Assembly (NCBI GenBank): GCA_015654695.1
Contig: JAATGJ010000092.1
Location: 1-64,000 of the forward strand
Origin: Chitinophagales bacterium
GTDB taxonomy: Bacteria > Bacteroidota > Bacteroidia > Chitinophagales > Chitinophagaceae
Length of the DNA stretch: 64,000 nucleotides
Direction of reading: 5' to 3'
Every line of letters begins with the position of its first letter. The stretch's first letter is position 1. The notes below the pieces were generated by a model. That model was given only the letters and a program-made list of their open reading frames with translations. It had not been told where the DNA came from and did not search any database. Below, in pieces: positions 1 through 64,000 of the stretch. The translations under genes and the position numbers were made by a program.

Positions 1-118
1 AGTCAATAGTCAATAGTCAATAGTCAATAGTCAATAGTCAATAGTCAATAGTCAATAGTCAATAGTCAATAGTCAATAGTCAATAGTCAATAGTCAATAG
101 TCAATAGTCAATAGTCAA
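1..118. repeat. Perfect 7-bp tandem repeat (AGTCAAT)n
   Basis: The unit AGTCAAT runs without interruption for almost 17 copies from the first base of the window, so the array may extend further left. It ends where an A replaces the expected T at position 119. It is not a CRISPR array because there are no spacers. A degenerate relative of the same words (GGTCAATAGTCAATAGGG) occurs at about 3885-3921, in the gap between the flippase and the M1 peptidase genes. Confidence 0.97.
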
Positions 119-169
119 ATTGGGCAAACAGCAAATTTCCGATTGTTTTGGCAAAGAAAAATCCAATGT

Positions 170-1399
170 TTATTTCTTGTTGAAACTAAAAACGCTGATA
201 CTTCCGTTGCTGTAGCTGCAAACCCAGGCTTCGAGTTTAGTATTATCTTCAAAGACATCAACGCCTACCGGGTGGCCCTTGCAGGGAAGTGAGGCGATCT
301 TGGTGAAACCGGCATTATTTATTTTAAATACCTCTACAAAATCACTGCTATAGCAGGTTACGAATAGGAATTTATGATTCTTTGATAAGATGATTGTTCT
401 CGGCTGTGCATGGGTGGGTGCCGTAAATAATGTTTTACCTGTTTCCGCATCTATACAAGCCACTTTCGCCAACCTGTTATACGAAACGAAAATATGCCCG
501 CTGGTATCCATCACAATATGCCTTGGGTTTGATTCCACTTGTATATCGGTTTCTTTCATCCATACCGTATTGTTGATAACAGTAATACTGGCACCACCCA
601 TAATGGCCACATAGGTCCTGTTGGTTTTATCATCCACTGCTATACCTCTTGGAATAGAGGATACCGGTACTGTACTGATTACTTTAGCAAACGGGTATTG
701 ATCTTTATTGATCTCCAGTACGCTGACATTATAAGAATGCCAGTTGCTTACCAAAAGGTATTTGTTGTCGGCCGTTTTGGAAATGATCTTTGGCGTTTTT
801 CCCGTTTTTATTAAGGGCACATCAAACGAATCTTTCTGGCTGCTTCCGGGATAAACTACGGTTACTTTTTTCACCACCTGTTTGCCGTTTATATTTTTGG
901 CCTGACTTGCAAGCAGGCTGGCTTCCACCGGGTCTGTCATTATCGGAACAATGCCTTCAGCATTATGGAGAGAAATCCACAATATTTTATCATCATGGCT
1001 CAGGCAGGCTTCCACCGGTTTTTCCTGGTAAGAAGGTATAGGTTTATCTTTTACATAATCCCAGCCTGTTCCTTTCGTGGGTTTGAATTTGAATTCACGT
1101 ATGATCTTCCTGGAATCCTGGTCAAATTCATACACGCTCATACCTTCAAGGTTCATGGCATATAACCTGGATCCACTGGTATTGAACAAAACGGATTTCG
1201 TTCCCGGGGCAGCCTGCAATAGCTCCACTTTATTATACTCCAGCGAAGAATAGGGTTGTAATGCACTGTCTGAAATTACCGGGGACAGGGTAGTGTCAAC
1301 ATCAGCAATAAGCACTGGCAACTCCTGTTTAGGACTCGCCGAACTCTGGCAACCTAATAACAATAATGATATTCCGATATAAAGTAATACGTGGCGCAT
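170..1399 (-). CDS. YVTN/YncE-like beta-propeller lipoprotein
   Basis: Predicted lipoprotein of 409 residues whose body is a seven-bladed beta-propeller, probably displayed on the periplasmic or outer-membrane face. The ATG at 1399 is chosen because it is followed directly by a signal peptide and lipobox (LLLLGC, Cys17); the frame stays open for 20 more codons upstream, but those do not look like a leader. Seven repeats of about 45 residues carry the pattern of a hydrophobic strand, a D/N-rich turn and a strand ending in V-x-V (for example YLLVSNWHSYNVSVLEI and RTYVAIMGGASITVIN). This matches the YVTN repeat family, which usually acts as a binding scaffold; no catalytic residues are evident. 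The gene stands alone, facing away from the NlpC/P60 gene. The ligand is unknown. Confidence 0.82.
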   Translation of the reverse strand: MRHVLLYIGISLLLLGCQSSASPKQELPVLIADVDTTLSPVISDSALQPYSSLEYNKVELLQAAPGTKSVLFNTSGSRLYAMNLEGMSVYEFDQDSRKIIREFKFKPTKGTGWDYVKDKPIPSYQEKPVEACLSHDDKILWISLHNAEGIVPIMTDPVEASLLASQAKNINGKQVVKKVTVVYPGSSQKDSFDVPLIKTGKTPKIISKTADNKYLLVSNWHSYNVSVLEINKDQYPFAKVISTVPVSSIPRGIAVDDKTNRTYVAIMGGASITVINNTVWMKETDIQVESNPRHIVMDTSGHIFVSYNRLAKVACIDAETGKTLFTAPTHAQPRTIILSKNHKFLFVTCYSSDFVEVFKINNAGFTKIASLPCKGHPVGVDVFEDNTKLEAWVCSYSNGSISVFSFNKK

Positions 1400-1635
1400 A
1401 GCTATGGGAACAATATAGTTCAAAAATGAATCCATATCATATTGATTGATCCTAATCATTTTGGAAATGATGTGTTAAAAGACTTGAAAACAATTACTTA
1501 GTTGAAATGCAATTTTAAAAATCAAATTTCGTTAGCCGAATGTGCTTTTTTAAGAATTTTAAACTATATTTTTACAAGCCTGATTAAAGATCAGGCAGGG
1601 TTTTTGAACAAGCCCCGAAACTCTAAAACAGTCTA

Positions 1636-2358
1636 ATGGTCAGGAACTTAGTTGTAGCATCTTTATTTATCACAGTATTGGCAGGTTGTGCCAGCATGAG
1701 GTCTGTTAGCTCGGCTAACAACAAACAAGCGGCAGCTGCACCAGTTGCTACTTCCCCCAAGCCAGTTGAAGTAAAAAAGAATGATGTAAAATTTCTTGAC
1801 CAGATCTCTGCTAATCCGCAGTTGGCCGATGTTGTTCCGGATGCAAAAACTGAATTAAAGGAAAGTCTTTCGCCTGTTACAGAAACGAATTTTACCGGGA
1901 ATAATAAGTCAAATGAAAGTGTTTCTGCATTACAAATGAAATATTCCCGGCTTCTCGGTACTGAACCAGACCAGTTAGAAAATACGGAATTATTAAAAAG
2001 CGTTGATTACTGGTACGGTACCCGCTACCTGATGGGTGGCACTTCCAAAAGCGGTATTGATTGTTCTGCTTTTGTGCAGGCAGTTTATTTATCTGCTTTT
2101 GCTATGATTGTTCCCCGTACTGCTTTTGAACAGTTCAGGGTTACCAATCGTATTTCGGCCGTAGAGATGAAAGAAGGCGATCTTGTTTTCTTCAATACAA
2201 CTGGCGGCGTATCCCATGTAGGCATTTATCTCCGCAATAATAAATTCATTCATGCTTCTTCTTCCAGGGGAGTGACCGTAAGTGATCTGTTTGATCCTTA
2301 TTACCTGAAACGTTTTCTCGGTGTAGGCAGGATAGAAAAACCGCTGGGCACCCGCTAA
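1636..2358 (+). CDS. NlpC/P60 family cell-wall hydrolase, lipoprotein
   Basis: Predicted murein endopeptidase of 240 residues that would cut peptide stems of peptidoglycan from the periplasm. The N-terminus is a lipoprotein signal (VLAGC, Cys18), followed by a low-complexity linker to about residue 95. The C-terminal NlpC/P60 domain, about residues 115-240, has the papain-like triad: Cys143 in DCSAFVQ, His194 in SHVGIYL and His206 in FIHASS. The GTRYLMGGTSKSGIDC stretch is typical of the family. The gene converges on the flippase gene and overlaps it by 4 bp at the stop codons. The family assignment is firm; the exact bond cleaved is not known. Confidence 0.92.
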   Translation: MVRNLVVASLFITVLAGCASMRSVSSANNKQAAAAPVATSPKPVEVKKNDVKFLDQISANPQLADVVPDAKTELKESLSPVTETNFTGNNKSNESVSALQMKYSRLLGTEPDQLENTELLKSVDYWYGTRYLMGGTSKSGIDCSAFVQAVYLSAFAMIVPRTAFEQFRVTNRISAVEMKEGDLVFFNTTGGVSHVGIYLRNNKFIHASSSRGVTVSDLFDPYYLKRFLGVGRIEKPLGTR

Positions 2359-3857
2359 TCTTTTTTCAGGCCCAGTCTTTTACGTATAGTTTGTAAAACC
2401 GGTTTCAGATCAGGTGAAAGATCCAGATAAATAACCCCTGTTACATACAATAGTATAAACGCAAGACTGCGCAGAACTAATCCTGCAAATCCGTGCAGGG
2501 GCATAAATATAAAATAACACGCCGTAAAACACCCGGCGGCCAGCAATACTGTATAAAACGACTGAATGGTAAAAGGGAAAAGTTTGAATTTTTTCCATAA
2601 AAAAATAATACGGATGGCATTGTAGATAGAGATAGAGATCAGGTTGGCAATGGCCGGGCCGAGAATGTCGTATTGCTTTGTCAGTATGTACGTAAGAGGT
2701 AACATGACCATTAATAAGACAATTCCGCTGATCAGTTCAAATTTCCAGTAAGTAGATGTAGCAATGATCTGTGCATTCAACCCGGTACCCATATCAATAA
2801 TGCGGGTAATGCCAAGTATGACAAAGGCATTGAACCCAAGCAGAAATGTTTCTTTTAATCCGAACGTAAGAATAGCTTCTTTATAATTTAATGCGATCAG
2901 TACAAAAATACCCGATGCAAAAATGAGCAGGTTGATAGAAGACCTTTGATATACTCTTTGTAAAAGGGCCTTGTCTTTATCTTTCCATGCCCTGGACAGG
3001 TGACCGATGGAGGCTGCGATAATTCCCCGTTGCGGAGCCTGGATCACACTTCCCATGATCTGTGCCAGCCCAAAGATGCCCGCTTTATCCAGTCCGCTGA
3101 GGGAAGCGAGAACAAGAGTATCAAATGCCTGGGAAACGGTGAATATGATAATGCCTGAATAGGCAAATACGCATAGATTAAGTATCTTTTTAAAATACCT
3201 CCTGCTCACTTTACTAACGCTGAAAGTAAAATGGATCTTTTTTGTAAAAACAAGATGCAGCAGTAAAACAAGAGCGATACCCGGATAGGTAAACGCATAC
3301 AATTTTATAAAGAGGTCAAAATCTTTGATAATACCACTAATAAAAAGAACGATCAGTACGGTGGTGAATAAACGCCATTGTACTTCTCTTAAAAAATTGG
3401 TGAATACGGATTTGCCAAGATTCCAGGCATATACTTCCAGTATCGTATAAATAGTAAGTCCAAATCCTAAAGCGAATATCCAGTAATAATAAGTGACAAG
3501 CAGTGGTGAGTGCTCACCGAATTTCCGGATGATAATATATTTAAGCGCCAGGCCTGCGATCATTACGAGTATAAATCCAACTGTACCCACTATCAGCGCC
3601 CAGGTGAGCATATCATTTTTCCGGGGAGGCAAATGATCATGGTAATACGGATAGAATTTGAAAATATAGGAGGGCATACCCATAGCGGCAAAAGCCATCA
3701 TCATACCGGCTATAGAGACAAAGACAGCAGTAAGCCCGTATTGCTCTTCGGTAAATAATCCCTGTTTGGTAAAAAAGTAAGTATTCAAAAGACCAACGGC
3801 AAAGCCAATATAAATGACAAGGGAAGAAATGATGCTTTGCCTTCGAATGGTGCTCAT
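2355..3857 (-). CDS. Polysaccharide/lipopolysaccharide flippase (Wzx-like, MOP superfamily)
   Basis: Integral membrane protein of 500 residues with about 12-14 hydrophobic helices spread along its whole length, the layout of Wzx/RfbX flippases that move undecaprenyl-linked glycans across the inner membrane. The N-terminal block RRQSIISSLVIYIGFAVGLL and the mid-protein stretch containing GLDKAGIFGLAQ are typical of this family. It is not in a polysaccharide cluster: no glycosyltransferases are adjacent. A -7-like box (TATCTTTA on the minus strand) lies just upstream of the ATG at 3857. Its 3' end overlaps the NlpC/P60 gene by 4 bp. The glycan carried cannot be predicted. Confidence 0.85.
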   Translation of the reverse strand: MSTIRRQSIISSLVIYIGFAVGLLNTYFFTKQGLFTEEQYGLTAVFVSIAGMMMAFAAMGMPSYIFKFYPYYHDHLPPRKNDMLTWALIVGTVGFILVMIAGLALKYIIIRKFGEHSPLLVTYYYWIFALGFGLTIYTILEVYAWNLGKSVFTNFLREVQWRLFTTVLIVLFISGIIKDFDLFIKLYAFTYPGIALVLLLHLVFTKKIHFTFSVSKVSRRYFKKILNLCVFAYSGIIIFTVSQAFDTLVLASLSGLDKAGIFGLAQIMGSVIQAPQRGIIAASIGHLSRAWKDKDKALLQRVYQRSSINLLIFASGIFVLIALNYKEAILTFGLKETFLLGFNAFVILGITRIIDMGTGLNAQIIATSTYWKFELISGIVLLMVMLPLTYILTKQYDILGPAIANLISISIYNAIRIIFLWKKFKLFPFTIQSFYTVLLAAGCFTACYFIFMPLHGFAGLVLRSLAFILLYVTGVIYLDLSPDLKPVLQTIRKRLGLKKD

Positions 3858-3932
3858 GCAGTAAAGATAATAGTGAATGGTGAATGGTCAATAGTCAATA
3901 GGGAATAGGCAATGGTCAATTGGCAGAAAGTA

Positions 3933-5669
3933 TTACCTGGCTTTCTTCACCGTAATATAAAAATTGGGATCGGGTATGAATGTTTTCCCGGTAAACCCAT
4001 CTGCCATGGACTGCTGCTGCCATTTTGTTGACGGGGTGATCCACCTTTCTTTATCGTTTCCCATATTTACTTTTACCGGCATATTAAAACCGGCAATACA
4101 ATTCGTCCAGCGATAAGAAATGCTCTTTCCTTTTATTTTATATTCCAGTTCAGGGATTTTAATGGTTCGCAGGTACTGATCAAATATTTTTGAAAGATCT
4201 TTTCCTGCTTTTTTACTAAAGTAGCTCTCCACCTGTTTTGATGTAATGGTTTTATGATAAAAGTCTTTATTCAACCCTCTCAGGATGTCTTTGAACTTTT
4301 TATCATCATTAATTACCTGCCGGATGGTATGCAAGAGATTGGCCCCTTTGGCATACATATCACCGCTGCCTTCCTGGTTCACGCCATAAGGGCCGATGAC
4401 CGGTTTGTCATTCCGTATATTCCGCCTTAAGCCCTGGCAATATTCATCCGCAGCTTTTTTCCCGTACTGGCATTCTACAAAAATGGGTTCTGAATAATCG
4501 GTGAATCCTTCATGTATCCACATATCTGCAATATCATTGGTAGTAATATTATTACCAAACCATTCATGACCACTTTCATGTATGATGATGTAATCCCAAT
4601 CCTTTCCCCAGCCACTGCCAGACAAGTCCCTTCCGAGATAACCATTCATAAATTTATTGCCATAAGCCACAGCGCTCTGGTGTTCCATACCGAGATGCGG
4701 AGACTCTACCAATTTATAACCATCTTCATAAAAAGGGTAGGGGCCAAACCAGTTCTCAAAACATTGCAGCATAGGTTTTACATCGCGGCCAAATTGTTTC
4801 TTTGCTTTTTCCAGGTCATAATCCAAAACCCAGTAATCAAGATCGAGTTTTCCTTTCTCCCCGTTATATTCATCATGCCAGGTAACGTACTTACCGATAT
4901 AAGGAATAATGTTATAGTTATTGATCGGATTTTTTACTTCCCATGTCCATGACGTAGTTCCATTATCATTTGCTTTCTTGTTAATGAGCCTGCCATTCCC
5001 TACTGCTGTTAATGTATCAGGAACTGTTATCGTTAGAGAAGCCCCGTTGTCCGGTTCATCACTTTGAATATCCTTGCAGGGATACCAAACGCTGGCGCCC
5101 AATCCCTGGCAGGCTACACTCATCCATGGTCTTCCCTTCTCATCTTTTTTCCAAATCCATCCGCCATCCCAGGGAGGGTTAATGGCTTCGAGGGGTTTGC
5201 CGTGGTAGTATATAGTTAGGGAGTCTACATAATTTGCGGCAACTGGAGTCCACAACGAAACAAGAGCAACATTCTGGTTCCTTTCAAAGTTTAATTTATT
5301 TATTTGAGTTCCTTCCAGCCTGAGACTTGAATGCATTCCCATTATTACAGGTTCGACTTTTAAAATACTGTCAATGATTAGGGGTTCTTGCAAATCAATC
5401 TGCATTTTATATTTCCCTTTGATGATTTTAGCTACAGTTGCTGAGCCTTCTATATTTTTAGTAGCTCTGTATATAATTTTTACTTCTCCTTCAATAGTGT
5501 GGTTGCTAAAGTCAGGTTTCACTTTGATATCATATCTCAATACATCCCAGCCTGCTCTTTCCGGTGTAATGCTTCCCCGCAATGTATCTTCATGTGTATA
5601 TTGAGCCAATGAAAATTTACCGATAAGTAAAAAAGAAAATATAATAAGGGTTTTTAAAAAGTATTTCAC
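3933..5669 (-). CDS. M1 family metallopeptidase (aminopeptidase N-like), secreted
   Basis: Zinc aminopeptidase of the M1 family, predicted to be exported (signal peptide about 1-22, ending SLAQ). The active site is complete: HESGH (His364, His368) with the third zinc ligand Glu387 in HEGFTDY, and the exopeptidase substrate loop GMEH at 327-330 in place of the usual GAMEN. The first 270 residues form the beta-rich N-terminal domain. At 578 residues it is shorter than classical aminopeptidase N (about 850) and lacks the long C-terminal helical domain, as in many Bacteroidota M1 proteins. It is divergently arranged with the peptide-binding lipoprotein at 5714; the 44-bp gap contains the palindromic word TAAATTTA (5690-5697), which could serve as a -7-like element in both directions. 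Confidence 0.93.
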   Translation of the reverse strand: MKYFLKTLIIFSFLLIGKFSLAQYTHEDTLRGSITPERAGWDVLRYDIKVKPDFSNHTIEGEVKIIYRATKNIEGSATVAKIIKGKYKMQIDLQEPLIIDSILKVEPVIMGMHSSLRLEGTQINKLNFERNQNVALVSLWTPVAANYVDSLTIYYHGKPLEAINPPWDGGWIWKKDEKGRPWMSVACQGLGASVWYPCKDIQSDEPDNGASLTITVPDTLTAVGNGRLINKKANDNGTTSWTWEVKNPINNYNIIPYIGKYVTWHDEYNGEKGKLDLDYWVLDYDLEKAKKQFGRDVKPMLQCFENWFGPYPFYEDGYKLVESPHLGMEHQSAVAYGNKFMNGYLGRDLSGSGWGKDWDYIIIHESGHEWFGNNITTNDIADMWIHEGFTDYSEPIFVECQYGKKAADEYCQGLRRNIRNDKPVIGPYGVNQEGSGDMYAKGANLLHTIRQVINDDKKFKDILRGLNKDFYHKTITSKQVESYFSKKAGKDLSKIFDQYLRTIKIPELEYKIKGKSISYRWTNCIAGFNMPVKVNMGNDKERWITPSTKWQQQSMADGFTGKTFIPDPNFYITVKKAR

Positions 5670-5713
5670 GGCGGAATGTATTTGAATTGTAAATTTAATC
5701 GCTTAAAAGAAAT

Positions 5714-7360
5714 ATGGTTGTTAAAAGAAATTGCTTCGCTGTGTTCGCAATGGCATCCTTCGCTTTGCTATGGATGATGACCGGGTGCTATAGTAAGGTA
5801 AAATCCGGCAAGAAGGTATTTCATTACAATGAATTTACCGGGATAGCTTCTTTAGATCCGGCTTTTGCAAAAAATCAGTCCACCATGTGGCCCGCCCACC
5901 AGTTGTTTAATACACTGGTCGAAATTGACGACAGCCTGCATATCGTCCCTTCACTGGCCAAAAGATGGGTTATTTCCGATGACAGGCTCACGTTTACTTT
6001 TTATTTACGTGATGATGTGTTCTTTCATGATGATCCTGCTTTCCCGGATAACAAGGGCCGGAAGCTGACAGCTAAAGATGTTGAATACAGTTTAGCAAGG
6101 ATCACTGATAAGCAAACAGCCAGCCCCGGCGCCTGGGTATTCAACCGCAAAGTGGATTCACTGCAACCATTCAGGGCTATTGATGATACTACCTTTCAAT
6201 TGAAACTGCTCAGACCTTATAATCCGATACTCGGTATTCTTTCCATGCAGTATTGTTCTATCGTAGCAAAAGAAGCTGTGGAAAAATATGGAACTGATTT
6301 TCGCAGGCATCCTGTTGGTTCAGGCCCCTTTCAATTTGTAGCCTGGGAAGAAGGGCAGGCATTAGTTTTAAAAAAGAATGATAACTATTTTGAGAAAGAC
6401 AGCGCCGGTAACCGCCTGCCTTATCTGGACGGGATAAAAGTTACTTTTTATGACAGCAAGGCCACGGAGTTTTTACTGCTGCGCCAAAAGCAACTGGATT
6501 TTATGAATGAGATAGAAGACTCTTTCAAAGATGAGATATTGACAAAAAGAGGTACCCTGCGAAAAGACTGGGAAGGTAAAATTGAATTGCAGGTAAATCC
6601 CTATTTGAATATTGAATACCTGGGAATACTGATTGATTCAACAAATGCGTTGGTAAAAAATTCTCCACTCCGGTTAAAGAAAATTAGACAGGCGATCAAT
6701 TACGGATTTGACCGCCAAAAGATGACATTATACCTGCGCAACTCACTCGGTACACCCGCTGAATCCGGTTTTGTTCCCATGGGATTACCATCTTTTGATA
6801 CATCGGCTGTAAAAGGATATCATTACGATCCCGATAAAAGCAGGCGATTGCTTGCAGAGGCTGGTTTCCAGGATGGCAAAAATTTACCTGTTATTAAATT
6901 ACTGACCATTGCTATTTATGCGGAGATGGCCAATTTCATAGCGCACCAGTTAGATGAACTGGGAATTACTGTGCAGGTAGAAACAGTTCAAAAGTCATTA
7001 TTGCTGGAAATGACTTCCAATTCTACGGCTTTGTTTTTTCGGGGTAGCTGGATAGCTGATTACCCGGACGCAGAAAATTACCTGTCTGTTTTTTATTCAA
7101 AAAACCCGGCGCCACCCAATTATACCCGCTATAAAAATCCCCGGTTCGATGCCCTGTTTGAAAAAGCCTTGATGGAAGAAAGCGATTCATTGAGATATAA
7201 ACTTTACCAGCAGGCCGACCAGTTAATGATAAATGATGCGCCTGTGGTACCGCTATGGTATGATAAAGTAGTACGCCTGGTTCAGACAAGTATAAAAGGT
7301 TTTCAGCCCAATGCATTAAACCTGCTGGAACTTCGTAAAACCCGCATCGAAATACCGTAA
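5714..7360 (+). CDS. ABC transporter substrate-binding lipoprotein (SBP_bac_5, peptide/OppA-DppA type)
   Basis: Extracytoplasmic solute-binding protein of 548 residues for an oligopeptide/dipeptide-type ABC importer. The N-terminus is a lipoprotein signal (MMTGC, Cys25). The body shows family 5 landmarks: a LDPAFAKN-type opening, the block LAKRWVISDDRLTFTFYLRD (residues about 75-95), the segment HPVGSGPFQFVAWEEGQ (about 195-211) and a C-terminal region rich in paired charged helices. No permease or ATPase gene is next to it, so the partner transporter must be encoded elsewhere or the protein works alone. It faces away from an M1 aminopeptidase, which fits peptide use but does not prove a shared role. 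Confidence 0.88.
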   Translation: MVVKRNCFAVFAMASFALLWMMTGCYSKVKSGKKVFHYNEFTGIASLDPAFAKNQSTMWPAHQLFNTLVEIDDSLHIVPSLAKRWVISDDRLTFTFYLRDDVFFHDDPAFPDNKGRKLTAKDVEYSLARITDKQTASPGAWVFNRKVDSLQPFRAIDDTTFQLKLLRPYNPILGILSMQYCSIVAKEAVEKYGTDFRRHPVGSGPFQFVAWEEGQALVLKKNDNYFEKDSAGNRLPYLDGIKVTFYDSKATEFLLLRQKQLDFMNEIEDSFKDEILTKRGTLRKDWEGKIELQVNPYLNIEYLGILIDSTNALVKNSPLRLKKIRQAINYGFDRQKMTLYLRNSLGTPAESGFVPMGLPSFDTSAVKGYHYDPDKSRRLLAEAGFQDGKNLPVIKLLTIAIYAEMANFIAHQLDELGITVQVETVQKSLLLEMTSNSTALFFRGSWIADYPDAENYLSVFYSKNPAPPNYTRYKNPRFDALFEKALMEESDSLRYKLYQQADQLMINDAPVVPLWYDKVVRLVQTSIKGFQPNALNLLELRKTRIEIP

Positions 7361-7619
7361 TTTCCGAAAAAATATTTTAGCCTGTAAACGGCTGACCTGC
7401 ATTGATTTGATCTGCGTACTATCCCATAGAACCCGCCGCAGGCTTGCATATTAAAAAAAGGCTCAGTATTTTCATAGTACCATTTTAGCTTTTTTACTTC
7501 GTATCATTTTACTTTCATCACGAAGATTTTCTATCCTCTATCTCTGCATGAAAATCCGCTACCCAGATCCCGTAAAAAACTGTTTCGTACCTGACCTCAA
7601 ACCTTAAAAATGTACTGCT
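7361..7619. other. Intergenic region with possible leader of the small ORFs
   Basis: No convincing gene is present. A 19-codon open frame starts at 7549 (MKIRYPDPVKNCFVPDLKP). The words ATGAAAATCCGCTA, ATCCCGTA and CGTACCTG in this stretch recur in similar order in the 5' region of the hypothetical gene at 59450. This could be a shared leader or chance. Confidence 0.3.
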
Positions 7620-7718
7620 ATGAAATCAAAAAATGCCCAGGTTCTCATCATGCGGATAATTTTATTTATCCTTATCAGTTTATATTCCCTGCTTGTTTTT
7701 GGGCAATCTCATATATGA
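7620..7718 (+). CDS. Tiny signal-peptide-like ORF (32 aa)
   Basis: A 32-codon ORF that encodes a basic N-terminus, a strongly hydrophobic core (IILFILISLYSLLVF) and a GQ-S end that resembles a Bacteroidota signal-peptidase site. Its TGA overlaps the ATG of the next ORF at 7715. The pair is followed 30 bp later by a strong intrinsic terminator, which suggests a real short transcript. If one base were added near 7714 the two ORFs would fuse into one secreted peptide of about 46 residues with mature end MMAAAGGDSGNCKN, so this may be one small gene with a frameshift or a translationally coupled pair. No homologue is recognised. Confidence 0.4.
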   Translation: MKSKNAQVLIMRIILFILISLYSLLVFGQSHI

Positions 7719-7759
7719 TGGCAGCGGCCGGTGGTGACAGCGGGAATTGTAAAAATTAA
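7715..7759 (+). CDS. Micro-ORF MMAAAGGDSGNCKN overlapping the preceding ORF
   Basis: A 14-residue ORF whose ATG shares four bases (ATGA) with the stop codon of the 7620 ORF, the geometry of translational coupling. The peptide is Gly/Ala/Ser-rich with a single Cys and ends at a TAA. A terminator follows at 7789. It may be the second product of a small secreted-peptide locus or the frame-shifted tail of the first ORF. Confidence 0.25.
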   Translation: MMAAAGGDSGNCKN

Positions 7760-7788
7760 AAATGGACGGTTCGTAATAGAGATCTTAC

Positions 7789-7814
7789 AAGGCGGGTTCA
7801 TTCCCGCCTTTTTT
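7789..7814 (+). terminator. Intrinsic terminator after the small ORFs
   Basis: The inverted repeat AAGGCGGG / CCCGCCTT has a six-base loop (TTCATT) and is followed by a run of six T residues. It lies 30 bp past the micro-ORF and about 430 bp past the peptide-binding lipoprotein gene, so it fits the small ORFs best. Confidence 0.85.
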
Positions 7815-7938
7815 ATTTAGCAAAAGATGATAACAATAGATAGAATGGCCGGTAAGCCGGTGAGCCGGGAAGAAAAACAGCAATAAAACAGTATACTTAC
7901 CGCCTTCCCGGCAAAAAGGGATTTAAAACGGCTTTTCT

Positions 7939-8631
7939 TTACTGATGATCTTTCAGTTTATCCTTAAACACTTTCCTGAATTTATCCAGCTTCGGACGTA
8001 TCACGATCTTGCAATAAGGGTTGGCATTTTCATTATTTTCAAAATACTGCTGGTGATAATCTTCGGCAGGATAAAATTTCGAAAAGGCTGTTATTTCTGT
8101 TACGATAGGTTTATCAAATGCCCCGCTTTTATTTAATTCCGCTTTATATTTCTCCGCTTTTTGTTTTTGTTCTTCATTGTGGTAAAAGACACCGCTGCGG
8201 TATTGTGTACCTACATCGGCTCCCTGCCTGTTGAGTGTAGTGGGGTCATGTGTTTCCCAAAAAACTTCCAGCAGTTCTTCAAAACTGATCTTCTTTGGGT
8301 CATATACGATCTGCAAACCTTCTGCATGACCAGTTTCGCCAGTACAAACCTGCTTATATGTTGGGTTTACTACCTGGCCACCTGTATAGCCTGAGGTAGC
8401 GCTGATCACACCATCCAGTTGTTCAAAAATAGCTTCTGTACACCAGAAGCATCCGTTAGCAAAAGTGGCCGTATCAGTAGCTATTGATAAAGAGCTTTCC
8501 TGCTTTGATGTTGATAATGGAGCTGTCATTTTATCTTTTTTTTGAGGTTGTGCACACGAAATTAAATGCACAATACTTATAACAAGAGTAGTGATACTTA
8601 GTTTAAGAGCAGCGTGATCAATAATTTTCAT
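7939..8631 (-). CDS. msrA: Peptide methionine-S-sulfoxide reductase MsrA, lipoprotein form
   Basis: Reduces methionine S-sulfoxide in oxidised proteins. The catalytic motif GCFWCTE is present with the nucleophile at Cys61, and the substrate-site block GADVGTQYRSGVFY follows. The N-terminus carries a lipoprotein signal (HLISC, Cys26) and a polar linker, so this copy acts in the periplasm or at the outer membrane. The ATG at 8631 is preferred over an in-frame TTG three codons upstream because it begins the signal peptide. The protein is 230 residues, about 170 of them MsrA domain. No MsrB is fused or adjacent. It is divergent from the first ROK regulator. Confidence 0.96.
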   Translation of the reverse strand: MKIIDHAALKLSITTLVISIVHLISCAQPQKKDKMTAPLSTSKQESSLSIATDTATFANGCFWCTEAIFEQLDGVISATSGYTGGQVVNPTYKQVCTGETGHAEGLQIVYDPKKISFEELLEVFWETHDPTTLNRQGADVGTQYRSGVFYHNEEQKQKAEKYKAELNKSGAFDKPIVTEITAFSKFYPAEDYHQQYFENNENANPYCKIVIRPKLDKFRKVFKDKLKDHQ

Positions 8632-8863
8632 ATCATGCAATTTGGTTCAATTTACGCGATGGAACAAAACGCAGATCTTTCTGATTGTCTGCTGCATGAC
8701 TTTTTATCAATATAACAACAGTTCTCTTGTACTTTATATATCCATTTTTATACATAACATGGTAAGGCCCGAGTCGTACGGAATTGCTCAATTGACATAT
8801 AATGGTGGTATTCAACTATTTATTTTTTAACTCCTGTGTTCTTAAAAAAAAAATTAAAAAGTT

Positions 8864-8895
8864 TTGGTAATTTTTTTAAAAGGCCTTTACTTTAG
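8864..8895 (+). promoter_or_regulatory. Candidate Bacteroidota-type promoter of the first ROK gene
   Basis: A TTG at 8864-8866 lies 21 bp before TACTTTAG (8888-8895), which matches the -33 TTG / -7 TAnnTTTG consensus at all but one position. The gene starts 46 bp downstream. The second ROK gene has a related TATTTTAG upstream but no well-spaced TTG. Confidence 0.45.
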
Positions 8896-8941
8896 CTAAT
8901 AAAGTACCGGGTTTGGACAACTTAGTACTACTAACTGCTTA

Positions 8942-10174
8942 ATGGGAAAGAAATTATTTTACAAAGGATTAATCTTTAGGGAATTTTATTTCTCTGGCAC
9001 TCTCTCCTGTGCTGATTTAAGCGAAAGAATCGGAAAAAGTCTCCCTCTCACCATGAAGCTTTTGAATGAACTCATTGAAGAGGGCTATGTCAAAGAATCC
9101 GGGTATGCTCCATCCCGTGGCGGAAGAAGGCCTGTCATGTATACTATTAAGACCGATACGATCTATATTCTGTCCGTTGCCATGGATCAGTTAATTACCC
9201 GCATTTCCCTGATGGATATTCATAATAATCATGTGGCAGGTGTAGCGAAATTTGAATTACCACTGCAAAAAAATATTTCCGCTCTTTCTTCCCTTGCAGA
9301 GAAAATGGAAGAAGTGATTTGCAAATCAGGGATAGATAAAAAGAAAGTAATAGGCGCCGGTATCGGGATGCCCGGTTTTATTGATTTTAAAAAGGGTATC
9401 AACTACTCTTACCTTGATTCAGAAGATAAAACCGTTACCCAGTACCTCTCCGATAAATTAGGTCTTCCTGTTTATATAGATAATGACTCCAGTCTTATTG
9501 CCCTGGCAGAGTTCAGGTTTGGCGCTGCCCGTCATCAAAAGAATGCAATGGTTATTAACATTGGCTGGGGCATAGGCTTAGGTATGATATTGAATGGCGA
9601 ACTATTTCGCGGGCACAATGGATTTGCCGGTGAGTTTAGCCACATGTCCCTTTTTAATAATAATAAGTTATGTGTTTGCGGTAAAACAGGTTGTCTTGAG
9701 ACGGAAGCGTCTTTGGTAGTGGTTATTGAAAAAGCAAGTGAAGGACTGAAGACAGGCAGGTTATCAGCATTGGGAAAACAGTTTCCAACAGGACATTTTG
9801 AGCAGGATTGGGAAGCTATCGTTAATGCCGCCATCAGAGGTGATCAATATGTGGTGGAATTATTATCCGATACAGGTTATAATATCGGAAAAGGAGTAGC
9901 TATCCTGATTCACCTGGTCAACCCTGAATCGGTAATACTCAGTGGCCGGGGTACCCTGGCAGGAAAGGTATGGCAGGCGCCCATTCAGCAGGCATTGAAT
10001 GAGAATTGTATTCCGAGGCTTGCCGCTAATACTACGGTTGCTATATCCACCTTGGGATACCAGGCGGAATTGATCGGATCAGCGGCATTGGTGATGGAGA
10101 ACCAGGTTAAAGAACACTCAAAGAAGATGGAAAAGAAAAAAAGCAAGAAAACCTTTTCCGAAGGAATCAATTGA
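8942..10174 (+). CDS. ROK family transcriptional regulator (copy 1)
   Basis: NagC/XylR-like sugar-responsive regulator of 410 residues. Residues about 10-60 form a winged helix-turn-helix (FSGTLSCADLSERIGKSLPL and following). The ROK domain follows with the zinc motif CVCGKTGC (after EFSHM) and the NDSS/AEF block of the sugar pocket. The N-terminal phosphate-binding loop of ROK kinases (D-x-G-G-T) is absent; the equivalent reads ILSVAMDQLITRI, so this is a regulator rather than a kinase. A paralogue at 15488 is about nine-tenths identical by eye; the two differ mostly in the linker and the basic C-terminal tail (KKMEKKKSKK here). Their position around a SusC/SusD pair implies control of that operon by an unknown sugar. 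Confidence 0.92.
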   Translation: MGKKLFYKGLIFREFYFSGTLSCADLSERIGKSLPLTMKLLNELIEEGYVKESGYAPSRGGRRPVMYTIKTDTIYILSVAMDQLITRISLMDIHNNHVAGVAKFELPLQKNISALSSLAEKMEEVICKSGIDKKKVIGAGIGMPGFIDFKKGINYSYLDSEDKTVTQYLSDKLGLPVYIDNDSSLIALAEFRFGAARHQKNAMVINIGWGIGLGMILNGELFRGHNGFAGEFSHMSLFNNNKLCVCGKTGCLETEASLVVVIEKASEGLKTGRLSALGKQFPTGHFEQDWEAIVNAAIRGDQYVVELLSDTGYNIGKGVAILIHLVNPESVILSGRGTLAGKVWQAPIQQALNENCIPRLAANTTVAISTLGYQAELIGSAALVMENQVKEHSKKMEKKKSKKTFSEGIN

Positions 10175-10234
10175 AACTATGTGCTTATTTATATAGTTAG
10201 GACTCTTTTTATCTAAAATTTAAAAACAACTGCA

Positions 10235-13200
10235 ATGAAGAACAAACAATTAATCATTGTATTCCTTCTCCTGCTAACGAGCAATACCATATTGCTGGCA
10301 CAGGGAAGGCGTACAATTACCGGTGTTGTCAATGACAACAACGGGAAGCCGCTACCTTCCGCGACAGTGAGTGTCAAAGGCACGGCACAGTCGGTAGTAA
10401 CAGACGAAAGCGGGCGTTACAGCATTACCGTAGATAATAGCAACGCTGTGCTGGTTTTCAGCTCTGTTAGTTTTACATCAAAAGAAATAGCAGTGGGTAG
10501 CTCAAACTCACTAAACGCAAAGTTGGAAACTGCTGCCGGAGAACTAAGTGAAGTAGTAGTAACAGCCCTGGGAATTAAAAGAGAAAAAAAATCCCTGGGT
10601 TATGCTGTGCAGGAAGTAAAGGGTGAGACGCTGGTTTCCGCCAAAGAGCCCAACTTAGCCAACGCACTTTCTGGTAAAATCGCAGGATTGCAGGTGGTAC
10701 GTTCAAGCGACGGACCCGCTGGTTCTTCCAAGATATTATTAAGAGGTAGCAATTCATTGACAGGCAGTAACCAGCCTTTGATCGTTGTAGATGGAATTCC
10801 TATTGACAATTTTACCGGCGCCCCGGATAACGGCTACTGGAATCGTTCTTTGGATATGGGTAATGGTATCGCAGATATCAATCCCGACGACATAGAGAGT
10901 TTGTCCGTATTAAAAGGCCCTTCTGCTGCGGCGTTGTATGGATCAAGAGCCGGTAACGGTGTAATATTGATCACTACCAAATCGGGCAGAAAACAAAATG
11001 GATTGGGTGTTACTGTTTCATCATCATTAGGTGTTGAAAGCATCTTTACGAATCCTGAAATGCAGAATTCATTCGGACAAGGTGAAAATGGTATCTATAG
11101 AAAAGATTCTCCATTAAGCTGGGGTCCTAAAGCGGAAGGCCAAACGGTAGAGAATTGGAATGGCGAAAGTGTTCCATTAAATACATACGATAACGTTTCC
11201 AGTTTCATGAAGCAAGGAGTTACTCAAAACTATAGCGTATCCTTTCAGCAACAATTTAAAAATACTTCAGTATATACTTCTTTCAACCGTTTGGAAGATA
11301 AAGGCATGGTACCCGGTATTAAGTTGACAAGAAACAATATCACTGCAAGAGCAGTAAGTAAATTTGGTACCGGCGATAAATGGACTACGGATACAAAGAT
11401 TCAGTACAGTAATGCATTAGCAAACAACCGTCCTATTGGCGGTCGTGATAACAGCAATGCTTTTACTTTATACATGTTACCAAGGTCTATGGATATCCGC
11501 CAGTTCAGCAACCCTGTTAATGCTGATGGTAATATGATATGGTATCCGGGTGGCGGCAACCAGATCAACCCCTACTGGGCCAGCAAGTATAACCTGAACC
11601 AGGATTCAAGAGACCGTTTCATTATGAATGGATCCGTTAAATACAATTTTACCAGTTGGTTAAATGCTGAAGTAAAAGCAGGTAGTGATATGTACACTAC
11701 TAATACTGAATCAAAATTATATGCAGGTGCTGCAGGTCTTTTATCAAAGACAGGCGCTTATTCCATAGGAAAGCAAACTTTCTCTGAAACCAACTTCAGC
11801 ACATTGATCACTGCAAGAAAAGATAATGTATTTGGTAAATTAGGCGGAATTGTAACTGTGGGTGGTAACCTGATGAGTTCAAAATGGTCTTCTATCAGTG
11901 CTAACTCAGGAGCATTAAATGTTCCTAATTTATTCTCTGTAAACAATGGTATCAACCCTCCAACTGTAGGTGAAGGTTTCAGCCAGAGAAAGATCAACTC
12001 TTTGTACGGCAATGTTCAGGTTAACTATGATGGTTACCTGTACCTTGATGCAACATTCAGGAACGACTGGTCATCTACTTTGATCAAACAAAACCGTTCT
12101 TTCTTCTACCCGTCATTAAGCCTCTCCTATGTATTTACTGATATGTTCCGCAATATGGGCAACAGCTTGCCTGCCTGGATCAGTTATGGTAAACTGAGAG
12201 CTTCTTATGCCGCAGTAGGTAATAGCCTTAATGCTTATGAATTGTATAACACCTATACAATTGGTAAAGATCCTAACGGAAATACCACTGCTTCAAGAAA
12301 ACCTATTAAGTATGATCCTTTTGTAAAAAGCGAGTTGATCAAATCTATTGAAATAGGTACTGAAATGCGTTTCTTCAACAGTCGTTTTGGTTTTGATTTT
12401 TCCTGGTACAAAGCAAATGCAACAAGACAGTTGATCAATCTGCCAATGGATCCCCAGAGTGGTTACTCTGCTATGAAGATCAATGCAGGCGATATTCAGA
12501 ACACAGGTATTGAGTTAATGGTTGACGGAAGAATTTTAAGCAGCCCTAACTCTCTTAACTGGAATGCATCTATCAACTATTCTTCCAATAATAATACTGT
12601 AGAAGAATTGTTTGGTGATGTTACCCGTTACGATCTGGGAAGCTTTGATGATGTTGCTGTATTAGCAATAGTAGGTCAAAAATATGGCGAGATCTATGGT
12701 ACTAAATTCAGCAGGGTTAAAAATGCAGCCAGCCCTTATTTCGGCCAGGTTATCTTAGGCGCTGATGGTTTACCTACAAGGGATCCTGAAATTGTAAAAT
12801 TAGGTAACCAGCAGGCAACAGGTTTATTAGGTGTAACAAATACTTTTGAATATAAAGGTATTGGTTTATCATTCCTGGTTGATGCACGTTTTGGCGGACA
12901 AATGTTCTCTGCTACACAAGTAGCTATGCAAAGCAGCGGTACTGCCGCAATTACCGCTCCTAATGGTGCAAGAGAAAATTTCGTAGTAGATGGCGTTATA
13001 GCTGACGGAGCCGGTGGATTTACTAAAAATTCAGTAGCAGTAAGCCCCCAGTTATACTGGCAAAGGGTTTCAACTGCCAGCAACCTGGGTATAACAGAAG
13101 CTAACATATATGATGCATCAAACCTGCGTTTAAGGAACATTCAGTTGAACTATGACCTTCCGCTGAAATTTTTATCTAAAACTCCCATCCAAAGGGCCAG

Positions 13201-13360
13201 AGTTGGAGTGTCCTGTAATAATGTCTGGATGATCAAAAGTCACGTAAGAGGTATTGATCCTGAGTCTGTATATGCTACAAATACAAACGCTACCGGATTT
13301 GAAAATGCCGGTCTTCCAACAACACGTACATTCTTATTCAACTTAAGCTTAAGTTTCTAA
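10235..13360 (+). CDS. SusC/RagA family TonB-linked outer membrane transporter
   Basis: TonB-dependent outer-membrane barrel of 1041 residues that would import a glycan or other oligomer together with the SusD partner. In order: signal peptide (1-22, ending LLAQ), a carboxypeptidase-regulatory-like domain (about 27-110, GVVNDNNGKPLPSATVSVKG), the plug (about 115-245) with LRGSNSLTGSNQPLIVVDG and LKGPSAAALYGSRAGNGV, then the beta-barrel ending in the C-terminal Phe of NLSLSF. No sigma/anti-sigma-type N-terminal extension is present. The gene is 18 bp from susD-like and follows the ROK regulator by 60 bp. No glycoside hydrolase or transporter for monomers is in the locus, so the substrate cannot be inferred. 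Confidence 0.96.
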   Translation: MKNKQLIIVFLLLLTSNTILLAQGRRTITGVVNDNNGKPLPSATVSVKGTAQSVVTDESGRYSITVDNSNAVLVFSSVSFTSKEIAVGSSNSLNAKLETAAGELSEVVVTALGIKREKKSLGYAVQEVKGETLVSAKEPNLANALSGKIAGLQVVRSSDGPAGSSKILLRGSNSLTGSNQPLIVVDGIPIDNFTGAPDNGYWNRSLDMGNGIADINPDDIESLSVLKGPSAAALYGSRAGNGVILITTKSGRKQNGLGVTVSSSLGVESIFTNPEMQNSFGQGENGIYRKDSPLSWGPKAEGQTVENWNGESVPLNTYDNVSSFMKQGVTQNYSVSFQQQFKNTSVYTSFNRLEDKGMVPGIKLTRNNITARAVSKFGTGDKWTTDTKIQYSNALANNRPIGGRDNSNAFTLYMLPRSMDIRQFSNPVNADGNMIWYPGGGNQINPYWASKYNLNQDSRDRFIMNGSVKYNFTSWLNAEVKAGSDMYTTNTESKLYAGAAGLLSKTGAYSIGKQTFSETNFSTLITARKDNVFGKLGGIVTVGGNLMSSKWSSISANSGALNVPNLFSVNNGINPPTVGEGFSQRKINSLYGNVQVNYDGYLYLDATFRNDWSSTLIKQNRSFFYPSLSLSYVFTDMFRNMGNSLPAWISYGKLRASYAAVGNSLNAYELYNTYTIGKDPNGNTTASRKPIKYDPFVKSELIKSIEIGTEMRFFNSRFGFDFSWYKANATRQLINLPMDPQSGYSAMKINAGDIQNTGIELMVDGRILSSPNSLNWNASINYSSNNNTVEELFGDVTRYDLGSFDDVAVLAIVGQKYGEIYGTKFSRVKNAASPYFGQVILGADGLPTRDPEIVKLGNQQATGLLGVTNTFEYKGIGLSFLVDARFGGQMFSATQVAMQSSGTAAITAPNGARENFVVDGVIADGAGGFTKNSVAVSPQLYWQRVSTASNLGITEANIYDASNLRLRNIQLNYDLPLKFLSKTPIQRARVGVSCNNVWMIKSHVRGIDPESVYATNTNATGFENAGLPTTRTFLFNLSLSF

Positions 13361-13378
13361 CCAATTAATTGTTATAAA

Positions 13379-15298
13379 ATGAAAAAGATACTTAAAAAAG
13401 CATGCATGGTACTTACAGCCGTTGCGCTGTTGACTTCATGTAAAAAATTTGATGATATCAACAAAGATCCTCTTGCAGGAAGTGCAGAGCAGGTACAGGT
13501 TGAATACTTCATCAATGGTTCCATCATTGGAGCCCAAATGGATCCGCATATTGCAGAAAGGGTATTTGTTTTGTACTGGCAGGGTGGTGGCCGCCAGGCA
13601 TTTAACGGCAGCCCCTTACTTACAGGTAGCTATAATGATGGCTGGTCAAGCGATTATTACGGATCTGGCTATATGTCCGGCTGGTTAAACTCAGCTAACG
13701 CAGCTATTACTGTTGCAGAAGAAAAAATAGCAGCCGGTAACATAAAAACATATACCAACAATTTGCTGCAGGTAGCACGTATCTGGAGAGCTTACCTGGT
13801 AAGCGAATTGACTGATAATTTCGGTCCTGTGCCTATCAATGGCTTCCAGGGCGTTAATCCCGATTTTGCCAGCGTTAAAGATGTATATTATTTCCTGCTG
13901 AGTGAATTGAAAGATGCAAGCAGCAAACTTGATGTGGCTGTTACTAACCCGGATGATGTAAAGAAACTGGATCCCGCATATAGCTATGATTATGCAAAAT
14001 GGCGCAGGTATGCTAACTCAATGCGTTTGCGTTTAGCCATGCGTTTGTCAGAAGTGGATGCTACTAAAGCAAAAACTGAATTTGAAGCAGCTGCTTCGGG
14101 TCCATTGCTGACTGCAGCAGATCAAACTTTCCAGGTAGCTGAAAGAGGTGGCTGGGATGCTTTAACCGGCGATATGAGCCGCGAATGGAATCCTGGTTTT
14201 ATAACTCCTACAGTTCGAAACCTTGCGCTTAACCTTGGCGGTATTAAATCAGAAGATCAGTTGTCTGCTGATTTTGATCCTTATATCAAACCAGTTAACT
14301 ATATGGGTTTGAAATTAACTGATCATTTTACTACCAATACAAACGATCCTTCTGCAGGTTATTGGCTGGATGGTTTACCTTATGCTATTGATCCCCGTGC
14401 TTATAAAACATTTATTATTCCGGGAGATTTTGGCAATGCTGCTTTCAACTCTTATCCTTCATGGGATAATACAGCGAAAACAACAACAGCTAACCTTACA
14501 GATGGTACTCCTGCCAACACAGTGGTGAAAGCAATAGATGCCAAGTTCACGTATAATGCAAACGTTGCAGGTAGCTGGGGTGTTAAAGGAACTAAGAATG
14601 GTGTTATCAATCAGAATGGTACTATACCCCGTTTGGCTAACCAATTCCGTAACAGCAGCAATAAAAGGATATTCTTTGCTCCATGGGAAACTTATTTCCT
14701 GCTTGCTGAAGCAGCAGAAAAAGGCTGGGCTACACCTGTTACAGGTAAAGTAGCTTATGAAAACGGGGTAAAAGCCAGTTTTGAATACTGGGGTATTTCT
14801 TCTTTGGCAACAAGTTACCTTGCTTCACAGGACTTTAGCAGAACAGGTACTTCTGTAAGCTGGGATCATGTTACAGAACCTCCTGCAACTTACAGCATGA
14901 ACTATATAGATGGTTATACCAATGCAGCAGGCGTTGCAACAGTGGCTTATCCTAAAAATGACTTGTACAAAGCAGGTGCTGTAAAAAATGATCATTTAAC
15001 CAAGATCATTACACAAAAATTCATTGCACAAACACCATGGTTACCTTTGGAAACCTGGAATGATCAGAGAAGACTGGGGTTACCATTCTTTGAAAATCCT
15101 GCCGTTGAAGTTCCACTTGTAAATATGCCTGCATTAACTGCGGCTACGTACATGACAAGTAACGTGAAGTTCTTCCCTCAGCGTTTGAGATATCCTTCCG
15201 GCTTGAAAAATAGCAATGCTGCAGGATATAGCCAGGCTGTAGGATTACTGGGTGGTACTGATGAAGTGCTTACACCATTATGGTGGGCTAAACATTAA
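13379..15298 (+). CDS. SusD/RagB-like nutrient-binding lipoprotein
   Basis: Surface lipoprotein of 639 residues that acts as the lid of the SusC-type transporter. The N-terminus has a lipobox (LLTSC, Cys21) followed directly by KKFDDINKDP, the opening typical of the SusD-like_2 group. The remainder is mostly helical with TPR-like segments (for example KWRRYANSMRLRLAMRLSEV around 205-224) and the C-terminal RLRYPSGLKNSNA region common in this group. It starts 18 bp after the SusC stop, clearly one operon, and is followed by a strong terminator at 15343. The length exceeds the usual 500-550 residues, as is common in the SusD-like_2 group. Confidence 0.95.
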   Translation: MKKILKKACMVLTAVALLTSCKKFDDINKDPLAGSAEQVQVEYFINGSIIGAQMDPHIAERVFVLYWQGGGRQAFNGSPLLTGSYNDGWSSDYYGSGYMSGWLNSANAAITVAEEKIAAGNIKTYTNNLLQVARIWRAYLVSELTDNFGPVPINGFQGVNPDFASVKDVYYFLLSELKDASSKLDVAVTNPDDVKKLDPAYSYDYAKWRRYANSMRLRLAMRLSEVDATKAKTEFEAAASGPLLTAADQTFQVAERGGWDALTGDMSREWNPGFITPTVRNLALNLGGIKSEDQLSADFDPYIKPVNYMGLKLTDHFTTNTNDPSAGYWLDGLPYAIDPRAYKTFIIPGDFGNAAFNSYPSWDNTAKTTTANLTDGTPANTVVKAIDAKFTYNANVAGSWGVKGTKNGVINQNGTIPRLANQFRNSSNKRIFFAPWETYFLLAEAAEKGWATPVTGKVAYENGVKASFEYWGISSLATSYLASQDFSRTGTSVSWDHVTEPPATYSMNYIDGYTNAAGVATVAYPKNDLYKAGAVKNDHLTKIITQKFIAQTPWLPLETWNDQRRLGLPFFENPAVEVPLVNMPALTAATYMTSNVKFFPQRLRYPSGLKNSNAAGYSQAVGLLGGTDEVLTPLWWAKH

Positions 15299-15342
15299 TA
15301 CGAATTTTGGCTTAGATTAGTTTTTTCGTCAGGCAGTTGTTC

Positions 15343-15372
15343 AGGCCGGTTGCAGGTGCAGCCGGCCTTTTT
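15343..15372 (+). terminator. Intrinsic terminator of the SusC/SusD operon
   Basis: AGGCCGGTTGCA and TGCAGCCGGCCT form a stem of about 12 pairs with one T-G wobble around a two-base centre, followed by five T residues. It lies 45 bp after the SusD stop and separates the operon from the second ROK gene. Confidence 0.9.
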
Positions 15373-15487
15373 ATTACATGGCCGGGTCATTATTGCTATT
15401 CATTTTGATTTTTTAAAGTAACCGCAATAAAATAAGCGTTCAGCATTATTATTAATTTAATATTTTAGCCCTGCGAACTTGCCAAAC

Positions 15488-16708
15488 ATGGGAAAAAAGC
15501 TTTTTTACAAAGGATTAATCTTTAGGGAATTTTATTTCTCCGGCACGCTCTCCTGTGCTGACTTAAGCGAAAGAATCGGGAAAAGCATTCCTCTTACCAT
15601 GAAAATATTAAATGAGCTGATTGAAGAGGGTTATGTAAAAGAATCCGGTTATGCTCCATCCAGTGGCGGACGAAGACCCGTCATGTACACGATCAAAACA
15701 GATACCATTTACATATTATCGGTGGCAATGGACCAGTTGGTTACCCGCATCTCCCTGATGGATATTCAAAATAATCATGTAACAGGGGTAGAGAAATTTG
15801 AGCTGCCCTTGCAAAAAAACCCTGCTGCTCTTTCTTCGCTGGCAGAAAAAATGGAACAAGTGATCCGTAAGTCTGGAGTTGACAGGGAGAAGATAATCGG
15901 CGCCGGCATCGGTATGCCTGGTTTTATTGATTTTAAAAAAGGGATCAATTACACTTTTCTTAGTTCTGAAGATAGAACGATCACCCAGTATCTTTCTGAC
16001 AAATTAGCTATTCCTGTTTATATAGATAACGATTCCAGTCTTATCGCCCTGGCTGAGTTCAGGTTTGGCGCCGCACGTCATCAAAAAAATGCAATGGTCA
16101 TTAATATTGGCTGGGGCATAGGTTTAGGCATGATACTGAATGGCGAACTCTTTCGCGGTCACAATGGATTTGCCGGTGAGTTTAGTCACATGTCTTTGTT
16201 TAACAATAATAAGTTATGTGTTTGCGGTAAAACAGGGTGTCTTGAAACAGAAGCGTCCTTGCTGGTGGTAATTGAAAAAGCTATTGAAGGGTTAAAAACA
16301 GGTCGTTTGTCCGCACTTGGAAAAAATTTTCCAACAGGGCATTATGAACAGGATTGGGAAGCTATTGTTAACGCCTCCATTAAAGGTGATCAATACGTGG
16401 TAGAATTATTATCCGATACGGGTTATAATATAGGAAAAGGCGTTGCTATTTTAATACACCTGGTCAATCCTGAATCGGTCATACTTAGCGGCAGGGGTAC
16501 CCTGGCGGGAAACGTATGGCAGGCGCCTATTCAGCAGGCATTGAATGAGCATTGCATTCCCCGGCTTGCTGTTAATACAACGGTAGCCATGTCCACGCTG
16601 GGTTACCAGGCCGAACTGATCGGTTCAGCGGCGTTAGTAATGGAAAAACAGGTAAAGGAAGCCGCAAATGCTCTTATAAAAGATAAAAAATCTCTCGCGT
16701 TGAAATGA
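15488..16708 (+). CDS. ROK family transcriptional regulator (copy 2)
   Basis: Paralogue of the regulator at 8942, 406 residues, with the same winged helix-turn-helix, the same zinc motif CVCGKTGC and the same lack of a kinase phosphate-binding loop. The helix-turn-helix differs only by conservative changes (L to I twice), so both copies probably read the same DNA site. Differences gather in the linker (residues 90-150) and in the last 15 residues. The ATG at 15488 is used rather than the TTG at 15479. It lies after the operon terminator and so must have its own promoter; TATTTTAG at about 15461-15468 is a candidate -7 box. It probably arose by local duplication followed by divergence. Confidence 0.92.
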   Translation: MGKKLFYKGLIFREFYFSGTLSCADLSERIGKSIPLTMKILNELIEEGYVKESGYAPSSGGRRPVMYTIKTDTIYILSVAMDQLVTRISLMDIQNNHVTGVEKFELPLQKNPAALSSLAEKMEQVIRKSGVDREKIIGAGIGMPGFIDFKKGINYTFLSSEDRTITQYLSDKLAIPVYIDNDSSLIALAEFRFGAARHQKNAMVINIGWGIGLGMILNGELFRGHNGFAGEFSHMSLFNNNKLCVCGKTGCLETEASLLVVIEKAIEGLKTGRLSALGKNFPTGHYEQDWEAIVNASIKGDQYVVELLSDTGYNIGKGVAILIHLVNPESVILSGRGTLAGNVWQAPIQQALNEHCIPRLAVNTTVAMSTLGYQAELIGSAALVMEKQVKEAANALIKDKKSLALK

Positions 16709-16864
16709 TAATATGATAAATGAAAATATTTTCAGTCATATTACCGGGTAAAGAAGTAATTATCCATTTACCGTTAAAGTGATTATTTAAATTCTTTGCT
16801 GCCTTCGGTTAAGCGATCAAATCCCGAAATTTGCAGTTCACAAAATGTGGGCAGCAGATAGTTT

Positions 16865-18970
16865 ATGAAACTTTACCCCGAATCGGCGCATTTACAACTG
16901 GAGTTTGACAAAGTGAAAGCATTACTCGTGGAGCATTGCCAGGCTGAGTATGCCAAAAACAAAGCCCGGTCTCTTCGCATTCATACCCGGAAAGAGTTTA
17001 TTGATGTAGAATTAAAGCAAAGCCATCAATACAGCCAGTTGCTGAGGAATAATATTTATTTTCCGAATGATCATATCCTCAACCTTGCCAAAGAATTAAA
17101 ATTACTGGGCATACCCGGAGCCGTACTGATTGGTGAAGACCTGATGCAAATAAGGAAACTGGCGGAAAGCATAGAACGGATATTCCGCTGGTTTGATAAT
17201 GAAAGAAAGACAGCTTATGAAGCATTGGCCAAAGTGATCAGCCATACGTATTATGAAAAGATCATTATCGCGATGATAGATGATGTATTGGATGAACACG
17301 GACAGGTAAAAGATAATGCGTCTAAGGAGCTGAAGGATATCCGTATGAATGTATATCGTAAGCGGAATGAATTACGGAAAGTATTTGAAAAGATCGTCGC
17401 TAAACTTAATAAACAGGGATACCTCGCAGAAATAGAAGAAAGTTTTATGAGCGGCCGCAGGGTGCTGGCGGTATTCGCTGAACAGAAGCGAACGGTGAAA
17501 GGAATTTTACATGGCGAAAGTGACAGTCGCAAAACAGCCTTTGTAGAACCGGAAGAAACCATTGAACTGAACAACCAGGTATATGAACTGGAAAATGATG
17601 AACGAAAAGAAGTCTATCGGATATTGCGTGAACTGACAGCCAGCTTAGCGTCCTACTCATCATTACTAACGGCATGGCATGCAGTCATTGGCGAATACGA
17701 TTTTATCAGGGCGAAGGCAAAACTGGCGGCTGATATAAAAGGGGAGTATCCTGCTGTGGTGGATAAGGCCCATGTACATTTGGTGCAGGCCTATCATCCT
17801 TTATTGTATTTATATAATCAGCGCAGCAATAAAACAACTATTCCGGTATCTATTACTTTGGATGATAACAGGAGGATACTGGTGATCAGCGGGCCTAACG
17901 CAGGCGGCAAAACGGTTACGTTAAAAACAATAGGCTTATTGCAAATGATGGTGCAAAGCGGGTTGCTGGTGCCTGTGCATCCTTCCTCGCAATTTGGTAT
18001 TTTCAAACAACTGATGATACATATCGGTGATACGCAGAGTATCGAGTTTGAATTGAGTACGTACAGCAGCCATCTCATCCACATGAAATACTTTATGGAG
18101 AATGCGAATGGTAAAACACTTTTCTTTATTGATGAACTGGGAAGCGGCAGTGATCCCAACCTCGGCGGCGCTTTCGCCGAAGTGATATTGCAGGAGCTGG
18201 CGAAGAAACATGCTTTCGGCGTTGTGACCACGCATTATCTTAATCTGAAAATAATGGCGGGAAAAACTCCCGGTATCATTAATGGCGCGATGGGTTTTGA
18301 TGAAAAGAACCTGCAACCGCAATATAAATTACTGATCGGTAAACCCGGAAGTTCGTATACATTTTCCATTGCTGAGAGAATTGGTTTGGATAAAGACCTG
18401 GTCAAAAGGGCAAGGGAACTGGTGGATGATGACCAGTTCCGGCTGGATAAATTACTGAACCGTACCGAACAGGACCTGCGTGACCTGGAAAAGAAAGAAA
18501 AAGAACTGCAACTGGCTATAAAAGAAAATGAACGGCTGAAAAAAGAAATGGAGCAGGTATTGCATAAGGAGCGGCATACACAACAGGTGGAATTATTAAA
18601 AGAACAGAACCGTGTATCTGAAGAACGTATCGCTTACCTGAAAGATATGGAGCGCAAGCTGAAGCAGATGCTGATAGACTGGAGAAAAGAAGAGAACAAA
18701 AACAAAGTGATCAAACAGATGGAAGACCTGCTCTTCAAAAAGAATGAACAAAAGGTAATGGGTAAGATGCAGAAAAAGATAGATTCAAAATTTGCAGAAG
18801 TGGGCGGTGAAATAAAAGTGGGAGATAAAGTAAAAATGAAACGCAATCACCAGGTAGGCGAGGTGATAGAGATGAGGGGCAAAAGAGCAGTAGTAAAAAT
18901 TGGTTTATTGCCGATGCAGGTGGAAGTGAATGACCTGGTGGTGGTGAAGGAAAAGTTGAATGAAGAATAA
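16865..18970 (+). CDS. MutS2-like ATPase without Smr domain
   Basis: MutS-family ATPase of 701 residues of the MutS2 branch (no mismatch-binding N-terminal domain). The Walker A motif GPNAGGKT is at 343-350 and Walker B FFIDE at 420-424, followed by the MutS signature (GSGSDP and the TTHY block). A long charged coiled coil occupies about 525-620 and a KOW/SH3-like segment (VGDKVKMKRNHQVGEVIEM) ends the protein. Canonical MutS2 is about 780 residues and ends in an Smr nuclease domain; here the frame stops before it and no Smr-like frame is visible downstream. It may act in recombination control or, like other MutS2 proteins, on stalled ribosomes, but without the nuclease. The name is by family only. 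Confidence 0.9.
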   Translation: MKLYPESAHLQLEFDKVKALLVEHCQAEYAKNKARSLRIHTRKEFIDVELKQSHQYSQLLRNNIYFPNDHILNLAKELKLLGIPGAVLIGEDLMQIRKLAESIERIFRWFDNERKTAYEALAKVISHTYYEKIIIAMIDDVLDEHGQVKDNASKELKDIRMNVYRKRNELRKVFEKIVAKLNKQGYLAEIEESFMSGRRVLAVFAEQKRTVKGILHGESDSRKTAFVEPEETIELNNQVYELENDERKEVYRILRELTASLASYSSLLTAWHAVIGEYDFIRAKAKLAADIKGEYPAVVDKAHVHLVQAYHPLLYLYNQRSNKTTIPVSITLDDNRRILVISGPNAGGKTVTLKTIGLLQMMVQSGLLVPVHPSSQFGIFKQLMIHIGDTQSIEFELSTYSSHLIHMKYFMENANGKTLFFIDELGSGSDPNLGGAFAEVILQELAKKHAFGVVTTHYLNLKIMAGKTPGIINGAMGFDEKNLQPQYKLLIGKPGSSYTFSIAERIGLDKDLVKRARELVDDDQFRLDKLLNRTEQDLRDLEKKEKELQLAIKENERLKKEMEQVLHKERHTQQVELLKEQNRVSEERIAYLKDMERKLKQMLIDWRKEENKNKVIKQMEDLLFKKNEQKVMGKMQKKIDSKFAEVGGEIKVGDKVKMKRNHQVGEVIEMRGKRAVVKIGLLPMQVEVNDLVVVKEKLNEE

Positions 18971-19252
18971 TTTTTTGAAATGTAAGCAGATTTATTCGAC
19001 AAGGAATGTTCATGGAAAGTATAAAAGCGGGCTGAGTTATGATTGTAATCTGACGCTGCTCCTGCCAGGTTGCATTTACCTCTTACTGGATTATCAGATA
19101 AAGGGGAATTCCTTAGATCACGACGAGGAGATATTTCCACAAATTGCATTTTTTGTTGAATGTCGTATAGCAATAACTATTATAACTGATTAACAAAAGC
19201 CGGGTTTATTATCAGGAATGATAATTGTCCTTCATTTGAAAATTAATAGTAT

Positions 19253-19762
19253 ATGGGAGATGTAAAAAACCTGGCGAATAAAGATGCTGTTGAAAAAATG
19301 CGGGAAATTGCCAAAGCCGCTAATATATGTATGTTCGTTACTAATTTATCGAGTTTGCCTTTATCAGCAAGCCCTATGGCCACACAGGAAGTGGATGATG
19401 AAGGTAATTTGTGGTTCTTTAGTAATAAAAACAGTAATAAAAATGCGGATATAGCTGAACATAACGAGGTTCAGTTATTTTATTCCCATACCGGTAATTA
19501 TGAATACTTAAGTATTTATGGTAGGGCTGAAATAGTAATTGACAGGAAAAAAAATGAAGAGCTATGGACGCCGTTAGCAAAAGCATGGTTTAAAGAAGGT
19601 AAGGACGATCCTGAACTTACCCTTCTGAAAGTAACACCATCAGATGCTTATTACTGGGATACTAAAAACAGTAAAATGGTTTCATTTTTTAAAATTGCCA
19701 TCAGCGCTATATCTGGTAAAGGAATGGATGATGGAGGAATAGAAGGGAATTTAGATGTTTAA
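19253..19762 (+). CDS. Pyridoxamine 5'-phosphate oxidase-like split-barrel flavoprotein (general stress protein 26 type)
   Basis: Cytosolic protein of 169 residues with the FMN-binding split-barrel fold of the general stress protein 26 group. Visible landmarks are the N-terminal helix followed by ANICMFVTNL, the strand and loop SPMATQEVDDEGNLWFF, the phosphate-binding-type SNKNSNKNADI, and the YEYLSIYGRAEIV strand. Members bind FMN or related flavins and are often induced by stress; the physiological substrate is generally unknown. It is a single gene; repeat copy A begins 19 bp after its stop. Confidence 0.88.
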   Translation: MGDVKNLANKDAVEKMREIAKAANICMFVTNLSSLPLSASPMATQEVDDEGNLWFFSNKNSNKNADIAEHNEVQLFYSHTGNYEYLSIYGRAEIVIDRKKNEELWTPLAKAWFKEGKDDPELTLLKVTPSDAYYWDTKNSKMVSFFKIAISAISGKGMDDGGIEGNLDV

Positions 19763-19780
19763 ATAGCCTTTATATTCTTT

Positions 19781-20056
19781 AATTCTGTAACGAGTGTCAC
19801 AAACTTACGTTTCATAATTAAAGCTCAGGCCAGCGATATATGCAATCTACATGAAATTGACGCCTATCCGATAGCTATCGGATAGGCGTCAATCTGTAAA
19901 GAATTTAATATATATCACCAGGCTTCGTAGCAGCGCGAGGTCTGGTCGCCAGGTTTTCTTTGTTTGCGGAGTCTGGTGGCCGGGACATTGCCTTTCAAGT
20001 GATGTCTGGACCCGGCAGGAAAGAAAGTCCGGGGTTCGGACACTAAGCGAGGAAGA
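19781..20056 (+). repeat. Dispersed structured intergenic repeat, copy A
   Basis: About 275 bp related to copies B (20991) and C (26161), all in the same orientation. The first half shares AACGAGTGTC, CAGGCCAGCGATATATGCAATCTA and the GATAGCTATC palindrome with copy C. The second half shares CTTCGTAG, GACATTGCCTTTCAAG and CCCGGCAGG with copy B (written here with small differences). A contiguous 14-pair stem with wobbles can form between 19941-19954 and 19971-19984, and an equivalent but differently sequenced stem exists in copy B. It could be a mobile repeat, a structured RNA or both. Confidence 0.7.
19856..19893. repeat. Perfect 38-bp palindrome inside repeat copy A
   Basis: The two 19-base arms, beginning ATTGACGCCTATCCGATAG, are exact reverse complements with no spacer. 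Copy C has a related 24-bp perfect palindrome at 26247-26270, with the same 18-base core; copy B lacks the core. No T-run follows, so it is not a normal intrinsic terminator. Confidence 0.95.
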
Positions 20057-20161
20057 ATTTCAACAACAATTTTAAAGCGTCTGCCCTGGATGAAAGCATT
20101 AGTTTATTAATTGCCCTTTCCGATGTTTACCTATCTTTAAAATTGCCAAACCACACCCACC

Positions 20162-20992
20162 ATGTATTACCGGACCAAAAAACAGGTTCATATCCTCTTG
20201 CATCCCACTGAGGGCAATAGCAAACTAGACAAGATCATCAACACCTTTCTTATTACCCTCATCATCCTGAATGTAATAGTAGTGATACTCGAAACGGAGC
20301 ATGCTATATATATACAGCACCAGTCTTTTTTTAAAAATTTTGATACGATATCCGTTATCATTTTCAGCATTGAGTATGTTTTGCGTGTCTGGAGTGCAAC
20401 GCATGAAAAAAAGTATAAACACTGGCTCCGGGGCAGGTTACGTTATATGCTTACATGGGGAGCGATTATAGACCTGGTATCTATCCTTCCTTTTTATCTC
20501 CACGCTTTTACCGCATTGGATCTTCGGGTACTTCGTATTCTACGGTTATTACGGCTGCTGAGAGTATTCAGGCTTGCCAGCTATATGAAATCAACCCGGA
20601 TGATCATAAACGTATTCCGTAGCCGTGCTCATGAATTATCTATCAGCCTGATCCTGATAGTCGGGCTGATCATCGTTTCGGCTTGTGTCATGTATTTTGT
20701 TGAGCATCCGGCACAACCTGATAAATTCCCCAGCATTCTCGCTACGCTTTGGTGGAGCATCGTAACGTTGACTACGGTAGGTTACGGCGATATTATTCCG
20801 ATCACTCTTATGGGTAAGATACTCACTGCTGTCATCTCTCTATGCGGTGTAGCCCTCTTTGCTCTGCCCGCCGGTATCATAACAGCAGGATTCCTGGAAG
20901 AAATAAAAAAGATCAAAAAACCAAGAATACATAATTGCCCTCATTGCGGCCAGCCTTTAAACCTGCATGAACACAGTGACGCAGACCATTAA
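20162..20992 (+). CDS. Voltage-gated potassium channel-like protein (6TM, TVGYGD)
   Basis: Inner-membrane ion channel of 276 residues with six transmembrane helices. S4 is strongly basic with Arg every third residue (LRVLRILRLLRLLRVFRL, 121-138), the voltage-sensor pattern. The selectivity filter TTVGYGD (204-210) predicts K+ selectivity, and the pore helix TLWWSIVTL precedes it. The short cytoplasmic tail ends with CPHC (259-262) and a His-rich end (NLHEHSDADH), which could be a small metal site; the second Cys pair of a zinc ribbon is missing. The stop codon TAA touches the start of repeat copy B, and copy A lies upstream, so the gene is framed by the two repeats. Confidence 0.93.
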   Translation: MYYRTKKQVHILLHPTEGNSKLDKIINTFLITLIILNVIVVILETEHAIYIQHQSFFKNFDTISVIIFSIEYVLRVWSATHEKKYKHWLRGRLRYMLTWGAIIDLVSILPFYLHAFTALDLRVLRILRLLRLLRVFRLASYMKSTRMIINVFRSRAHELSISLILIVGLIIVSACVMYFVEHPAQPDKFPSILATLWWSIVTLTTVGYGDIIPITLMGKILTAVISLCGVALFALPAGIITAGFLEEIKKIKKPRIHNCPHCGQPLNLHEHSDADH

Positions 20993-21250
20993 TCTGAAAG
21001 AGAATTTACGCTTCGTAGCCGATGTCTGGGCGGTAACCTATACAATCTTAATAAAACATCAGGGGCCCGATCAGCGTCAATTTGTAACGGATGTATTCAA
21101 ATAATATCATCTAGTTTCGTAGTACAGCCTGCCCCGCAGTATTGCGGGGGCGAGTCCGTCCGCCAGATTTATTTAGTTCCCAGAATCTGCTGGACGAGAC
21201 ATCGCCTTTCAAGGGGTGCGGAGACTCGGCAGGGAAGAGGAGACTTCGCA
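20991..21250 (+). repeat. Dispersed structured intergenic repeat, copy B
   Basis: Related to copies A and C. The first half shares TACGCTTC, GCCGATGTCTGGGC, CAATCT and GGCCCGATC with copy C, but the palindrome core is missing as if removed between two GATC words. The second half shares GACATCGCCTTTCAAGG and ACTCGGCAGGGA with the others. A stem of 11 pairs out of 12 joins 21158-21169 to 21184-21195. A separate hairpin, CCCCGCA-gtat-TGCGGGG at 21132-21149, sits between words that are adjacent in copy A and looks like a nested insertion. Confidence 0.7.
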
Positions 21251-21504
21251 GAGCGGACCCTATATGGTAAAGAGTACTGCCATTTAACATAATGCTGTTT
21301 CATACACTCCTGATACTCTATCCATGCTTTTTCCATACTGCATCCATATACCATTCATACACCCTGAACGCTTTTAGTATGCCTTTGGGTGGGCTTTGAG
21401 TGGGAGTTGCTTCGCTTTCGCCCAGATTATTCTTTTTTTTGTGCTGATATAATAGAAGCCCCCTTCTGATTCAAAGAACTTTTTACTCACGATTCACATA
21501 TTCT
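21251..21504. other. Non-coding stretch before the secreted protein gene
   Basis: No supported gene. From about 21295 to 21370 the sequence is low-complexity, made of imperfect CATAC/CCATAC words, the kind of degenerate simple repeat seen elsewhere in the window. Confidence 0.4.
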
Positions 21505-21512
21505 TACTTTTG
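21505..21512 (+). promoter_or_regulatory. Candidate -7 box TACTTTTG for the beta-helix protein gene
   Basis: TACTTTTG is a perfect match to the Bacteroidota -7 consensus TAnnTTTG and lies 94 bp before the ATG at 21607, leaving an A-rich leader of about 88 bases. No TTG is found at the expected -33 distance, only a TTTTTAC word. Confidence 0.4.
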
Positions 21513-21606
21513 AGATAGCTTTTATATTCGCTATGGACAAAAACAAATCTGGCAAAGGCTTGGAAATTCTATTGAATTACACACAAAAACAAATTAAAAC
21601 TTTCTT

Positions 21607-24600
21607 ATGAAAAGAATTTACTTCCTCCTCATTTCCCTGGCAATGACATTGATGGCGAATGCACAGAATGTGAATGTTAACCCGGGTGCAGGCAGTTATC
21701 CTGACCTGGCAAGTGCTTTTGCAGCCATCAATGCCGGTACACATACAGGTGCTATCACAGTAGATATCGTTGGCAATACAACAGAGACAGTTTCCGCTGT
21801 TTTGAATGCAAGTGGTGTAGGTGCCGCAAGCTATACAAATATATTTATTCAACCCAGCGGTGGTGGTCCAAGAACCATAACGGGCGCTATTACCGGTATC
21901 CTTATTGATCTGAATGGCGCTGATGCCGTATTCATAGATGGTTTGAATACCGGTGGTAACAGTTTAACCATTTCCAATACAGCTACAGGCGCTTCCAATA
22001 CTATTCGTTTTATTGGTGATGCCTCCGGCAATACCATTCAAAATTGTATCCTTCAGGGTTCAGCATCTACCGCGTCCAATGGGGTGGTATTTTTTAGTAC
22101 CGGTACTTCTACCGGTAATGATGGAAATAACATTAATAATTGTAACATTACTGCGGCTGGTGCAAATTTGCCTGTTAATTGTATTTTTTCTTTGGGTACC
22201 AGCTCGATTATTGACAACAGCGGTAATACCATTAATACTAATAATATTTCCGACTTTTTCAGCGCTTCCCTTGTTTCTATCGGAATTAACATTGCCAGCA
22301 CGGGAAATTCAACCTGGACTATTACCAATAACAGATTATTTCAAACAGCTACAAGAACCTATACTTCTGCCAATATCCATAATGGAATAAATATTGCTGC
22401 TGGTGATGGTTATACTATAGCAGGAAACATCATTGGTTTTGCTAATTCAGGTGGAACAGGTACAACCAATATGGTTGGAAATTCTTTAGGTTTGACAGGG
22501 TTTCCCGTTTCTTATACGCCTTCAGGGGCTGCCAATGCTACAAGATATATTGCAATTAATTGTGCTTTTACGGCTGCCGGCATAGTTTCATCCATTCAAA
22601 ATAATACAATTGCAGGATTTGCTCTTTATACATCCAGCGGAGTTGCAATAACAAACGGTATCTGGTGTGGAATAAATGTAATCTCAGGTAATGTGAATAT
22701 TGGTACAACCACGGGAAATATGATCGGTTCAAGTTCAGGAACAGGATCAATTTATACTGCCTGTTCAACTACAGGAGGAACGATTGCAGGCATATATGTA
22801 ACAAGTGCAAATACGGTGAACATTCAGAACAATACTATCGGAGCTTTGAACGCAATGGGAACAACAGCTTCTACTTGCGGAGGAATAAATGGCATTAATA
22901 CTACCGGTGCGGGAACATTCAATATATCGGGTAATACCATAGGAAATTCTACAAACCCCAATTTAAGAATGGGAACTCTTACAGCAGGGGCAAATCTTTC
23001 AAATACCGGGGCATTTGGAATTTCAACCGGCCTTTCAGCCTTTAATGGCATACTTTATAGCGGCAGTACTGCGATTACTATAGGGAGTCAAAGTTTACCT
23101 AACATTGTAAGAAATGCTTCACAAAATTCAAGCAGTGTATCTTCTTCTATCAGGGGTATCGTAAGTTCCGGCATCCCGGTAATCGCGTACAATAGCATTA
23201 ACAATTTAACCTCTCAAACCCCGAATACAGCCCTTTCCAGTACATTATTGGCCGGAATGGGTATTTTTCTAAATTCTATAACTATTGCCGGAGCTGTAGT
23301 AAATAGCAATACGATTAATTCATTATCATTATCAAACACAGGAACCGTTGGTAATAATATAGCAGGTATTGCTATTTATGCAGGTACTTCAACTATTTCA
23401 AACAACCAAATTTATGATATTAATAATGCAAGTACATCAACAGCAACTGCAACACCGGGAACAGCTACAGGAATATTTTTGCGTCAACCAAACGGGACTA
23501 TAACCTTATATAATAATATGATTTCATTAGGCAACGGTCAGGCAACTAATACAGCTTTTAATGGAATATGGCAACAAAATTCGGCAGTGGCTTATACATT
23601 AAACGAATATTTTAACACCATTAACATTGAAGGTACTGCCGCTACAGGGGCGCAACCCAGTTTTTGTCATAACAGGAGTTCTTATTCTATTATGACAGTA
23701 ACTACTACTGTGGATATAAGAAACAATATTTTTAATAATACACGTTCAGGAGGTACCGGAAAACATTATGCCATAGGTAACTGTTATGGCGCCACGGCAG
23801 TTGCCACAGGTTGGGCTGCCAATGCATCTAACTACAATGTGTTAAATGCCAATGCTGCTACTGTTGGTTTCTGGACTACCGATCAGACTTTTTCCGGCTG
23901 GCAAACAGCCTCTGCAAGTGATGTGAATTCACTTTCACCGGTTCCTGTAGTGTTTGTAAATTCTGCAACTGATCTGCATTTAAGCAGTGCAGCAGGTGTA
24001 AACTGCCAGTTGGACGGTCTGGCCACACCCATTGGTACTGTAACTGTTGATATTGATAATGCGGCCCGGGATGCAGCAGTTCCGGATATGGGTGCGGATG
24101 AATTTACACCTGTTCCATCTTCTACTCTGGCAGCATCAGCAGGCGGTGGCCAGGTTTGCAGCAACATAGCAATAAGCGGGGCAGGTACCATTTATAGAGA
24201 TGCAAGCTGTAATACAATCGCCGGAATATTACCGAATGGCGGCAGCCCGGTTAGCGGCTTGGTAAACACATGTGTAACGATTGATGCTACCGTTCAATCT
24301 TACGGCGGGAATGTCTATGTGCAGCGCCACTTTGATATTACTCCTGCCGTTAACCAAACTACGGCTACTGCAAGGATAACCCTGTATGTTTTGCAATCAG
24401 AGTTTGATAGTTATAACGTAGCAAATGGAATACAATCTGACTTGCCAACCGGGTCCGGGGATGCTACCGGAATAGCCAACCTTAGAATAACCAAGTACAG
24501 TGGTAATGGAACACTTCCTGGTACCTATTCGCCCGGTGTGGCAACATTTATTAATCCTGCAGATGCAGATATAGTGTGGGATGTTCTTAACAACTGGTGG

Positions 24601-25242
24601 ACAATCAGTTTCGATATAACAGGGTTCTCTGGCTTTTTCATCCACACCGGATCGGGAGTTTTACCTGTTAGCATTCTCCACTTCAGCGGATACAAAGATG
24701 GCAGCCGCAACCAACTACGCTGGACAACAGGCAGCGAACAAAACAACAGTGGTTTCGAAATGCAGCGTTCTGCGGATGGTGTAAATTATAATGCCATTGG
24801 TTTTGTAAACTCATCGGCATTGGGTGGAAACAGTACATCGCAATTGGACTATGTATTTACTGATAACAGTGTTGTGGGAAGCAGGCAGTATTATCGTTTG
24901 CGCCAGATGAATTTTGATGGCAACAGCGAGCTTAGCAATATTGTGCTGATCAAAGGTGACAAGCCGGTAACATTGACAATTGATGGATTGTTCCCGAACC
25001 CCGCCGGTTCAGTGGTGAATGTTTTGATCGCTACGGCGAATAAGGATAAAATCACATTGATAATTACTGATATTGCAGGCAGAAAGGTGATCGAACAACT
25101 GGTGAGTGTAGAAGCCGGAAGCAATACGATACCCGTTGACATCAACAAACTGACCAGGGGAACGTATATAGTGAAATTGGTTTGCCCGGATGGGCATCGG
25201 GATAATTGTGAGAGTGCGGTGGGTAAGTTGGTGAAGCAGTAG
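21607..25242 (+). CDS. Large secreted beta-helix protein with type IX secretion sorting domain
   Basis: Extracellular or surface protein of 1211 residues. A signal peptide (1-19, ending ANAQ) is followed by some 750 residues of Asn/Thr/Gly/Ser-rich short repeats with the rhythm of a right-handed parallel beta-helix (for example NTVNIQNNTIGAL and ISNNQIYDINNAS). A second region (about 830-1010) is beta-rich, and LPVSILHFSGYKDGSRNQLR (about 1019-1038) begins the domain typical just before the sorting signal. The C-terminal 80-90 residues (GLFPNPAGSVVNV onward, GTYIVKLV, GKLVKQ) are a type A T9SS sorting domain, so the protein should cross the outer membrane by T9SS. The beta-helix resembles polysaccharide-lyase folds, but no catalytic motif was identified. 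A strong terminator follows. Confidence 0.9.
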   Translation: MKRIYFLLISLAMTLMANAQNVNVNPGAGSYPDLASAFAAINAGTHTGAITVDIVGNTTETVSAVLNASGVGAASYTNIFIQPSGGGPRTITGAITGILIDLNGADAVFIDGLNTGGNSLTISNTATGASNTIRFIGDASGNTIQNCILQGSASTASNGVVFFSTGTSTGNDGNNINNCNITAAGANLPVNCIFSLGTSSIIDNSGNTINTNNISDFFSASLVSIGINIASTGNSTWTITNNRLFQTATRTYTSANIHNGINIAAGDGYTIAGNIIGFANSGGTGTTNMVGNSLGLTGFPVSYTPSGAANATRYIAINCAFTAAGIVSSIQNNTIAGFALYTSSGVAITNGIWCGINVISGNVNIGTTTGNMIGSSSGTGSIYTACSTTGGTIAGIYVTSANTVNIQNNTIGALNAMGTTASTCGGINGINTTGAGTFNISGNTIGNSTNPNLRMGTLTAGANLSNTGAFGISTGLSAFNGILYSGSTAITIGSQSLPNIVRNASQNSSSVSSSIRGIVSSGIPVIAYNSINNLTSQTPNTALSSTLLAGMGIFLNSITIAGAVVNSNTINSLSLSNTGTVGNNIAGIAIYAGTSTISNNQIYDINNASTSTATATPGTATGIFLRQPNGTITLYNNMISLGNGQATNTAFNGIWQQNSAVAYTLNEYFNTINIEGTAATGAQPSFCHNRSSYSIMTVTTTVDIRNNIFNNTRSGGTGKHYAIGNCYGATAVATGWAANASNYNVLNANAATVGFWTTDQTFSGWQTASASDVNSLSPVPVVFVNSATDLHLSSAAGVNCQLDGLATPIGTVTVDIDNAARDAAVPDMGADEFTPVPSSTLAASAGGGQVCSNIAISGAGTIYRDASCNTIAGILPNGGSPVSGLVNTCVTIDATVQSYGGNVYVQRHFDITPAVNQTTATARITLYVLQSEFDSYNVANGIQSDLPTGSGDATGIANLRITKYSGNGTLPGTYSPGVATFINPADADIVWDVLNNWWTISFDITGFSGFFIHTGSGVLPVSILHFSGYKDGSRNQLRWTTGSEQNNSGFEMQRSADGVNYNAIGFVNSSALGGNSTSQLDYVFTDNSVVGSRQYYRLRQMNFDGNSELSNIVLIKGDKPVTLTIDGLFPNPAGSVVNVLIATANKDKITLIITDIAGRKVIEQLVSVEAGSNTIPVDINKLTRGTYIVKLVCPDGHRDNCESAVGKLVKQ

Positions 25243-25268
25243 TTTTTACAGGATAAAAATTTATTACC

Positions 25269-25301
25269 ATCCTCCCTGTAGTTCACAGGGAGGATTTTTT
25301 T
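25269..25301 (+). terminator. Intrinsic terminator after the beta-helix gene
   Basis: A perfect 11-bp stem ATCCTCCCTGT / ACAGGGAGGAT with a five-base loop is followed by a run of seven T residues, 26 bp after the stop codon. Confidence 0.95.
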
Positions 25302-25446
25302 GATAATAATAAAGAATAAAAATGACCCATCATAAAATTTTCCGGTACTGTCCAGGTTTGAAAAACTTATGCCAGGCGGGTAACAATTAATTTTATCTGC
25401 ATTTATTTCGACTGGTGCTGTATTTGATATTTTTAAAAGAACCAAT

Positions 25447-25677
25447 ATGATGCCATACAGACATTGTGATTTTGGAGGGTGTGGTTATTATAGCTACTCT
25501 TTAACTAAATCGATTTTTAAAATTGATTTGCTCAGATTAATGGTTTTTTATAAATGCTCTGATACTATTCTTCTAAAAAATAATTTAACGGGAAATTTTA
25601 CTGAGGTAGAACTGGCGATAATTAAACAAAGTCAGTATGGGAAAAATCCCGTTGATACCAGTATATTATTGAAATGA
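25447..25677 (+). CDS. Small hypothetical protein (76 aa)
   Basis: No family recognised. The ORF starts with two Met codons and has a Cys/Gly/Tyr-rich opening (HCDFGGCGYYSY), then a hydrophobic and basic middle. It lies between two intrinsic terminators, one ending at 25301 and one starting at 25691, 13 bp after its stop; the tight downstream terminator is the main reason for keeping it. No signal peptide or clear transmembrane segment is present. Upstream there is no strong promoter match. Confidence 0.45.
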   Translation: MMPYRHCDFGGCGYYSYSLTKSIFKIDLLRLMVFYKCSDTILLKNNLTGNFTEVELAIIKQSQYGKNPVDTSILLK

Positions 25678-25690
25678 TATTAAAAATTAA

Positions 25691-25712
25691 AAGAGGCTTC
25701 GGCCTCTTTTTT
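25691..25712 (+). terminator. Intrinsic terminator with UUCG loop
   Basis: AAGAGGC and GCCTCTT pair around a TTCG tetraloop and are followed by T residues. It closes the small ORF at 25447; on the other strand the A-rich 5' flank could give weak termination for the transposase remnant. Confidence 0.88.
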
Positions 25713-25741
25713 ATTGCGCCAGTTGCAGTACATTATACCAA

Positions 25742-26160
25742 TTATAAATCATAGATAGTCTGATAAGTGTCTAAATAAAAAGGATACCCTGTTATATTAA
25801 TAATCGCCTGGTTTGTAACTCTGTTTTGGATGATAGTTTTGATGGCATCCGATAACTCATCAAGTGAATGATAGACCTGATTGGTCATTTCTTTTTTAAT
25901 AATTCTCCATACCTGCTCTGCCGGATTTAGTTCAGGGCTATAAGGAGGCAGGAATAGTAGCCGATATTAGGTGGTATCACCAATCTGTTTGCTTTGTGAA
26001 AAGCGCCGTTGTCCAGGACGACTATTTTGTATTCCTTCGGTTGGTGTTTTGACAGTTCATCTAAAAATTGCTGAAACATATCGGTGTTGCAAAAGGTAAG
26101 CTCCAGCATTACCGTACTGCCTGTTATGGGAGAGAATGCGCCAAACAGGTACAGGTTCTT
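25742..26160 (-). pseudogene. IS630-family transposase remnant (5'-truncated, frameshifted)
   Basis: Read on the minus strand, the first frame gives YLFGAFSPITGSTVMLEL, then FQQFLDELSKH and IVVLDNGAFHKANRL (catalytic Asp of the DDE triad), ending IPPNI. After one missing base near 25968 the next frame continues LLFLPPYSPELNPAEQVW and runs to a TAA at 25742. These are the last two DDE acidic blocks of IS630 transposases (D in LDN, E in NPAE). About 140 of the usual 330-350 codons remain. The N-terminal part is gone: coding similarity stops exactly where repeat copy C begins at 26161. No terminal inverted repeats or TA duplication were identified. Confidence 0.88.
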
Positions 26161-26515
26161 TTAATTCCGCGACGAGTGTCCGAAACTCACGCTTCTAAGC
26201 CGATGTCTGGGCCAGCAATATATACAATCTAAATGAAACTGGCGGCCCGATCCGATAGCTATCGGATCGGCGTTAATCTGTAACAGATTTCGTTAGATCA
26301 AGGTATCTAGCTCCAGTAAATTCATCACAAAGCAAGTTGGATGTGATCTTCGCAAGCTCGGCACGAAAAAATAAATTCATTCAGGTTCTTTGATCTTTCA
26401 CTTACCAGGCATTTAAAAATTTACAAATTTTGCTCCGTAGGACGACGAGTGCCATATATCCACACAATGTCATCTGACACAGAATCTTTGAAGGAGTGGG
26501 ACACTCGGCTTCGAA
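26161..26515 (+). repeat. Dispersed structured intergenic repeat, copy C
   Basis: The first about 130 bp match copy A (GACGAGTGTCC, CCAGCAATATATACAATCTAA, a 24-bp perfect palindrome at 26247-26270, then TTAATCTGTAA). After about 130 bp of unrelated AT-rich sequence, a diverged second half appears (GACACAGAATCTTTGAAGGA, then GGGACACTCGGC), matching copy B. The left edge cuts off the IS630 remnant. The region 26161-26562 holds no gene. Confidence 0.65.
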
Positions 26516-26562
26516 TTAACTAATGTGAGACATTTGTCTCCGAATTAGGTAATGTGAAGCGA

Positions 26563-27042
26563 TTAATTCTTCGCCGAAGTAATGCAAGACAATGCAGGAA
26601 CAGAATCTACGACATCCCTATATCCATATCGTTGCGCTTCATACTGATAATAACAAGCAGAATCTATAACATTCTTTTTCTGATATATGGCTGACAAATA
26701 AGCGCAACCTTCGCCTACTTCATAATTATCCGCCACTAAATGGATAAAATCATTCCTTGCATAATCTAAAAGTCTTAAGTCATAATAAATAATTCCGCGG
26801 AAAAAAATTAACTCATTATATTTTATATCAAATCTTTGTGAAAAATAGTTATTGTAATCTCTCGCATAGCCATCTTTATATTTTACAGACATCGCCTTAT
26901 TAATAAGTATCAATGCCGAATCATTGATATTATCAAAGTTGTATAAAGAAGATAAACAATACAAAGAATATACGCTGCTGTCGTTTATCTGTAAAGCCTT
27001 GATAAAGTCAGGTTTTGCTAATGAAAATCTTTTCCCATCCAT
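26563..27042 (-). CDS. TPR-repeat protein, probably missing its 5' end
   Basis: A 159-residue ORF with tetratricopeptide-like helical pairs (for example FSLAKPDFIKAL and DSALILINKAMSV) and the aromatic/Gly spacing of TPR units. TPR proteins are protein-binding scaffolds. The open frame and TPR-like coding continue 28 codons upstream of this ATG (LDQLIAKNPFCEKAYQVRGW) but no start codon is found before the frame closes at 27148, inside the neighbouring gene's 3' end. No signal peptide can be found. It is therefore likely a 5'-truncated remnant; the reported start is only the first ATG. Confidence 0.6.
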   Translation of the reverse strand: MDGKRFSLAKPDFIKALQINDSSVYSLYCLSSLYNFDNINDSALILINKAMSVKYKDGYARDYNNYFSQRFDIKYNELIFFRGIIYYDLRLLDYARNDFIHLVADNYEVGEGCAYLSAIYQKKNVIDSACYYQYEAQRYGYRDVVDSVPALSCITSAKN

Positions 27043-27136
27043 CCTTAGCCATCCCCTTACTTGATAGGCCTTTTCGCAAAAAGGGTTTTTGGCTATTAGT
27101 TGATCAAGTTGTATAGCAATCGCCCAAAAGATAAGA

Positions 27137-27865
27137 TTATACTCTCTTCACCACTATCTTCTCCATCCCCAGGTAAGTAATAATAATTTTTATTGTATCA
27201 CCGGGCTTTTCTGGAAGATCAGCTTTGTTAGCAGGTAACGGGATCTTTGCCTGAATCTTATTACCCATTACATTAAGATAAATACCATGCGGGCCTGTTT
27301 TAAAAACGGTGGCATCAATCACGGTGTTATTGTCAAAACATTGCTGCGCTTTTTTATACTCGGGTATAAACTGGCGGTTTAAAAGCAGGGCCGTCGCTTT
27401 ATCCGGGTTGGCAACATTTTCAAGCATAAAAAGTACGGGTTCGTTCAGGGCTGTTGGCGGTGGTTCTTTTTCCCAGGGAGATAATTTAAGCGGGAAGAAA
27501 TGATAACTGCCGATCTCTTTGATAAAGTATTTATCGTCCACCTGTTTTAAATAACCGGAGAATTTATTTTCCGTAGTGGCTTTATGCAATAAAACGCTTA
27601 ATGAATTATTATAACGGAACCGGATATGGTCGGCTACCATTTTATCTCCCCGCGCCGATCTTATCAATACAAAATTAACTTCATCCCCTTCGCGGAAGTG
27701 GTGCGGTTTCTTAACGATTTTCTCTTCTTTTACTTTCAGCAGGTCAGCTTCTTTGATGCTACCATTAACGGATTTCAGTTTGCCATTGTGCAGGTATTCA
27801 ATGCTCACATACTTTTTTTCGTATTGAACGAATGTGATCTTTCCTTCCAGTATTTTATCATCCAT
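27137..27865 (-). CDS. Hypothetical protein with OB/S1-like segments (242 aa)
   Basis: No named family recognised. The N-terminal 90 residues (KITFVQYEKKYVSIEYLHNG and HFREGDEVNFVLIRS) have the strand pattern of cold-shock or S1-like OB folds, and the C-terminal 60 residues (VIDATVFKTGPHGIYLNVMG, then KPGDTIKIIITYLG) look like a second S1-like unit. Such layouts often bind RNA or translation components, but no specific nucleic-acid motif was identified. The protein has no signal peptide and should be cytosolic. The gene is close to, but not clearly in one operon with, the membrane protein upstream at 27984. Confidence 0.6.
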   Translation of the reverse strand: MDDKILEGKITFVQYEKKYVSIEYLHNGKLKSVNGSIKEADLLKVKEEKIVKKPHHFREGDEVNFVLIRSARGDKMVADHIRFRYNNSLSVLLHKATTENKFSGYLKQVDDKYFIKEIGSYHFFPLKLSPWEKEPPPTALNEPVLFMLENVANPDKATALLLNRQFIPEYKKAQQCFDNNTVIDATVFKTGPHGIYLNVMGNKIQAKIPLPANKADLPEKPGDTIKIIITYLGMEKIVVKRV

Positions 27866-27983
27866 ATAGCCAGTATTTGTTCAGCACTTCTAATATTATC
27901 AAAGCAAAGATCATGTAGGAGTGCAGTGTTTATATTACGTCAATCTTCACCTGGCTTTTATAGGATAGCTTCAGTTATGGCTA

Positions 27984-28280
27984 TCACCTTCCAGGTCCAT
28001 ATTGCTTCCACCATCCAATGATGACGATTCCCAATGGAACTACGGACATTACTAGTACTATTATGGTTGACCAGTTTCGCTGAACCAGCATTAATAGTAT
28101 TCCAACAACGATATAAGCAACTAATGCAAGCAGAAAGGGAATGGCAGTTCCTTTGCCGGCAGGGTCGGTTCCATTGCGGGAGAAAAAAATAGCATAGACC
28201 CACAGCAGTAAAAGTAATATCTCCAGTATGATGGCAATCCAGCCTGCGGCAAACATGTTTTTATTTTTAGTCAACTCCAT
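27984..28280 (-). CDS. Small membrane protein (98 aa, three TM helices)
   Basis: Hypothetical inner-membrane protein. Three hydrophobic helices are visible (about 11-32, 47-66 and 71-90), with a short loop FFSRNGTDPAGKG between the first two and a basic C-terminal end. No enzymatic motif. It lies 10 bp downstream of the thioesterase gene on the same strand and is probably co-transcribed with it. Confidence 0.65.
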   Translation of the reverse strand: MELTKNKNMFAAGWIAIILEILLLLLWVYAIFFSRNGTDPAGKGTAIPFLLALVAYIVVGILLMLVQRNWSTIIVLVMSVVPLGIVIIGWWKQYGPGR

Positions 28281-28290
28281 TGATCAAGGG

Positions 28291-28806
28291 TCAGTCTTTT
28301 AGAAAAAATGCTTTTAGTTCGGTGGCATCATCAGGTTTCATTTTTCCACCGAGTACCAATCTCAGTTGCCTTCTTCTCAAAGCGCCATCGAATAACTTAT
28401 GTTCTTCTTCTGATTCCGGAATAAGTGATGGTACAGAACGCGGCTTCCCGTTGGGATCAAGGGATACAAACGTGTAATAGGCTTCGTTGCTTTTATATTT
28501 ATACTGCTGCAGCGCATCTTCTCCCCATACTTTTAAATGTACTTCCATAGATGTATTGAATACACGGGTCACTTTCGCTTCTATATGCACCACGTTGCCC
28601 AGCCTGATAGGCGATTCAAAAGATATATTATCTACGGAAGCAGTGACCACAGGCGACCCGCAATGTTTCATAGCGGCAAGAGCGGAGGCAATATCCATCC
28701 AGTACATCAGGCGCCCACCCATCAGGTTGCCAAAAGTGTTGGTGTCGTTGGGCAGCACCAGTTCTGTCATGATCACTAAACTATCTTGAGGTTTCTTTCC
28801 GGTCAT
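28291..28806 (-). CDS. Acyl-CoA thioesterase, hotdog fold (YciA/Acot type)
   Basis: Cytosolic acyl-CoA hydrolase of 171 residues. The core hotdog helix is preceded by PNDTNTFGNLMGGRLMYWMD, the active-site segment of this family (N-x-x-G-x-x-x-G-G), and followed by SVDNISFESPIRLG and the VKVWGED-type strand region. It releases free fatty acid and CoA. The ATG at 28806 is preferred because the in-frame TTG 18 bases upstream lies inside a perfect -7 box (TATCTTTG, 28822-28829, minus strand). It is divergent from proline dehydrogenase across a degenerate repeat tract. Confidence 0.92.
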   Translation of the reverse strand: MTGKKPQDSLVIMTELVLPNDTNTFGNLMGGRLMYWMDIASALAAMKHCGSPVVTASVDNISFESPIRLGNVVHIEAKVTRVFNTSMEVHLKVWGEDALQQYKYKSNEAYYTFVSLDPNGKPRSVPSLIPESEEEHKLFDGALRRRQLRLVLGGKMKPDDATELKAFFLKD

Positions 28807-28821
28807 GTAGTAAATTTTGCG

Positions 28822-28829
28822 CAAAGATA
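28822..28829 (-). promoter_or_regulatory. -7 box TATCTTTG for the thioesterase gene
   Basis: TATCTTTG on the minus strand matches TAnnTTTG exactly and lies 15 bp before the ATG at 28806, giving a very short leader. It overlaps the alternative TTG start and thereby argues against it. Confidence 0.5.
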
Positions 28830-28837
28830 AGCGCAGA

Positions 28838-28982
28838 AGCCTGAGGTCTGAAGTCGAAGAAGTACGAAGTCTGAAGTCGGAGGTATGAAAGAGTCTTCGA
28901 GGTTGAGGTTTCCTTTCAGACTTCCGACCTCATGCCTCTGACCTCCGGACTCATGCCTCCGGCATCCCGCCTCCGGTTGCCC
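28838..28982. repeat. Degenerate GTCTGAAGTC-type repeat tract
   Basis: About 145 bp built from variants of GAAGTCTGAAGTCGGAGG on the left and their complements (CAGACTTCCGACCTCATGCC) on the right, with ATGCCTCCGGC words between. It fills the gap between the thioesterase and proline dehydrogenase promoters and is loosely inverted around 28905. Shorter relatives lie at about 41626-41640 and 41818-41835. Confidence 0.75.
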
Positions 28983-28991
28983 ACTTCTCTT

Positions 28992-28999
28992 TACATTTG
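28992..28999 (+). promoter_or_regulatory. -7 box TACATTTG for proline dehydrogenase
   Basis: TACATTTG matches TAnnTTTG exactly and is followed by GCAGCAC, a common start-site context in this phylum. The ATG at 29021 is 21 bp downstream; the in-frame TTG at 28997 falls inside the box. Confidence 0.5.
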
Positions 29000-29020
29000 C
29001 AGCACATTCATATAACTGCT

Positions 29021-30271
29021 ATGGCTTCATACCCTGTTATTTCTTTCGACAATACTGAATTTGCATTTGAATACAAGACGGATAAACAACTAAAGAAAGC
29101 CAGTTTTCTTTTTTCCCTGATGGGAAAACCCTGGCTGGTAAAAATGGGAACAAGACTGGCTCCCTGGTCTATCCGGGCTGGTTTGCCGATGAATGGTATA
29201 ATCAGGAATACTATCTTCAGCCAGTTCGTAGGTGGTGAGACATTAGATGAAACCGCACAGGTAGCAAAGAAACTTGGTGATTATCATGTGCAGGTAATAC
29301 TTGATTATGGCGTAGAAGGAAAGGAAGGAGAAGAAAATTTTGATCATGCCTGCGAAGAATTTATTCGGGTGATCAATTATGCCGGTACCCAATCCAACAC
29401 CTTGCCTGCCGGCAGGCTGGTACCTTTTATGAGTGTAAAGGTGACAGGCTTTGCCCGGTTTAGTTTGCTGGAAAAGCTGGATGCGATGATGCATAATGGG
29501 GAAGGAACACTGATGAAAAAATATTTAACGGCTATAGATAGTTTGACTGCGGATGAAAAGGAAGAATGGCATAAGGTTCGCCACCGGATGATGCGTGTGT
29601 GTGAAGCCGGGTTAGAAAAAAAGATCGGGGTATTAATAGATGCCGAGGAAACATGGATACAAGACCCGGTAGATGCACTGACCATCCTGATGATGGATAC
29701 ATTTAATAAGGAAAGAGCGGTTGTTTACAACACGCTTCAGCATTACCGGCATGACAGGCTGAAATTTTTAAAGGATAGCTATGAAGCTGCGGTAGAAAGA
29801 AAATTCATACTGGGCGCCAAACTGGTTCGCGGGGCATATATGGAAAAAGAAAGAAAGAGGGCTGAAGAAAAAGGATACCCTTCACCCATACAACCGGATA
29901 AGGAATCAAGCGACAGGGATTATAATGCCGGTGTTGAATTTTGCATAGAACACCTGGACCGTATTGCATTGATTGTCGCCTCTCACAATGAATACAGTAA
30001 TTTGTTAGCGACGGAATTATTGCGGAAAAAAGGATTACCACTGGATCATCCCAATGTTCACTGGAGCCAGTTATACGGCATGAGCGATAATATTACCTTT
30101 AATCTCGCCCATGCCGGATGCAGCGTCAGCAAATACCTGCCTTTTGGCCCTATTAAAGATGTGATTCCTTACCTGATGCGCAGGGCGCAGGAAAATACTT
30201 CCGTAAAAGGGCAAACGGGAAGAGAACTTGGGTTGATAAAAAAAGAATTGCAAAGGAGGAAGAAGGGATAA
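29021..30271 (+). CDS. Proline dehydrogenase (FAD, monofunctional)
   Basis: FAD enzyme of 416 residues that oxidises proline to pyrroline-5-carboxylate and passes electrons to quinone. The (beta/alpha)8 barrel motifs are present: LIDAEETW (about 212-219), GAKLVRGAYMEKER (about 266-279) and the C-terminal substrate and FAD segment YGMSDNITFNLA, then KYLPFGPIKDVIPYLMRRAQEN in two pieces near 385. No aldehyde dehydrogenase domain is fused, unlike PutA. An apparent in-frame insertion TLPAGRL before the conserved VPFMSVKVTG strand is encoded around a perfect 14-bp palindrome at 29404-29417. Monocistronic by context. Confidence 0.95.
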   Translation: MASYPVISFDNTEFAFEYKTDKQLKKASFLFSLMGKPWLVKMGTRLAPWSIRAGLPMNGIIRNTIFSQFVGGETLDETAQVAKKLGDYHVQVILDYGVEGKEGEENFDHACEEFIRVINYAGTQSNTLPAGRLVPFMSVKVTGFARFSLLEKLDAMMHNGEGTLMKKYLTAIDSLTADEKEEWHKVRHRMMRVCEAGLEKKIGVLIDAEETWIQDPVDALTILMMDTFNKERAVVYNTLQHYRHDRLKFLKDSYEAAVERKFILGAKLVRGAYMEKERKRAEEKGYPSPIQPDKESSDRDYNAGVEFCIEHLDRIALIVASHNEYSNLLATELLRKKGLPLDHPNVHWSQLYGMSDNITFNLAHAGCSVSKYLPFGPIKDVIPYLMRRAQENTSVKGQTGRELGLIKKELQRRKKG

Positions 30272-30549
30272 TTATTTTTATTGACTATCCGGATAAAGCA
30301 ACCAAAAGTTTATTTGAAACACCCTTCCTTTCGCCAGGGGCAGATAGAAGTAACTGTCTCAAAAGTCAATTCCTGAATATACGCGGGCAAGGTGATAAGA
30401 CGGTAAGTATTGAAATTCAATTACTATTTTCTTTCCGCCTTTCCGTCTTCCCGGCAATAAATAGCTTTTGAGGATAGTCTTGTTTCTGTCTATTGTGTAC
30501 TATGTGGCTATATGGTTCCATTTAAAGGTGTTTATATGGAAGTAGTCTT

Positions 30550-31080
30550 TTATTTTTTAAACATAGGCAGGGGATGTAAAGGATGTTTAAAGAAATTTTT
30601 TGCAATCGCCTTCATAAGGAAAATATGAAAGCCCAGGTTGGGCAACTTTCTTCTGTTCTCTTTAATTTTTCGCTTGTCGCAACCAAAAGCCAGTAATCCT
30701 AAAGAAACATCTATCCAGTCTGCTTTCCGGAAGTTTTGTACAGTTTTTTCATGTTCGCCCCGGTACCTGCTTATTTTATGGTGCCAGTATATCATCAGGG
30801 TGATCTCATTGATCCATTCTTTTTTATCCATTTCAGTTAAGTAAATGCGGGCCTGTTCAATAGAAGGGTTTAAATAATCAATCGTATAATCGGACCAGAT
30901 ACCGATATCGTGGAATACCGCAGCAATGGCATATTTTTCTTCATGTGTCTTTTCGCTGTCCATTAAAAGACAATTCAAAAAGACACGATATACATGATTT
31001 TTATATCTGTCATGATCTGCGCCCATAACCGGCCTGAACTTTTCCATTAAATCCTCTATGATTGTATTTGAATATTCCAT
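30550..31080 (-). CDS. HD domain-containing protein (putative phosphohydrolase)
   Basis: Cytosolic HD-superfamily protein of 176 residues. The metal-binding pattern is visible as His29 (KNHVYRVF) and the HD pair His57-Asp58 in AVFHDIGIW, with a later WHHKI at about 98-102 and Asp in KADWIDV. This resembles small HD hydrolases acting on nucleotides or phosphoesters, but the substrate is unknown. It is preceded by a single-gene spacing to the MFS gene (50 bp, same strand), so the two may be co-transcribed. The gap 30272-30549 on its other side holds no gene. Confidence 0.85.
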   Translation of the reverse strand: MEYSNTIIEDLMEKFRPVMGADHDRYKNHVYRVFLNCLLMDSEKTHEEKYAIAAVFHDIGIWSDYTIDYLNPSIEQARIYLTEMDKKEWINEITLMIYWHHKISRYRGEHEKTVQNFRKADWIDVSLGLLAFGCDKRKIKENRRKLPNLGFHIFLMKAIAKNFFKHPLHPLPMFKK

Positions 31081-31130
31081 TTTGTAAAAAATTTAATAAC
31101 GCGATATCCTTTGCCGGTATTTTTTTGGTC

Positions 31131-32330
31131 TTATACAACAGACGCTTTGTTCAATCTCCAGTAAGCAAAAGAAGTAAATAAAGCCAATCCACCCACTAAC
31201 CACCATAAAGCTGCGAAACCTGAATGTTCCGCTAATTGTGCGCCGAGTAATGGCCCCAGGCATTGCGCCGCTGACCAGGCCATGGTATATAATCCTGCAT
31301 ATTGTCCCCGGTTGGAAGTTTGTGTACGGCTGATCCAGTAAGTATTCATGAAGGGCATAGAAAAAATTTCGCCGAATGTGATAAGTATGATCATAGCGAA
31401 TGCAAGCGCTGCACCCATACCCGGCAGGTTCAGCATAAGAAAGGAGAGACCTGTCAATGCTACACCGAACATTATATAAACAGTGTTCTTTCTTTTACCT
31501 TCCAGTTTATATACCAATACCATTTCTACCAATGCGATGATGATACCATTGATCGCCATCAGGAACCCGATATAGGGCTGTGAGAAATGCAGTTCCTTTT
31601 TAAAGAACACAGGCAAATTGGTAAATATCTGGAAGAAGCAACTGGCGAATAACATGGTGATGAGGATAAACCATAAATAAGTTTTATCCTTATAGGCGGA
31701 ATGAATAACGGTAGTATCACCCGCCAATTTTTTTACGGGTTTATAGTCAACCGGTTTCAGGAAGACCCACATGATCAGCGCGGCGCAAATATTAGTGACA
31801 CCGTCAATCCAGAAAAGTAATTCATAATTAATATCTGCGATCAGTCCGCCCATGCCGCTGCCAAGAGCCCACCCGATATTAATCGCCAGCCTGTTGAGTG
31901 CATAAGAACGTGTGCGGTTCTCTTCTTTACTATAAAAAGCGATAGCCGTTGAATTAGCCGGTCGAAAGGCTTCATTGACAAAACTGACTAAGAAAGTGAA
32001 AAGACATATCAGTGGGTAAGTATGCATTTGGCCCAATACCATGAATAAGACGCCACCACCAGTTAACGTAATCAGTTGTACGGGATAGAAACCGATCTTA
32101 TCCGTTAATCTTCCTCCAAAGTAAGCGCCGCTGAAAGCCCCTGCACCAAATAATCCAAATACAATACCTGCCTGCCCGATGCTATAACCAATGCTCGTAA
32201 GATACAATGTCATGAAGGGTATCACCATGGTGCCACTCCTGTTGATCAGCATCACCAGTGATAGTAGCCAGGTTGACCTTGACAGACCTGAATAAGCATT
32301 GCGGTATGTTCTTGCAGTGGTTGCGAGCAT
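31131..32330 (-). CDS. MFS transporter (12 TM, drug/metabolite efflux type)
   Basis: Major facilitator protein of 399 residues with 12 hydrophobic helices. The motif A region between helices 2 and 3 reads GAYFGGRLTDKIGFYPVQL, close to the consensus G-x-x-x-D-R-x-G-R/K, and an amphipathic central loop (VDYKPVKKLAGDTTVIHSAY) separates the two halves. The overall pattern (RSTWLLSLVMLINRSGTMVIPF start) resembles the YfcJ/Bcr-like exporters often found in Bacteroidota. The substrate is unknown. A weak -7-like box TAACTTTA lies on the minus strand just upstream. Confidence 0.9.
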   Translation of the reverse strand: MLATTARTYRNAYSGLSRSTWLLSLVMLINRSGTMVIPFMTLYLTSIGYSIGQAGIVFGLFGAGAFSGAYFGGRLTDKIGFYPVQLITLTGGGVLFMVLGQMHTYPLICLFTFLVSFVNEAFRPANSTAIAFYSKEENRTRSYALNRLAINIGWALGSGMGGLIADINYELLFWIDGVTNICAALIMWVFLKPVDYKPVKKLAGDTTVIHSAYKDKTYLWFILITMLFASCFFQIFTNLPVFFKKELHFSQPYIGFLMAINGIIIALVEMVLVYKLEGKRKNTVYIMFGVALTGLSFLMLNLPGMGAALAFAMIILITFGEIFSMPFMNTYWISRTQTSNRGQYAGLYTMAWSAAQCLGPLLGAQLAEHSGFAALWWLVGGLALFTSFAYWRLNKASVV

Positions 32331-32471
32331 AAGAGGCGTAAAGTTATGGGCTAAGAGTTGAAGGAGAGAAGGAGTGAAAGAGAAAATACATGTATGGCGT
32401 AACTGCCGGATAACTGCCCAGGCCAGGAAAGTTTGATCTCGTTTATCTCTTTTCCTCTTTTGACTTCCTGG

Positions 32472-33539
32472 CTATTCACAATGTATAACCGGCGCCCCCA
32501 TGGCAGCAGCATATCTTTCCATTCCATGCTGGTATCCTGCTTCGCCAAACCAGTCGGCTGCAGTATTACCCTTATTTTTTCCGGAAAGGGAAATGTTTAC
32601 CTGTTTACCATCGCCGCTGGTATGCGTATAGCCGGAAAAACCGCTGGTGAATTCCAGCAGGTCCAACGCAGTGCTGATGATAGTAAAAGCGGCGCTTAGT
32701 TTTGTATTGATATTTTTATAACCGATGCTGATGTCCGCAGCAGAAGGACCATTGGTAAACAGCTCGCCCAGTTTTTTCATTTTATCCGTACAGGGAAATT
32801 TTGCTACAATATCATTTGCGTTTTCAATGCGTACGGCATCCGGGAATTTTTTATCAAAGTCTTCTGCAAATGATTTGTTTCCGGGAGCGGGAGCTGCAAA
32901 CGTTATGACGTTGATATTATTTTTGGGATGGCCGCTTTCGTTGAACTTAAACCACAGGTAAGAAGCGTAAACAATCGCCAGGTTGCCGCCGAGACTATGC
33001 CCTGTTAAAATCAAAGGCTTTTCCTCAGTCAGGGTTTCTGATAAAAAAGTCCACAACGATTTACCACTTACTTTATCCTTCATCTTTTCAATGTTCTGCC
33101 AGGCGATATAAGATCCCTGCGATATTTTTGCTTTCTCATTACTGCTGTATGGCCATTTATCCTGTATCGCTACATTCAGATCGTGATATATCCAGTTGTT
33201 GAAAGCATCTTCAGTAAATGAAAGCAGCGAACCACGGATGGCCAGCGCATATTTTTCGCCATCGGTAGCAACAAAAGTATAATTACCACTAATAGACGCC
33301 GGATTCCAGACCACTTTCCATCCCGGGGCGTATTTATCTAATTGTTCCTGCTGATCAGGACAATAGGTGATTTCAGAAAAAATAGCGGCTGTGGTATCTG
33401 TAAACAGAGGTTTGGGTGGCGGTATATTTTCCGCCTGTTCCTCTTCCAGGCTTTCAGCAGGTGAGGCAGTTTTTTGGCTTTGATCATTGCAGGATAATAA
33501 AATGCCTGAGCTGAATAAAAGAAATAAATAGGTTCTCAT
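32472..33539 (-). CDS. Class 3 lipase-family lipoprotein
   Basis: Predicted alpha/beta hydrolase of 355 residues anchored as a lipoprotein (LLSC, Cys17). The start at 33539 is chosen for the signal peptide; the frame stays open for 62 codons upstream without looking coding. The nucleophile elbow is TGHSLGG (Ser182), followed by ITFAAPAPGN as in fungal-type class 3 lipases; Asp in the DIVAKFP segment and His in YQHGMERY near the C-terminus are plausible triad partners. A Pro/Glu-rich linker follows the lipid anchor. Triacylglycerol or phospholipid esters are likely substrates, but this is not proved. It stands alone and is divergent from the MBL-fold gene. Confidence 0.87.
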   Translation of the reverse strand: MRTYLFLLFSSGILLSCNDQSQKTASPAESLEEEQAENIPPPKPLFTDTTAAIFSEITYCPDQQEQLDKYAPGWKVVWNPASISGNYTFVATDGEKYALAIRGSLLSFTEDAFNNWIYHDLNVAIQDKWPYSSNEKAKISQGSYIAWQNIEKMKDKVSGKSLWTFLSETLTEEKPLILTGHSLGGNLAIVYASYLWFKFNESGHPKNNINVITFAAPAPGNKSFAEDFDKKFPDAVRIENANDIVAKFPCTDKMKKLGELFTNGPSAADISIGYKNINTKLSAAFTIISTALDLLEFTSGFSGYTHTSGDGKQVNISLSGKNKGNTAADWFGEAGYQHGMERYAAAMGAPVIHCE

Positions 33540-33827
33540 AATAATGCTAGTATTAAAAATACAGATTTTTTGCAGAGGGTTCCGAATGGGAACAGAACAG
33601 CAGATTTTATTTCCTGGGGTAGGGGCAAAAAAATTGGGGGCAGAATAGAGATTCACCCCCGTTTTTAAAATCCAATATCCTATGAAAAACCAAGACAATG
33701 ATAGTACTAATATTGTAAATAACAAATACCACTTTAAAGTTATTTTACGAAACGGCTATATTTATACCTGTTTGTGGTATTCCAATACTGATTTTTAGCT
33801 GAACTATGTCATTAATAAATACTTTAG

Positions 33828-34856
33828 ATGGCCCTCTTTAAAACATTCGGCAGCAACCCTTCAGGTAAAGACCTGGATAGAATAGTCGCATCTGCTAACT
33901 ATAAGCAAAATATCTTTCAAAACCTTTCAGTAACAAGGGCTTTAATGGAAGGGACTTCTTATATAAAGCTAACATGGCGCTTCTTTAATAAGCCGAAAAA
34001 TACCGCACCTGATTCCCCATTGCCATCTGTTAAAATCGCATTGCAACCGATTGCAACAGAAAAGCCAACCATTAACTGGTTTGGACATTCCTCTTATCTT
34101 ATTCGCATAAACGGCAGAACCATCCTCGTTGACCCGGTTTTTTGCGGTTATGCCTCTCCTTTTTCCTTTACCGGGAAAAGCTTTAAAGGGGCTGATGTTT
34201 ATTCTGCAGATGACATGCCGGATATTGACCTGCTGATACTAACACATGATCATTATGATCACCTTGACTATCATACCGTATTAAAGCTACAATCCAGGAC
34301 AAAAGTTATCTGCACTTCTCTTGGTGTCGGCTCGCATTTACGGTATTGGGGTATTGATCCTGCTATCATCACAGAGTTCGACTGGTGGGAGGACAAACAG
34401 GTTTTTGATAATATTCACATAACAGCAGCTCCCGCCCGTCATTTTTCCGGCAGGTCATTTACAAGAAGCAAAACACTTTGGTCATCTTTTATCCTTCGTT
34501 CCGGTGATTACAATATCTATATTGGCGGAGACAGTGGTTATGATTCGCATTTTAAAACCATCGGGGAGAAATTCGGACCTTTTGATATTGCCATACTGGA
34601 AACAGGTCAGTACGGCGCTGCATGGACCTATATTCACATGATGCCGGAAGAAGCGGTACAGGCATCCGTTGATCTGCAGGCAAAAGTGATGTTGCCGGTT
34701 CATTGGGGAAAATTTACATTAGCCATGCATCCATGGAATGAACCCATAAATAGAGTGATCGCCAAAGCAAAAGAACTGAATGTAAAAGTGACCACCCCGC
34801 TAATTGGTGAACCTGTTGTGCTGAATGAATCATACCCGGATAAACAGTGGTGGTAA
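33828..34856 (+). CDS. MBL-fold metallo-hydrolase (NAPE-PLD/UlaG-like)
   Basis: Metallo-beta-lactamase-fold hydrolase of 342 residues without a signal peptide. The metal motif THDHYDHLD places His140, His142, Asp144 and His145 in the HxHxDH pattern; other ligand candidates are His in APARHFSGR (about 203), Asp in GGDSGYD (about 236) and His in LPVHWGKF (about 296). The opening NWFGHSSYLI and VDPVF blocks match the NAPE-PLD-type group that cleaves phosphodiesters of N-acyl lipids or sugar lactones. The substrate is unknown. A perfect inverted repeat follows between this gene and the convergent DUF2807 gene. Confidence 0.9.
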   Translation: MALFKTFGSNPSGKDLDRIVASANYKQNIFQNLSVTRALMEGTSYIKLTWRFFNKPKNTAPDSPLPSVKIALQPIATEKPTINWFGHSSYLIRINGRTILVDPVFCGYASPFSFTGKSFKGADVYSADDMPDIDLLILTHDHYDHLDYHTVLKLQSRTKVICTSLGVGSHLRYWGIDPAIITEFDWWEDKQVFDNIHITAAPARHFSGRSFTRSKTLWSSFILRSGDYNIYIGGDSGYDSHFKTIGEKFGPFDIAILETGQYGAAWTYIHMMPEEAVQASVDLQAKVMLPVHWGKFTLAMHPWNEPINRVIAKAKELNVKVTTPLIGEPVVLNESYPDKQWW

Positions 34857-34905
34857 AATTTAGCTGGGATAAAAATTTTCCGCCATCCAATGATATATAA
34901 AAAGA

Positions 34906-34928
34906 TCATCCCGCCTCAGGCGGGATGA
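34906..34928. terminator. Inverted repeat between convergent genes
   Basis: TCATCCCGCCT and AGGCGGGATGA are perfect 11-base arms around one C. It lies between two convergent genes and could end transcription from both sides, but it has no T-run; it also resembles the short palindromic repeats found elsewhere in the window. Confidence 0.55.
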
Positions 34929-34954
34929 CGGCAATATTCATGGGATATTGACTT

Positions 34955-35659
34955 CTATTCACGGATGATCCTGCCATTACCACTTGTTACAAACTGGGTA
35001 GTTGTGGGATTTCCTTTATAATAAACCCTGCTTTGTCCCGATGCTTCTGCGAAAAACCTTTCCATTGGTTTTACGAATGCTTTAGAAGTACCGGAAACGC
35101 TTATATCTACTTCAGTGGCGTTTGTGCCATACGAGTTTAATTGAGAATTGCCTGATATATTTCCGTGCAGGGTTTCTGTATTACCGGTAAGGTGAAGCAC
35201 CGAAGTTCCGGATAATTCTATCTGTGCATTAATGGCCGTACCGGTCATTGTACATTCAGAAGCGCCTGACAATACATTTTTCACTACCACTGGCTGTCCG
35301 CTGAAACCATTAATAGTTCCTTTGGCAGCGCCATTGAGGTGAAGCGCTGTAAGCACCGGCAGCGTAATGATAAAATCAACCCGGTACCGGTTCATTTTAT
35401 ACGCCCGGTATTTAAGATCAAGAATGCCGCCGGCGCCAACTGAAAGAGCAAGATCGGCCAGGTCATCAGCGCAACCTGTTGCCTTAATACTAAAATCAGT
35501 TCCTTTGGTAACTGTTACCGTAAAGGTTTCTCCCGCATTGATACTGGTGAAACCGGTCAAAGCAAAATTCTTTTCCGTAGCACCGGGGCATTCCTTTTTT
35601 TCTTTTTCACAGGAAGACACGGCAAATACAATTGCCGTAAATAGTATCCACTTTTTCAT
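34955..35659 (-). CDS. DUF2807 head-GIN-like beta-solenoid lipoprotein
   Basis: Exported protein of 234 residues with a lipobox (AVSSC, Cys17) and a DUF2807 domain: FALTGFTSINAGETFTVTV at the start, then short Gly/Ser/Asn-rich strands (LSGASECTMTGTA, LSGTSVLHLTGNT, ISGNSQLNSYGT, VSGTSKAFV) that repeat about every 20 residues. The family is called putative autotransporter adhesin in databases, but its function in Bacteroidota is not established. Surface or periplasmic location is likely. Single gene; convergent with the MBL-fold gene. Confidence 0.88.
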   Translation of the reverse strand: MKKWILFTAIVFAVSSCEKEKKECPGATEKNFALTGFTSINAGETFTVTVTKGTDFSIKATGCADDLADLALSVGAGGILDLKYRAYKMNRYRVDFIITLPVLTALHLNGAAKGTINGFSGQPVVVKNVLSGASECTMTGTAINAQIELSGTSVLHLTGNTETLHGNISGNSQLNSYGTNATEVDISVSGTSKAFVKPMERFFAEASGQSRVYYKGNPTTTQFVTSGNGRIIRE

Positions 35660-35891
35660 AATAGAAGGTTTAATGGTTAATGATTTAAATAATGGTACAG
35701 CAAAATTATTGTTCCCGCGAACCTGTCCCCGGTCATTAGGATGAAAGGAACTGGTTGTTAAAAAGAATTAAGAAACTTGTATGCGCAGGTTAATCATCGT
35801 TAATAAATGTTGTTTGAAAAGATACTTGAACGGCGCCCGGGCACGGTATCATAATATTCTTTACATTCGGGTAAATCTTAAGCCAACAACC

Positions 35892-36302
35892 ATGAGTAAA
35901 TCTTCACGTCGCAGTTTTATCGCTGATACAGGGAAAGCCGCTATGGCCGGAACGGTTTTATTAGCTGTCAATAATCATCAATCAAAAGAAATGAAAAACG
36001 TATTTGTACATCATGTGTATTTCTGGCTGAAAAATGCCGGTAATGCGGAAGACCTCGGCAAGCTGCTGGCGGGTTTGAAAAAGCTTTCTGCTGTTACAAC
36101 GATCAAACAGTTTCATATCGGCAAACCTGCGGATACCAACCGTGGCGTTATTGATACTTCTTATGCCGTTTCATGGTTAGCGCTTTTTGATAATGGCGCT
36201 GACCAGGCCAGCTATCAAACAGATCCTATTCACCTCAAGTTTGTGGAAGAATGTTCTTCTCTCTGGAATAAAGTGATCGTGTATGATTCGGTGGATAGCT
36301 GA
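35892..36302 (+). CDS. Dabb (stress-responsive A/B barrel) protein with Tat signal
   Basis: Small exported protein of 136 residues. The start at 35892 gives a twin-arginine signal (SRRSFIADTGKAAMAG). The domain contains FVHHVYFWLKN at its N-terminal strand, IKQFHIGKPA and a C-terminal DPIHLKFVEE helix, the ferredoxin-like dimeric A/B barrel signature. Members are often stress-induced or monooxygenase-like; the substrate is unknown. An upstream TACATTCG (35872-35879) is a one-mismatch -7 box. The open frame extends 37 codons further upstream but does not look coding. It may be transcribed with the amidohydrolase 104 bp downstream. Confidence 0.85.
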   Translation: MSKSSRRSFIADTGKAAMAGTVLLAVNNHQSKEMKNVFVHHVYFWLKNAGNAEDLGKLLAGLKKLSAVTTIKQFHIGKPADTNRGVIDTSYAVSWLALFDNGADQASYQTDPIHLKFVEECSSLWNKVIVYDSVDS

Positions 36303-36405
36303 ATTATTTCAACCCGTTTCCACTCAATAGAGTTTCCAGATTTGTATAGCCGGTAAAAGACCTGCCATCATTTCCATTAACTTGGCGCCTGGTAAAAATC
36401 ATATC

Positions 36406-37494
36406 ATGAAAAAATACCTCTTTTTTCTCTTTGTACTGGCGGTCTTCAATGCGTGTGCGCAGACTGCACCTAAAATGGATTTTGAAAAATATAATCCGCC
36501 CTCTACGTTAGTGGTGCCGGAGCATAAACTGGCAAAAGCTAAATTTCCTTTTATTGATGTGCATAATCACCAGTTCGGTATGCCGGATATGGATCTTGGC
36601 AAGCTGATTACAGACATGGACAAACTGAATATGAAAGTAATGGTGAACCTGAGCGGCCAGAGCGGTGAGTCACTTAAACGATCAGTTGCCAATGTAAAAC
36701 AGAATTATCCCAAACGTTTTATTGTATTCGCCAACGTTGATTTTAAAGGAGTGGGGGATGAAGGCTGGGGAGAAAAAGCAGCCAAACAATTAGAAGAGGA
36801 TGTAAAGAATGGAGCCAATGGATTAAAAATATACAAGAGCCTGGGTTTTTCCGTCAATGATATCAAGGGTAAAAGAGTAACGGTGGATGATGCGAGGCTT
36901 GATCTTGTCTGGAAAAAAGCAGGTGAATTAAAAATACCCGTGATCATTCATACCGCAGATCCCAAACCTTTTTGGTCGCCCATGGATGAAAACAATGAAC
37001 GATGGATGGAATTAGCTACACATGCCGGGCGTAAAAGGAGTGATACCGACCCCGCCCCATGGGATACATTGATTGCAGAGCAGCACCGCCTGTTCAAAAA
37101 ACATCCAAAGACTACTTTTATCGCCGCTCATTTTGGCTGGTATCCTAATGACCTGGAGAAGCTCGGCAAGTTATTGGATGAAATGCCGAATGTAGTGGTT
37201 GAATTTGGGGCGGTAATAGCAGAATTAGGAAGACAACCACGGATGGCCAAACAGTTTTTTACCACATACCAGGACAGGATATTATTCGGAAAAGACAGTT
37301 GGGTGCCTGAGGAATACGCTACTTATTTCCGGGTGCTGGAAACGGAAGATGAATATTTTCCCTATCATAAAAAGTATCATGCATTCTGGGCCATGTATGG
37401 CATGGGATTGCCGGATGCTATCCTGAAAAAGATCTATTATAAAAATGCGTTGCGCATTATCCCCAATATTGATAAGACACAGTTCCCGGATTGA
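36406..37494 (+). CDS. Amidohydrolase-2 family lipoprotein
   Basis: TIM-barrel metal hydrolase of 362 residues with a lipoprotein signal (FNAC, Cys17). The first metal motif is FIDVHNHQFG (HxH), followed by IIHTADP and FIAAHFGW His ligands and the Asp in FGKDSW near the C-terminus, matching the amidohydrolase-2 group (decarboxylase or lactonase type). An ATG at 36406 is preferred over a TTG at 36382. Export as a lipoprotein is less usual for this group but common in Bacteroidota. The substrate is unknown. Confidence 0.9.
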   Translation: MKKYLFFLFVLAVFNACAQTAPKMDFEKYNPPSTLVVPEHKLAKAKFPFIDVHNHQFGMPDMDLGKLITDMDKLNMKVMVNLSGQSGESLKRSVANVKQNYPKRFIVFANVDFKGVGDEGWGEKAAKQLEEDVKNGANGLKIYKSLGFSVNDIKGKRVTVDDARLDLVWKKAGELKIPVIIHTADPKPFWSPMDENNERWMELATHAGRKRSDTDPAPWDTLIAEQHRLFKKHPKTTFIAAHFGWYPNDLEKLGKLLDEMPNVVVEFGAVIAELGRQPRMAKQFFTTYQDRILFGKDSWVPEEYATYFRVLETEDEYFPYHKKYHAFWAMYGMGLPDAILKKIYYKNALRIIPNIDKTQFPD

Positions 37495-37766
37495 TGATTA
37501 TCCTGATAGTTGATCAGTCATACTTGCTATATATAATAACATCAATGATAAAGTCCGGGAATTTCATGTAAAAAAATGTGTGAATTATGTAACTGAATTT
37601 TGAATCTCCAGGTCATTTACTTCAATAGTAGATTGTTAGAGTTATATAATTATTATTTGTCCCCTCAAAAAAGATCATAGGTTAACAATATTAACAGCAT
37701 TAATTGGAAAACAAGTCTACATTGTGTACCAACATCGTAGTTCTTTATTTATCCCCCGCACTTTTA

Positions 37767-38522
37767 ATGTTAATAATCCTTGTGTTCTTTTTGTGTCACT
37801 GGTACCTGGCGATCTTTTCTCAAACTTTTCTCCAACACCGTTACGCATCTCATGCTGCCTTCAGTATGAGTAAATTCTGGGAACGATTTTTTTATATAGT
37901 GGCTTATATTGGCCAGGGTTCTTCCTATGTAAGCCCAAAGGTATATGCTATTATGCACCGTATGCACCATGCTTACACGGATACGGATAAAGACCCCCAT
38001 TCTCCTTCTTTTGATGATAATGTATTTGCCATGATGTGGCGCAGCAGGATTTATACATCAGGTATATATAATGGTACAATTGAAGTGGAAGACAGGTTTT
38101 TTAAAAACCTTCCTGACTGGCCCGCTATGGACAGGATCGCACACAACTGGATATCCAGGGTAGCATGGATAGTTTTTTATATTGGCTTCTACATTCTCTT
38201 TGCGCCTTCCCCCTGGTGGTTCCTGCTGGTACCCATCCATATTATTATGCTGCCATTGCATGGCGCTGTCATCAACTGGTTTGCACATAAGTATGGTACA
38301 ATTAATTTCAAGCTGAAAAATACTTCCCGTAACTTATATCCCATGGATATTTTTTTACTGGGCGAAGCCTATCACAATAATCATCATAAGAATCCCTCCG
38401 CCACTAATTTTGGCAGGCGCTGGTTTGAAATTGATCTTATCTACCCGGTCATACTATTTTTAAACAAAGTCCGTGTAGTCAGGATCAATAAAATAACTCC
38501 GAACAGCAAAGTGGAATTCTAA
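37767..38522 (+). CDS. Acyl-CoA (delta-9-type) fatty acid desaturase
   Basis: Membrane di-iron desaturase of 251 residues. All three histidine boxes are present: HRYASH (24-29), HRMHHAYTD and, near the C-terminus, GEAYHNNHH. Four hydrophobic helices arranged in two pairs fit the family. It introduces a double bond into membrane fatty acids. The ATG at 37767 starts directly at the first membrane helix as in related short desaturases; an in-frame TTG at 37704 would add 21 hydrophobic residues and cannot be excluded. The gap 37495-37766 has no other gene. It converges on the sulfatase gene with 48 bp between stops. Confidence 0.93.
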   Translation: MLIILVFFLCHWYLAIFSQTFLQHRYASHAAFSMSKFWERFFYIVAYIGQGSSYVSPKVYAIMHRMHHAYTDTDKDPHSPSFDDNVFAMMWRSRIYTSGIYNGTIEVEDRFFKNLPDWPAMDRIAHNWISRVAWIVFYIGFYILFAPSPWWFLLVPIHIIMLPLHGAVINWFAHKYGTINFKLKNTSRNLYPMDIFLLGEAYHNNHHKNPSATNFGRRWFEIDLIYPVILFLNKVRVVRINKITPNSKVEF

Positions 38523-38570
38523 AACAAAGTTGCAGGTAAGGGCTGCATCATGTACTACAGCGATGACAAT

Positions 38571-39881
38571 TTATTTTGCCAGCGGAACAGGTTCTAAAAC
38601 GGTTTTTTCCCATTCACTGTATTTCTGCTTCAGTCTTTCAAATATTTGCTTTTCTCTTTCTTTCAAATCCGTTTTTTCACCCCGGTCAAGAGATACGTTA
38701 AACAGGTATTCGCCTTTTTCATCCTTTAGATATTTCCAATAGCCATCACGAATGGCTTTTTGCTGGTTACGTTGCGTTACCCTCCAGTAAAATGTTCTTG
38801 CAAAACCTCTTTTCCTGCCTGTGATCACCGGCATAACGTTTATCCCATCTAAAGGAAACCGGCGATCAGGCTTCGTATTAGTTAATGCAAGTATGGTAGC
38901 GGTCCAGTCCATCGTGATGATGGGTTGTTCAGTAACTGTATTGTCGGGAATATTTCCGGGCCAGCGGATAAACGCCGGCACTTTGATACCTCCTTCTTTT
39001 AGTATTGGCTTCGCCCCGCTGTATTCTCCCATATCTGAAAAGCGTTCACCGCCATTATCGCTGGTAAAGATCACAACAGTATTGTCTGAAAGCTCTTCAT
39101 CATCCAGGGTTTTCATGATGGTTCCAACAGCATCATCCATGCTTTTCATCATCGCCGCATATATTTCCGGTGAACCACCTTTTTTCCAGTTCGCATTACC
39201 GGCAGCATATACCGTGTCGCCCGGAGCCTGCCAGGGCCAGTGCGGGGCATTGAACATAAGGCTTAGAAAAAATGGCTTTGTACGTTGTTGCCGGATGATC
39301 GCAATTGTTTTTTCCATTAGTAAGTCTGTCATATACCCGTTTTCTTTAACCGGCTTATCATTTTCATAGAGGTCAATATTGCCAGCGGGATCAGTATGAG
39401 AAATATAATCAATGCCGCCGCCATGATAACCGAAAAATTCATCAAAGCCATTTTTCATGGGACTGAATGCAGGAGAAAATCCCAAATGCCATTTACCGAC
39501 AAGGTAAGTTTCGTAGCCATTTTTTTTCAGCAGCGTTGCTATCGAAGTATTGGCGGGAGCAAGGCCAACTGTAATATCGCTGCTTGTCCAGTCGAGTGGC
39601 TCACGAAGACCGACGGGTGTACGGGCAGGATAGCGACCTGTCATAAATGAGGTACGGGTAGGTGTGCAAAGGGGTGCGCCTGCATAAGCATTTACAAACC
39701 GTACTCCCTGCGATGCCAGCTTATCCAGGTTAGGGGTCTTGTATTTTTTTTGCCCGTAACAGCCCAGGTCAGCATAGCCCATATCATCCGCCATGATGTA
39801 AATGATATTGGGTCCGGTTTGCGCGGAAATAAAACCGGTGATAAAAAGTAAAACAGGGAGCAATATCTTTTTGATAAGCAT
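38571..39881 (-). CDS. Secreted sulfatase (type I, formylglycine Cys)
   Basis: Arylsulfatase-family enzyme of 436 residues with a signal peptide (1-20). The maturation motif CTPTR (Cys72 in APLCTPTRTSFMTGRYPA) is the C-x-P-x-R type that needs formylglycine formation. The calcium-binding DD pair (IMADDMGYAD) and the later FTSDNGGE and GDTVYAA-type blocks are complete. No formylglycine-generating enzyme or anSME is in the window, and there is no polysaccharide-utilisation cluster beside it. A -7-like TATCTTTC (39900-39907, minus strand) lies upstream. The substrate (sulfated glycan or aryl sulfate) is unknown. Confidence 0.94.
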   Translation of the reverse strand: MLIKKILLPVLLFITGFISAQTGPNIIYIMADDMGYADLGCYGQKKYKTPNLDKLASQGVRFVNAYAGAPLCTPTRTSFMTGRYPARTPVGLREPLDWTSSDITVGLAPANTSIATLLKKNGYETYLVGKWHLGFSPAFSPMKNGFDEFFGYHGGGIDYISHTDPAGNIDLYENDKPVKENGYMTDLLMEKTIAIIRQQRTKPFFLSLMFNAPHWPWQAPGDTVYAAGNANWKKGGSPEIYAAMMKSMDDAVGTIMKTLDDEELSDNTVVIFTSDNGGERFSDMGEYSGAKPILKEGGIKVPAFIRWPGNIPDNTVTEQPIITMDWTATILALTNTKPDRRFPLDGINVMPVITGRKRGFARTFYWRVTQRNQQKAIRDGYWKYLKDEKGEYLFNVSLDRGEKTDLKEREKQIFERLKQKYSEWEKTVLEPVPLAK

Positions 39882-40043
39882 TAACTATTTTTTGCAGAAG
39901 AAAGATAAGGTGTTTTTGGATGGAGTAAGCGGATGAGTGATAATATGCCCCATATTTATGCTAACGGTATTTTATAATGCCGTTGTCCTGCAGGGAAAAG
40001 GCATATTGCAGTATAAACCCGGATAAAACAGGTACAAACGCTT

Positions 40044-40562
40044 TTATACTTCACCTGCTCTTTCTTCCGGTACGTAAAGCATGAAGTGTTTATAGAGATA
40101 GTCATGGCCGGGATTGTCCGGCGTATTGTCCAATTCATCTGCATAGTGTTCTGTTGTTCCTGAACCATAACCATACAGCAGGCCGAAATCATAACGTCCT
40201 TCGGCAAAATCATTTTCAAATACAGCCCATTCAGCCATTTCATTGTACACAAATACATGCCGCATATATTGCGTCATCAGTTCTTCAAACCTTTCTTTTG
40301 AAATATCCGTACTTATTTTGTTATTCACATAACAATCAAAATAAAATCGTTCAAGTCTCAGCAGGCTTGTTGCTTTCAGATCCAGGTCAAGTTCAGGATA
40401 GCGGGTATTTAATAAATTGATCTCTTCCAGGTCTTTTTCACACTGCGCGAAAAAAAAGTCTTCTGCTTTCTCTATACTTTGAAAGGGTTTACCAGAGTCG
40501 GATAAAAACGATTCGAGTTCCCTTGCCTCATCATCTGAAAGTTTGCGGAGTGAGTCTGTCAT
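40044..40562 (-). CDS. Hypothetical acidic protein (172 aa)
   Basis: No family recognised. It is a soluble, Asp/Glu-rich protein with a helical N-terminal half (LRKLSDDEARELESFL and IEKAEDFFFAQCEKDLEE) and a C-terminal segment rich in aromatics (YDFGLLYGYGSGTTEHYAD). The ATG at 40562 is preferred; an earlier ATG at 40622 would add 20 residues that look untranslated. No signal peptide. The gene is isolated between the sulfatase and pdxJ; the 318-bp region 40563-40880 holds no other gene. Confidence 0.65.
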   Translation of the reverse strand: MTDSLRKLSDDEARELESFLSDSGKPFQSIEKAEDFFFAQCEKDLEEINLLNTRYPELDLDLKATSLLRLERFYFDCYVNNKISTDISKERFEELMTQYMRHVFVYNEMAEWAVFENDFAEGRYDFGLLYGYGSGTTEHYADELDNTPDNPGHDYLYKHFMLYVPEERAGEV

Positions 40563-40880
40563 ATTAAGTTGTTTAGGGTTTTTGAAATAGTATGATGTGC
40601 AACATTGGGGATTGCAGGACATAGCCCGGACTAGACCCGATAAAAATTCTACAGCCGAAGATATATTCTTTTGCTGAGATTTATTCTGTCGCCTGAGCCA
40701 AAGTTGATCAGGGTTAAGTCAATGAGTATATATTATTTAGCAGCCTTACGAGCCACATGCCGGGCGATGTTTTATTATATAGTCTAAACTTAATAAAACA
40801 ATAAAATTTATAAGTCTTTTTGTCATTTAAGAATCCCGAACGAATTCCTGGTGATTATCAAATAAAAATTGTACAAGCAG

Positions 40881-41615
40881 TCACATCAACTGTCTCCTAT
40901 ACAACTGTACCGCATTTTCAAATCCTAAATAGATAGCGTCGCAGATCAATGCATGGCCAATGCTTACTTCATCCAGCCAGGGGATATTTTGTTTAAAGTA
41001 TTTTAAGTTTTGCAGATCAAGGTCATGCCCGGCATTTAATCCTAATCCTAACTGGTTTGCTTTTTTCGCTGCCGCAATATAGGGTTCTATTGCCTGTTGG
41101 CGTCCAGAACCCGTCGAAGGAGCCATTGCATATTGTTTTGCATAACCCTCTGTATAAAGCTCGATCCTGTCCGTACCAGTTGCTGCAGCTCCTTCTACCA
41201 TTTTTACATCAGGGTCAACGAAGATGGAAACACGGATACCCGCTTTTTTAAAAACAGCAATGATATCTTTCAGATAATCTTTGTTCTGTATGGTATCCCA
41301 TCCATGATCGGAAGTGATTTGTCCATGTGTATCAGGTACTAATGTTACCTGGTCGGGTTTTGTTTCCAGTACAAGATCAATGAACTTTTGTTCCGTACAG
41401 TTTCCTTCTATATTAAACTCCGTAGTGATGATCTTTTTTATCTCTCTTACATCATTGTAGCGAATATGCCGTTCATCCGGTCTTGGATGAACAGTGACGC
41501 CATCTGCGCCGAAACGCTGCACATCCATGGCTGCTTTTACTACATCTGGATTGTTGCCGCCTCTCGAGTTACGGAGAGTAGCCATTTTATTGATATTAAC
41601 CGAAAGCTTTGTCAA
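40881..41615 (-). CDS. pdxJ: Pyridoxine 5'-phosphate synthase PdxJ
   Basis: Condenses 3-amino-1-hydroxyacetone phosphate with 1-deoxy-xylulose 5-phosphate in the DXP-dependent route to vitamin B6. The barrel motifs are all present: LSVNINKMATLRNSRGG at the start, VTVHPRPDERHI (41-51), VTLVPD (90-95), RVSIFVDPD and LGLNAGHDL near residue 191. The protein is 244 residues. Between conserved IELYTEGYA and the IEPY helix there is an extra MAPSTGSGRQQA-type stretch encoded by TCCTTCGACGGGTTCTGGACG (41100-41120, complement), which looks like a short inserted repeat. A perfect -7 box lies 40 bp upstream. Confidence 0.95.
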   Translation of the reverse strand: MTKLSVNINKMATLRNSRGGNNPDVVKAAMDVQRFGADGVTVHPRPDERHIRYNDVREIKKIITTEFNIEGNCTEQKFIDLVLETKPDQVTLVPDTHGQITSDHGWDTIQNKDYLKDIIAVFKKAGIRVSIFVDPDVKMVEGAAATGTDRIELYTEGYAKQYAMAPSTGSGRQQAIEPYIAAAKKANQLGLGLNAGHDLDLQNLKYFKQNIPWLDEVSIGHALICDAIYLGFENAVQLYRRQLM

Positions 41616-41943
41616 GTTAAAAGTGTTTAAGGTCTGAAGTTTAAGATTGAGAGATCCCCTGCAAATTTAACGAACTCCGGCTTGTAACTTGCACCCCTGC
41701 TGTGTGATCTTTAAATGCCATTGGGCATGATCTTATACATAGCATGAAATACCACCTCATCTTTTTTATAAAAATGAATTTCGAAGCTGATGCTCTCAGC
41801 AGTTGTAATGCGAAGCCGGAAGTACGAAGTCAGAAATATAGCCGACCGAAAAGTTTTTATCTTTTTTTGGTAACCCAAAAAGAAATGATTTGGCAATAAA
41901 GTGATTAAGTTACGATCGCTGTAGCCATGCTTTATGAAAAAGT
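41616..41943. other. Gap between pdxJ and the e(P4) phosphatase
   Basis: No supported gene. It holds the pdxJ promoter, GTCTGAAGTTTAAG-type and GAAGTACGAAGTCAGAAATA degenerate repeats, and a 78-codon frame on the minus strand whose middle is this repeat, so it is not called. Confidence 0.4.
41662..41669 (-). promoter_or_regulatory. -7 box TAAATTTG for pdxJ
   Basis: TAAATTTG on the minus strand is an exact TAnnTTTG match followed by CAGGGG, 47 bp before the pdxJ ATG. No TTG at -33 was found. Confidence 0.45.
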
Positions 41944-42747
41944 TCAATAACCTTTAAGGTTATTTTTAATGGCGGAATCTTTTTGTGCCGGATTCAGGTT
42001 TACATTATTTCCATATACGGCTTCTTCCCATCCACCATAGTTAGCGTTTGGCAATACAATGAATTTTTTTCCAAACTCAGCAGCCAGTTGCTGAACATTG
42101 GCCGCCCTTTGTTCAGTTGTTTTCCTGTTATCAAATAATGAACTGAAGTCGGCCAGGTTATCACCCAGCAGTAAAATAATATCATGGGTGGCCGCTACCT
42201 GTTGCCTGCGTATTTCTTTGCTGGATGAATCTTTTCTTAAGATTAAATGCTGCTCATCCGCAAAAGGAAAATGATAATACAGAAGGTTTTGCAGCGTCCC
42301 CTGTCTTTCTTTTTCTTTTCGGTTAGTAATGTAAAATACTTCTACATTTTTAGCGGCTGCATAATTGAAAAATGAAAGCGCACCGGTCAGTGTATCAGCT
42401 ATTCCTTTTGCTGTCCATTCCTGCCAGGATATTGGGTCATAATCTAAAGCGCGTAATGCCCGGTTAACAGCATAAGGACTGTTATCCAAAAAAGTTTCAT
42501 CAATATCGGTAACTACGGCTTTTGGTTTTGCGGATGATTGCTTTACGGCTTCTTCCAGGCGCAACGTCGCAATGTTATATGCCTGGATACACAGCGCTTT
42601 GTATTCAGCCGCTTTCTGCTGAAATAAGGATGACCATAATTTGCCATCAGGTACCAGGTTGCTTTGTATGCAGGGCGTTGCTGCCTTTTTAGTGCCGGCG
42701 CAGGCCATCAGCAATAAAGTACAGGCGATAAAGTATAAGCGTTTCAT
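41944..42747 (-). CDS. e(P4)-family acid phosphatase/5'-nucleotidase lipoprotein
   Basis: Surface or periplasmic HAD-type acid phosphatase of 267 residues. The lipobox is LMAC (Cys16). The HAD motif VVTDIDETFLDNS gives nucleophile Asp81 and Asp83; the later YITNRKEKERQ, LRKDSSSKEIRR and LLGDNLADF (two Asp for Mg) complete the class B/C acid phosphatase pattern. Relatives hydrolyse NMN or nucleotides so that nucleosides can be taken up. Typical length for the family. It is the last gene of a minus-strand pair with the 92-aa protein gene 54 bp upstream. Confidence 0.93.
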   Translation of the reverse strand: MKRLYFIACTLLLMACAGTKKAATPCIQSNLVPDGKLWSSLFQQKAAEYKALCIQAYNIATLRLEEAVKQSSAKPKAVVTDIDETFLDNSPYAVNRALRALDYDPISWQEWTAKGIADTLTGALSFFNYAAAKNVEVFYITNRKEKERQGTLQNLLYYHFPFADEQHLILRKDSSSKEIRRQQVAATHDIILLLGDNLADFSSLFDNRKTTEQRAANVQQLAAEFGKKFIVLPNANYGGWEEAVYGNNVNLNPAQKDSAIKNNLKGY

Positions 42748-42801
42748 AAAACAGGTATTTATGCCTGCAATATAAAAACGTTCAGGATAAGTCCGCGAAG
42801 A

Positions 42802-43080
42802 TTATGAGGGATGCTGCAGCTCATCTTCTATGGCATCATGCAGTTGGGTCTCATTTTCAGGCACCCATTTTGGAAGTACCTGCTGTGGCAGGAAGGCCCA
42901 GTGATTATTACTGCTTTTTTGCATGCGAAAGAGGATGCGGTTGCCCCGGTCATCTACAGTATCTACTGTAAACGTTCCGATTTCGGCATCACGTATTTTC
43001 CTGAAATTAAACTCTCTCAAACGACCACCGGCCTTTATCAGGCGGGTAAAGTGTACGACTTTGATGAAACTGACATGCAT
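42802..43080 (-). CDS. Conserved hypothetical protein, 92 aa (paralogue of 44905)
   Basis: Small soluble protein of unknown family. It shares with the 91-aa protein at 44905 the block FTRLIKAGGRLREFNFRK (FSRLIKADGNLREFNFRK there), a central G-x-x-x-x-V-D strand, a basic aromatic strand with NRILFRMQ (NRIAFKMQ there), and the end PLPEWV / VLPKWV with an acidic helix LHDAIEDEL. The two are about half identical by eye and each has a basic, strand-rich N-terminal half and an acidic helical tail. Function unknown. Confidence 0.75.
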   Translation of the reverse strand: MHVSFIKVVHFTRLIKAGGRLREFNFRKIRDAEIGTFTVDTVDDRGNRILFRMQKSSNNHWAFLPQQVLPKWVPENETQLHDAIEDELQHPS

Positions 43081-43410
43081 AGGTTGGAATTAAGAAATAA
43101 ATGATTACAATAATTATGCTAACCTTCTTGAATGAAATGAAAAAGTTTTTAACAGTGATTCATGCTAAGCATTTACCTGTGATTTTATCGTATGAATGTT
43201 GAATGCCCCTTGAAAAGAAGCGGCACCCCTAAAGCCAGCGGCTTTTACCATCCCATCGTGCCCATTCCGCGGGAGTAAAGACAAGCTGCCCCCGCCGGGT
43301 ATATGATTACTTTTATTTTGTCCTGATGTTTTGAGAAAGTTGGTATAGCAATACCAATCTTGCAGCAATAAGAGGCGAACAGATATCTTCTTAGTGAGCT
43401 AATTTCCCGG
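43081..43410. other. Gap without a supported gene
   Basis: Short frames are present (one of 67 codons on the minus strand) but no signal peptide, motif or terminator supports them. No repeat family seen elsewhere in the window was recognised. Confidence 0.4.
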
Positions 43411-44109
43411 TTATGGCCGGTTTGTGAGTTGCCTTATTGCAACAAGGTGTGTAAATATTACGACAGGGACTATGAACGCCGGTAACCAGATAAAAGGAAA
43501 ATACAGAACCGCAATATTAGGCTGATCAAACGCAAATTGCTGGAGACGCATAGGCACTGATAATATCCCGTTTGTTACGATATTCAAAACCAGTAAAAGG
43601 CAAATGACATTCCATAACAATATGACGTTTTTTGGAAGTTTTCTTTTGACAAAACCAAACCATGCTATCAATGGTGCAGTAATGCCGGAAATAATATCAA
43701 AATTGCGGCCTTCAAAAGTCATCAACCGGGGAATGGTTTTATGAATAAACAAAAGGTACAGGCCAATTTCAACGGGTATCCTTACCGTATTTAACCATGT
43801 TAATGTTTGCAGCGGCAGGTTGTCAATAAAGCGTTTCCCTTTTTTAGTGACAAATAGCAAAATGATGGTCAGCAACGGCGGTATTATAGCGACAATAAGT
43901 TTCGGAGGCAATGAGAAGGTATCTTCAAAGAAACCATTTCCTGATAATATTCCCAGGATGGCTAACCAGGTAATTAAGGCGATGAGGATTGGGGTGGACT
44001 TGTTTTTTGAATAAGTTGAACGACGGATGGCCGCAAAAAAAATAAATAAAGTAACCAGTGTTGCCAGGATAAACAGGATGGCAATAACTGAAGGCATATC
44101 TTTTGGCAT
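43411..44109 (-). CDS. Hypothetical integral membrane protein (232 aa)
   Basis: Polytopic inner-membrane protein with about seven hydrophobic helices (for example VIAILFILATLVTLFIFFAA at 8-27 and LIVAIIPPLLTIILLFV at 71-87). No catalytic or transport motif was recognised; the general pattern matches conserved membrane proteins of unknown function in Bacteroidota. Loops are short and basic on the predicted cytoplasmic side (RRSTYSKNKS, VKRKLPKN). Single gene; the flanking 247-bp gap 44110-44356 holds no other gene. Confidence 0.75.
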   Translation of the reverse strand: MPKDMPSVIAILFILATLVTLFIFFAAIRRSTYSKNKSTPILIALITWLAILGILSGNGFFEDTFSLPPKLIVAIIPPLLTIILLFVTKKGKRFIDNLPLQTLTWLNTVRIPVEIGLYLLFIHKTIPRLMTFEGRNFDIISGITAPLIAWFGFVKRKLPKNVILLWNVICLLLVLNIVTNGILSVPMRLQQFAFDQPNIAVLYFPFIWLPAFIVPVVIFTHLVAIRQLTNRP

Positions 44110-44356
44110 GGCGTTACATTTTGGTATGCAAAAATGAAGTATTTCAGAATATAAAGGAAGGGTTAAACAAATGTATCGCTATTTACATATAATGGAATGT
44201 CCTGCCGGACGTATTAATTGTAAAGTAGTTGGCTGTAAGTATCATTTTACTTTTCAGTCAACACAGGGCAAAAAATTTTTTTATCATCCTGCTTTTTAAC
44301 AAGTGATATTTCGGGATGAGCGGAGTAAATATTATTTTTAATACTTAATATTTCCC

Positions 44357-44848
44357 ATGCGATTTATAACTGTTCTTCTTTTTGCCTTTCCCTTATGGTC
44401 AGCGGCACAGGATTGCAAGCTGAAAAAAACTATTGATCCTTATACGAAAGAAGCGCGGTTGTCCTCAGGATTAATTTCCCTGCGCGGGGCTTCTTTATCC
44501 ATGGAGGCTGACAGTAAAGAAATTGATTTTTTCTTTACTATGGACGGGAAGGAGAAATGTTTTAATGACGCTTCTACGGCTGTTGTATTTTATGAAGGAA
44601 CAAAGGTGAAGGCCAACTTTAGAAATGGCGGCTCTGTAAACTGCGATGGATTTTTCCACATCATATTCAGAAATGGCCCAACTACTACCTCGTTGCTGCA
44701 AAAATTGGTTACACAAAAAATTACCAGCATAGAAGTGACAGGCACAGACAAAAAAAGGCTTGTAATCTCTCTTTCCCCCGAGGAGCAACAAAAAGTAATG
44801 ACAATGGGCGATTGCCTGGTAAAAGAAGCTAAAACATTGATTAAATAG
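44357..44848 (+). CDS. Hypothetical exported protein (163 aa)
   Basis: Protein with a signal peptide (about 1-17, LWSAAQ) and a mature domain of about 145 residues with three to four Cys (DCKLKKT, EKCFND, VNCDGFF, GDCLVK). The pattern of short beta strands separated by charged loops suggests a small beta-sandwich. No known domain was recognised. It is convergent with the 91-aa gene and has no obvious operon partner. Confidence 0.7.
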   Translation: MRFITVLLFAFPLWSAAQDCKLKKTIDPYTKEARLSSGLISLRGASLSMEADSKEIDFFFTMDGKEKCFNDASTAVVFYEGTKVKANFRNGGSVNCDGFFHIIFRNGPTTTSLLQKLVTQKITSIEVTGTDKKRLVISLSPEEQQKVMTMGDCLVKEAKTLIK

Positions 44849-44904
44849 AAATACCCGTCAGGCCCGGGTAAAAAATAATAAAAAGTTCAAATACGATAAT
44901 CCTG

Positions 44905-45180
44905 TTAAGACGCATTACGCAATTCTTCTTCTATTAGTTCATGGCGTTTCTGCTCATTTTTCATTACCCACTCAGGCAGCGGAGTTTGCACAATCTTCCA
45001 GGTAGTTTCTTTATGCTGCATTTTGAAAGCGATACGATTATTTCGCAAATCGCAGACATCAACAGAAAACAGGATTCCTCCCTGTTGATCACTGTGTTTT
45101 CTGAAGTTGAACTCTCTCAGATTCCCATCGGCTTTTATCAGCCGGGAAAACTGTATGTTTTTTGTAAAAAGCATAGCCAT
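44905..45180 (-). CDS. Conserved hypothetical protein, 91 aa (paralogue of 42802)
   Basis: Second member of the small protein family described at 42802. It keeps LIKADGNLREFNFRK, the NNRIAFKMQ strand, PLPEWV and an acidic C-terminal helix (RHELIEEELRN). It starts at the ATG at 45180. The two copies lie about 1.8 kb apart with three genes' worth of sequence between, in the same orientation. Function unknown; co-localised paralogues may act as a pair. Confidence 0.75.
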   Translation of the reverse strand: MAMLFTKNIQFSRLIKADGNLREFNFRKHSDQQGGILFSVDVCDLRNNRIAFKMQHKETTWKIVQTPLPEWVMKNEQKRHELIEEELRNAS

Positions 45181-45790
45181 AAATTTATTTTGAAATGGTA
45201 CCTGATGAGTATTTTATACTGCAATAATCGTACTACTTTTTTCAATTGGTAAGAATCTTTCACAATTTACAGCCGCGTACGAACATGAAGCTTATTAGTT
45301 ATTCACTTTTAACCTCAATTTATCAACCTGAAGCAGGCGGGCAGGAGATAAGAGTAAATGAAACTGTTCAAAGGGATTATAAGCCATCGGCATAGTCTGG
45401 AGTCGGTTTTGATGAGGTTTAATCGGTGAATGATTTACTCAATTGTAGTTATTTTAAGACAAAAAATGTTGGATAAATGTGAAAAATTCGCGGGCGGGGA
45501 ATAATATAAGGTGAAGCCTCACAGGTTTTAGATCATAAACCTGTTCAAAAGTTTTACAGGGACATGACGCTGTAAAAAGTATATAACAAAGACGGCACAT
45601 AGCATTTAAACAGTGGGCCATGTGATGTTTAAAGAAATAAACTGCGACATTATCGTATCTTTAAAAAAAGTTATTATTTTGCTTCTTCTTAATTGAGGCC
45701 ATCCAATATTCCCTTCCGATCCATTCCCCCCTGAATACTGCAATTCACCTGCCCTTGTAATCCGCGCTACAAAAACAAAAGCTAAGTGAC
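45181..45790. other. 610-bp gap before the DUF6089 gene
   Basis: No gene supported. ACAGGTTT and AAACCTGT form a perfect 8-bp inverted repeat with an 8-base loop at 45521-45544. It has no T-run and might be an operator or a weak structure. The region just before the DUF6089 ATG is C/T- and A-rich without a clean -7 box. Confidence 0.4.
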
Positions 45791-46579
45791 ATGAAATATT
45801 GTTTGATCTTTCTTCTTTTTATTACATCTTCCTGTCTTGCCCAGAAATGGGATGTAGAGATAATGGGGGGTGCCGCTGGTTATAATGGTGATCTTACCGA
45901 AAATACCATCTCACACAGAACCATGGGTCCTGCGGCTGGTATCAACCTGAAATATAATTTTAATAACGATGTTATCGTATTGCGTGGTGGCATCACCTGG
46001 GGAAAAATATCAGGCAGTGATAAACATAATAACCAGGCTGACCTGAAAAGTCGTAACCTGAGTTTTCAAACCGATATATTCGAAGGCAGCCTGTGCGCTG
46101 AGGTCAACCTGTTCGAGCCTGAATTTTTCAGCGTATATCCTTACGTGTTTGCAGGAGTTGGAGTATTTCACTTCAATCCCTATACTTACGATAATAATCA
46201 TGAAAAACAGCATCTTCAGCCACTGGGTACAGAAGGCCAGGGATTATCTTCTCATCCTGAAAGAAAACCCTATTCTCTTACACAGTTTTGTTTACCGTTT
46301 GGCGGAGGCATGAAAATAAATTTGAGTAAAACCTGTGATCTTATTTATGAGATCGGTGGCCGGTTTCTTTTTACAGACTACCTCGATGATGTGAGCACCA
46401 CTTATGTAAATACCCAGGCGCTGCTTGCCGCCAGCAGGCCTAAAGCAGCGGAACTGGCATACCGGCAAACGCAGGCTCCTTTTCCTAATGAAGGAGATAT
46501 ACGCGGCAATCCTAAAGTAAAGGATTGGTATTTTATCAACGGGTTCAAATTATTGTTCCGGCTTGGTAAAAGCAATTAG
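45791..46579 (+). CDS. DUF6089 outer-membrane beta-barrel protein
   Basis: Exported protein of 262 residues with a signal peptide (1-17, SCLAQ) and an OmpA-like barrel pattern: WDVEIMGGAAGYNGDLTEN, repeated aromatic-ended strands, the inside FFSVYPYVFAGVGVFHFNPY, then a long plug-like loop and the C-terminal strand FKLLFRLG. DUF6089 proteins are common in Bacteroidota outer membranes and are often linked with gliding or T9SS-type functions, but no role is proved. It is convergent with the lytic transglycosylase gene, with only 14 bp between stops. Confidence 0.9.
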   Translation: MKYCLIFLLFITSSCLAQKWDVEIMGGAAGYNGDLTENTISHRTMGPAAGINLKYNFNNDVIVLRGGITWGKISGSDKHNNQADLKSRNLSFQTDIFEGSLCAEVNLFEPEFFSVYPYVFAGVGVFHFNPYTYDNNHEKQHLQPLGTEGQGLSSHPERKPYSLTQFCLPFGGGMKINLSKTCDLIYEIGGRFLFTDYLDDVSTTYVNTQALLAASRPKAAELAYRQTQAPFPNEGDIRGNPKVKDWYFINGFKLLFRLGKSN

Positions 46580-46593
46580 TGTTACGGTAGATA

Positions 46594-47505
46594 CTATTTT
46601 TCATTATTTTTTATATCAGCAGTATGGGTTGCCCTTACAATGATCTCTTCATTTTCGGAAAGGGTATCAGTATTTTCATTATCCTGTTTTTCTTTCAGCA
46701 GGGCATTTTGTTTGGCCACGAAGTCTGTCATTACCTTTCTATAAGCAACTGTTTCCTGCTTAGTTAAGGTAGTGGCGCTGCCTTTTCCTTCAAAATAATA
46801 ATGGGTACCGATAAATTTCTTTACATGTCCTCTTGTTTCGGCAGGCAGGAAATCCTGCAGCTTCCAGAAATTCCGGCTGCCTGATTTTTTAATGGCTTCG
46901 AAAACTTTACCGGGGCCGCTGTTATATGCAGCTATAACCAATGTCCAGTCGCCAAACATTTTGTACAGGTAGTTCAGGTATTTGGCAACGGCTACGGTAC
47001 TTTTATAAAGGTGGATACGCTCATCATATTTTGCCGATACTTTTAAAGAAAAGAGACGGGCTGTTTCAGGCATTAACTGCCATGCACCCCTGGCGCCAAC
47101 CCGTGAAAGAGCGGTAAGTTTTAATTCTGATTCCACAACGGCCAGGTATTTCATTTCCAGCGGTAAATTGTATTTAGCAAATACAGCATCTATTACAGTA
47201 AGAGATCCTGATCTTTTTTCGCGTATTTCTTTCAATATCCGGCTATTTGCGACCAGGAAGCTTTTGACATATTCTTTCGCCTGTTTATTCATGCTGATAG
47301 TGGGTATAGTGAGTGAATCTGTTTCAGAAACACCACTCACCGTAAGGAATGTTGTATCAAAATATAATTGCTGAAGTGTTGTATCGCTTACTGCCCGTTG
47401 GCCAGTATTGGCAGTTTGCCGTGTAGCGGCTACGCTGACAACTGCTATGATAAGAAGTAATCCGTTACTTACAAGACCTGTGTTTCTCATTTTTCTCTTT
47501 GTCAT
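46594..47505 (-). CDS. Lytic transglycosylase (SLT, GH23, MltD-like)
   Basis: Murein lytic transglycosylase of about 303 residues that cleaves the glycan strand with formation of 1,6-anhydroMurNAc. The catalytic Glu125 is in LAVVESELK, followed by the SLT motif GARGAWQLMPETARLF and the later VIAAYNSGPGKV, TRGHVKKFIGTHYY. An N-terminal hydrophobic stretch (about 12-26, GLLLIIAVVSVAA) is a signal peptide or anchor. The start at 47505 is preferred over a longer frame from 47559 that does not look coding. No LysM repeat is present, unlike classical MltD. The protein has a low-complexity acidic tail. Confidence 0.9.
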   Translation of the reverse strand: MTKRKMRNTGLVSNGLLLIIAVVSVAATRQTANTGQRAVSDTTLQQLYFDTTFLTVSGVSETDSLTIPTISMNKQAKEYVKSFLVANSRILKEIREKRSGSLTVIDAVFAKYNLPLEMKYLAVVESELKLTALSRVGARGAWQLMPETARLFSLKVSAKYDERIHLYKSTVAVAKYLNYLYKMFGDWTLVIAAYNSGPGKVFEAIKKSGSRNFWKLQDFLPAETRGHVKKFIGTHYYFEGKGSATTLTKQETVAYRKVMTDFVAKQNALLKEKQDNENTDTLSENEEIIVRATHTADIKNNEK

Positions 47506-48096
47506 AGTTTTCAATTTAGGGTAATCAATACCGCCCCGTAGGTTTGGATCATCGTTCATTCAGCATTTGAAAAGTAGTACAACCGATCTGCCGGGGTCAT
47601 GGACGTTTTTTGGTTTTTCTTTTTCTCCGGAGATTTGTACTGCTACTGAGGTCAAAAATACTCTGTTAAAACTGCAGACCTAGCTTATGGCGACAGGGGA
47701 ATTTACTATGACAGCCTATGCAGGTGGTAACCACAACAGTACACCCCAAAATAGTTTTACTGAAAATTAGTCATGGTTATTTGGCAGTTACGACTGTTAG
47801 TGTATAAAAAGGACGGTATTTACTGAGTTTCAGAGTTGTAGAACTACATCGTTTTATTACTATGCATTATACAGCAAAAGGAAAGCTATTGAAGATGTTG
47901 CAGACAAGGCATAGTGATTTGTTCAAAAAACTCTTAGACTTGTTAAGGGAAATTCCGTTGCTATGTAGCCGGAGAGTTACTTAAAAACAACAGGGTTCCC
48001 TACTATTTTGTATTGATTAATTGATTTATTTCGATTGTAAGAATTTGATAAGAGAAATGTGAATTGATTTGTGTTGAGAAAATTATCCGGGTATCA
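47506..48096. other. 590-bp gap with a possible 40-codon ORF
   Basis: No strong gene. A 40-codon frame at 47862-47984 (plus strand) encodes a basic, leucine-rich peptide (opening MHYTAKGKLLKML) but no promoter or terminator supports it. The rest holds no recognised repeat. Confidence 0.35.
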
Positions 48097-48579
48097 ATGA
48101 AAACACCAGTAAAATCCACCTCTATGATAGAACCCATCCATCCGGGCTATGCCTTTGAAAACACGAACAAAAGCACTTCATTAAGATCGCTGATCAACCA
48201 GTTGTTGCGTCACTCACTCAATGATATGATGCGGAACAGCGACAGCTCTGTTATGAACGAAATACCCGCAGAGCTTTGCACCATTACTGATGAAAGTAAA
48301 GTAACTCCCATCATTCAGGAGTTGCTGGCTACTGTTGTAACGAATGCGCGAAAAGGACGTATCCGTATCCGGGCCGAAAAGTTCCGGGATATTGTAATAC
48401 TGGAAATACAAGACCAGAGCAACTACAATGGATATGCGCTGGATTATAGTATCCGGGCTATTGAACCCCTGGCCAGGATGGTCGGTGGTTATATCAGTAT
48501 AAAAGGACAGCAGCAACTGGAGACCTCTATTTCTTTTAGCTTTCCCAACGGGGCAACGGGTTTAAGCTATGACTGCTGA
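48097..48579 (+). CDS. Solitary HATPase-like protein (histidine-kinase ATP domain)
   Basis: A 160-residue soluble protein. Residues about 50-150 resemble a GHKL/HATPase domain: an N-box-like ELLATVVTNARKGRIRI, a D-box region DIVILEIQDQSN and a C-terminal strand SISFSFPNG. The G-boxes are degenerate (MVGGYIS) and there is no dimerisation/phosphoacceptor helix, receiver or transmembrane segment. It may be an anti-sigma-type or stand-alone partner of a kinase, or an inactive decoy. The TTG at 48064 is rejected in favour of the ATG at 48097. No two-component partner lies next to it. Confidence 0.6.
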   Translation: MKTPVKSTSMIEPIHPGYAFENTNKSTSLRSLINQLLRHSLNDMMRNSDSSVMNEIPAELCTITDESKVTPIIQELLATVVTNARKGRIRIRAEKFRDIVILEIQDQSNYNGYALDYSIRAIEPLARMVGGYISIKGQQQLETSISFSFPNGATGLSYDC

Positions 48580-48767
48580 TCGCAGGTGAACTTATAACCC
48601 TGTTTTATGATTCCAGGCCTGGTTACCAGGCTGGCAATAAATCTTGCACGGGTATATAATAAAACCGGGAGTCACCAGTGGCAATGTCATTCCTGTAGCA
48701 ATAAGGATGTCCCGCATTGTTTATAAGACAAAGCGATAAGAACCCGCCTGGGTAATAAACAACGAAC

Positions 48768-49175
48768 TCAATTGTATTCTTCTACTTCCGCTACCAGTAT
48801 ATGACCTAATTGCTGGTACATTTTTAAAAAATCAAAACTATTCCAGCCTTCTACCAGTTGACCATCTTTACAGCGGATTACACATAACCCGGAAAAGGAG
48901 ACATCTTTGCCTTTTGCGGTTTTGGCTGAAACCTCGCAATATCCTGCAGCGAATTCTTCATCACTCACAAGGGGTTTCACTTCTACATGCGTGTCAGGGA
49001 ATGATGACCGGAAATTTTTGTAAAAGGATTTGAAAGCCTCAATACCTTTAGTGAAGCCGGCGGGATCAAGGCCGTGGATGATCACATTTTTGTGCATCGC
49101 CTCATCAATAAAACCTTCGTTGGCGTTGTTCCAAACCTCATCATACCATTTTTTAAGCAGTTCGGTGGTTGTCAT
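48768..49175 (-). CDS. SnoaL-like ester cyclase (NTF2 superfamily)
   Basis: Cytosolic protein of 135 residues with the cone-shaped NTF2 fold. The opening TELLKKWYDEVWNNANEGFIDEAM, the middle KGIEAFKSFYKNFRSSFPDTHVEV and the final strand QLVEGWNSFDFLKMYQQLG fit SnoaL-like ester cyclases/polyketide cyclase-like proteins. Members catalyse varied reactions or only bind ligands, so the activity is not assigned. Single gene. Confidence 0.88.
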   Translation of the reverse strand: MTTTELLKKWYDEVWNNANEGFIDEAMHKNVIIHGLDPAGFTKGIEAFKSFYKNFRSSFPDTHVEVKPLVSDEEFAAGYCEVSAKTAKGKDVSFSGLCVIRCKDGQLVEGWNSFDFLKMYQQLGHILVAEVEEYN

Positions 49176-49361
49176 GATAGTAGAGTTTTATGATGTAAAA
49201 GTTAGTTTTTATTTTTGAGAATGACAACCCGAACTTCCAGCCTGTTTCTTACGATTCTTTAAACCCGGCGGTAACCAGGACTTGCTGTTTTATCTAATAC
49301 CTTGATAGATGCTACTATTTGAAAAAGGTAAAGAAGTTTCTAACCAGAGGCCGTAAAACAA

Positions 49362-49384
49362 AAAAGCTCCGCCGAAGCGAAGCT
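49362..49384 (-). terminator. Intrinsic terminator (minus strand) after the 65-aa gene
   Basis: On the minus strand AGCTTCGC and GCGGAGCT pair (one G-T wobble) around a TTCG loop and are followed by six T residues. It lies 29 bp past the stop of the 49413 gene. Confidence 0.85.
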
Positions 49385-49412
49385 GTATATATAAAGTGGG
49401 AAAAACCCACGG

Positions 49413-49610
49413 TCATTGCGATACTACCGGACCCATCCTGTATTTGCTGAACATCCTTCTCTTATGCGGGTACAATACATCCATGGCGGTTTCAAAACCT
49501 TCGGCCGCTATTTTCTTTCGCATCTTGCTGCTTTGTATCCTGCGTATCATATACAAGACCAGAGGAGCCGTTACTGCGGCGGTAGCCATTATTACAAGTA
49601 TTGTTTTCAT
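49413..49610 (-). CDS. Small membrane protein (65 aa)
   Basis: Hypothetical inner-membrane protein with one N-terminal helix (TILVIMATAAVTAPLVLYMI) followed by a basic cytoplasmic tail (RRIQSSKMRKKIAAEGFETA and HKRRMFSKYRMGP). The ATG at 49610 is used; a TTG three codons earlier is possible. The matching minus-strand terminator 29 bp after the stop strongly supports a real gene. No homologue is recognised. Confidence 0.7.
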   Translation of the reverse strand: MKTILVIMATAAVTAPLVLYMIRRIQSSKMRKKIAAEGFETAMDVLYPHKRRMFSKYRMGPVVSQ

Positions 49611-49769
49611 GCTCTTCAATTTAATGCTTTACACTTATGCCAAAATAGTGCCAGTTCATTTTGCTAATACCAGTATTTATGCAGGTTGACAATTTATTAA
49701 TATGATCTGTACCAATTTGTCCTAGATGGCCGGCACTGTATTGCTCCCGATTTATAACAACTATTACTA

Positions 49770-52184
49770 TTATTCCTCACACCCGATCGGCGCACCGGGT
49801 GGAGGCGCCGCATGTATTGTTGGCTTTGCATCTTCGGGCTTCTTCATTCTTTCCAATGCTAACAATAAATGACCGGCATAGGTTGCGTCAACCGAACTTT
49901 TCTTTTTTCCTTCAATAAAAATTTTCAGATCACTTAATGATTTTTGGATAACCGATTTGGTGATAAAGGAATTATTATCATTCACACTGGCAGCAAGCAA
50001 ATACGTCAGTAATAATTGTTCCGTCTGCAATTGTATCAACCCCTCCATGCCCTTTTTCCTGGCAGCTTTCCAGGTAGCATTCATCAATGCAGCGATCATT
50101 TCATCCAGGCCAAGACCATTTGTCTGCACCTGGTACTCTACCATCCTGTTCATTCTATCGCTGTTGAATAAAAAAGACAAAGGCATATCAGCCGCTGTTT
50201 CTGCCGGGCTAAGCGCATCAAATGCCAGGCCTGTTCTTTTTTTAAATAATTCCCTTGTATAATCATAACCTGATGGCCTTGGCGGTATCAGTTTAGTAAT
50301 GCGATCAGGCAATACCAGTACAGCAGGATCAATAGTCCCGATTACTGCATTTAATGCTTTGAGTTGTTCTTCTTTGGAAAGGGATTGGGTAATAATTTGC
50401 CCATCGCCGCGTAATGCGTAAGTGTAATACATACCGCCAACGAGTTTCGTTACGGCTTCCACCTGGTAGCGATGATATAAATATACCGGCACCAGCACAT
50501 CCTCCAGCATCGCCATCGGCATACCGGGGCGGATATTATTCTCTCCAAATTTGCTCAATGCCTTTGTCCTCACTTTCATCACATTGCCCAGCTCATCTAC
50601 CGGGCTTTTTCCATTGTCCCAAAGATGAGCAGCAGGATGCAAACCACCGGCCGATCTTGCATCCCTGTCGCTGATGAACTGCAACCCTTTTTTATAGGCA
50701 TCACTGAGTATTTTATCCAATGCTGCTTTCTCATTGGTACTGGTTGCAAAATCCTGGTAGCCCCAGGTAATAGCGACCTTGTCCCATTCCCCGATCTTTA
50801 AGTCATAAGCATCACTGAGATCAATATCTCCTTTTGCATCTAATGTAGCAGCCGGGTGCGGGTAATCCATCACGCTCGAACGGTTCACTACGCTGGCTGA
50901 ATAATTATGCTGCAGTCCAAGTGTATGCCCCACTTCATGCGCCGATAACTGGCGTAACCTGTTCAATGCCATCTTCAGCATTTTATCATCTACCGGCAAT
51001 CCATTCTCAAAGGGCGCTAATAAGCCCTGTGCAATTAAATAATCCTGTCTTACTCTTAATGAACCAAGCGATACATGACCTTTGATGATCTCACCCGTTC
51101 TCGGATCTATCACTGATGCGCCATAGCTCCATCCGCGGGTAGAACGATGAACCCAGTTGATAACATTATACCTTACATCCATCGGGTCCGCATCTTCGGG
51201 TAAAAGTTTTACTTCAAATGCATTGATATAACCGGCCGCTTCAAAAGCCTGGTTCCACCATTGCGCTCCTTCCAACAAGGCGCTGCGTATCGGTTCCGGG
51301 GTACCGTTATCTAAATAATAGGTGATCTTTTTTACCGGTTCACTTCTCGCGGCTGCGGGGTCTTTCTTTTCCAGGCGGTGGCGGATGATAAAATATTTAT
51401 CTATTGGCTCGGCTACCGGTGTACTGTAATCAAAATAAGAGATATCAATAAAACTGCTGCGGACATCGGATACACGGGGTGTGTAGTTATTATCCGGCAA
51501 CTGTACAAAGGAATGATGTACCCGTACTGTCACCGCTTCGGATGACGGCGTTACTGAATTCAAATAATTGCCCGTTTCCCCATCACTGTTCACGAAGGTG
51601 ATGGTCGCTTCCAGTTCTGTATTCTGCGGAAAGTTTTTGCTTTGTGGTAAATAGATCGCCGATCTTGTTTTATCCAATGAAAAATTACCCTGCCGCATAC
51701 TGCGCAGCCGGTTACTTACTTTCATAGCATCTCTCAATAAAAAATCGGTGGCATCCACCAGCACATGGCCGTTGCTTTCCGCCTCTATACTAAAACCCCA
51801 GAGGGTGCTTTGTGCGAAGGATTGCTCTACGGCCTTTTGTTCATTCTTATCGGTGGTGATGGCCCGGTAATTATAATTCGGCTGCACCATCAGCAGCTTT
51901 CGGCCCACTTTATTGAATATAACAATACGTCCGCCGCCGAGCAGGCCCCTGTCCAGTCCAATATCATTGGAACCGATAGCAGCCGGCAACGATATATTAT
52001 ACAGTATCTCTGTATTCAGCTTATCCACTTCCAGCCATATCTTACCTGCTGCTTCGTCCCAGTAATAGTTTAAATAACCTTCCTGTTTTTTCAGCCCTTT
52101 TGTTTTGTCTTCTATAGCAGGGAGATTTTGGGCAATAGCAACAATAGGAAATACAATAAGCACGAATGCAGCAAGTCGGAGCAT
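49770..52184 (-). CDS. Secreted zinc-dependent metalloprotease (metzincin-like, DUF5117/DUF4953 type)
   Basis: Large exported protein of 804 residues with a signal peptide (1-18, AIAQ). The catalytic zinc motif is HEVGHTLGLQH (His416, His420, His426), i.e. HExxHxxGxxH as in metzincins, with a downstream Met (SSVMDYPHP) that fits the Met-turn. The N-terminal half is beta-rich and the C-terminal 300 residues are helical. The whole layout matches the zinc-dependent metalloproteases common in Bacteroidota and Myxococcota, for which substrates are unknown. It ends in the Pro-rich GAPIGCEE tail. Single gene. Confidence 0.92.
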   Translation of the reverse strand: MLRLAAFVLIVFPIVAIAQNLPAIEDKTKGLKKQEGYLNYYWDEAAGKIWLEVDKLNTEILYNISLPAAIGSNDIGLDRGLLGGGRIVIFNKVGRKLLMVQPNYNYRAITTDKNEQKAVEQSFAQSTLWGFSIEAESNGHVLVDATDFLLRDAMKVSNRLRSMRQGNFSLDKTRSAIYLPQSKNFPQNTELEATITFVNSDGETGNYLNSVTPSSEAVTVRVHHSFVQLPDNNYTPRVSDVRSSFIDISYFDYSTPVAEPIDKYFIIRHRLEKKDPAAARSEPVKKITYYLDNGTPEPIRSALLEGAQWWNQAFEAAGYINAFEVKLLPEDADPMDVRYNVINWVHRSTRGWSYGASVIDPRTGEIIKGHVSLGSLRVRQDYLIAQGLLAPFENGLPVDDKMLKMALNRLRQLSAHEVGHTLGLQHNYSASVVNRSSVMDYPHPAATLDAKGDIDLSDAYDLKIGEWDKVAITWGYQDFATSTNEKAALDKILSDAYKKGLQFISDRDARSAGGLHPAAHLWDNGKSPVDELGNVMKVRTKALSKFGENNIRPGMPMAMLEDVLVPVYLYHRYQVEAVTKLVGGMYYTYALRGDGQIITQSLSKEEQLKALNAVIGTIDPAVLVLPDRITKLIPPRPSGYDYTRELFKKRTGLAFDALSPAETAADMPLSFLFNSDRMNRMVEYQVQTNGLGLDEMIAALMNATWKAARKKGMEGLIQLQTEQLLLTYLLAASVNDNNSFITKSVIQKSLSDLKIFIEGKKKSSVDATYAGHLLLALERMKKPEDAKPTIHAAPPPGAPIGCEE

Positions 52185-52423
52185 AGCGGTTAATTTTTAA
52201 TTGCTACAATTTAAACAAGAGTATCGAAGGCGAAAAAAGATTTATAGGGAGGTAAACGATTACAAAGAAATAGTATTGACATCCTGCCGGAACTATCCAT
52301 GCTTTCGGCGGCGCTAAAGAATATATTTACCGAAAACTTCCTTTAAACCTCCAACCGCATCTGGCGCTTACACTTCACAATGGTTACCTTGCATCCCAAA
52401 CCGCGCTAACTCATAACTCTAAA

Positions 52424-52444
52424 CCTGCCTGCCGGACAGGCAGG
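52424..52444. repeat. Short palindrome CCTGCCTG-ccgga-CAGGCAGG
   Basis: Perfect 8-bp arms with a five-base loop in the gap before the ABC exporter. It has the same GCCTGCCGG/CCGGCAGGC theme as the palindrome within the proline dehydrogenase gene, and no T-run, so it is better seen as a short dispersed repeat than a terminator. Confidence 0.7.
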
Positions 52445-52463
52445 CTCATAACTGGTAACTAAC

Positions 52464-54359
52464 ATGGCGGGAGCAAGACATTCAGACAATAACGGGAAAC
52501 AAAAAGTAGGATCGCCCAAGGCAAAGATCTCCAAAGAAAACCTTCGGCAGACGCTCATTCTATTCACGTATTTAAAACCTTACCGGGCTAAGTTCATCCT
52601 GGGTTTGGTATTTATAGCGCTGTCTGCATTTACCACCAGTTTGTTCCCATTATTTTTAGGTAAAATGATTGATGCCGCTTCACCCGGGGCGGCTATACCG
52701 GCCATGAACAATATAGGTTCGCAATTCGGTATAGGGTTAAAAAATATTCACTGGAGTTTGAATACAACCCTGCTGTTGATTTTTATTCAGCTAAGTGTTC
52801 AAACCATATTTTCTTTTATGCGGGTGTATTTGCTGACGGAAGCAGGTGAAAAATCATTGGTGGATATGCGCAAGGACGTATATAGCAAACTGCTGACCAT
52901 GCCCATGAGTTTTTTTACAGAGAAAAGGGTAGGGGAGTTGAGTAATCGCATATCATCTGACCTGTCACAGATACAGGATGCTATTTCATTTACGTTAGCG
53001 GAATTTTTACGTGGCATTTTTACATTGGTGATCGGGCTGGTATTTATTTTCTGGATCAGCGCCAAGCTGGCGCTGGTGATGCTGGCTGTCGTTCCCATAT
53101 TGGCGGTACTGGCTGTACTGTTTGGAAAACGTATCCGCAAGATGGCACGCAGGGCGCAGGATCAATTAGCAGATAGCGGCACTATTGTGCAGGAAACTTT
53201 CCAGGGCATTTCTATTGTGAAAGCATTTACCAGTGAGTTTTATGAAGTGGGCCGCTATGTAAAAAGCATAAGGGCGGTGGTGGTGACCGCTATCACCAAT
53301 GCCCGCTACCGTGGCGCTTTTATATCTTTTATGATCTTTAGTGTGTTTGGCACTATCGCCTTTGTGATGTGGTTTGGAGCCGGGATGATTCAAACAGGAG
53401 AACTTACGATGGGTTCACTTACCATGTTTGTCATTTTCTCCATGTTTGTAGGCGGCACTTTTGCAGGCTTTGCTGATATGTTTTCGCAGTTGCAAAAAAC
53501 ATTGGGCGCCACACAAAGCATCCGGGAGATTTTGCGTACTGAAGGTGAGGCAGTGGATCTGACAGAAACTGTTGTAGAACCGGAGTATGAGTTAAAAGGA
53601 AATGTGCGCTTTGATCATGTAGCATTTAGTTATCCCGGCAGAAAAGATGTTCCCGTATTAAAGGAGCTGACACTCACTGCTGCCAATGGGGAACAGATAG
53701 CCATAGTAGGACCTAGTGGTGCGGGTAAATCCACCATCGCTTCTTTGCTGCTCCACTTTTATGAACCTGATAGCGGCACATTGTTCTTTGATGAACGACC
53801 GGCCCGCGAATTTCCCCTCTCGCAGTTGCGCAGGCAGATGGCATTCGTACCACAGGATGTGATATTATTTGGCGGAAGCATCAAAGAAAATATTGCGTAT
53901 GGAAAACCCGGCGCCAGTGATGAAGAAATAATCATGGCCGCAAAAAATGCCAATGCACATGAGTTTGTGGCACGTTTCCCGGAACAGTATGAAACGATCG
54001 TGGGAGAACGTGGTATAAAACTAAGCGGGGGCCAGCGGCAACGTATTGCCATTGCACGCGCCATTTTAAAAGATCCGGCTATTTTAATTTTGGATGAAGC
54101 CACTTCATCATTGGATAGCGAGAGTGAGCAACTGGTACAGGAAGCATTGGACAACCTGATGAAAGGCCGTACAAGTTTTGTGATTGCCCATAGACTATCT
54201 ACTATTCGTAATGCGGACAAAATTGTATTGATTGATAAAGGCATTGTCAGCGAAGCCGGTACACATAATGAACTGATGAGCCACAACGGTCTTTACAGGA
54301 AACTAAACGAAATGCAATTTGAATTTGGAGTGGTAACACAATCGCCGCCTGCGGAATGA
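52464..54359 (+). CDS. ABC transporter, fused permease-ATPase (MsbA/multidrug type)
   Basis: Half-size exporter of 631 residues that would work as a homodimer in the inner membrane. Residues about 25-340 form the six-helix exporter domain, with the intracellular loop DLSQIQDAISFTLAEF. The nucleotide-binding domain has Walker A GPSGAGKS (416-423), Q-loop (AFVPQDVILFGG), signature LSGGQ (520-524) and Walker B ILILDEATSS (Asp544, Glu545), plus the H-loop IAHRLSTI. MsbA-type exporters flip lipid A or drugs; which one is not shown. The first 25 residues are a polar extension. Single gene followed by a repeat element. Confidence 0.95.
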   Translation: MAGARHSDNNGKQKVGSPKAKISKENLRQTLILFTYLKPYRAKFILGLVFIALSAFTTSLFPLFLGKMIDAASPGAAIPAMNNIGSQFGIGLKNIHWSLNTTLLLIFIQLSVQTIFSFMRVYLLTEAGEKSLVDMRKDVYSKLLTMPMSFFTEKRVGELSNRISSDLSQIQDAISFTLAEFLRGIFTLVIGLVFIFWISAKLALVMLAVVPILAVLAVLFGKRIRKMARRAQDQLADSGTIVQETFQGISIVKAFTSEFYEVGRYVKSIRAVVVTAITNARYRGAFISFMIFSVFGTIAFVMWFGAGMIQTGELTMGSLTMFVIFSMFVGGTFAGFADMFSQLQKTLGATQSIREILRTEGEAVDLTETVVEPEYELKGNVRFDHVAFSYPGRKDVPVLKELTLTAANGEQIAIVGPSGAGKSTIASLLLHFYEPDSGTLFFDERPAREFPLSQLRRQMAFVPQDVILFGGSIKENIAYGKPGASDEEIIMAAKNANAHEFVARFPEQYETIVGERGIKLSGGQRQRIAIARAILKDPAILILDEATSSLDSESEQLVQEALDNLMKGRTSFVIAHRLSTIRNADKIVLIDKGIVSEAGTHNELMSHNGLYRKLNEMQFEFGVVTQSPPAE

Positions 54360-54759
54360 TGGTTACATTTTTTGGAAATGAACATATTCCTTCGCAGTGT
54401 TCCCTATTTAATTTATTTAGCACACGGATGACACAGATTAAACGGATTTTCACAGATTTTTTAGCCTGATACTATAGCAAGCATCGTTGTCGAACATAAA
54501 ACATAAGTGAACAGATTTCCACAGATTTATTCTGCGAAGCAGAATAAAAAATCCGTTTTCATCTATCCCATCTGTGTTATCCGTGTGCTAACTTCTGCTT
54601 TGAAAATAGTTTATTGGATACTTTTAATGCGTCTGCTCTATAGAATATACCGGTATATCCTTTTCTCTTTTTAACTTAGGCAAAAGAATGGATCCATTTT
54701 TTTCAATGATATACCGCTTATCATCAAAAGAAACCAGGGGATAAAGCAAAACATGTTTT
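54360..54759. other. 400-bp gap containing an inverted-repeat element
   Basis: No gene. The main content is the 173-bp inverted-repeat element at 54418-54590; the remainder is AT-rich flanking sequence leading to the patatin gene. Confidence 0.6.
54418..54590. repeat. 173-bp element with terminal inverted repeats (CACAGATTAAACGGATTTT type)
   Basis: The ends TAGCACACGGATGACACAGA and the complement of ATCTGTGTTATCCGTGTGCTA match at all but one base, and the inner words CGGATTTTCACAGATTTTTT and the internal complement TTCATC repeat the same motif. An internal hairpin ATTCTGC-gaa-GCAGAAT is at 54529-54545. No ORF is inside. The motif (cacggat...cacagat...aacggatttt) is one I have seen dispersed in many bacterial genomes, but its activity is not known. 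Confidence 0.8.
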
Positions 54760-56691
54760 ATGAATGAACACAAATTTCATCTCGGCCTGTGTATGGCGGG
54801 TTCTATATCAGCAGGGGCTTATACGGCCGGGGTGCTGGATTATCTCTTTGAAACGCTGGACAGGTGGCAGGAAGAAAAAGATAAAGTAAAAATTTCCGGG
54901 GAAAAAGGTCAGGCCGGTATCCCTATGCATGATGTATTGCTCGATGTCTTGAATGGATCATCAGGCGGGGGGATGTGCGCTATTCTTTCCGCTATTATGT
55001 TACAGGAAAAAGGCAGATACAAAGGAGGCAAAGATTCCAGGTTGTATAAAGTATGGGTGGACCTGAATGATAGTGGCGACAAGCCGCTCACACTCGACCA
55101 GATGCTGGATGGCGACGATCTGAAAAAAGAAGGAAAGATACTTTCCCTGCTGGATTCCACTTTCATTGATCATGTAGCGCAGCGAACTTTTAACTTAGAA
55201 AAGGAAGAAGTACGTGCACCGGGTTTCAGGCCCTGGCTTTCTGATAAAATTGAAGTGGTGGTCACTGTCAGCAATACCCGCGGCATTCCGTATTCCATAC
55301 AATTCGCCGGGCCGGGCGACAGGGAAAAACATTCGATGACAAATTTCAAACACCTGATGAAATTCACCACGGATGAAGCGCTGGCAAAAAAGGATGAGAG
55401 TTTTATTAAAATAGATTTTTCAAAAGCCGGTGATGGAGAAAGAGAGAACGATGCGTCCAATATTTTTTTCATGCAGGAAGCGGCTAAGGCCACCGGCGCA
55501 TTTCCCATTGGGTTGCGGCCACGTACATTAAAGGTTCCAAGGAAACAGGTGGACAGCATTCATTTTCCGCTAAGCGATATACGGGAAGTAACAGAGAAGG
55601 TAAGCGGCGCCAACGATGACATGGACATCGTACAAACCAATAATTTTCTTTGCCGGTATTTGCAACCCTCTGCGGTAAAGCCCGACTGGCTGAATGATGA
55701 CAGTGAACATTACAGCTTCACTTGCGTAGATGGCGGCATGACCAATAATGAACCCTTTGAAATTGCCCGTGAGCTCTTGTTGCGCAAACCACCGGAACGC
55801 AATAATATTCCACGGACCCCGCAAAAGGCTGACCGTTGTGTCATCATGATAGATCCTTTTCCTAATAGTAATGAATATAAAAAGGAAGAGGACTATAAAG
55901 AGCCCGAAGATATTTTTTCCATGTTTCCTGTATTGATGAATATCATGATGACACAGCCGCTGTTCAAGCTGGAAGACATAGAACTGGCCCGTCATGATGA
56001 TATCTACAGCCGCTTTCTTCTCATTCCTACAAGGAGCGACCGTGTCGCCAAACCAGCTATCGCTTCTGCTTCCCTGGGGGGCTTTGGTGGTTTTTTTGAA
56101 CGCAGTTTCCGTGAACACGATTTTGTACTGGGTCGCCGCAACTGCCAGAAATTTTTGCAGAACCGTTTCGGTATTCCCGTCAGTGCAATAGAAGATAATG
56201 AGGTATTCCGGCGCCATTGGACGAAAGAAGCGATCAGCCGGTTCAGGTATAAAAAAGAAGTGAATGGAGAAATGGAATATTATGTTCCCATCATACCCGA
56301 TATGAATGTGACCGGGTGGAATGAAGAAACCAGCAAAACCGAATCATCCAATAGCATCGTCAATCATCCCTTCCCTACGTATGACTGGAAAAAAAAATCA
56401 CCTGGCCTGCGCAAAATGATATGGAAAAGGACAGGGCTGATTGTAGGCTATGCCTTCCGTCGCCGGACTAAAAAGGTACTGAAGAAAACAGTATGGTGGA
56501 TAAATGTGGTAAGGATACTGGGTTGGTTCATCGCCTTTATTCTTTTATTACCCTTTCTGCTGGTGGCCGGTCTGCCGCTTTATTTTATAATGCGTAACTA
56601 TTTTCTTGACCGCATTATGAAACCTATTCGTAACAACTTTGAAGAGTTTGACCTGGTTAGTAAAAAGAAGAAAAAGAAAGCAGCCGGCTGA
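54760..56691 (+). CDS. Patatin-like phospholipase with C-terminal membrane anchor
   Basis: Serine lipid acyl hydrolase of 643 residues. The patatin hallmarks are complete: the oxyanion Gly-rich segment MAGSISAGAYTAGVLD (11-27), the nucleophile motif GSSGG (Ser68) and the dyad Asp324 in VDGGMTNNEP. The middle (about 330-560) is a long charged extension not found in short patatins. A hydrophobic pair at about 590-625 (LGWFIAFILLLPFLLVAGLP) anchors the C-terminus, followed by a very basic KKKKKKAAG tail. No signal peptide is present, so the catalytic domain likely faces the cytoplasm. Substrate probably membrane phospholipid or glycolipid. The gene begins 400 bp after the ABC exporter. Confidence 0.92.
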   Translation: MNEHKFHLGLCMAGSISAGAYTAGVLDYLFETLDRWQEEKDKVKISGEKGQAGIPMHDVLLDVLNGSSGGGMCAILSAIMLQEKGRYKGGKDSRLYKVWVDLNDSGDKPLTLDQMLDGDDLKKEGKILSLLDSTFIDHVAQRTFNLEKEEVRAPGFRPWLSDKIEVVVTVSNTRGIPYSIQFAGPGDREKHSMTNFKHLMKFTTDEALAKKDESFIKIDFSKAGDGERENDASNIFFMQEAAKATGAFPIGLRPRTLKVPRKQVDSIHFPLSDIREVTEKVSGANDDMDIVQTNNFLCRYLQPSAVKPDWLNDDSEHYSFTCVDGGMTNNEPFEIARELLLRKPPERNNIPRTPQKADRCVIMIDPFPNSNEYKKEEDYKEPEDIFSMFPVLMNIMMTQPLFKLEDIELARHDDIYSRFLLIPTRSDRVAKPAIASASLGGFGGFFERSFREHDFVLGRRNCQKFLQNRFGIPVSAIEDNEVFRRHWTKEAISRFRYKKEVNGEMEYYVPIIPDMNVTGWNEETSKTESSNSIVNHPFPTYDWKKKSPGLRKMIWKRTGLIVGYAFRRRTKKVLKKTVWWINVVRILGWFIAFILLLPFLLVAGLPLYFIMRNYFLDRIMKPIRNNFEEFDLVSKKKKKKAAG

Positions 56692-56799
56692 CAATTAATC
56701 CTGGCCGGAGTAAAAATATTTTAAATAGATATTTGAATGGTATAGCCATAATGTTTTTAATGAAGGGCGGACCGGGTAACGTATTATCAAATTCAGCTC

Positions 56800-57459
56800 A
56801 TGCAAAAATACATCAACCAATTGCTTGCGGATATAGTTTACGCTACAGATAATGTGAGCCTGCCTTTTGTTGAAAATGAATTGCAGTTACATGACTGGAT
56901 TTCTGATGAAGAAGAAGATAAAATCGCTCCCGTGCGTAATTTGCAGGAGTGGACAGGCATCAGCAAAGAAATGCTTCCGGATGAAGAAATGCTGAATGAT
57001 GAACAAGTGAACCTTCTTCTTCATGCATTGAAAAAAATGCTGGATGCATATAACTGGTCATTTGTATTGCAAACGCAAGTTCCGGAACGTATTCAGTATG
57101 CTGTTATCCGGGATAATTTTAACCAGCCGGCGAAACTAAAACGCTGGAACATGGGATTTTTTGAGCTTTGCCGCCCTGGCACTCAGCATGAAAAATGCAC
57201 ATTGGGGAAGCATTGCCAGTGTGCCTTTTATGCTGAACTGTTCAAAGATTTTATTGATGAAGAACTTAGCCCGGAAGAAGAGCGGGCAAGAGAACTGGAA
57301 ATAGAAATCCAACATCTCAAAAGAAAATACGGTGACGGGTGGATGAAATACTATCCTTACCACCTTGATGCAAACTATGATGACGAAAACGGTAATTCAT
57401 TCAATTATGGGTTTGAAGATGAGAATGATGATGAAGATGATAACTGGTGGCGCAAATAG
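56800..57459 (+). CDS. Hypothetical acidic protein (219 aa)
   Basis: No family recognised. The N-terminus MQKYINQLLADI and the aromatic centre (NMGFFELCRPGTQHEKCTLGKHCQC) are distinct; the Cys-rich patch (CxxGKHCQC) might bind a metal. The last 30 residues are very acidic (DDENGNSF and EDENDDEDDNWWRK). The first 12 residues resemble those of the small ORF at 62609 (MQQYIDQLPEVI). Soluble, no signal peptide. It is 108 bp after the patatin stop and might be in one operon, but the coupling is not tight. Confidence 0.7.
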   Translation: MQKYINQLLADIVYATDNVSLPFVENELQLHDWISDEEEDKIAPVRNLQEWTGISKEMLPDEEMLNDEQVNLLLHALKKMLDAYNWSFVLQTQVPERIQYAVIRDNFNQPAKLKRWNMGFFELCRPGTQHEKCTLGKHCQCAFYAELFKDFIDEELSPEEERARELEIEIQHLKRKYGDGWMKYYPYHLDANYDDENGNSFNYGFEDENDDEDDNWWRK

Positions 57460-57494
57460 ATAAACGACAACGAAGGCCAAAATCATTATTCCCA

Positions 57495-58211
57495 TCATTC
57501 TATCAGTCTCATCCTGTACGCATTCATCGCTGTGACGCCTAACTTTTTTATCAGCCTGTGGTTAACTACTATACCCACCGGCGCACCAATAAGAGGTATA
57601 AGCTGGGCCATCTTTGCCAGGTCAATATAGTCGCGGTACTCCTGCTGAAAATTTCTCCAGTCAAATTCATTTATGTCAGCCGGAAGGTTTTTACTTTTTT
57701 CTTCCCAGTCAGTCATTTTCAGATAAACATTTTTCCGGTGCTCATGGCTGGAGAATGCCAGTTCAAAAATATGCAGGATATATACCCTTTCTTTATAATC
57801 GCCTGTATCAAAACCATAGAGTGAGGCGATATCAAAAAGTAATTTTAGTTTGATGCCGATCAGGATGGGAAAATCCGCCAGCCCCATTAATATACCACCA
57901 GCCCCGGTAATACCTCCTTCAATGGCCGCTGTTTTACGGTAAACAGCAATTTTTTTCATAACCAGTTCTTCCCTGGCCTGTAATGAACCATGTATAAATG
58001 GATCAGCCGTAGTATGCCTGGCTCCGAATAAAACTCCCCGAATCATTTGTTTTAAAGTAACAGTAATGGCTTTGTGAATTTTTTCCGGTATCCAGCTATT
58101 GACCCTGGCCTGCATTTTTTTGGACAGATTATTAAAAAATGAGGGCCTGCGCAGCATTTGTTTTTGCCATGCACGTAAAGATGAAGAGACTTCCTGGAAA
58201 TAATGATCCAT
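57495..58211 (-). CDS. EcsC family protein
   Basis: Protein of 238 residues with the EcsC-like layout: an N-terminal MDHYFQEVSSSLRAWQKQML helix typical of the family start, a central Gly/Ala-rich hydrophobic segment (IEGGITGAGGILMGLADFP) and a later LAKMAQLIPLIGAPVGIVVN. EcsC is linked with the EcsAB ABC transporter in Firmicutes, but EcsC-like proteins here are usually solo and function is unknown. The Met at 58211 is chosen because the N-terminus then matches homologues; ATG at 58244 and TTG at 58253 are alternatives. Convergent with the 56800 gene by 35 bp. Confidence 0.85.
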   Translation of the reverse strand: MDHYFQEVSSSLRAWQKQMLRRPSFFNNLSKKMQARVNSWIPEKIHKAITVTLKQMIRGVLFGARHTTADPFIHGSLQAREELVMKKIAVYRKTAAIEGGITGAGGILMGLADFPILIGIKLKLLFDIASLYGFDTGDYKERVYILHIFELAFSSHEHRKNVYLKMTDWEEKSKNLPADINEFDWRNFQQEYRDYIDLAKMAQLIPLIGAPVGIVVNHRLIKKLGVTAMNAYRMRLIE

Positions 58212-58319
58212 AGAAACATTTAACCCTGCGAAGTTAGTTATCATTATTGCCAACTACAGACCTAATAGTTACCGGTTAATTGGTTGAAAACCCTTAAACG
58301 ACCATGTTATATCATCAGG

Positions 58320-58532
58320 CTATTTTTTCTTGTTATCTGCTACTACTAATACGATCCCGGCTACGATAGCGATAGCGCCTGCATATAATGGCCAGCCGAC
58401 CCAATTATTTTCTTTCTTGTTTAATTCTACAGGGCCGATATCCAATACTTTCTTTTCAGTTTGTACATTGAAGCCACGGAAGATAAGCATGGCGATTCCT
58501 GCAACGATCAGTATGATTCCAATTACTTTCAT
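58320..58532 (-). CDS. Small DUF3185-like membrane protein (70 aa)
   Basis: Two transmembrane helices (VIGIILIVAGIAMLIF and LYAGAIAIVAGIVLVVA) with a polar loop NVQTEKKVLDIGPVELNKKENN and a basic tail (DNKKK). The layout is that of DUF3185-type stress-associated membrane proteins; function unknown. The ATG at 58532 is chosen over a longer frame from 58568. It is divergent from the CsbD gene. Confidence 0.7.
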   Translation of the reverse strand: MKVIGIILIVAGIAMLIFRGFNVQTEKKVLDIGPVELNKKENNWVGWPLYAGAIAIVAGIVLVVADNKKK

Positions 58533-58806
58533 GTTTAGTTGGTTTAGGTAACTAATAAGGCAAAACATGAGCCATTGATTTTGCTTATTGTAAACAAAAT
58601 GTATCAGGATAATAGTTCCCGCAATGTTGCATATTTTCTACAATGGTGATTTTCCCCGTATTCGTTTCAACGCCGGGTATTATTTCGGAGAGAATATATG
58701 AGTGGCAATAAGATCAACCAATTTTAACAACAGCTATTTTCTCAACTGGCATAGTTTTTTAGGTTCTATAACTGTATCTATTTATTAACTTATTAAAACA
58801 CTCGTT

Positions 58807-58995
58807 ATGGACAAATTAGAAATAAAGGGCCAATGGAATGTATGGAAAGGAAAGCTGAAGCAGCAATATGCGGAATTAACGGATGATGATCTGAAATACG
58901 AGGAAGGCAAAGATGATGAATTGTGGGGAAGGATCCAGAAAAAAACCGGGAAAGTAAAAGATGATCTTGTTAAGTGGTTAAAAGGTATTGGCTGA
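58807..58995 (+). CDS. CsbD family stress protein
   Basis: Small acidic/basic helical protein of 62 residues with the CsbD motifs: [21 protein letters not shown] at the N-terminus, then [19 protein letters not shown]. CsbD-like proteins are often sigma-B or general-stress regulated, with unknown activity. A perfect terminator follows. It may work with the adjacent DUF3185-like membrane protein in stress response, but this is only inferred from position and family habits. Confidence 0.92.
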
Positions 58996-59040
58996 ATTTT
59001 TTAATGGACGCATAATAGGATGGTAAGGATGAGGTTTGAT

Positions 59041-59074
59041 AAGCCATTATAGCATTGCGCTATAATGGCTTTTT
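59041..59074 (+). terminator. Intrinsic terminator after the CsbD gene
   Basis: AAGCCATTATAGC and GCTATAATGGCTT form a perfect 13-bp stem with a five-base loop, ending in a T-run. It lies 46 bp after the CsbD stop. Confidence 0.95.
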
Positions 59075-59449
59075 CTTTTATATTCGATAGAGCATTTAGA
59101 CAAACACGCAAGGGATTGACCGAAGCTTTTTGCTGGCTGAATTTTCAAATCTTACAGGAGACCAGGTGACAATGGCAAATGGGATAATTAAGTTGGCTTA
59201 AACCAGCCAATTTGCACATCAGCATTCCGTGTAGTGATTGTTCTACAAACCAGCCTTTTTTTCAGTACAACAAAACAATAAAAGACTCTATTTTTTCCGG
59301 GCAACTTCTGTACGTATTTCGTATTGTTATTGAGAATAAAAAAATAGACCTATGAAAATCCGCTAATCCAATTGCTCCTTTTTTAAAACCCGTATCCCGT
59401 ACCTGTTGAAAGAAATGAATCCGTACCCTAAAAACCTAAAGCAAGCTAT
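59075..59449. other. Gap with possible leader of the hypothetical gene at 59450
   Basis: No gene seen. From 59352 the words ATGAAAATCCGCTAA, CCCGTATCCCGTACCTG and CTAAAAACC resemble the leader before the small ORFs at 7620. The rest is AT-rich without recognised repeats. Confidence 0.35.
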
Positions 59450-59776
59450 ATGAAAAACTTCAACAACAAAAACGACAAACGGATGGAACATTCATTCATC
59501 TCCATCTCTGCAACCTTAGCAGAACCCCACCTGCTGAAAAACATTGTAGAAAAACTGGCGGGACGCCGATATGATATTGGCTATGGCCGTGAAAAAGTAA
59601 AACGCGGCTGGCAAGCTATCGAAACATCTTCTATTGAAGCTCATATAAGCGGTGATATGAATATTTCATGCAAAAGTGATTTCATGCAAATACCTTTTGT
59701 TAATTGCTTTTTATTTACCTGCATTAAAGGAAAGGAAGACGGGTACCAGCTTACATGGGCCAGTTCACTCTCATAG
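59450..59776 (+). CDS. Hypothetical protein (108 aa)
   Basis: No family recognised. A soluble protein with a basic N-terminus (MKNFNNKNDKR) and a core of alternating strands and helices: FISISATLAEPHLLKNIVEKL, then YDIGYGREKVKRGWQ and a C-terminal KEDGYQLTWASSL. A start at Met12 would remove the low-complexity N-terminus. Single gene with a long 5' region; convergent with the GH43 gene. Confidence 0.6.
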   Translation: MKNFNNKNDKRMEHSFISISATLAEPHLLKNIVEKLAGRRYDIGYGREKVKRGWQAIETSSIEAHISGDMNISCKSDFMQIPFVNCFLFTCIKGKEDGYQLTWASSLS

Positions 59777-59893
59777 ATTTTCTTTAACCCGGCTCAGTTC
59801 TTAATTAAATGACTGAACTTCCTGGCAATTGCAAACTTCAGGTTCATTCTATTTACCAGCGCAGTAACACAACAGGCAACAGAATTCAGGTGC

Positions 59894-60877
59894 TTACTTA
59901 TCCAGCCTTTGCTTTGGCACGCCTTCAAAACTCAGTTTAACAGGCAGTATATAACCTTTATCATCAAAAAATAATCGTTCAATACAGGTTGCCCTGTTAT
60001 TGGCGGCTGTTTCACCCAGCGGTCTCCTGTGGTAAACAATATACCAACGGTCTTTTAGTGTATCATGTATAATGGAATGGTGACCCGCGCCGGTTGCTAT
60101 AGTGGAATCCTGGTTTAATATTTTCCCTATTCTTTCAAACGGTCCAAAAGGAGAATTGGCCATAGCATACGCAACGGAATAGTCAGGGCCCGTCCATCCT
60201 CCTTCACTCCACATAAAATAGTATTTGTTATTACGTATAAACATAAAAGGACCTTCTACATAACCGCCGGGTGTTATTTCTTTAAATAACGTGCCGTCTT
60301 CAAACGGTACGATGCCTGTAAAATCATTTTTCAACCGGGCGATATTGCAATGCCGCCATCCGCCATAAATAATATAATACTGCCCGTCCTTATCATGAAA
60401 TATAAACTGGTCAATGGGCTGGGCACCATGGTGAAATTTATCAATCAGCGGCTTGCCAAGATAATCTTTAAACGGACCTGCTGGTTTATCTGATACGGCT
60501 ATACCAATACCGCCATATTCGTTATTACCCTGGATATCGTTGGCGCTGAAAAACAAGTAATATTTTTTGTCCTTCTCCACAATGGCCGGCGCCCACATAG
60601 CTTTCTTCGCCCATCTAACAGCAGCAGTATCCAGTATGCGTTCATGCTTTGTCCAATGCAACAGGTCGGGCGAAGAGAAGGCATCAAAGAACACCTGTTT
60701 TTTATATTCATCCGAATAAGTGGGATAGACCCAGTATTGTTTATTGAATATAGCCGCTTCGGGATCGGCGTACCACCCTTTAATGATGGGGTTGCCTGAT
60801 CTTAACGTGTCAGCCTGCGCTACAGATGGACTTGCACCTATCCATAAAAGAAGAGTGCAGCAGTATATTCGTTTCAT
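59894..60877 (-). CDS. Glycoside hydrolase family 43 enzyme, secreted
   Basis: Five-bladed beta-propeller glycosidase of 327 residues with a signal peptide (1-20, SVAQ). The catalytic triad is visible: general base Asp38 (GWYADPE), pKa-modulating Asp156 (PIDQFIF) and general acid Glu208 (YVEGPF). GH43 enzymes act on arabinan, xylan side chains or related pentose polymers; no subfamily can be given. It is an orphan: no SusC/SusD pair is within 40 kb. Convergent with the 59450 gene. Confidence 0.92.
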   Translation of the reverse strand: MKRIYCCTLLLWIGASPSVAQADTLRSGNPIIKGWYADPEAAIFNKQYWVYPTYSDEYKKQVFFDAFSSPDLLHWTKHERILDTAAVRWAKKAMWAPAIVEKDKKYYLFFSANDIQGNNEYGGIGIAVSDKPAGPFKDYLGKPLIDKFHHGAQPIDQFIFHDKDGQYYIIYGGWRHCNIARLKNDFTGIVPFEDGTLFKEITPGGYVEGPFMFIRNNKYYFMWSEGGWTGPDYSVAYAMANSPFGPFERIGKILNQDSTIATGAGHHSIIHDTLKDRWYIVYHRRPLGETAANNRATCIERLFFDDKGYILPVKLSFEGVPKQRLDK

Positions 60878-61067
60878 GGATGTAATATAAAAAGGGTTTA
60901 TGAACCAGCGCTAATAAAATTATTTCAGAAATCGAAACTCCTGCATCCGTCACAGATGTGGGCACCCTTCCTGCAAATGATTTATTTCTATGCCATTGCT
61001 ATTGCCGGAAAAACTATTTTTGTTTTCAACAACATCCGGCAGGGCGCCAATAAAATGAGACCAGTCA

Positions 61068-61865
61068 ATGAATAAGCATAAACTGGAAATAAGGACAGTA
61101 CAGGTAACCCGTTACGTAACGCCTTTACGTGAAGGAGGGTCATTGCCTGCTATTGCAGAAGCCGATGATGGGTTTTTATATGTAGTGAAATTCCGGGGAG
61201 CAGGCCAGGGTACCAAAGCCCTTATTGCTGATTTTATCGGCGGCGAAATAGCCCGGGCCGCAGGATTCAAAGTACCCGAAATTGTATTCGCTGGTTTAGA
61301 TGAAGCTTTCGGCCGTACAGAACCAGATGAAGAGATACAGGATCTGTTGCGTGCCAGTGAAGGCATGAACCTCGGCCTTCATTTTTTATCAGGTGCTATT
61401 ACTTTCGATCCTGCGGTAACACGCCTTGATACAAACCTGGCTTCCGGCATCGTGTGGCTTGATGCATTATTAACCAATGTGGATAGAACAGCCCGCAATA
61501 CCAATATGCTTACCTGGCACAATGAAACCTGGTTGATTGATCATGGCGCTTCTTTGTATTTTCATCATTCCTGGCAAAACTGGCAGGAACAATCTGAACG
61601 CCCTTTTGTGCAGATCAAAGATCATGTACTATTGCCTTCTGCCGGCGAATTGGACAAAGCGGATGCAACCATCCGTGTAATACTGACGCCGGAGAAAATA
61701 AGATCCATCGTTGAAGAAATACCTGATACCTGGTTATATAACAGGGATAGCGAGGAGACGCCGGACGCGATGAGAAAAGTATATATCAATTTTTTAATCA
61801 ACAGGATAGCCCATTCAGCCGTTTTTGTAAAGGAAGCCAATCATGCAAGACAATCACTTATTTGA
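61068..61865 (+). CDS. HipA-like kinase domain protein (HipA_2 type)
   Basis: Soluble protein of 265 residues with an intact kinase core: Lys41 in YVVKFRG (ATP-binding strand), Asp139 with Asn144 and Asn146 in NVDRTARNTNML (catalytic loop) and Asp158 in LIDHGAS (the DFG equivalent). It lacks the N-terminal lobe of classical HipA and the antitoxin HipB is absent. It overlaps the DUF3037 gene by 23 bp, a pairing that recurs in other genomes as far as I know. A kinase with unknown protein or nucleotide target is likely. Confidence 0.88.
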   Translation: MNKHKLEIRTVQVTRYVTPLREGGSLPAIAEADDGFLYVVKFRGAGQGTKALIADFIGGEIARAAGFKVPEIVFAGLDEAFGRTEPDEEIQDLLRASEGMNLGLHFLSGAITFDPAVTRLDTNLASGIVWLDALLTNVDRTARNTNMLTWHNETWLIDHGASLYFHHSWQNWQEQSERPFVQIKDHVLLPSAGELDKADATIRVILTPEKIRSIVEEIPDTWLYNRDSEETPDAMRKVYINFLINRIAHSAVFVKEANHARQSLI

Positions 61866-62226
61866 ATACGCCATCATCAGGGTAGTGCCACGGGTAGAAA
61901 GGGAAGAATTCCTGAACGTTGGTGTGATCCTATATTGTAAAACGCAGCAGTTTTTACAAACCATTTTTACATTGGATGAATCGCGCTTACTGGCTTTATA
62001 TCCTGAGGTGGAAAGCAAAGAAGTTGAGATGCATTTGAAAGCTTTGGAACAAATAAGCCTGGGTAACCCGGAATCAGGACCGATCGCCTGCCTGGATATA
62101 GCTTCACGTTTTCGCTGGCTTACCGCCAAACGAAGTACTGTAGTACAAACTTCTGGTGTACATCCCGGTTTGTGTAAGGATGCTTCGGAGACATTGATAA
62201 GGTTGCATAAGGACTTGATATTATAA
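61843..62226 (+). CDS. DUF3037 family protein
   Basis: Protein of 127 residues with the DUF3037 pattern: FEYAIIRVVPRVEREEFLNV (7-26) and GVILYC, then a helix-rich middle (LLALYPEVESKEVEMHLKAL) and the end RFRWLTAKRSTVVQTSGVHP. Function unknown. The start overlaps the HipA-like kinase by 23 bp, so the two are translated from one message; such overlap suggests the proteins interact or are made in a fixed ratio. No antitoxin or DNA-binding features are visible. Confidence 0.88.
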   Translation: MQDNHLFEYAIIRVVPRVEREEFLNVGVILYCKTQQFLQTIFTLDESRLLALYPEVESKEVEMHLKALEQISLGNPESGPIACLDIASRFRWLTAKRSTVVQTSGVHPGLCKDASETLIRLHKDLIL

Positions 62227-62362
62227 TCAGCGTTACGGAAGCCCAAAGATAAGTGTGGTGGTTGTTCGTGTCATTGCCCTGCTGATCCTGTGAAGGATTA
62301 TAGTAATAGTCATCCGGTATTACTGATCATTTCATTTGTTAAAATAAATTTTATTAATAAAG

Positions 62363-62548
62363 ATGGAACAAGCGTATATCATTGCCCGGCTTAAAGCGAT
62401 AACTATTCCGGAATTACTGGATGCCCTTGCAGAAGCGAACGCAGGAGAACCGGTAGATATTTACGAATACCTGCCGCCTGATTTGATTGATAAAGCAACG
62501 GATACTATCTGGGAATTTATTGATGCAGTAAAACAGATAAAAAAGTAA
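62363..62548 (+). CDS. Small hypothetical protein (61 aa)
   Basis: Acidic helical protein (opening MEQAYIIARLKAITIPELL, then EYLPPDLIDKATDTIWEFID) of unknown family. It follows the DUF3037 gene by 136 bp on the same strand and may belong to the same unit. No promoter or terminator fixes its borders. Confidence 0.5.
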   Translation: MEQAYIIARLKAITIPELLDALAEANAGEPVDIYEYLPPDLIDKATDTIWEFIDAVKQIKK

Positions 62549-62608
62549 TAAAACTCTTTAAGGTCTTTATTTTTCCAGGCGTCAACCTTGCTGGCAACCA
62601 AACCGAAT

Positions 62609-62776
62609 ATGCAGCAATATATTGATCAGTTACCGGAAGTTATACTGGCTGCACACCGGCCGGTAGTAGTGCCGCCGCCACAGGATGAAACATTTTTCAT
62701 GGAAAAACATTTGAAGAAGCAGAGCGATAACCGGATAAAGTCTGCTGTTAATGCTTCAAAACCGATCTCATTCTAA
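62609..62776 (+). CDS. Small hypothetical protein (55 aa)
   Basis: The ATG at 62609 is preferred over the in-frame TTG at 62588. The first residues MQQYIDQLPEVI match the start of the 219-aa protein at 56800 (MQKYINQLLADI), suggesting a shared N-terminal motif. The rest is basic (EKHLKKQSDNRIKSAV). Function unknown; no terminator follows closely. Confidence 0.45.
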   Translation: MQQYIDQLPEVILAAHRPVVVPPPQDETFFMEKHLKKQSDNRIKSAVNASKPISF

Positions 62777-63094
62777 AAACCCGGGTAAGTATAATTCATT
62801 AGTAACTCCTAATAGTATTGCCTTTTTTGGTAAATAAAGTGAATGTACCTAACCGAAGATGCTTGGATTGCAAGCTAACTCAGGCAATATTTGCCCTGCC
62901 TAATTCGACAACCAGTAAAATCCTATTCTGTGAAAGAATCACATCATCCCGAACACATAACTGTGTTCCTTTGCCCACCCCGGCATTTTCTTACAAAAAT
63001 TTCAATAATAACCTGATATAATAACTGCTGCCCGGCAATTAACGGGAATTTTTATTTTTTAATAAAGAATAATCATCTATTTAAATATCCAACT
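62777..63094. other. 318-bp gap before the last gene
   Basis: A 67-codon frame starting at a TTG (62818) exists but lacks a signal, motif or promoter and is not called. No repeat was recognised. Confidence 0.35.
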
Positions 63095-64000
63095 ATGAAA
63101 AATCGCTTACTTTGTTTTTTACTTGTTTTTACCCTGGCTTCGCAGCAATACATTAATGCACAGACTGCAGAGGCTGTGATAGGCTGGAGTACCTGGGCAA
63201 ACTGGTCCAATTCCAATGCTGATCAGGGCTTAACTGCAAACCTTTCTCAACCGCTTATTACTACTGGCGGAACAGATGCGGTTGTATTTTCTGATGCCGG
63301 CGATGCTTATGGCCAGCGGGCCTTTACCACCGGGTGGAGTGGTGGTGCGAATACAAAAGCATGGCAGTTTCAAATGAGTTCTATTAAATACAGAACATTG
63401 AAGTTTTCCTGTAAAATGATGGGAACAAATAATTTTGCCAATTTTCTGGGCCCTCGTGATTTTAAACTACAATACAGCCTGAATGGTTCTGCATGGGTTG
63501 ATGTAAGCGGGGGTACGCTGACTGCCGGTAATGGTAATAGTAATTTTAATAGCCTTACCAATGTATCACTTCCTGCAGCCTGCGAAAATCTGTCTGTTCT
63601 TTATATACGAATGGTAATGACATCCAACACATCGGTGACGGGTGCCGCAGTTACAGGCGGTCAGAGCCATATTGACGATCTGAATATAACAGGCATAAGT
63701 GACCCGGAAGCTCCTACGGATATCATTTTATCCAACAACTCTTTTTTAGTACCGACAGGTGGTACAGTGAGCAGTGGTACTACCGTGGGCGCTTTGTCTT
63801 CTGTGGACTTTAATTTAGGTAATACCCATACGTATAGTTTAGTGAGCGGTACAGGAAGTACGCATAATAGCTTATTCAGTATAGCTGGCAGCACCTTGTC
63901 AACTGCTGGTATTCTCAGTCCCGGTATTTACAGTATCCGTATCCGCAGTACGGATAATTCAACGCTTTATTTTGAAAAAGAGATAACTATTCGTGTGCTT
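63095..64000 (+). CDS. Secreted cadherin-like repeat protein, 3' end beyond the window
   Basis: Open frame of 302 codons still running at the window edge. It has a signal peptide (about 1-22, YINAQ), an N-terminal domain of about 190 residues with Trp-rich beta strands (IGWSTWANWSNSNADQG and LQYSLNGSAWVDVSGG), which resembles a laminin G/jelly-roll fold, then a cadherin-like segment beginning PTDIILSNNSF and GTTVGALSSVDFNLGNTHTY. Such proteins are usually long, surface exposed and end in a type IX secretion domain; the end is not visible here. Confidence 0.85.
   Translation, partial: MKNRLLCFLLVFTLASQQYINAQTAEAVIGWSTWANWSNSNADQGLTANLSQPLITTGGTDAVVFSDAGDAYGQRAFTTGWSGGANTKAWQFQMSSIKYRTLKFSCKMMGTNNFANFLGPRDFKLQYSLNGSAWVDVSGGTLTAGNGNSNFNSLTNVSLPAACENLSVLYIRMVMTSNTSVTGAAVTGGQSHIDDLNITGISDPEAPTDIILSNNSFLVPTGGTVSSGTTVGALSSVDFNLGNTHTYSLVSGTGSTHNSLFSIAGSTLSTAGILSPGIYSIRIRSTDNSTLYFEKEITIRVL

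Follow-up and report, generated by a model that had tools for sequence, protein, structure and literature searches.

The three diverged intergenic repeats in the analyzed window (the 64,000-nt stretch at positions 1 to 64,000 of contig JAATGJ010000092.1 of a Chitinophagales bacterium) are, with high confidence, decayed, nonautonomous derivatives of a RAYT transposon, in which a REP-associated tyrosine transposase (RAYT) gene lies between two inverted hairpin ends. The repeat family is mobile DNA of a REP/REPIN-like kind, not regulatory RNA, and the window copies, designated A, B, and C, are old and decayed. A sequence-only reading of the window had described them as a candidate structured RNA or mobile repeat, and the second description was right and can now be made specific. 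That reading recognized no named family, reasonably so, given that the GTAG tag characteristic of classical REPs is absent from the units.

Copies A (19781-20056), B (20991-21250), and C (26161-26515) have the positions and the common orientation originally assigned to them. Ungapped similarity extends over 85 nt at 73% between A and B, over 36 nt at 81% plus 44 nt at 86% between A and C, and over 29 to 30 nt at 77 to 86% between B and C, and A and C also match in a BLAST search of the genome (E=1.6e-21). The basic unit of the family was described by a covariance model, R1, of about 96 nt, built from 12 sequences of the window's own genome. The model finds two inverted units in A, two inverted units in B, and one unit in C, where it is joined by a related unit, the K unit. 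Copies A and B are inverted doublets and REPIN-like. The features of the three copies and of one separate gene fragment are as follows.

18955-19101, minus strand: decayed RAYT gene fragment located upstream of copy A, separate from the copies but belonging to the same clade (tblastn against the searched loci: 41% over 49 aa, E=1.6e-5; DNA alignment z=13.7)
19788-19882, plus strand: copy A left unit, degenerate (R1 34.1 bits, E=8.5e-7)
19856-19893: perfect palindrome with 19-bp arms (I6), in the right arm of the copy A left unit
19926-20017, minus strand: copy A right unit, inverted, containing the 14-pair stem of the sequence-only reading (R1 63.1 bits, E=9e-15)
20995-21084, plus strand: copy B left unit (R1 43.6 bits, E=2e-9)
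21075-21111, minus strand: copy B remnant of the RAYT gene 3' end, antisense to copy B (z=6.1 when aligned with the RAYT element of G005; 0/500 shuffles)
21140-21231, minus strand: copy B right unit, inverted, one of the sequences from which R1 was built (R1 87.2 bits, E=2.2e-21)
26161-26181, plus strand: copy C left outer terminal repeat (TTAATTCCGCGACGAGTGTCC), part of inverted repeat I10, 21 nt, 81% complementary to 26499-26519
26170-26265, plus strand: copy C 3'-side unit (R1 79.8 bits, E=2.3e-19)
Nested in the right arm of the copy C 3'-side unit: CCGATAGCTATCGG palindrome
26271-26328, minus strand: copy C remnant of the RAYT 3' coding end (z=8.7 alone, z=14.2 with the unit included)
26384-26440, minus strand: copy C remnant of the RAYT 5' end and leader (alignment to the decayed C102 RAYT, z=18.7, 0/500 shuffles)
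26441-26493, minus strand: copy C K unit, i.e., the 5'-side hairpin of the RAYT element, borders approximate (G005 RAYT 5' flank, z=15.1, 0/500 shuffles)
26499-26519, minus strand: copy C right outer terminal repeat (inverted repeat I10)

The stems first noticed in copies A and B are counterparts, as had been proposed, and represent the same hairpin in two copies. Their pair counts need qualification: the 14 pairs in A consist of 8 Watson-Crick pairs and 6 G.T pairs, and the 11 of 12 pairs in B consist of 10 Watson-Crick pairs and 1 G.T pair, with 1 mismatch. The right unit of copy B is the best-folding unit of the window (z=-3.5 versus shuffles), the right unit of copy A folds no better than shuffles (z=-0.6), and the left hairpin of copy A is badly decayed. 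Copies A and B stand on either side of an ion-channel gene, but this framing looks incidental. Copy C had been said to cut an IS630 remnant; the remnant is present (DDE_3, E=3e-5, slightly under the Pfam cutoff) but is better described as truncated at C, with no continuation seen beyond it. A T9SS sorting domain (Por_Secre_tail) was also detected, which fits Bacteroidota.

Remnants of the transposase gene lie inside the repeats themselves. Copy C consists, in order, of the 3'-side hairpin, the antisense RAYT 3' end, the RAYT 5' end with its leader, and the 5'-side hairpin. Its left unit and RAYT 3' coding end align with the element of a related genome, G005 (z=14.2, 0/500 shuffles), and its 5' end, leader, and K unit align with locus C102 of the own genome (z=18.7) and with G005 (z=15.1; 0/500 shuffles each). 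Because copy C aligns with both sides of a RAYT element, it is, on these alignments, an internal-deletion derivative from which the middle of the gene has been lost. Copy B retains approximately 37 nt of the RAYT 3' end (z=6.1), and alignment of copy A to the RAYT ends revealed no gene remnant (z=0.9).

In G005, an open RAYT frame of 218 codons is located between two hairpins, with one unit abutting the end of the open reading frame (ORF) and the K unit on the other side. The encoded protein matches NCBIfam model NF047646 (E=6.6e-20; 71.5 bits, below the cutoff of 80), and its match to the E. coli TnpA_REP structure 4er8 is weak (E=0.11). Locus C102 carries a decayed ortholog between the same two units, and a protein search detected related RAYTs at 43 to 58% identity in genomes G002, G003, G014, and G027, with fragments elsewhere. 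Seven representatives, including one from G272 that was found later, form one clade with a support of 99/100 among 30 RAYTs. Inverted hairpins flank the RAYTs of this clade and share one skeleton (foot, GTC, unpaired T, ... G, GAC, foot'), with bases that differ per genome. A mechanical scan for this skeleton, written after the flanks had been read and relaxed once, so that its count is descriptive, gave 8 of 15 clade loci that carry it and none among 43 other Y1/RAYT loci, with approximately zero expected from shuffles; the stricter first scan gave 7/15 and 0/44, respectively. Other RAYTs of the genus have different short palindromes. PF01797 at E≤0.001 did not detect the relevant clade, which came to light through its position beside the units. 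A tie between the units and the Y1 transposases that PF01797 does detect was also considered and rejected, as none of these has an adjoining unit.

No intact RAYT of this clade was found in the own genome, whose assembly is 98.8% complete; the members found there are the C102 fragment and the window fragment at 18955-19101. As only decayed members were found, the window copies are probably immobile at present.

Two relatives lend independent support. In G272, which belongs to a genus outside the R1 model, an open RAYT frame has 70% identity to the G005 frame; a K-type unit immediately adjoins it on the 5' side, and its opposite flank carries 3'-side units. Another copy, 1.1 kb from there, has a 3'-side unit joined to the RAYT 5' end, like window copy C. 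The other 17 regions fetched from genera outside the model contain units but no detectable RAYT, which is as expected for dispersed copies and, alone, is neither for nor against the link. In G014, a RAYT copy (C44) and a derivative lacking 338 bp (C18) are 94 to 98% identical to either side of the deletion; they have unrelated flanks, and the common sequence starts and ends at a pyrimidine tract beside the hairpin. A further copy (C41), truncated at one end, has the same deletion junction as C18, with 99.5% identity over 222 bp and a different flank. The occurrence of one deletion junction at two unrelated sites indicates that derivatives have spread, and the simplest reading of these sequences is that a deleted, nonautonomous copy spread after the deletion.

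The unit hairpin (GGCGA-t-GTC-t-CGGCC-a-GC / GC-GGCCG-GAC-TCGCC) has a stem of 5+3+5+2 pairs, two unpaired Ts standing three pairs apart in the left arm, and a partly conserved loop of approximately 25 nt. A TTC-rich tag lies directly 5' of the hairpin foot (49 of 55 units have TTC in the 10 nt that precede the foot), and no GTAG (GT[AG]G at the 5' foot) was seen in the unit alignment. RNAalifold found just 4 pairs in the 58-unit alignment because the loops are ragged and the copies are decayed, and the named hairpin was therefore counted directly. Double changes occur at 12 of the 15 pairs among 58 units from seven genomes, a number of pairs reached by 1 of 500 shuffles. The 79 double-change cells, the pairing percentage, and the covariation score (0.293, versus 0.147 in shuffles and ≤0.085 for slid partners) are each reached by none of the 500, although the alignment was fitted to the named structure, and so favors it, and the cells count sequences rather than events, so that related copies inflate them. 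Fitting alone does not explain the double changes in the upper stem, where C-G became G-C 9 times and G-C became C-G 16 times. The original suggestion that different bases maintain a conserved structure was right, and the covariation above background for which it proposed to look is present.

Strong hairpin covariation and intergenic placement would also be expected of a structured RNA, cis-regulatory or trans-acting (e.g., a 3'-untranslated-region hairpin stabilizing or ending transcripts), whose fold is selected in RNA. This explanation appears very improbable, and the candidate RNA of the sequence-only reading gains no support: Rfam 15 gives no match at the gathering score in the window, units are found in either orientation and also in inverted pairs, these hairpins flank a clade of transposases with known relatives that work on DNA in its folded form, and copy C holds fragments from the two ends of the RAYT gene, for which a regulatory RNA offers no explanation. 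G.T pairs exceed A.C pairs in well-paired units (33 versus 18; p=0.049) and scarcely in all units (52 versus 47). With an excess that is at most slight, a fold in RNA is not called for, and the covariation is as expected of a folded DNA substrate. By analogy with REPs elsewhere, which affect transcripts (PMC3733652, PMC6006769), a secondary action of the repeats on transcripts is possible.

Further copies, for which the sequence-only reading had proposed searching the genome and its close relatives, occur in both. R1 matches 31 units in the 5.42-Mb genome, where decayed copies were possibly missed, and units are present in 20 of 396 sampled genomes of the family (approximately 5%), representing 9 of 103 genera. 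The family of units is dispersed and taxonomically narrow. One match of a pattern scan in an Omnitrophica gene was read as chance, and the R1 model finds no unit there. The units are extragenic; only 3 of 58 overlap an ORF of ≥120 aa by >30%, though such ORFs cover 75% of the loci. Besides copies A and B, inverted doublets occur at C173 and C37 and in G003, G004, and G035. None of the copies in the own genome could be matched with an empty site: a search of the genus with window positions 19200-21300 returned repeat matches but no orthologous empty site, and a comparison of C37 with G005:C57 revealed none. A unit common to C168 and G001:C45 suggests that the C168 copy predates the split of the two species.

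A miniature inverted-repeat transposable element (MITE) of a DDE transposon, such as IS630, would have AATTC..ACGAGTGTCC ends as its terminal inverted repeats and would insert at TA. In keeping with such an origin, copy C has 21-nt terminal inverted repeats at its outer ends, which start at a TTAA-like sequence, and adjoins the IS630 remnant; TA-like borders were seen by eye in this copy only. Nevertheless, a MITE deserves still less credence than a structured RNA, as the outer ends differ among copies, many of them without TA or AATTC, and the enzyme encoded between the units in G005 and G272 is a RAYT rather than a DDE transposase. Least probable of all are integron-like attC sites of gene cassettes, i.e., folded single strands with extrahelical bases and small genes between them: the hairpin does have extrahelical bases, several units alternate with small ORFs at C182:9400-13050, and three units lie within 1.7 kb at C162, but most units are single and outside arrays, inverted doublets are common, and the gene found with the units encodes an HUH Y1 transposase.

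As derivatives of a RAYT transposon, the repeats probably originated as follows. The RAYT element comprises a transposase gene of the HUH Y1 family between two inverted hairpin ends, and each unit forms an imperfect hairpin on one DNA strand. The RAYT most likely recognizes this fold in single-stranded DNA and then cuts and rejoins it, so that any stretch between two inverted units would be moved, with or without a gene inside. Internal deletion would lead to elements like copy C, and closer pairing would lead to inverted doublets (A and B), solo units, and clusters. In vitro, the E. coli RAYT cuts single-stranded REP DNA in its folded form and joins it again, for which it requires the bulge and the GTAG tag (PMC8266576); by analogy, the RAYT of this clade would be expected to read the hairpin with its bulge together with the TTC-rich tag. 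We infer the binding of a folded single strand, the role of the TTC tag as a guide, and mobilization in trans.

The system is a variant of the known REP/RAYT systems, distinguished by two unpaired Ts, a loop of approximately 25 nt, and a TTC-rich tag that takes the place of GTAG. It shares intergenic imperfect palindromes, a stem bulge, inverted doublets, and a RAYT gene between inverted copies with the classical GTAG REPs, BIMEs, and REPINs of E. coli and Pseudomonas (PMC3116915, PMC8266576), and flanking and dispersed palindromes, a conserved imperfect hairpin, extragenic placement, and inverted doublets place it among REPs and REPINs with a RAYT in the broad sense. By the classical definition, it lacks both GTAG and the copy number, with 31 units in 5.42 Mb; classical REPs usually exceed 100 copies per genome (PMC2817692). 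Unlike classical REPs, the units are longer, occur in tens rather than hundreds of copies, and have kept the ends of the RAYT gene in a dispersed copy. IS200/IS605 elements and their deletion derivatives are similar: subterminal hairpins with unpaired bases enclose the gene for an HUH Y1 transposase, a short guide precedes the hairpin on its 5' side, and nonautonomous deletion derivatives occur. However, the two ends of the present element are inverted copies of related units, and its protein matches the RAYT model NF047646 rather than the IS200 transposase model NF033573.

A broader proposal, plausible but slightly more doubtful than probable, is that this clade is a RAYT lineage that is still a true transposon rather than a domesticated single-copy gene, with a RAYT gene that moves together with its ends, MITE-like internal-deletion derivatives spreading in trans, and a code of its own, in which the TTC-rich tag, the two unpaired Ts three pairs apart, and the long loop replace GTAG and a short palindrome; it could link IS200/IS605 to REP/RAYT systems. 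The tnpA_REP gene is described as mostly single copy, with its mobility without evidence (PMC8266576), whereas here RAYT gene fragments lie inside dispersed copies in the own genome, G272, and G014, and near-identical G014 copies with and without the internal deletion occupy unrelated sites. If this picture holds, the clade offers a system for direct testing of REP/RAYT transposition with a hairpin code unlike GTAG. Through model R1, a previously unnamed structured repeat becomes a searchable class in the reading of genomes.

Among the closest described systems is TnpA_REP subclass 2.6 (Bertels group 5) of Bacteroidetes, which is flanked by "atypical secondary structures" with copies elsewhere in the genome and has the motifs NH[LIV]H, WQ, and YIH[QN]NP (PMC6006769). 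Compared by motifs and description, the two are alike in their occurrence in Bacteroidetes, in the HUH motif NH[LIV]H and a YIH.NP motif, and in flanking structures that lack GT[AG]G, need manual inspection, and have copies elsewhere in the genome. They differ in that gene fragments and internal-deletion derivatives are dispersed here and in the W motif, for which the paper gives WQ (PMC6006769) and which here is mostly WE (..VWEDSFDWKEC). Among the seven clade members, the HUH motif agrees in six; YIHNNP occurs in three, with YMHDNP, YIHDNP, YIHFNP, and YIHLNP in the others, and WE replaces WQ in four.

The short palindrome CCGATAGCTATCGG, a separate element, lies inside the right arm of the unit hairpin in several copies, and its place within the hairpin is roughly constant across several copies from two genera. 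It occurs at the following positions:

window 19856-19893, CCGATAGCTATCGG palindrome
window 26247-26277, CCGATAGCTATCGG palindrome
L042:10640-10675, CCGATAGCTATCGG palindrome
L050, near 2150, CCGATAGCTATCGG palindrome
L043, near 5870, CCGATAGCTATCGG palindrome
L153, near 3580 (G019, another genus), CCGATAGCTATCGG palindrome

The palindrome was not seen next to any of the Y1/RAYT loci retrieved, and it may be another REP that has the unit hairpin as its target. Other Y1/RAYT genes in the genus have their own, differing short palindromes on both flanks (loci L067, L176, L177, L054, and L168), so the genus harbors more than one REP-like family, several in all.

A second repeat family (CGGAGTCTCCGTCTTTGCGAGG ... 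AGATTGCTTCGGTCTGTC), unrelated to the units, often adjoins them, and in the relative G003 the doublet sits within a larger repeat of ~730 bp that contains no recognized gene (90.6% identity between two of the loci). These repeats are located as follows:

L051:1-430 (G000:C168), CGGAGTCTCCGTCTTTGCGAGG ... AGATTGCTTCGGTCTGTC repeat
L137:2540-2750 (G000:C7), CGGAGTCTCCGTCTTTGCGAGG ... AGATTGCTTCGGTCTGTC repeat
L140:2943-3830, larger G003 repeat with doublet
L143:3045-3772, larger G003 repeat with doublet
L144:3387-3820, larger G003 repeat with doublet

In addition, the 44 nt directly after copy B (window 21257-21300), which lie outside the unit, recur at 91% identity elsewhere in this genome (G000), on contig C90.

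Units also occur in arrays. At least six are arrayed at 9400-13050 of L042 (G000:C182), separated by small ORFs with the look of orphan immunity or small secreted proteins; the arrangement resembles a cassette array, and a GIY-YIG gene adjoins its end. At the contig end represented by L141 (G003:C176, positions 1-220), a single hairpin unit of 75 nt forms a tandem array of at least two full copies, and a longer array may have been lost there in assembly.

A second ion-channel-like ORF (L137:327-995, on G000:C7) shares 31% identity with the one in the window. Some 1.5 kb separates it from another unit, a proximity that is probably coincidental. The window also contains the following:

window 25760-26160, minus strand, IS630-type transposase remnant

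This remnant is truncated at copy C and has an apparent frameshift near 25965.
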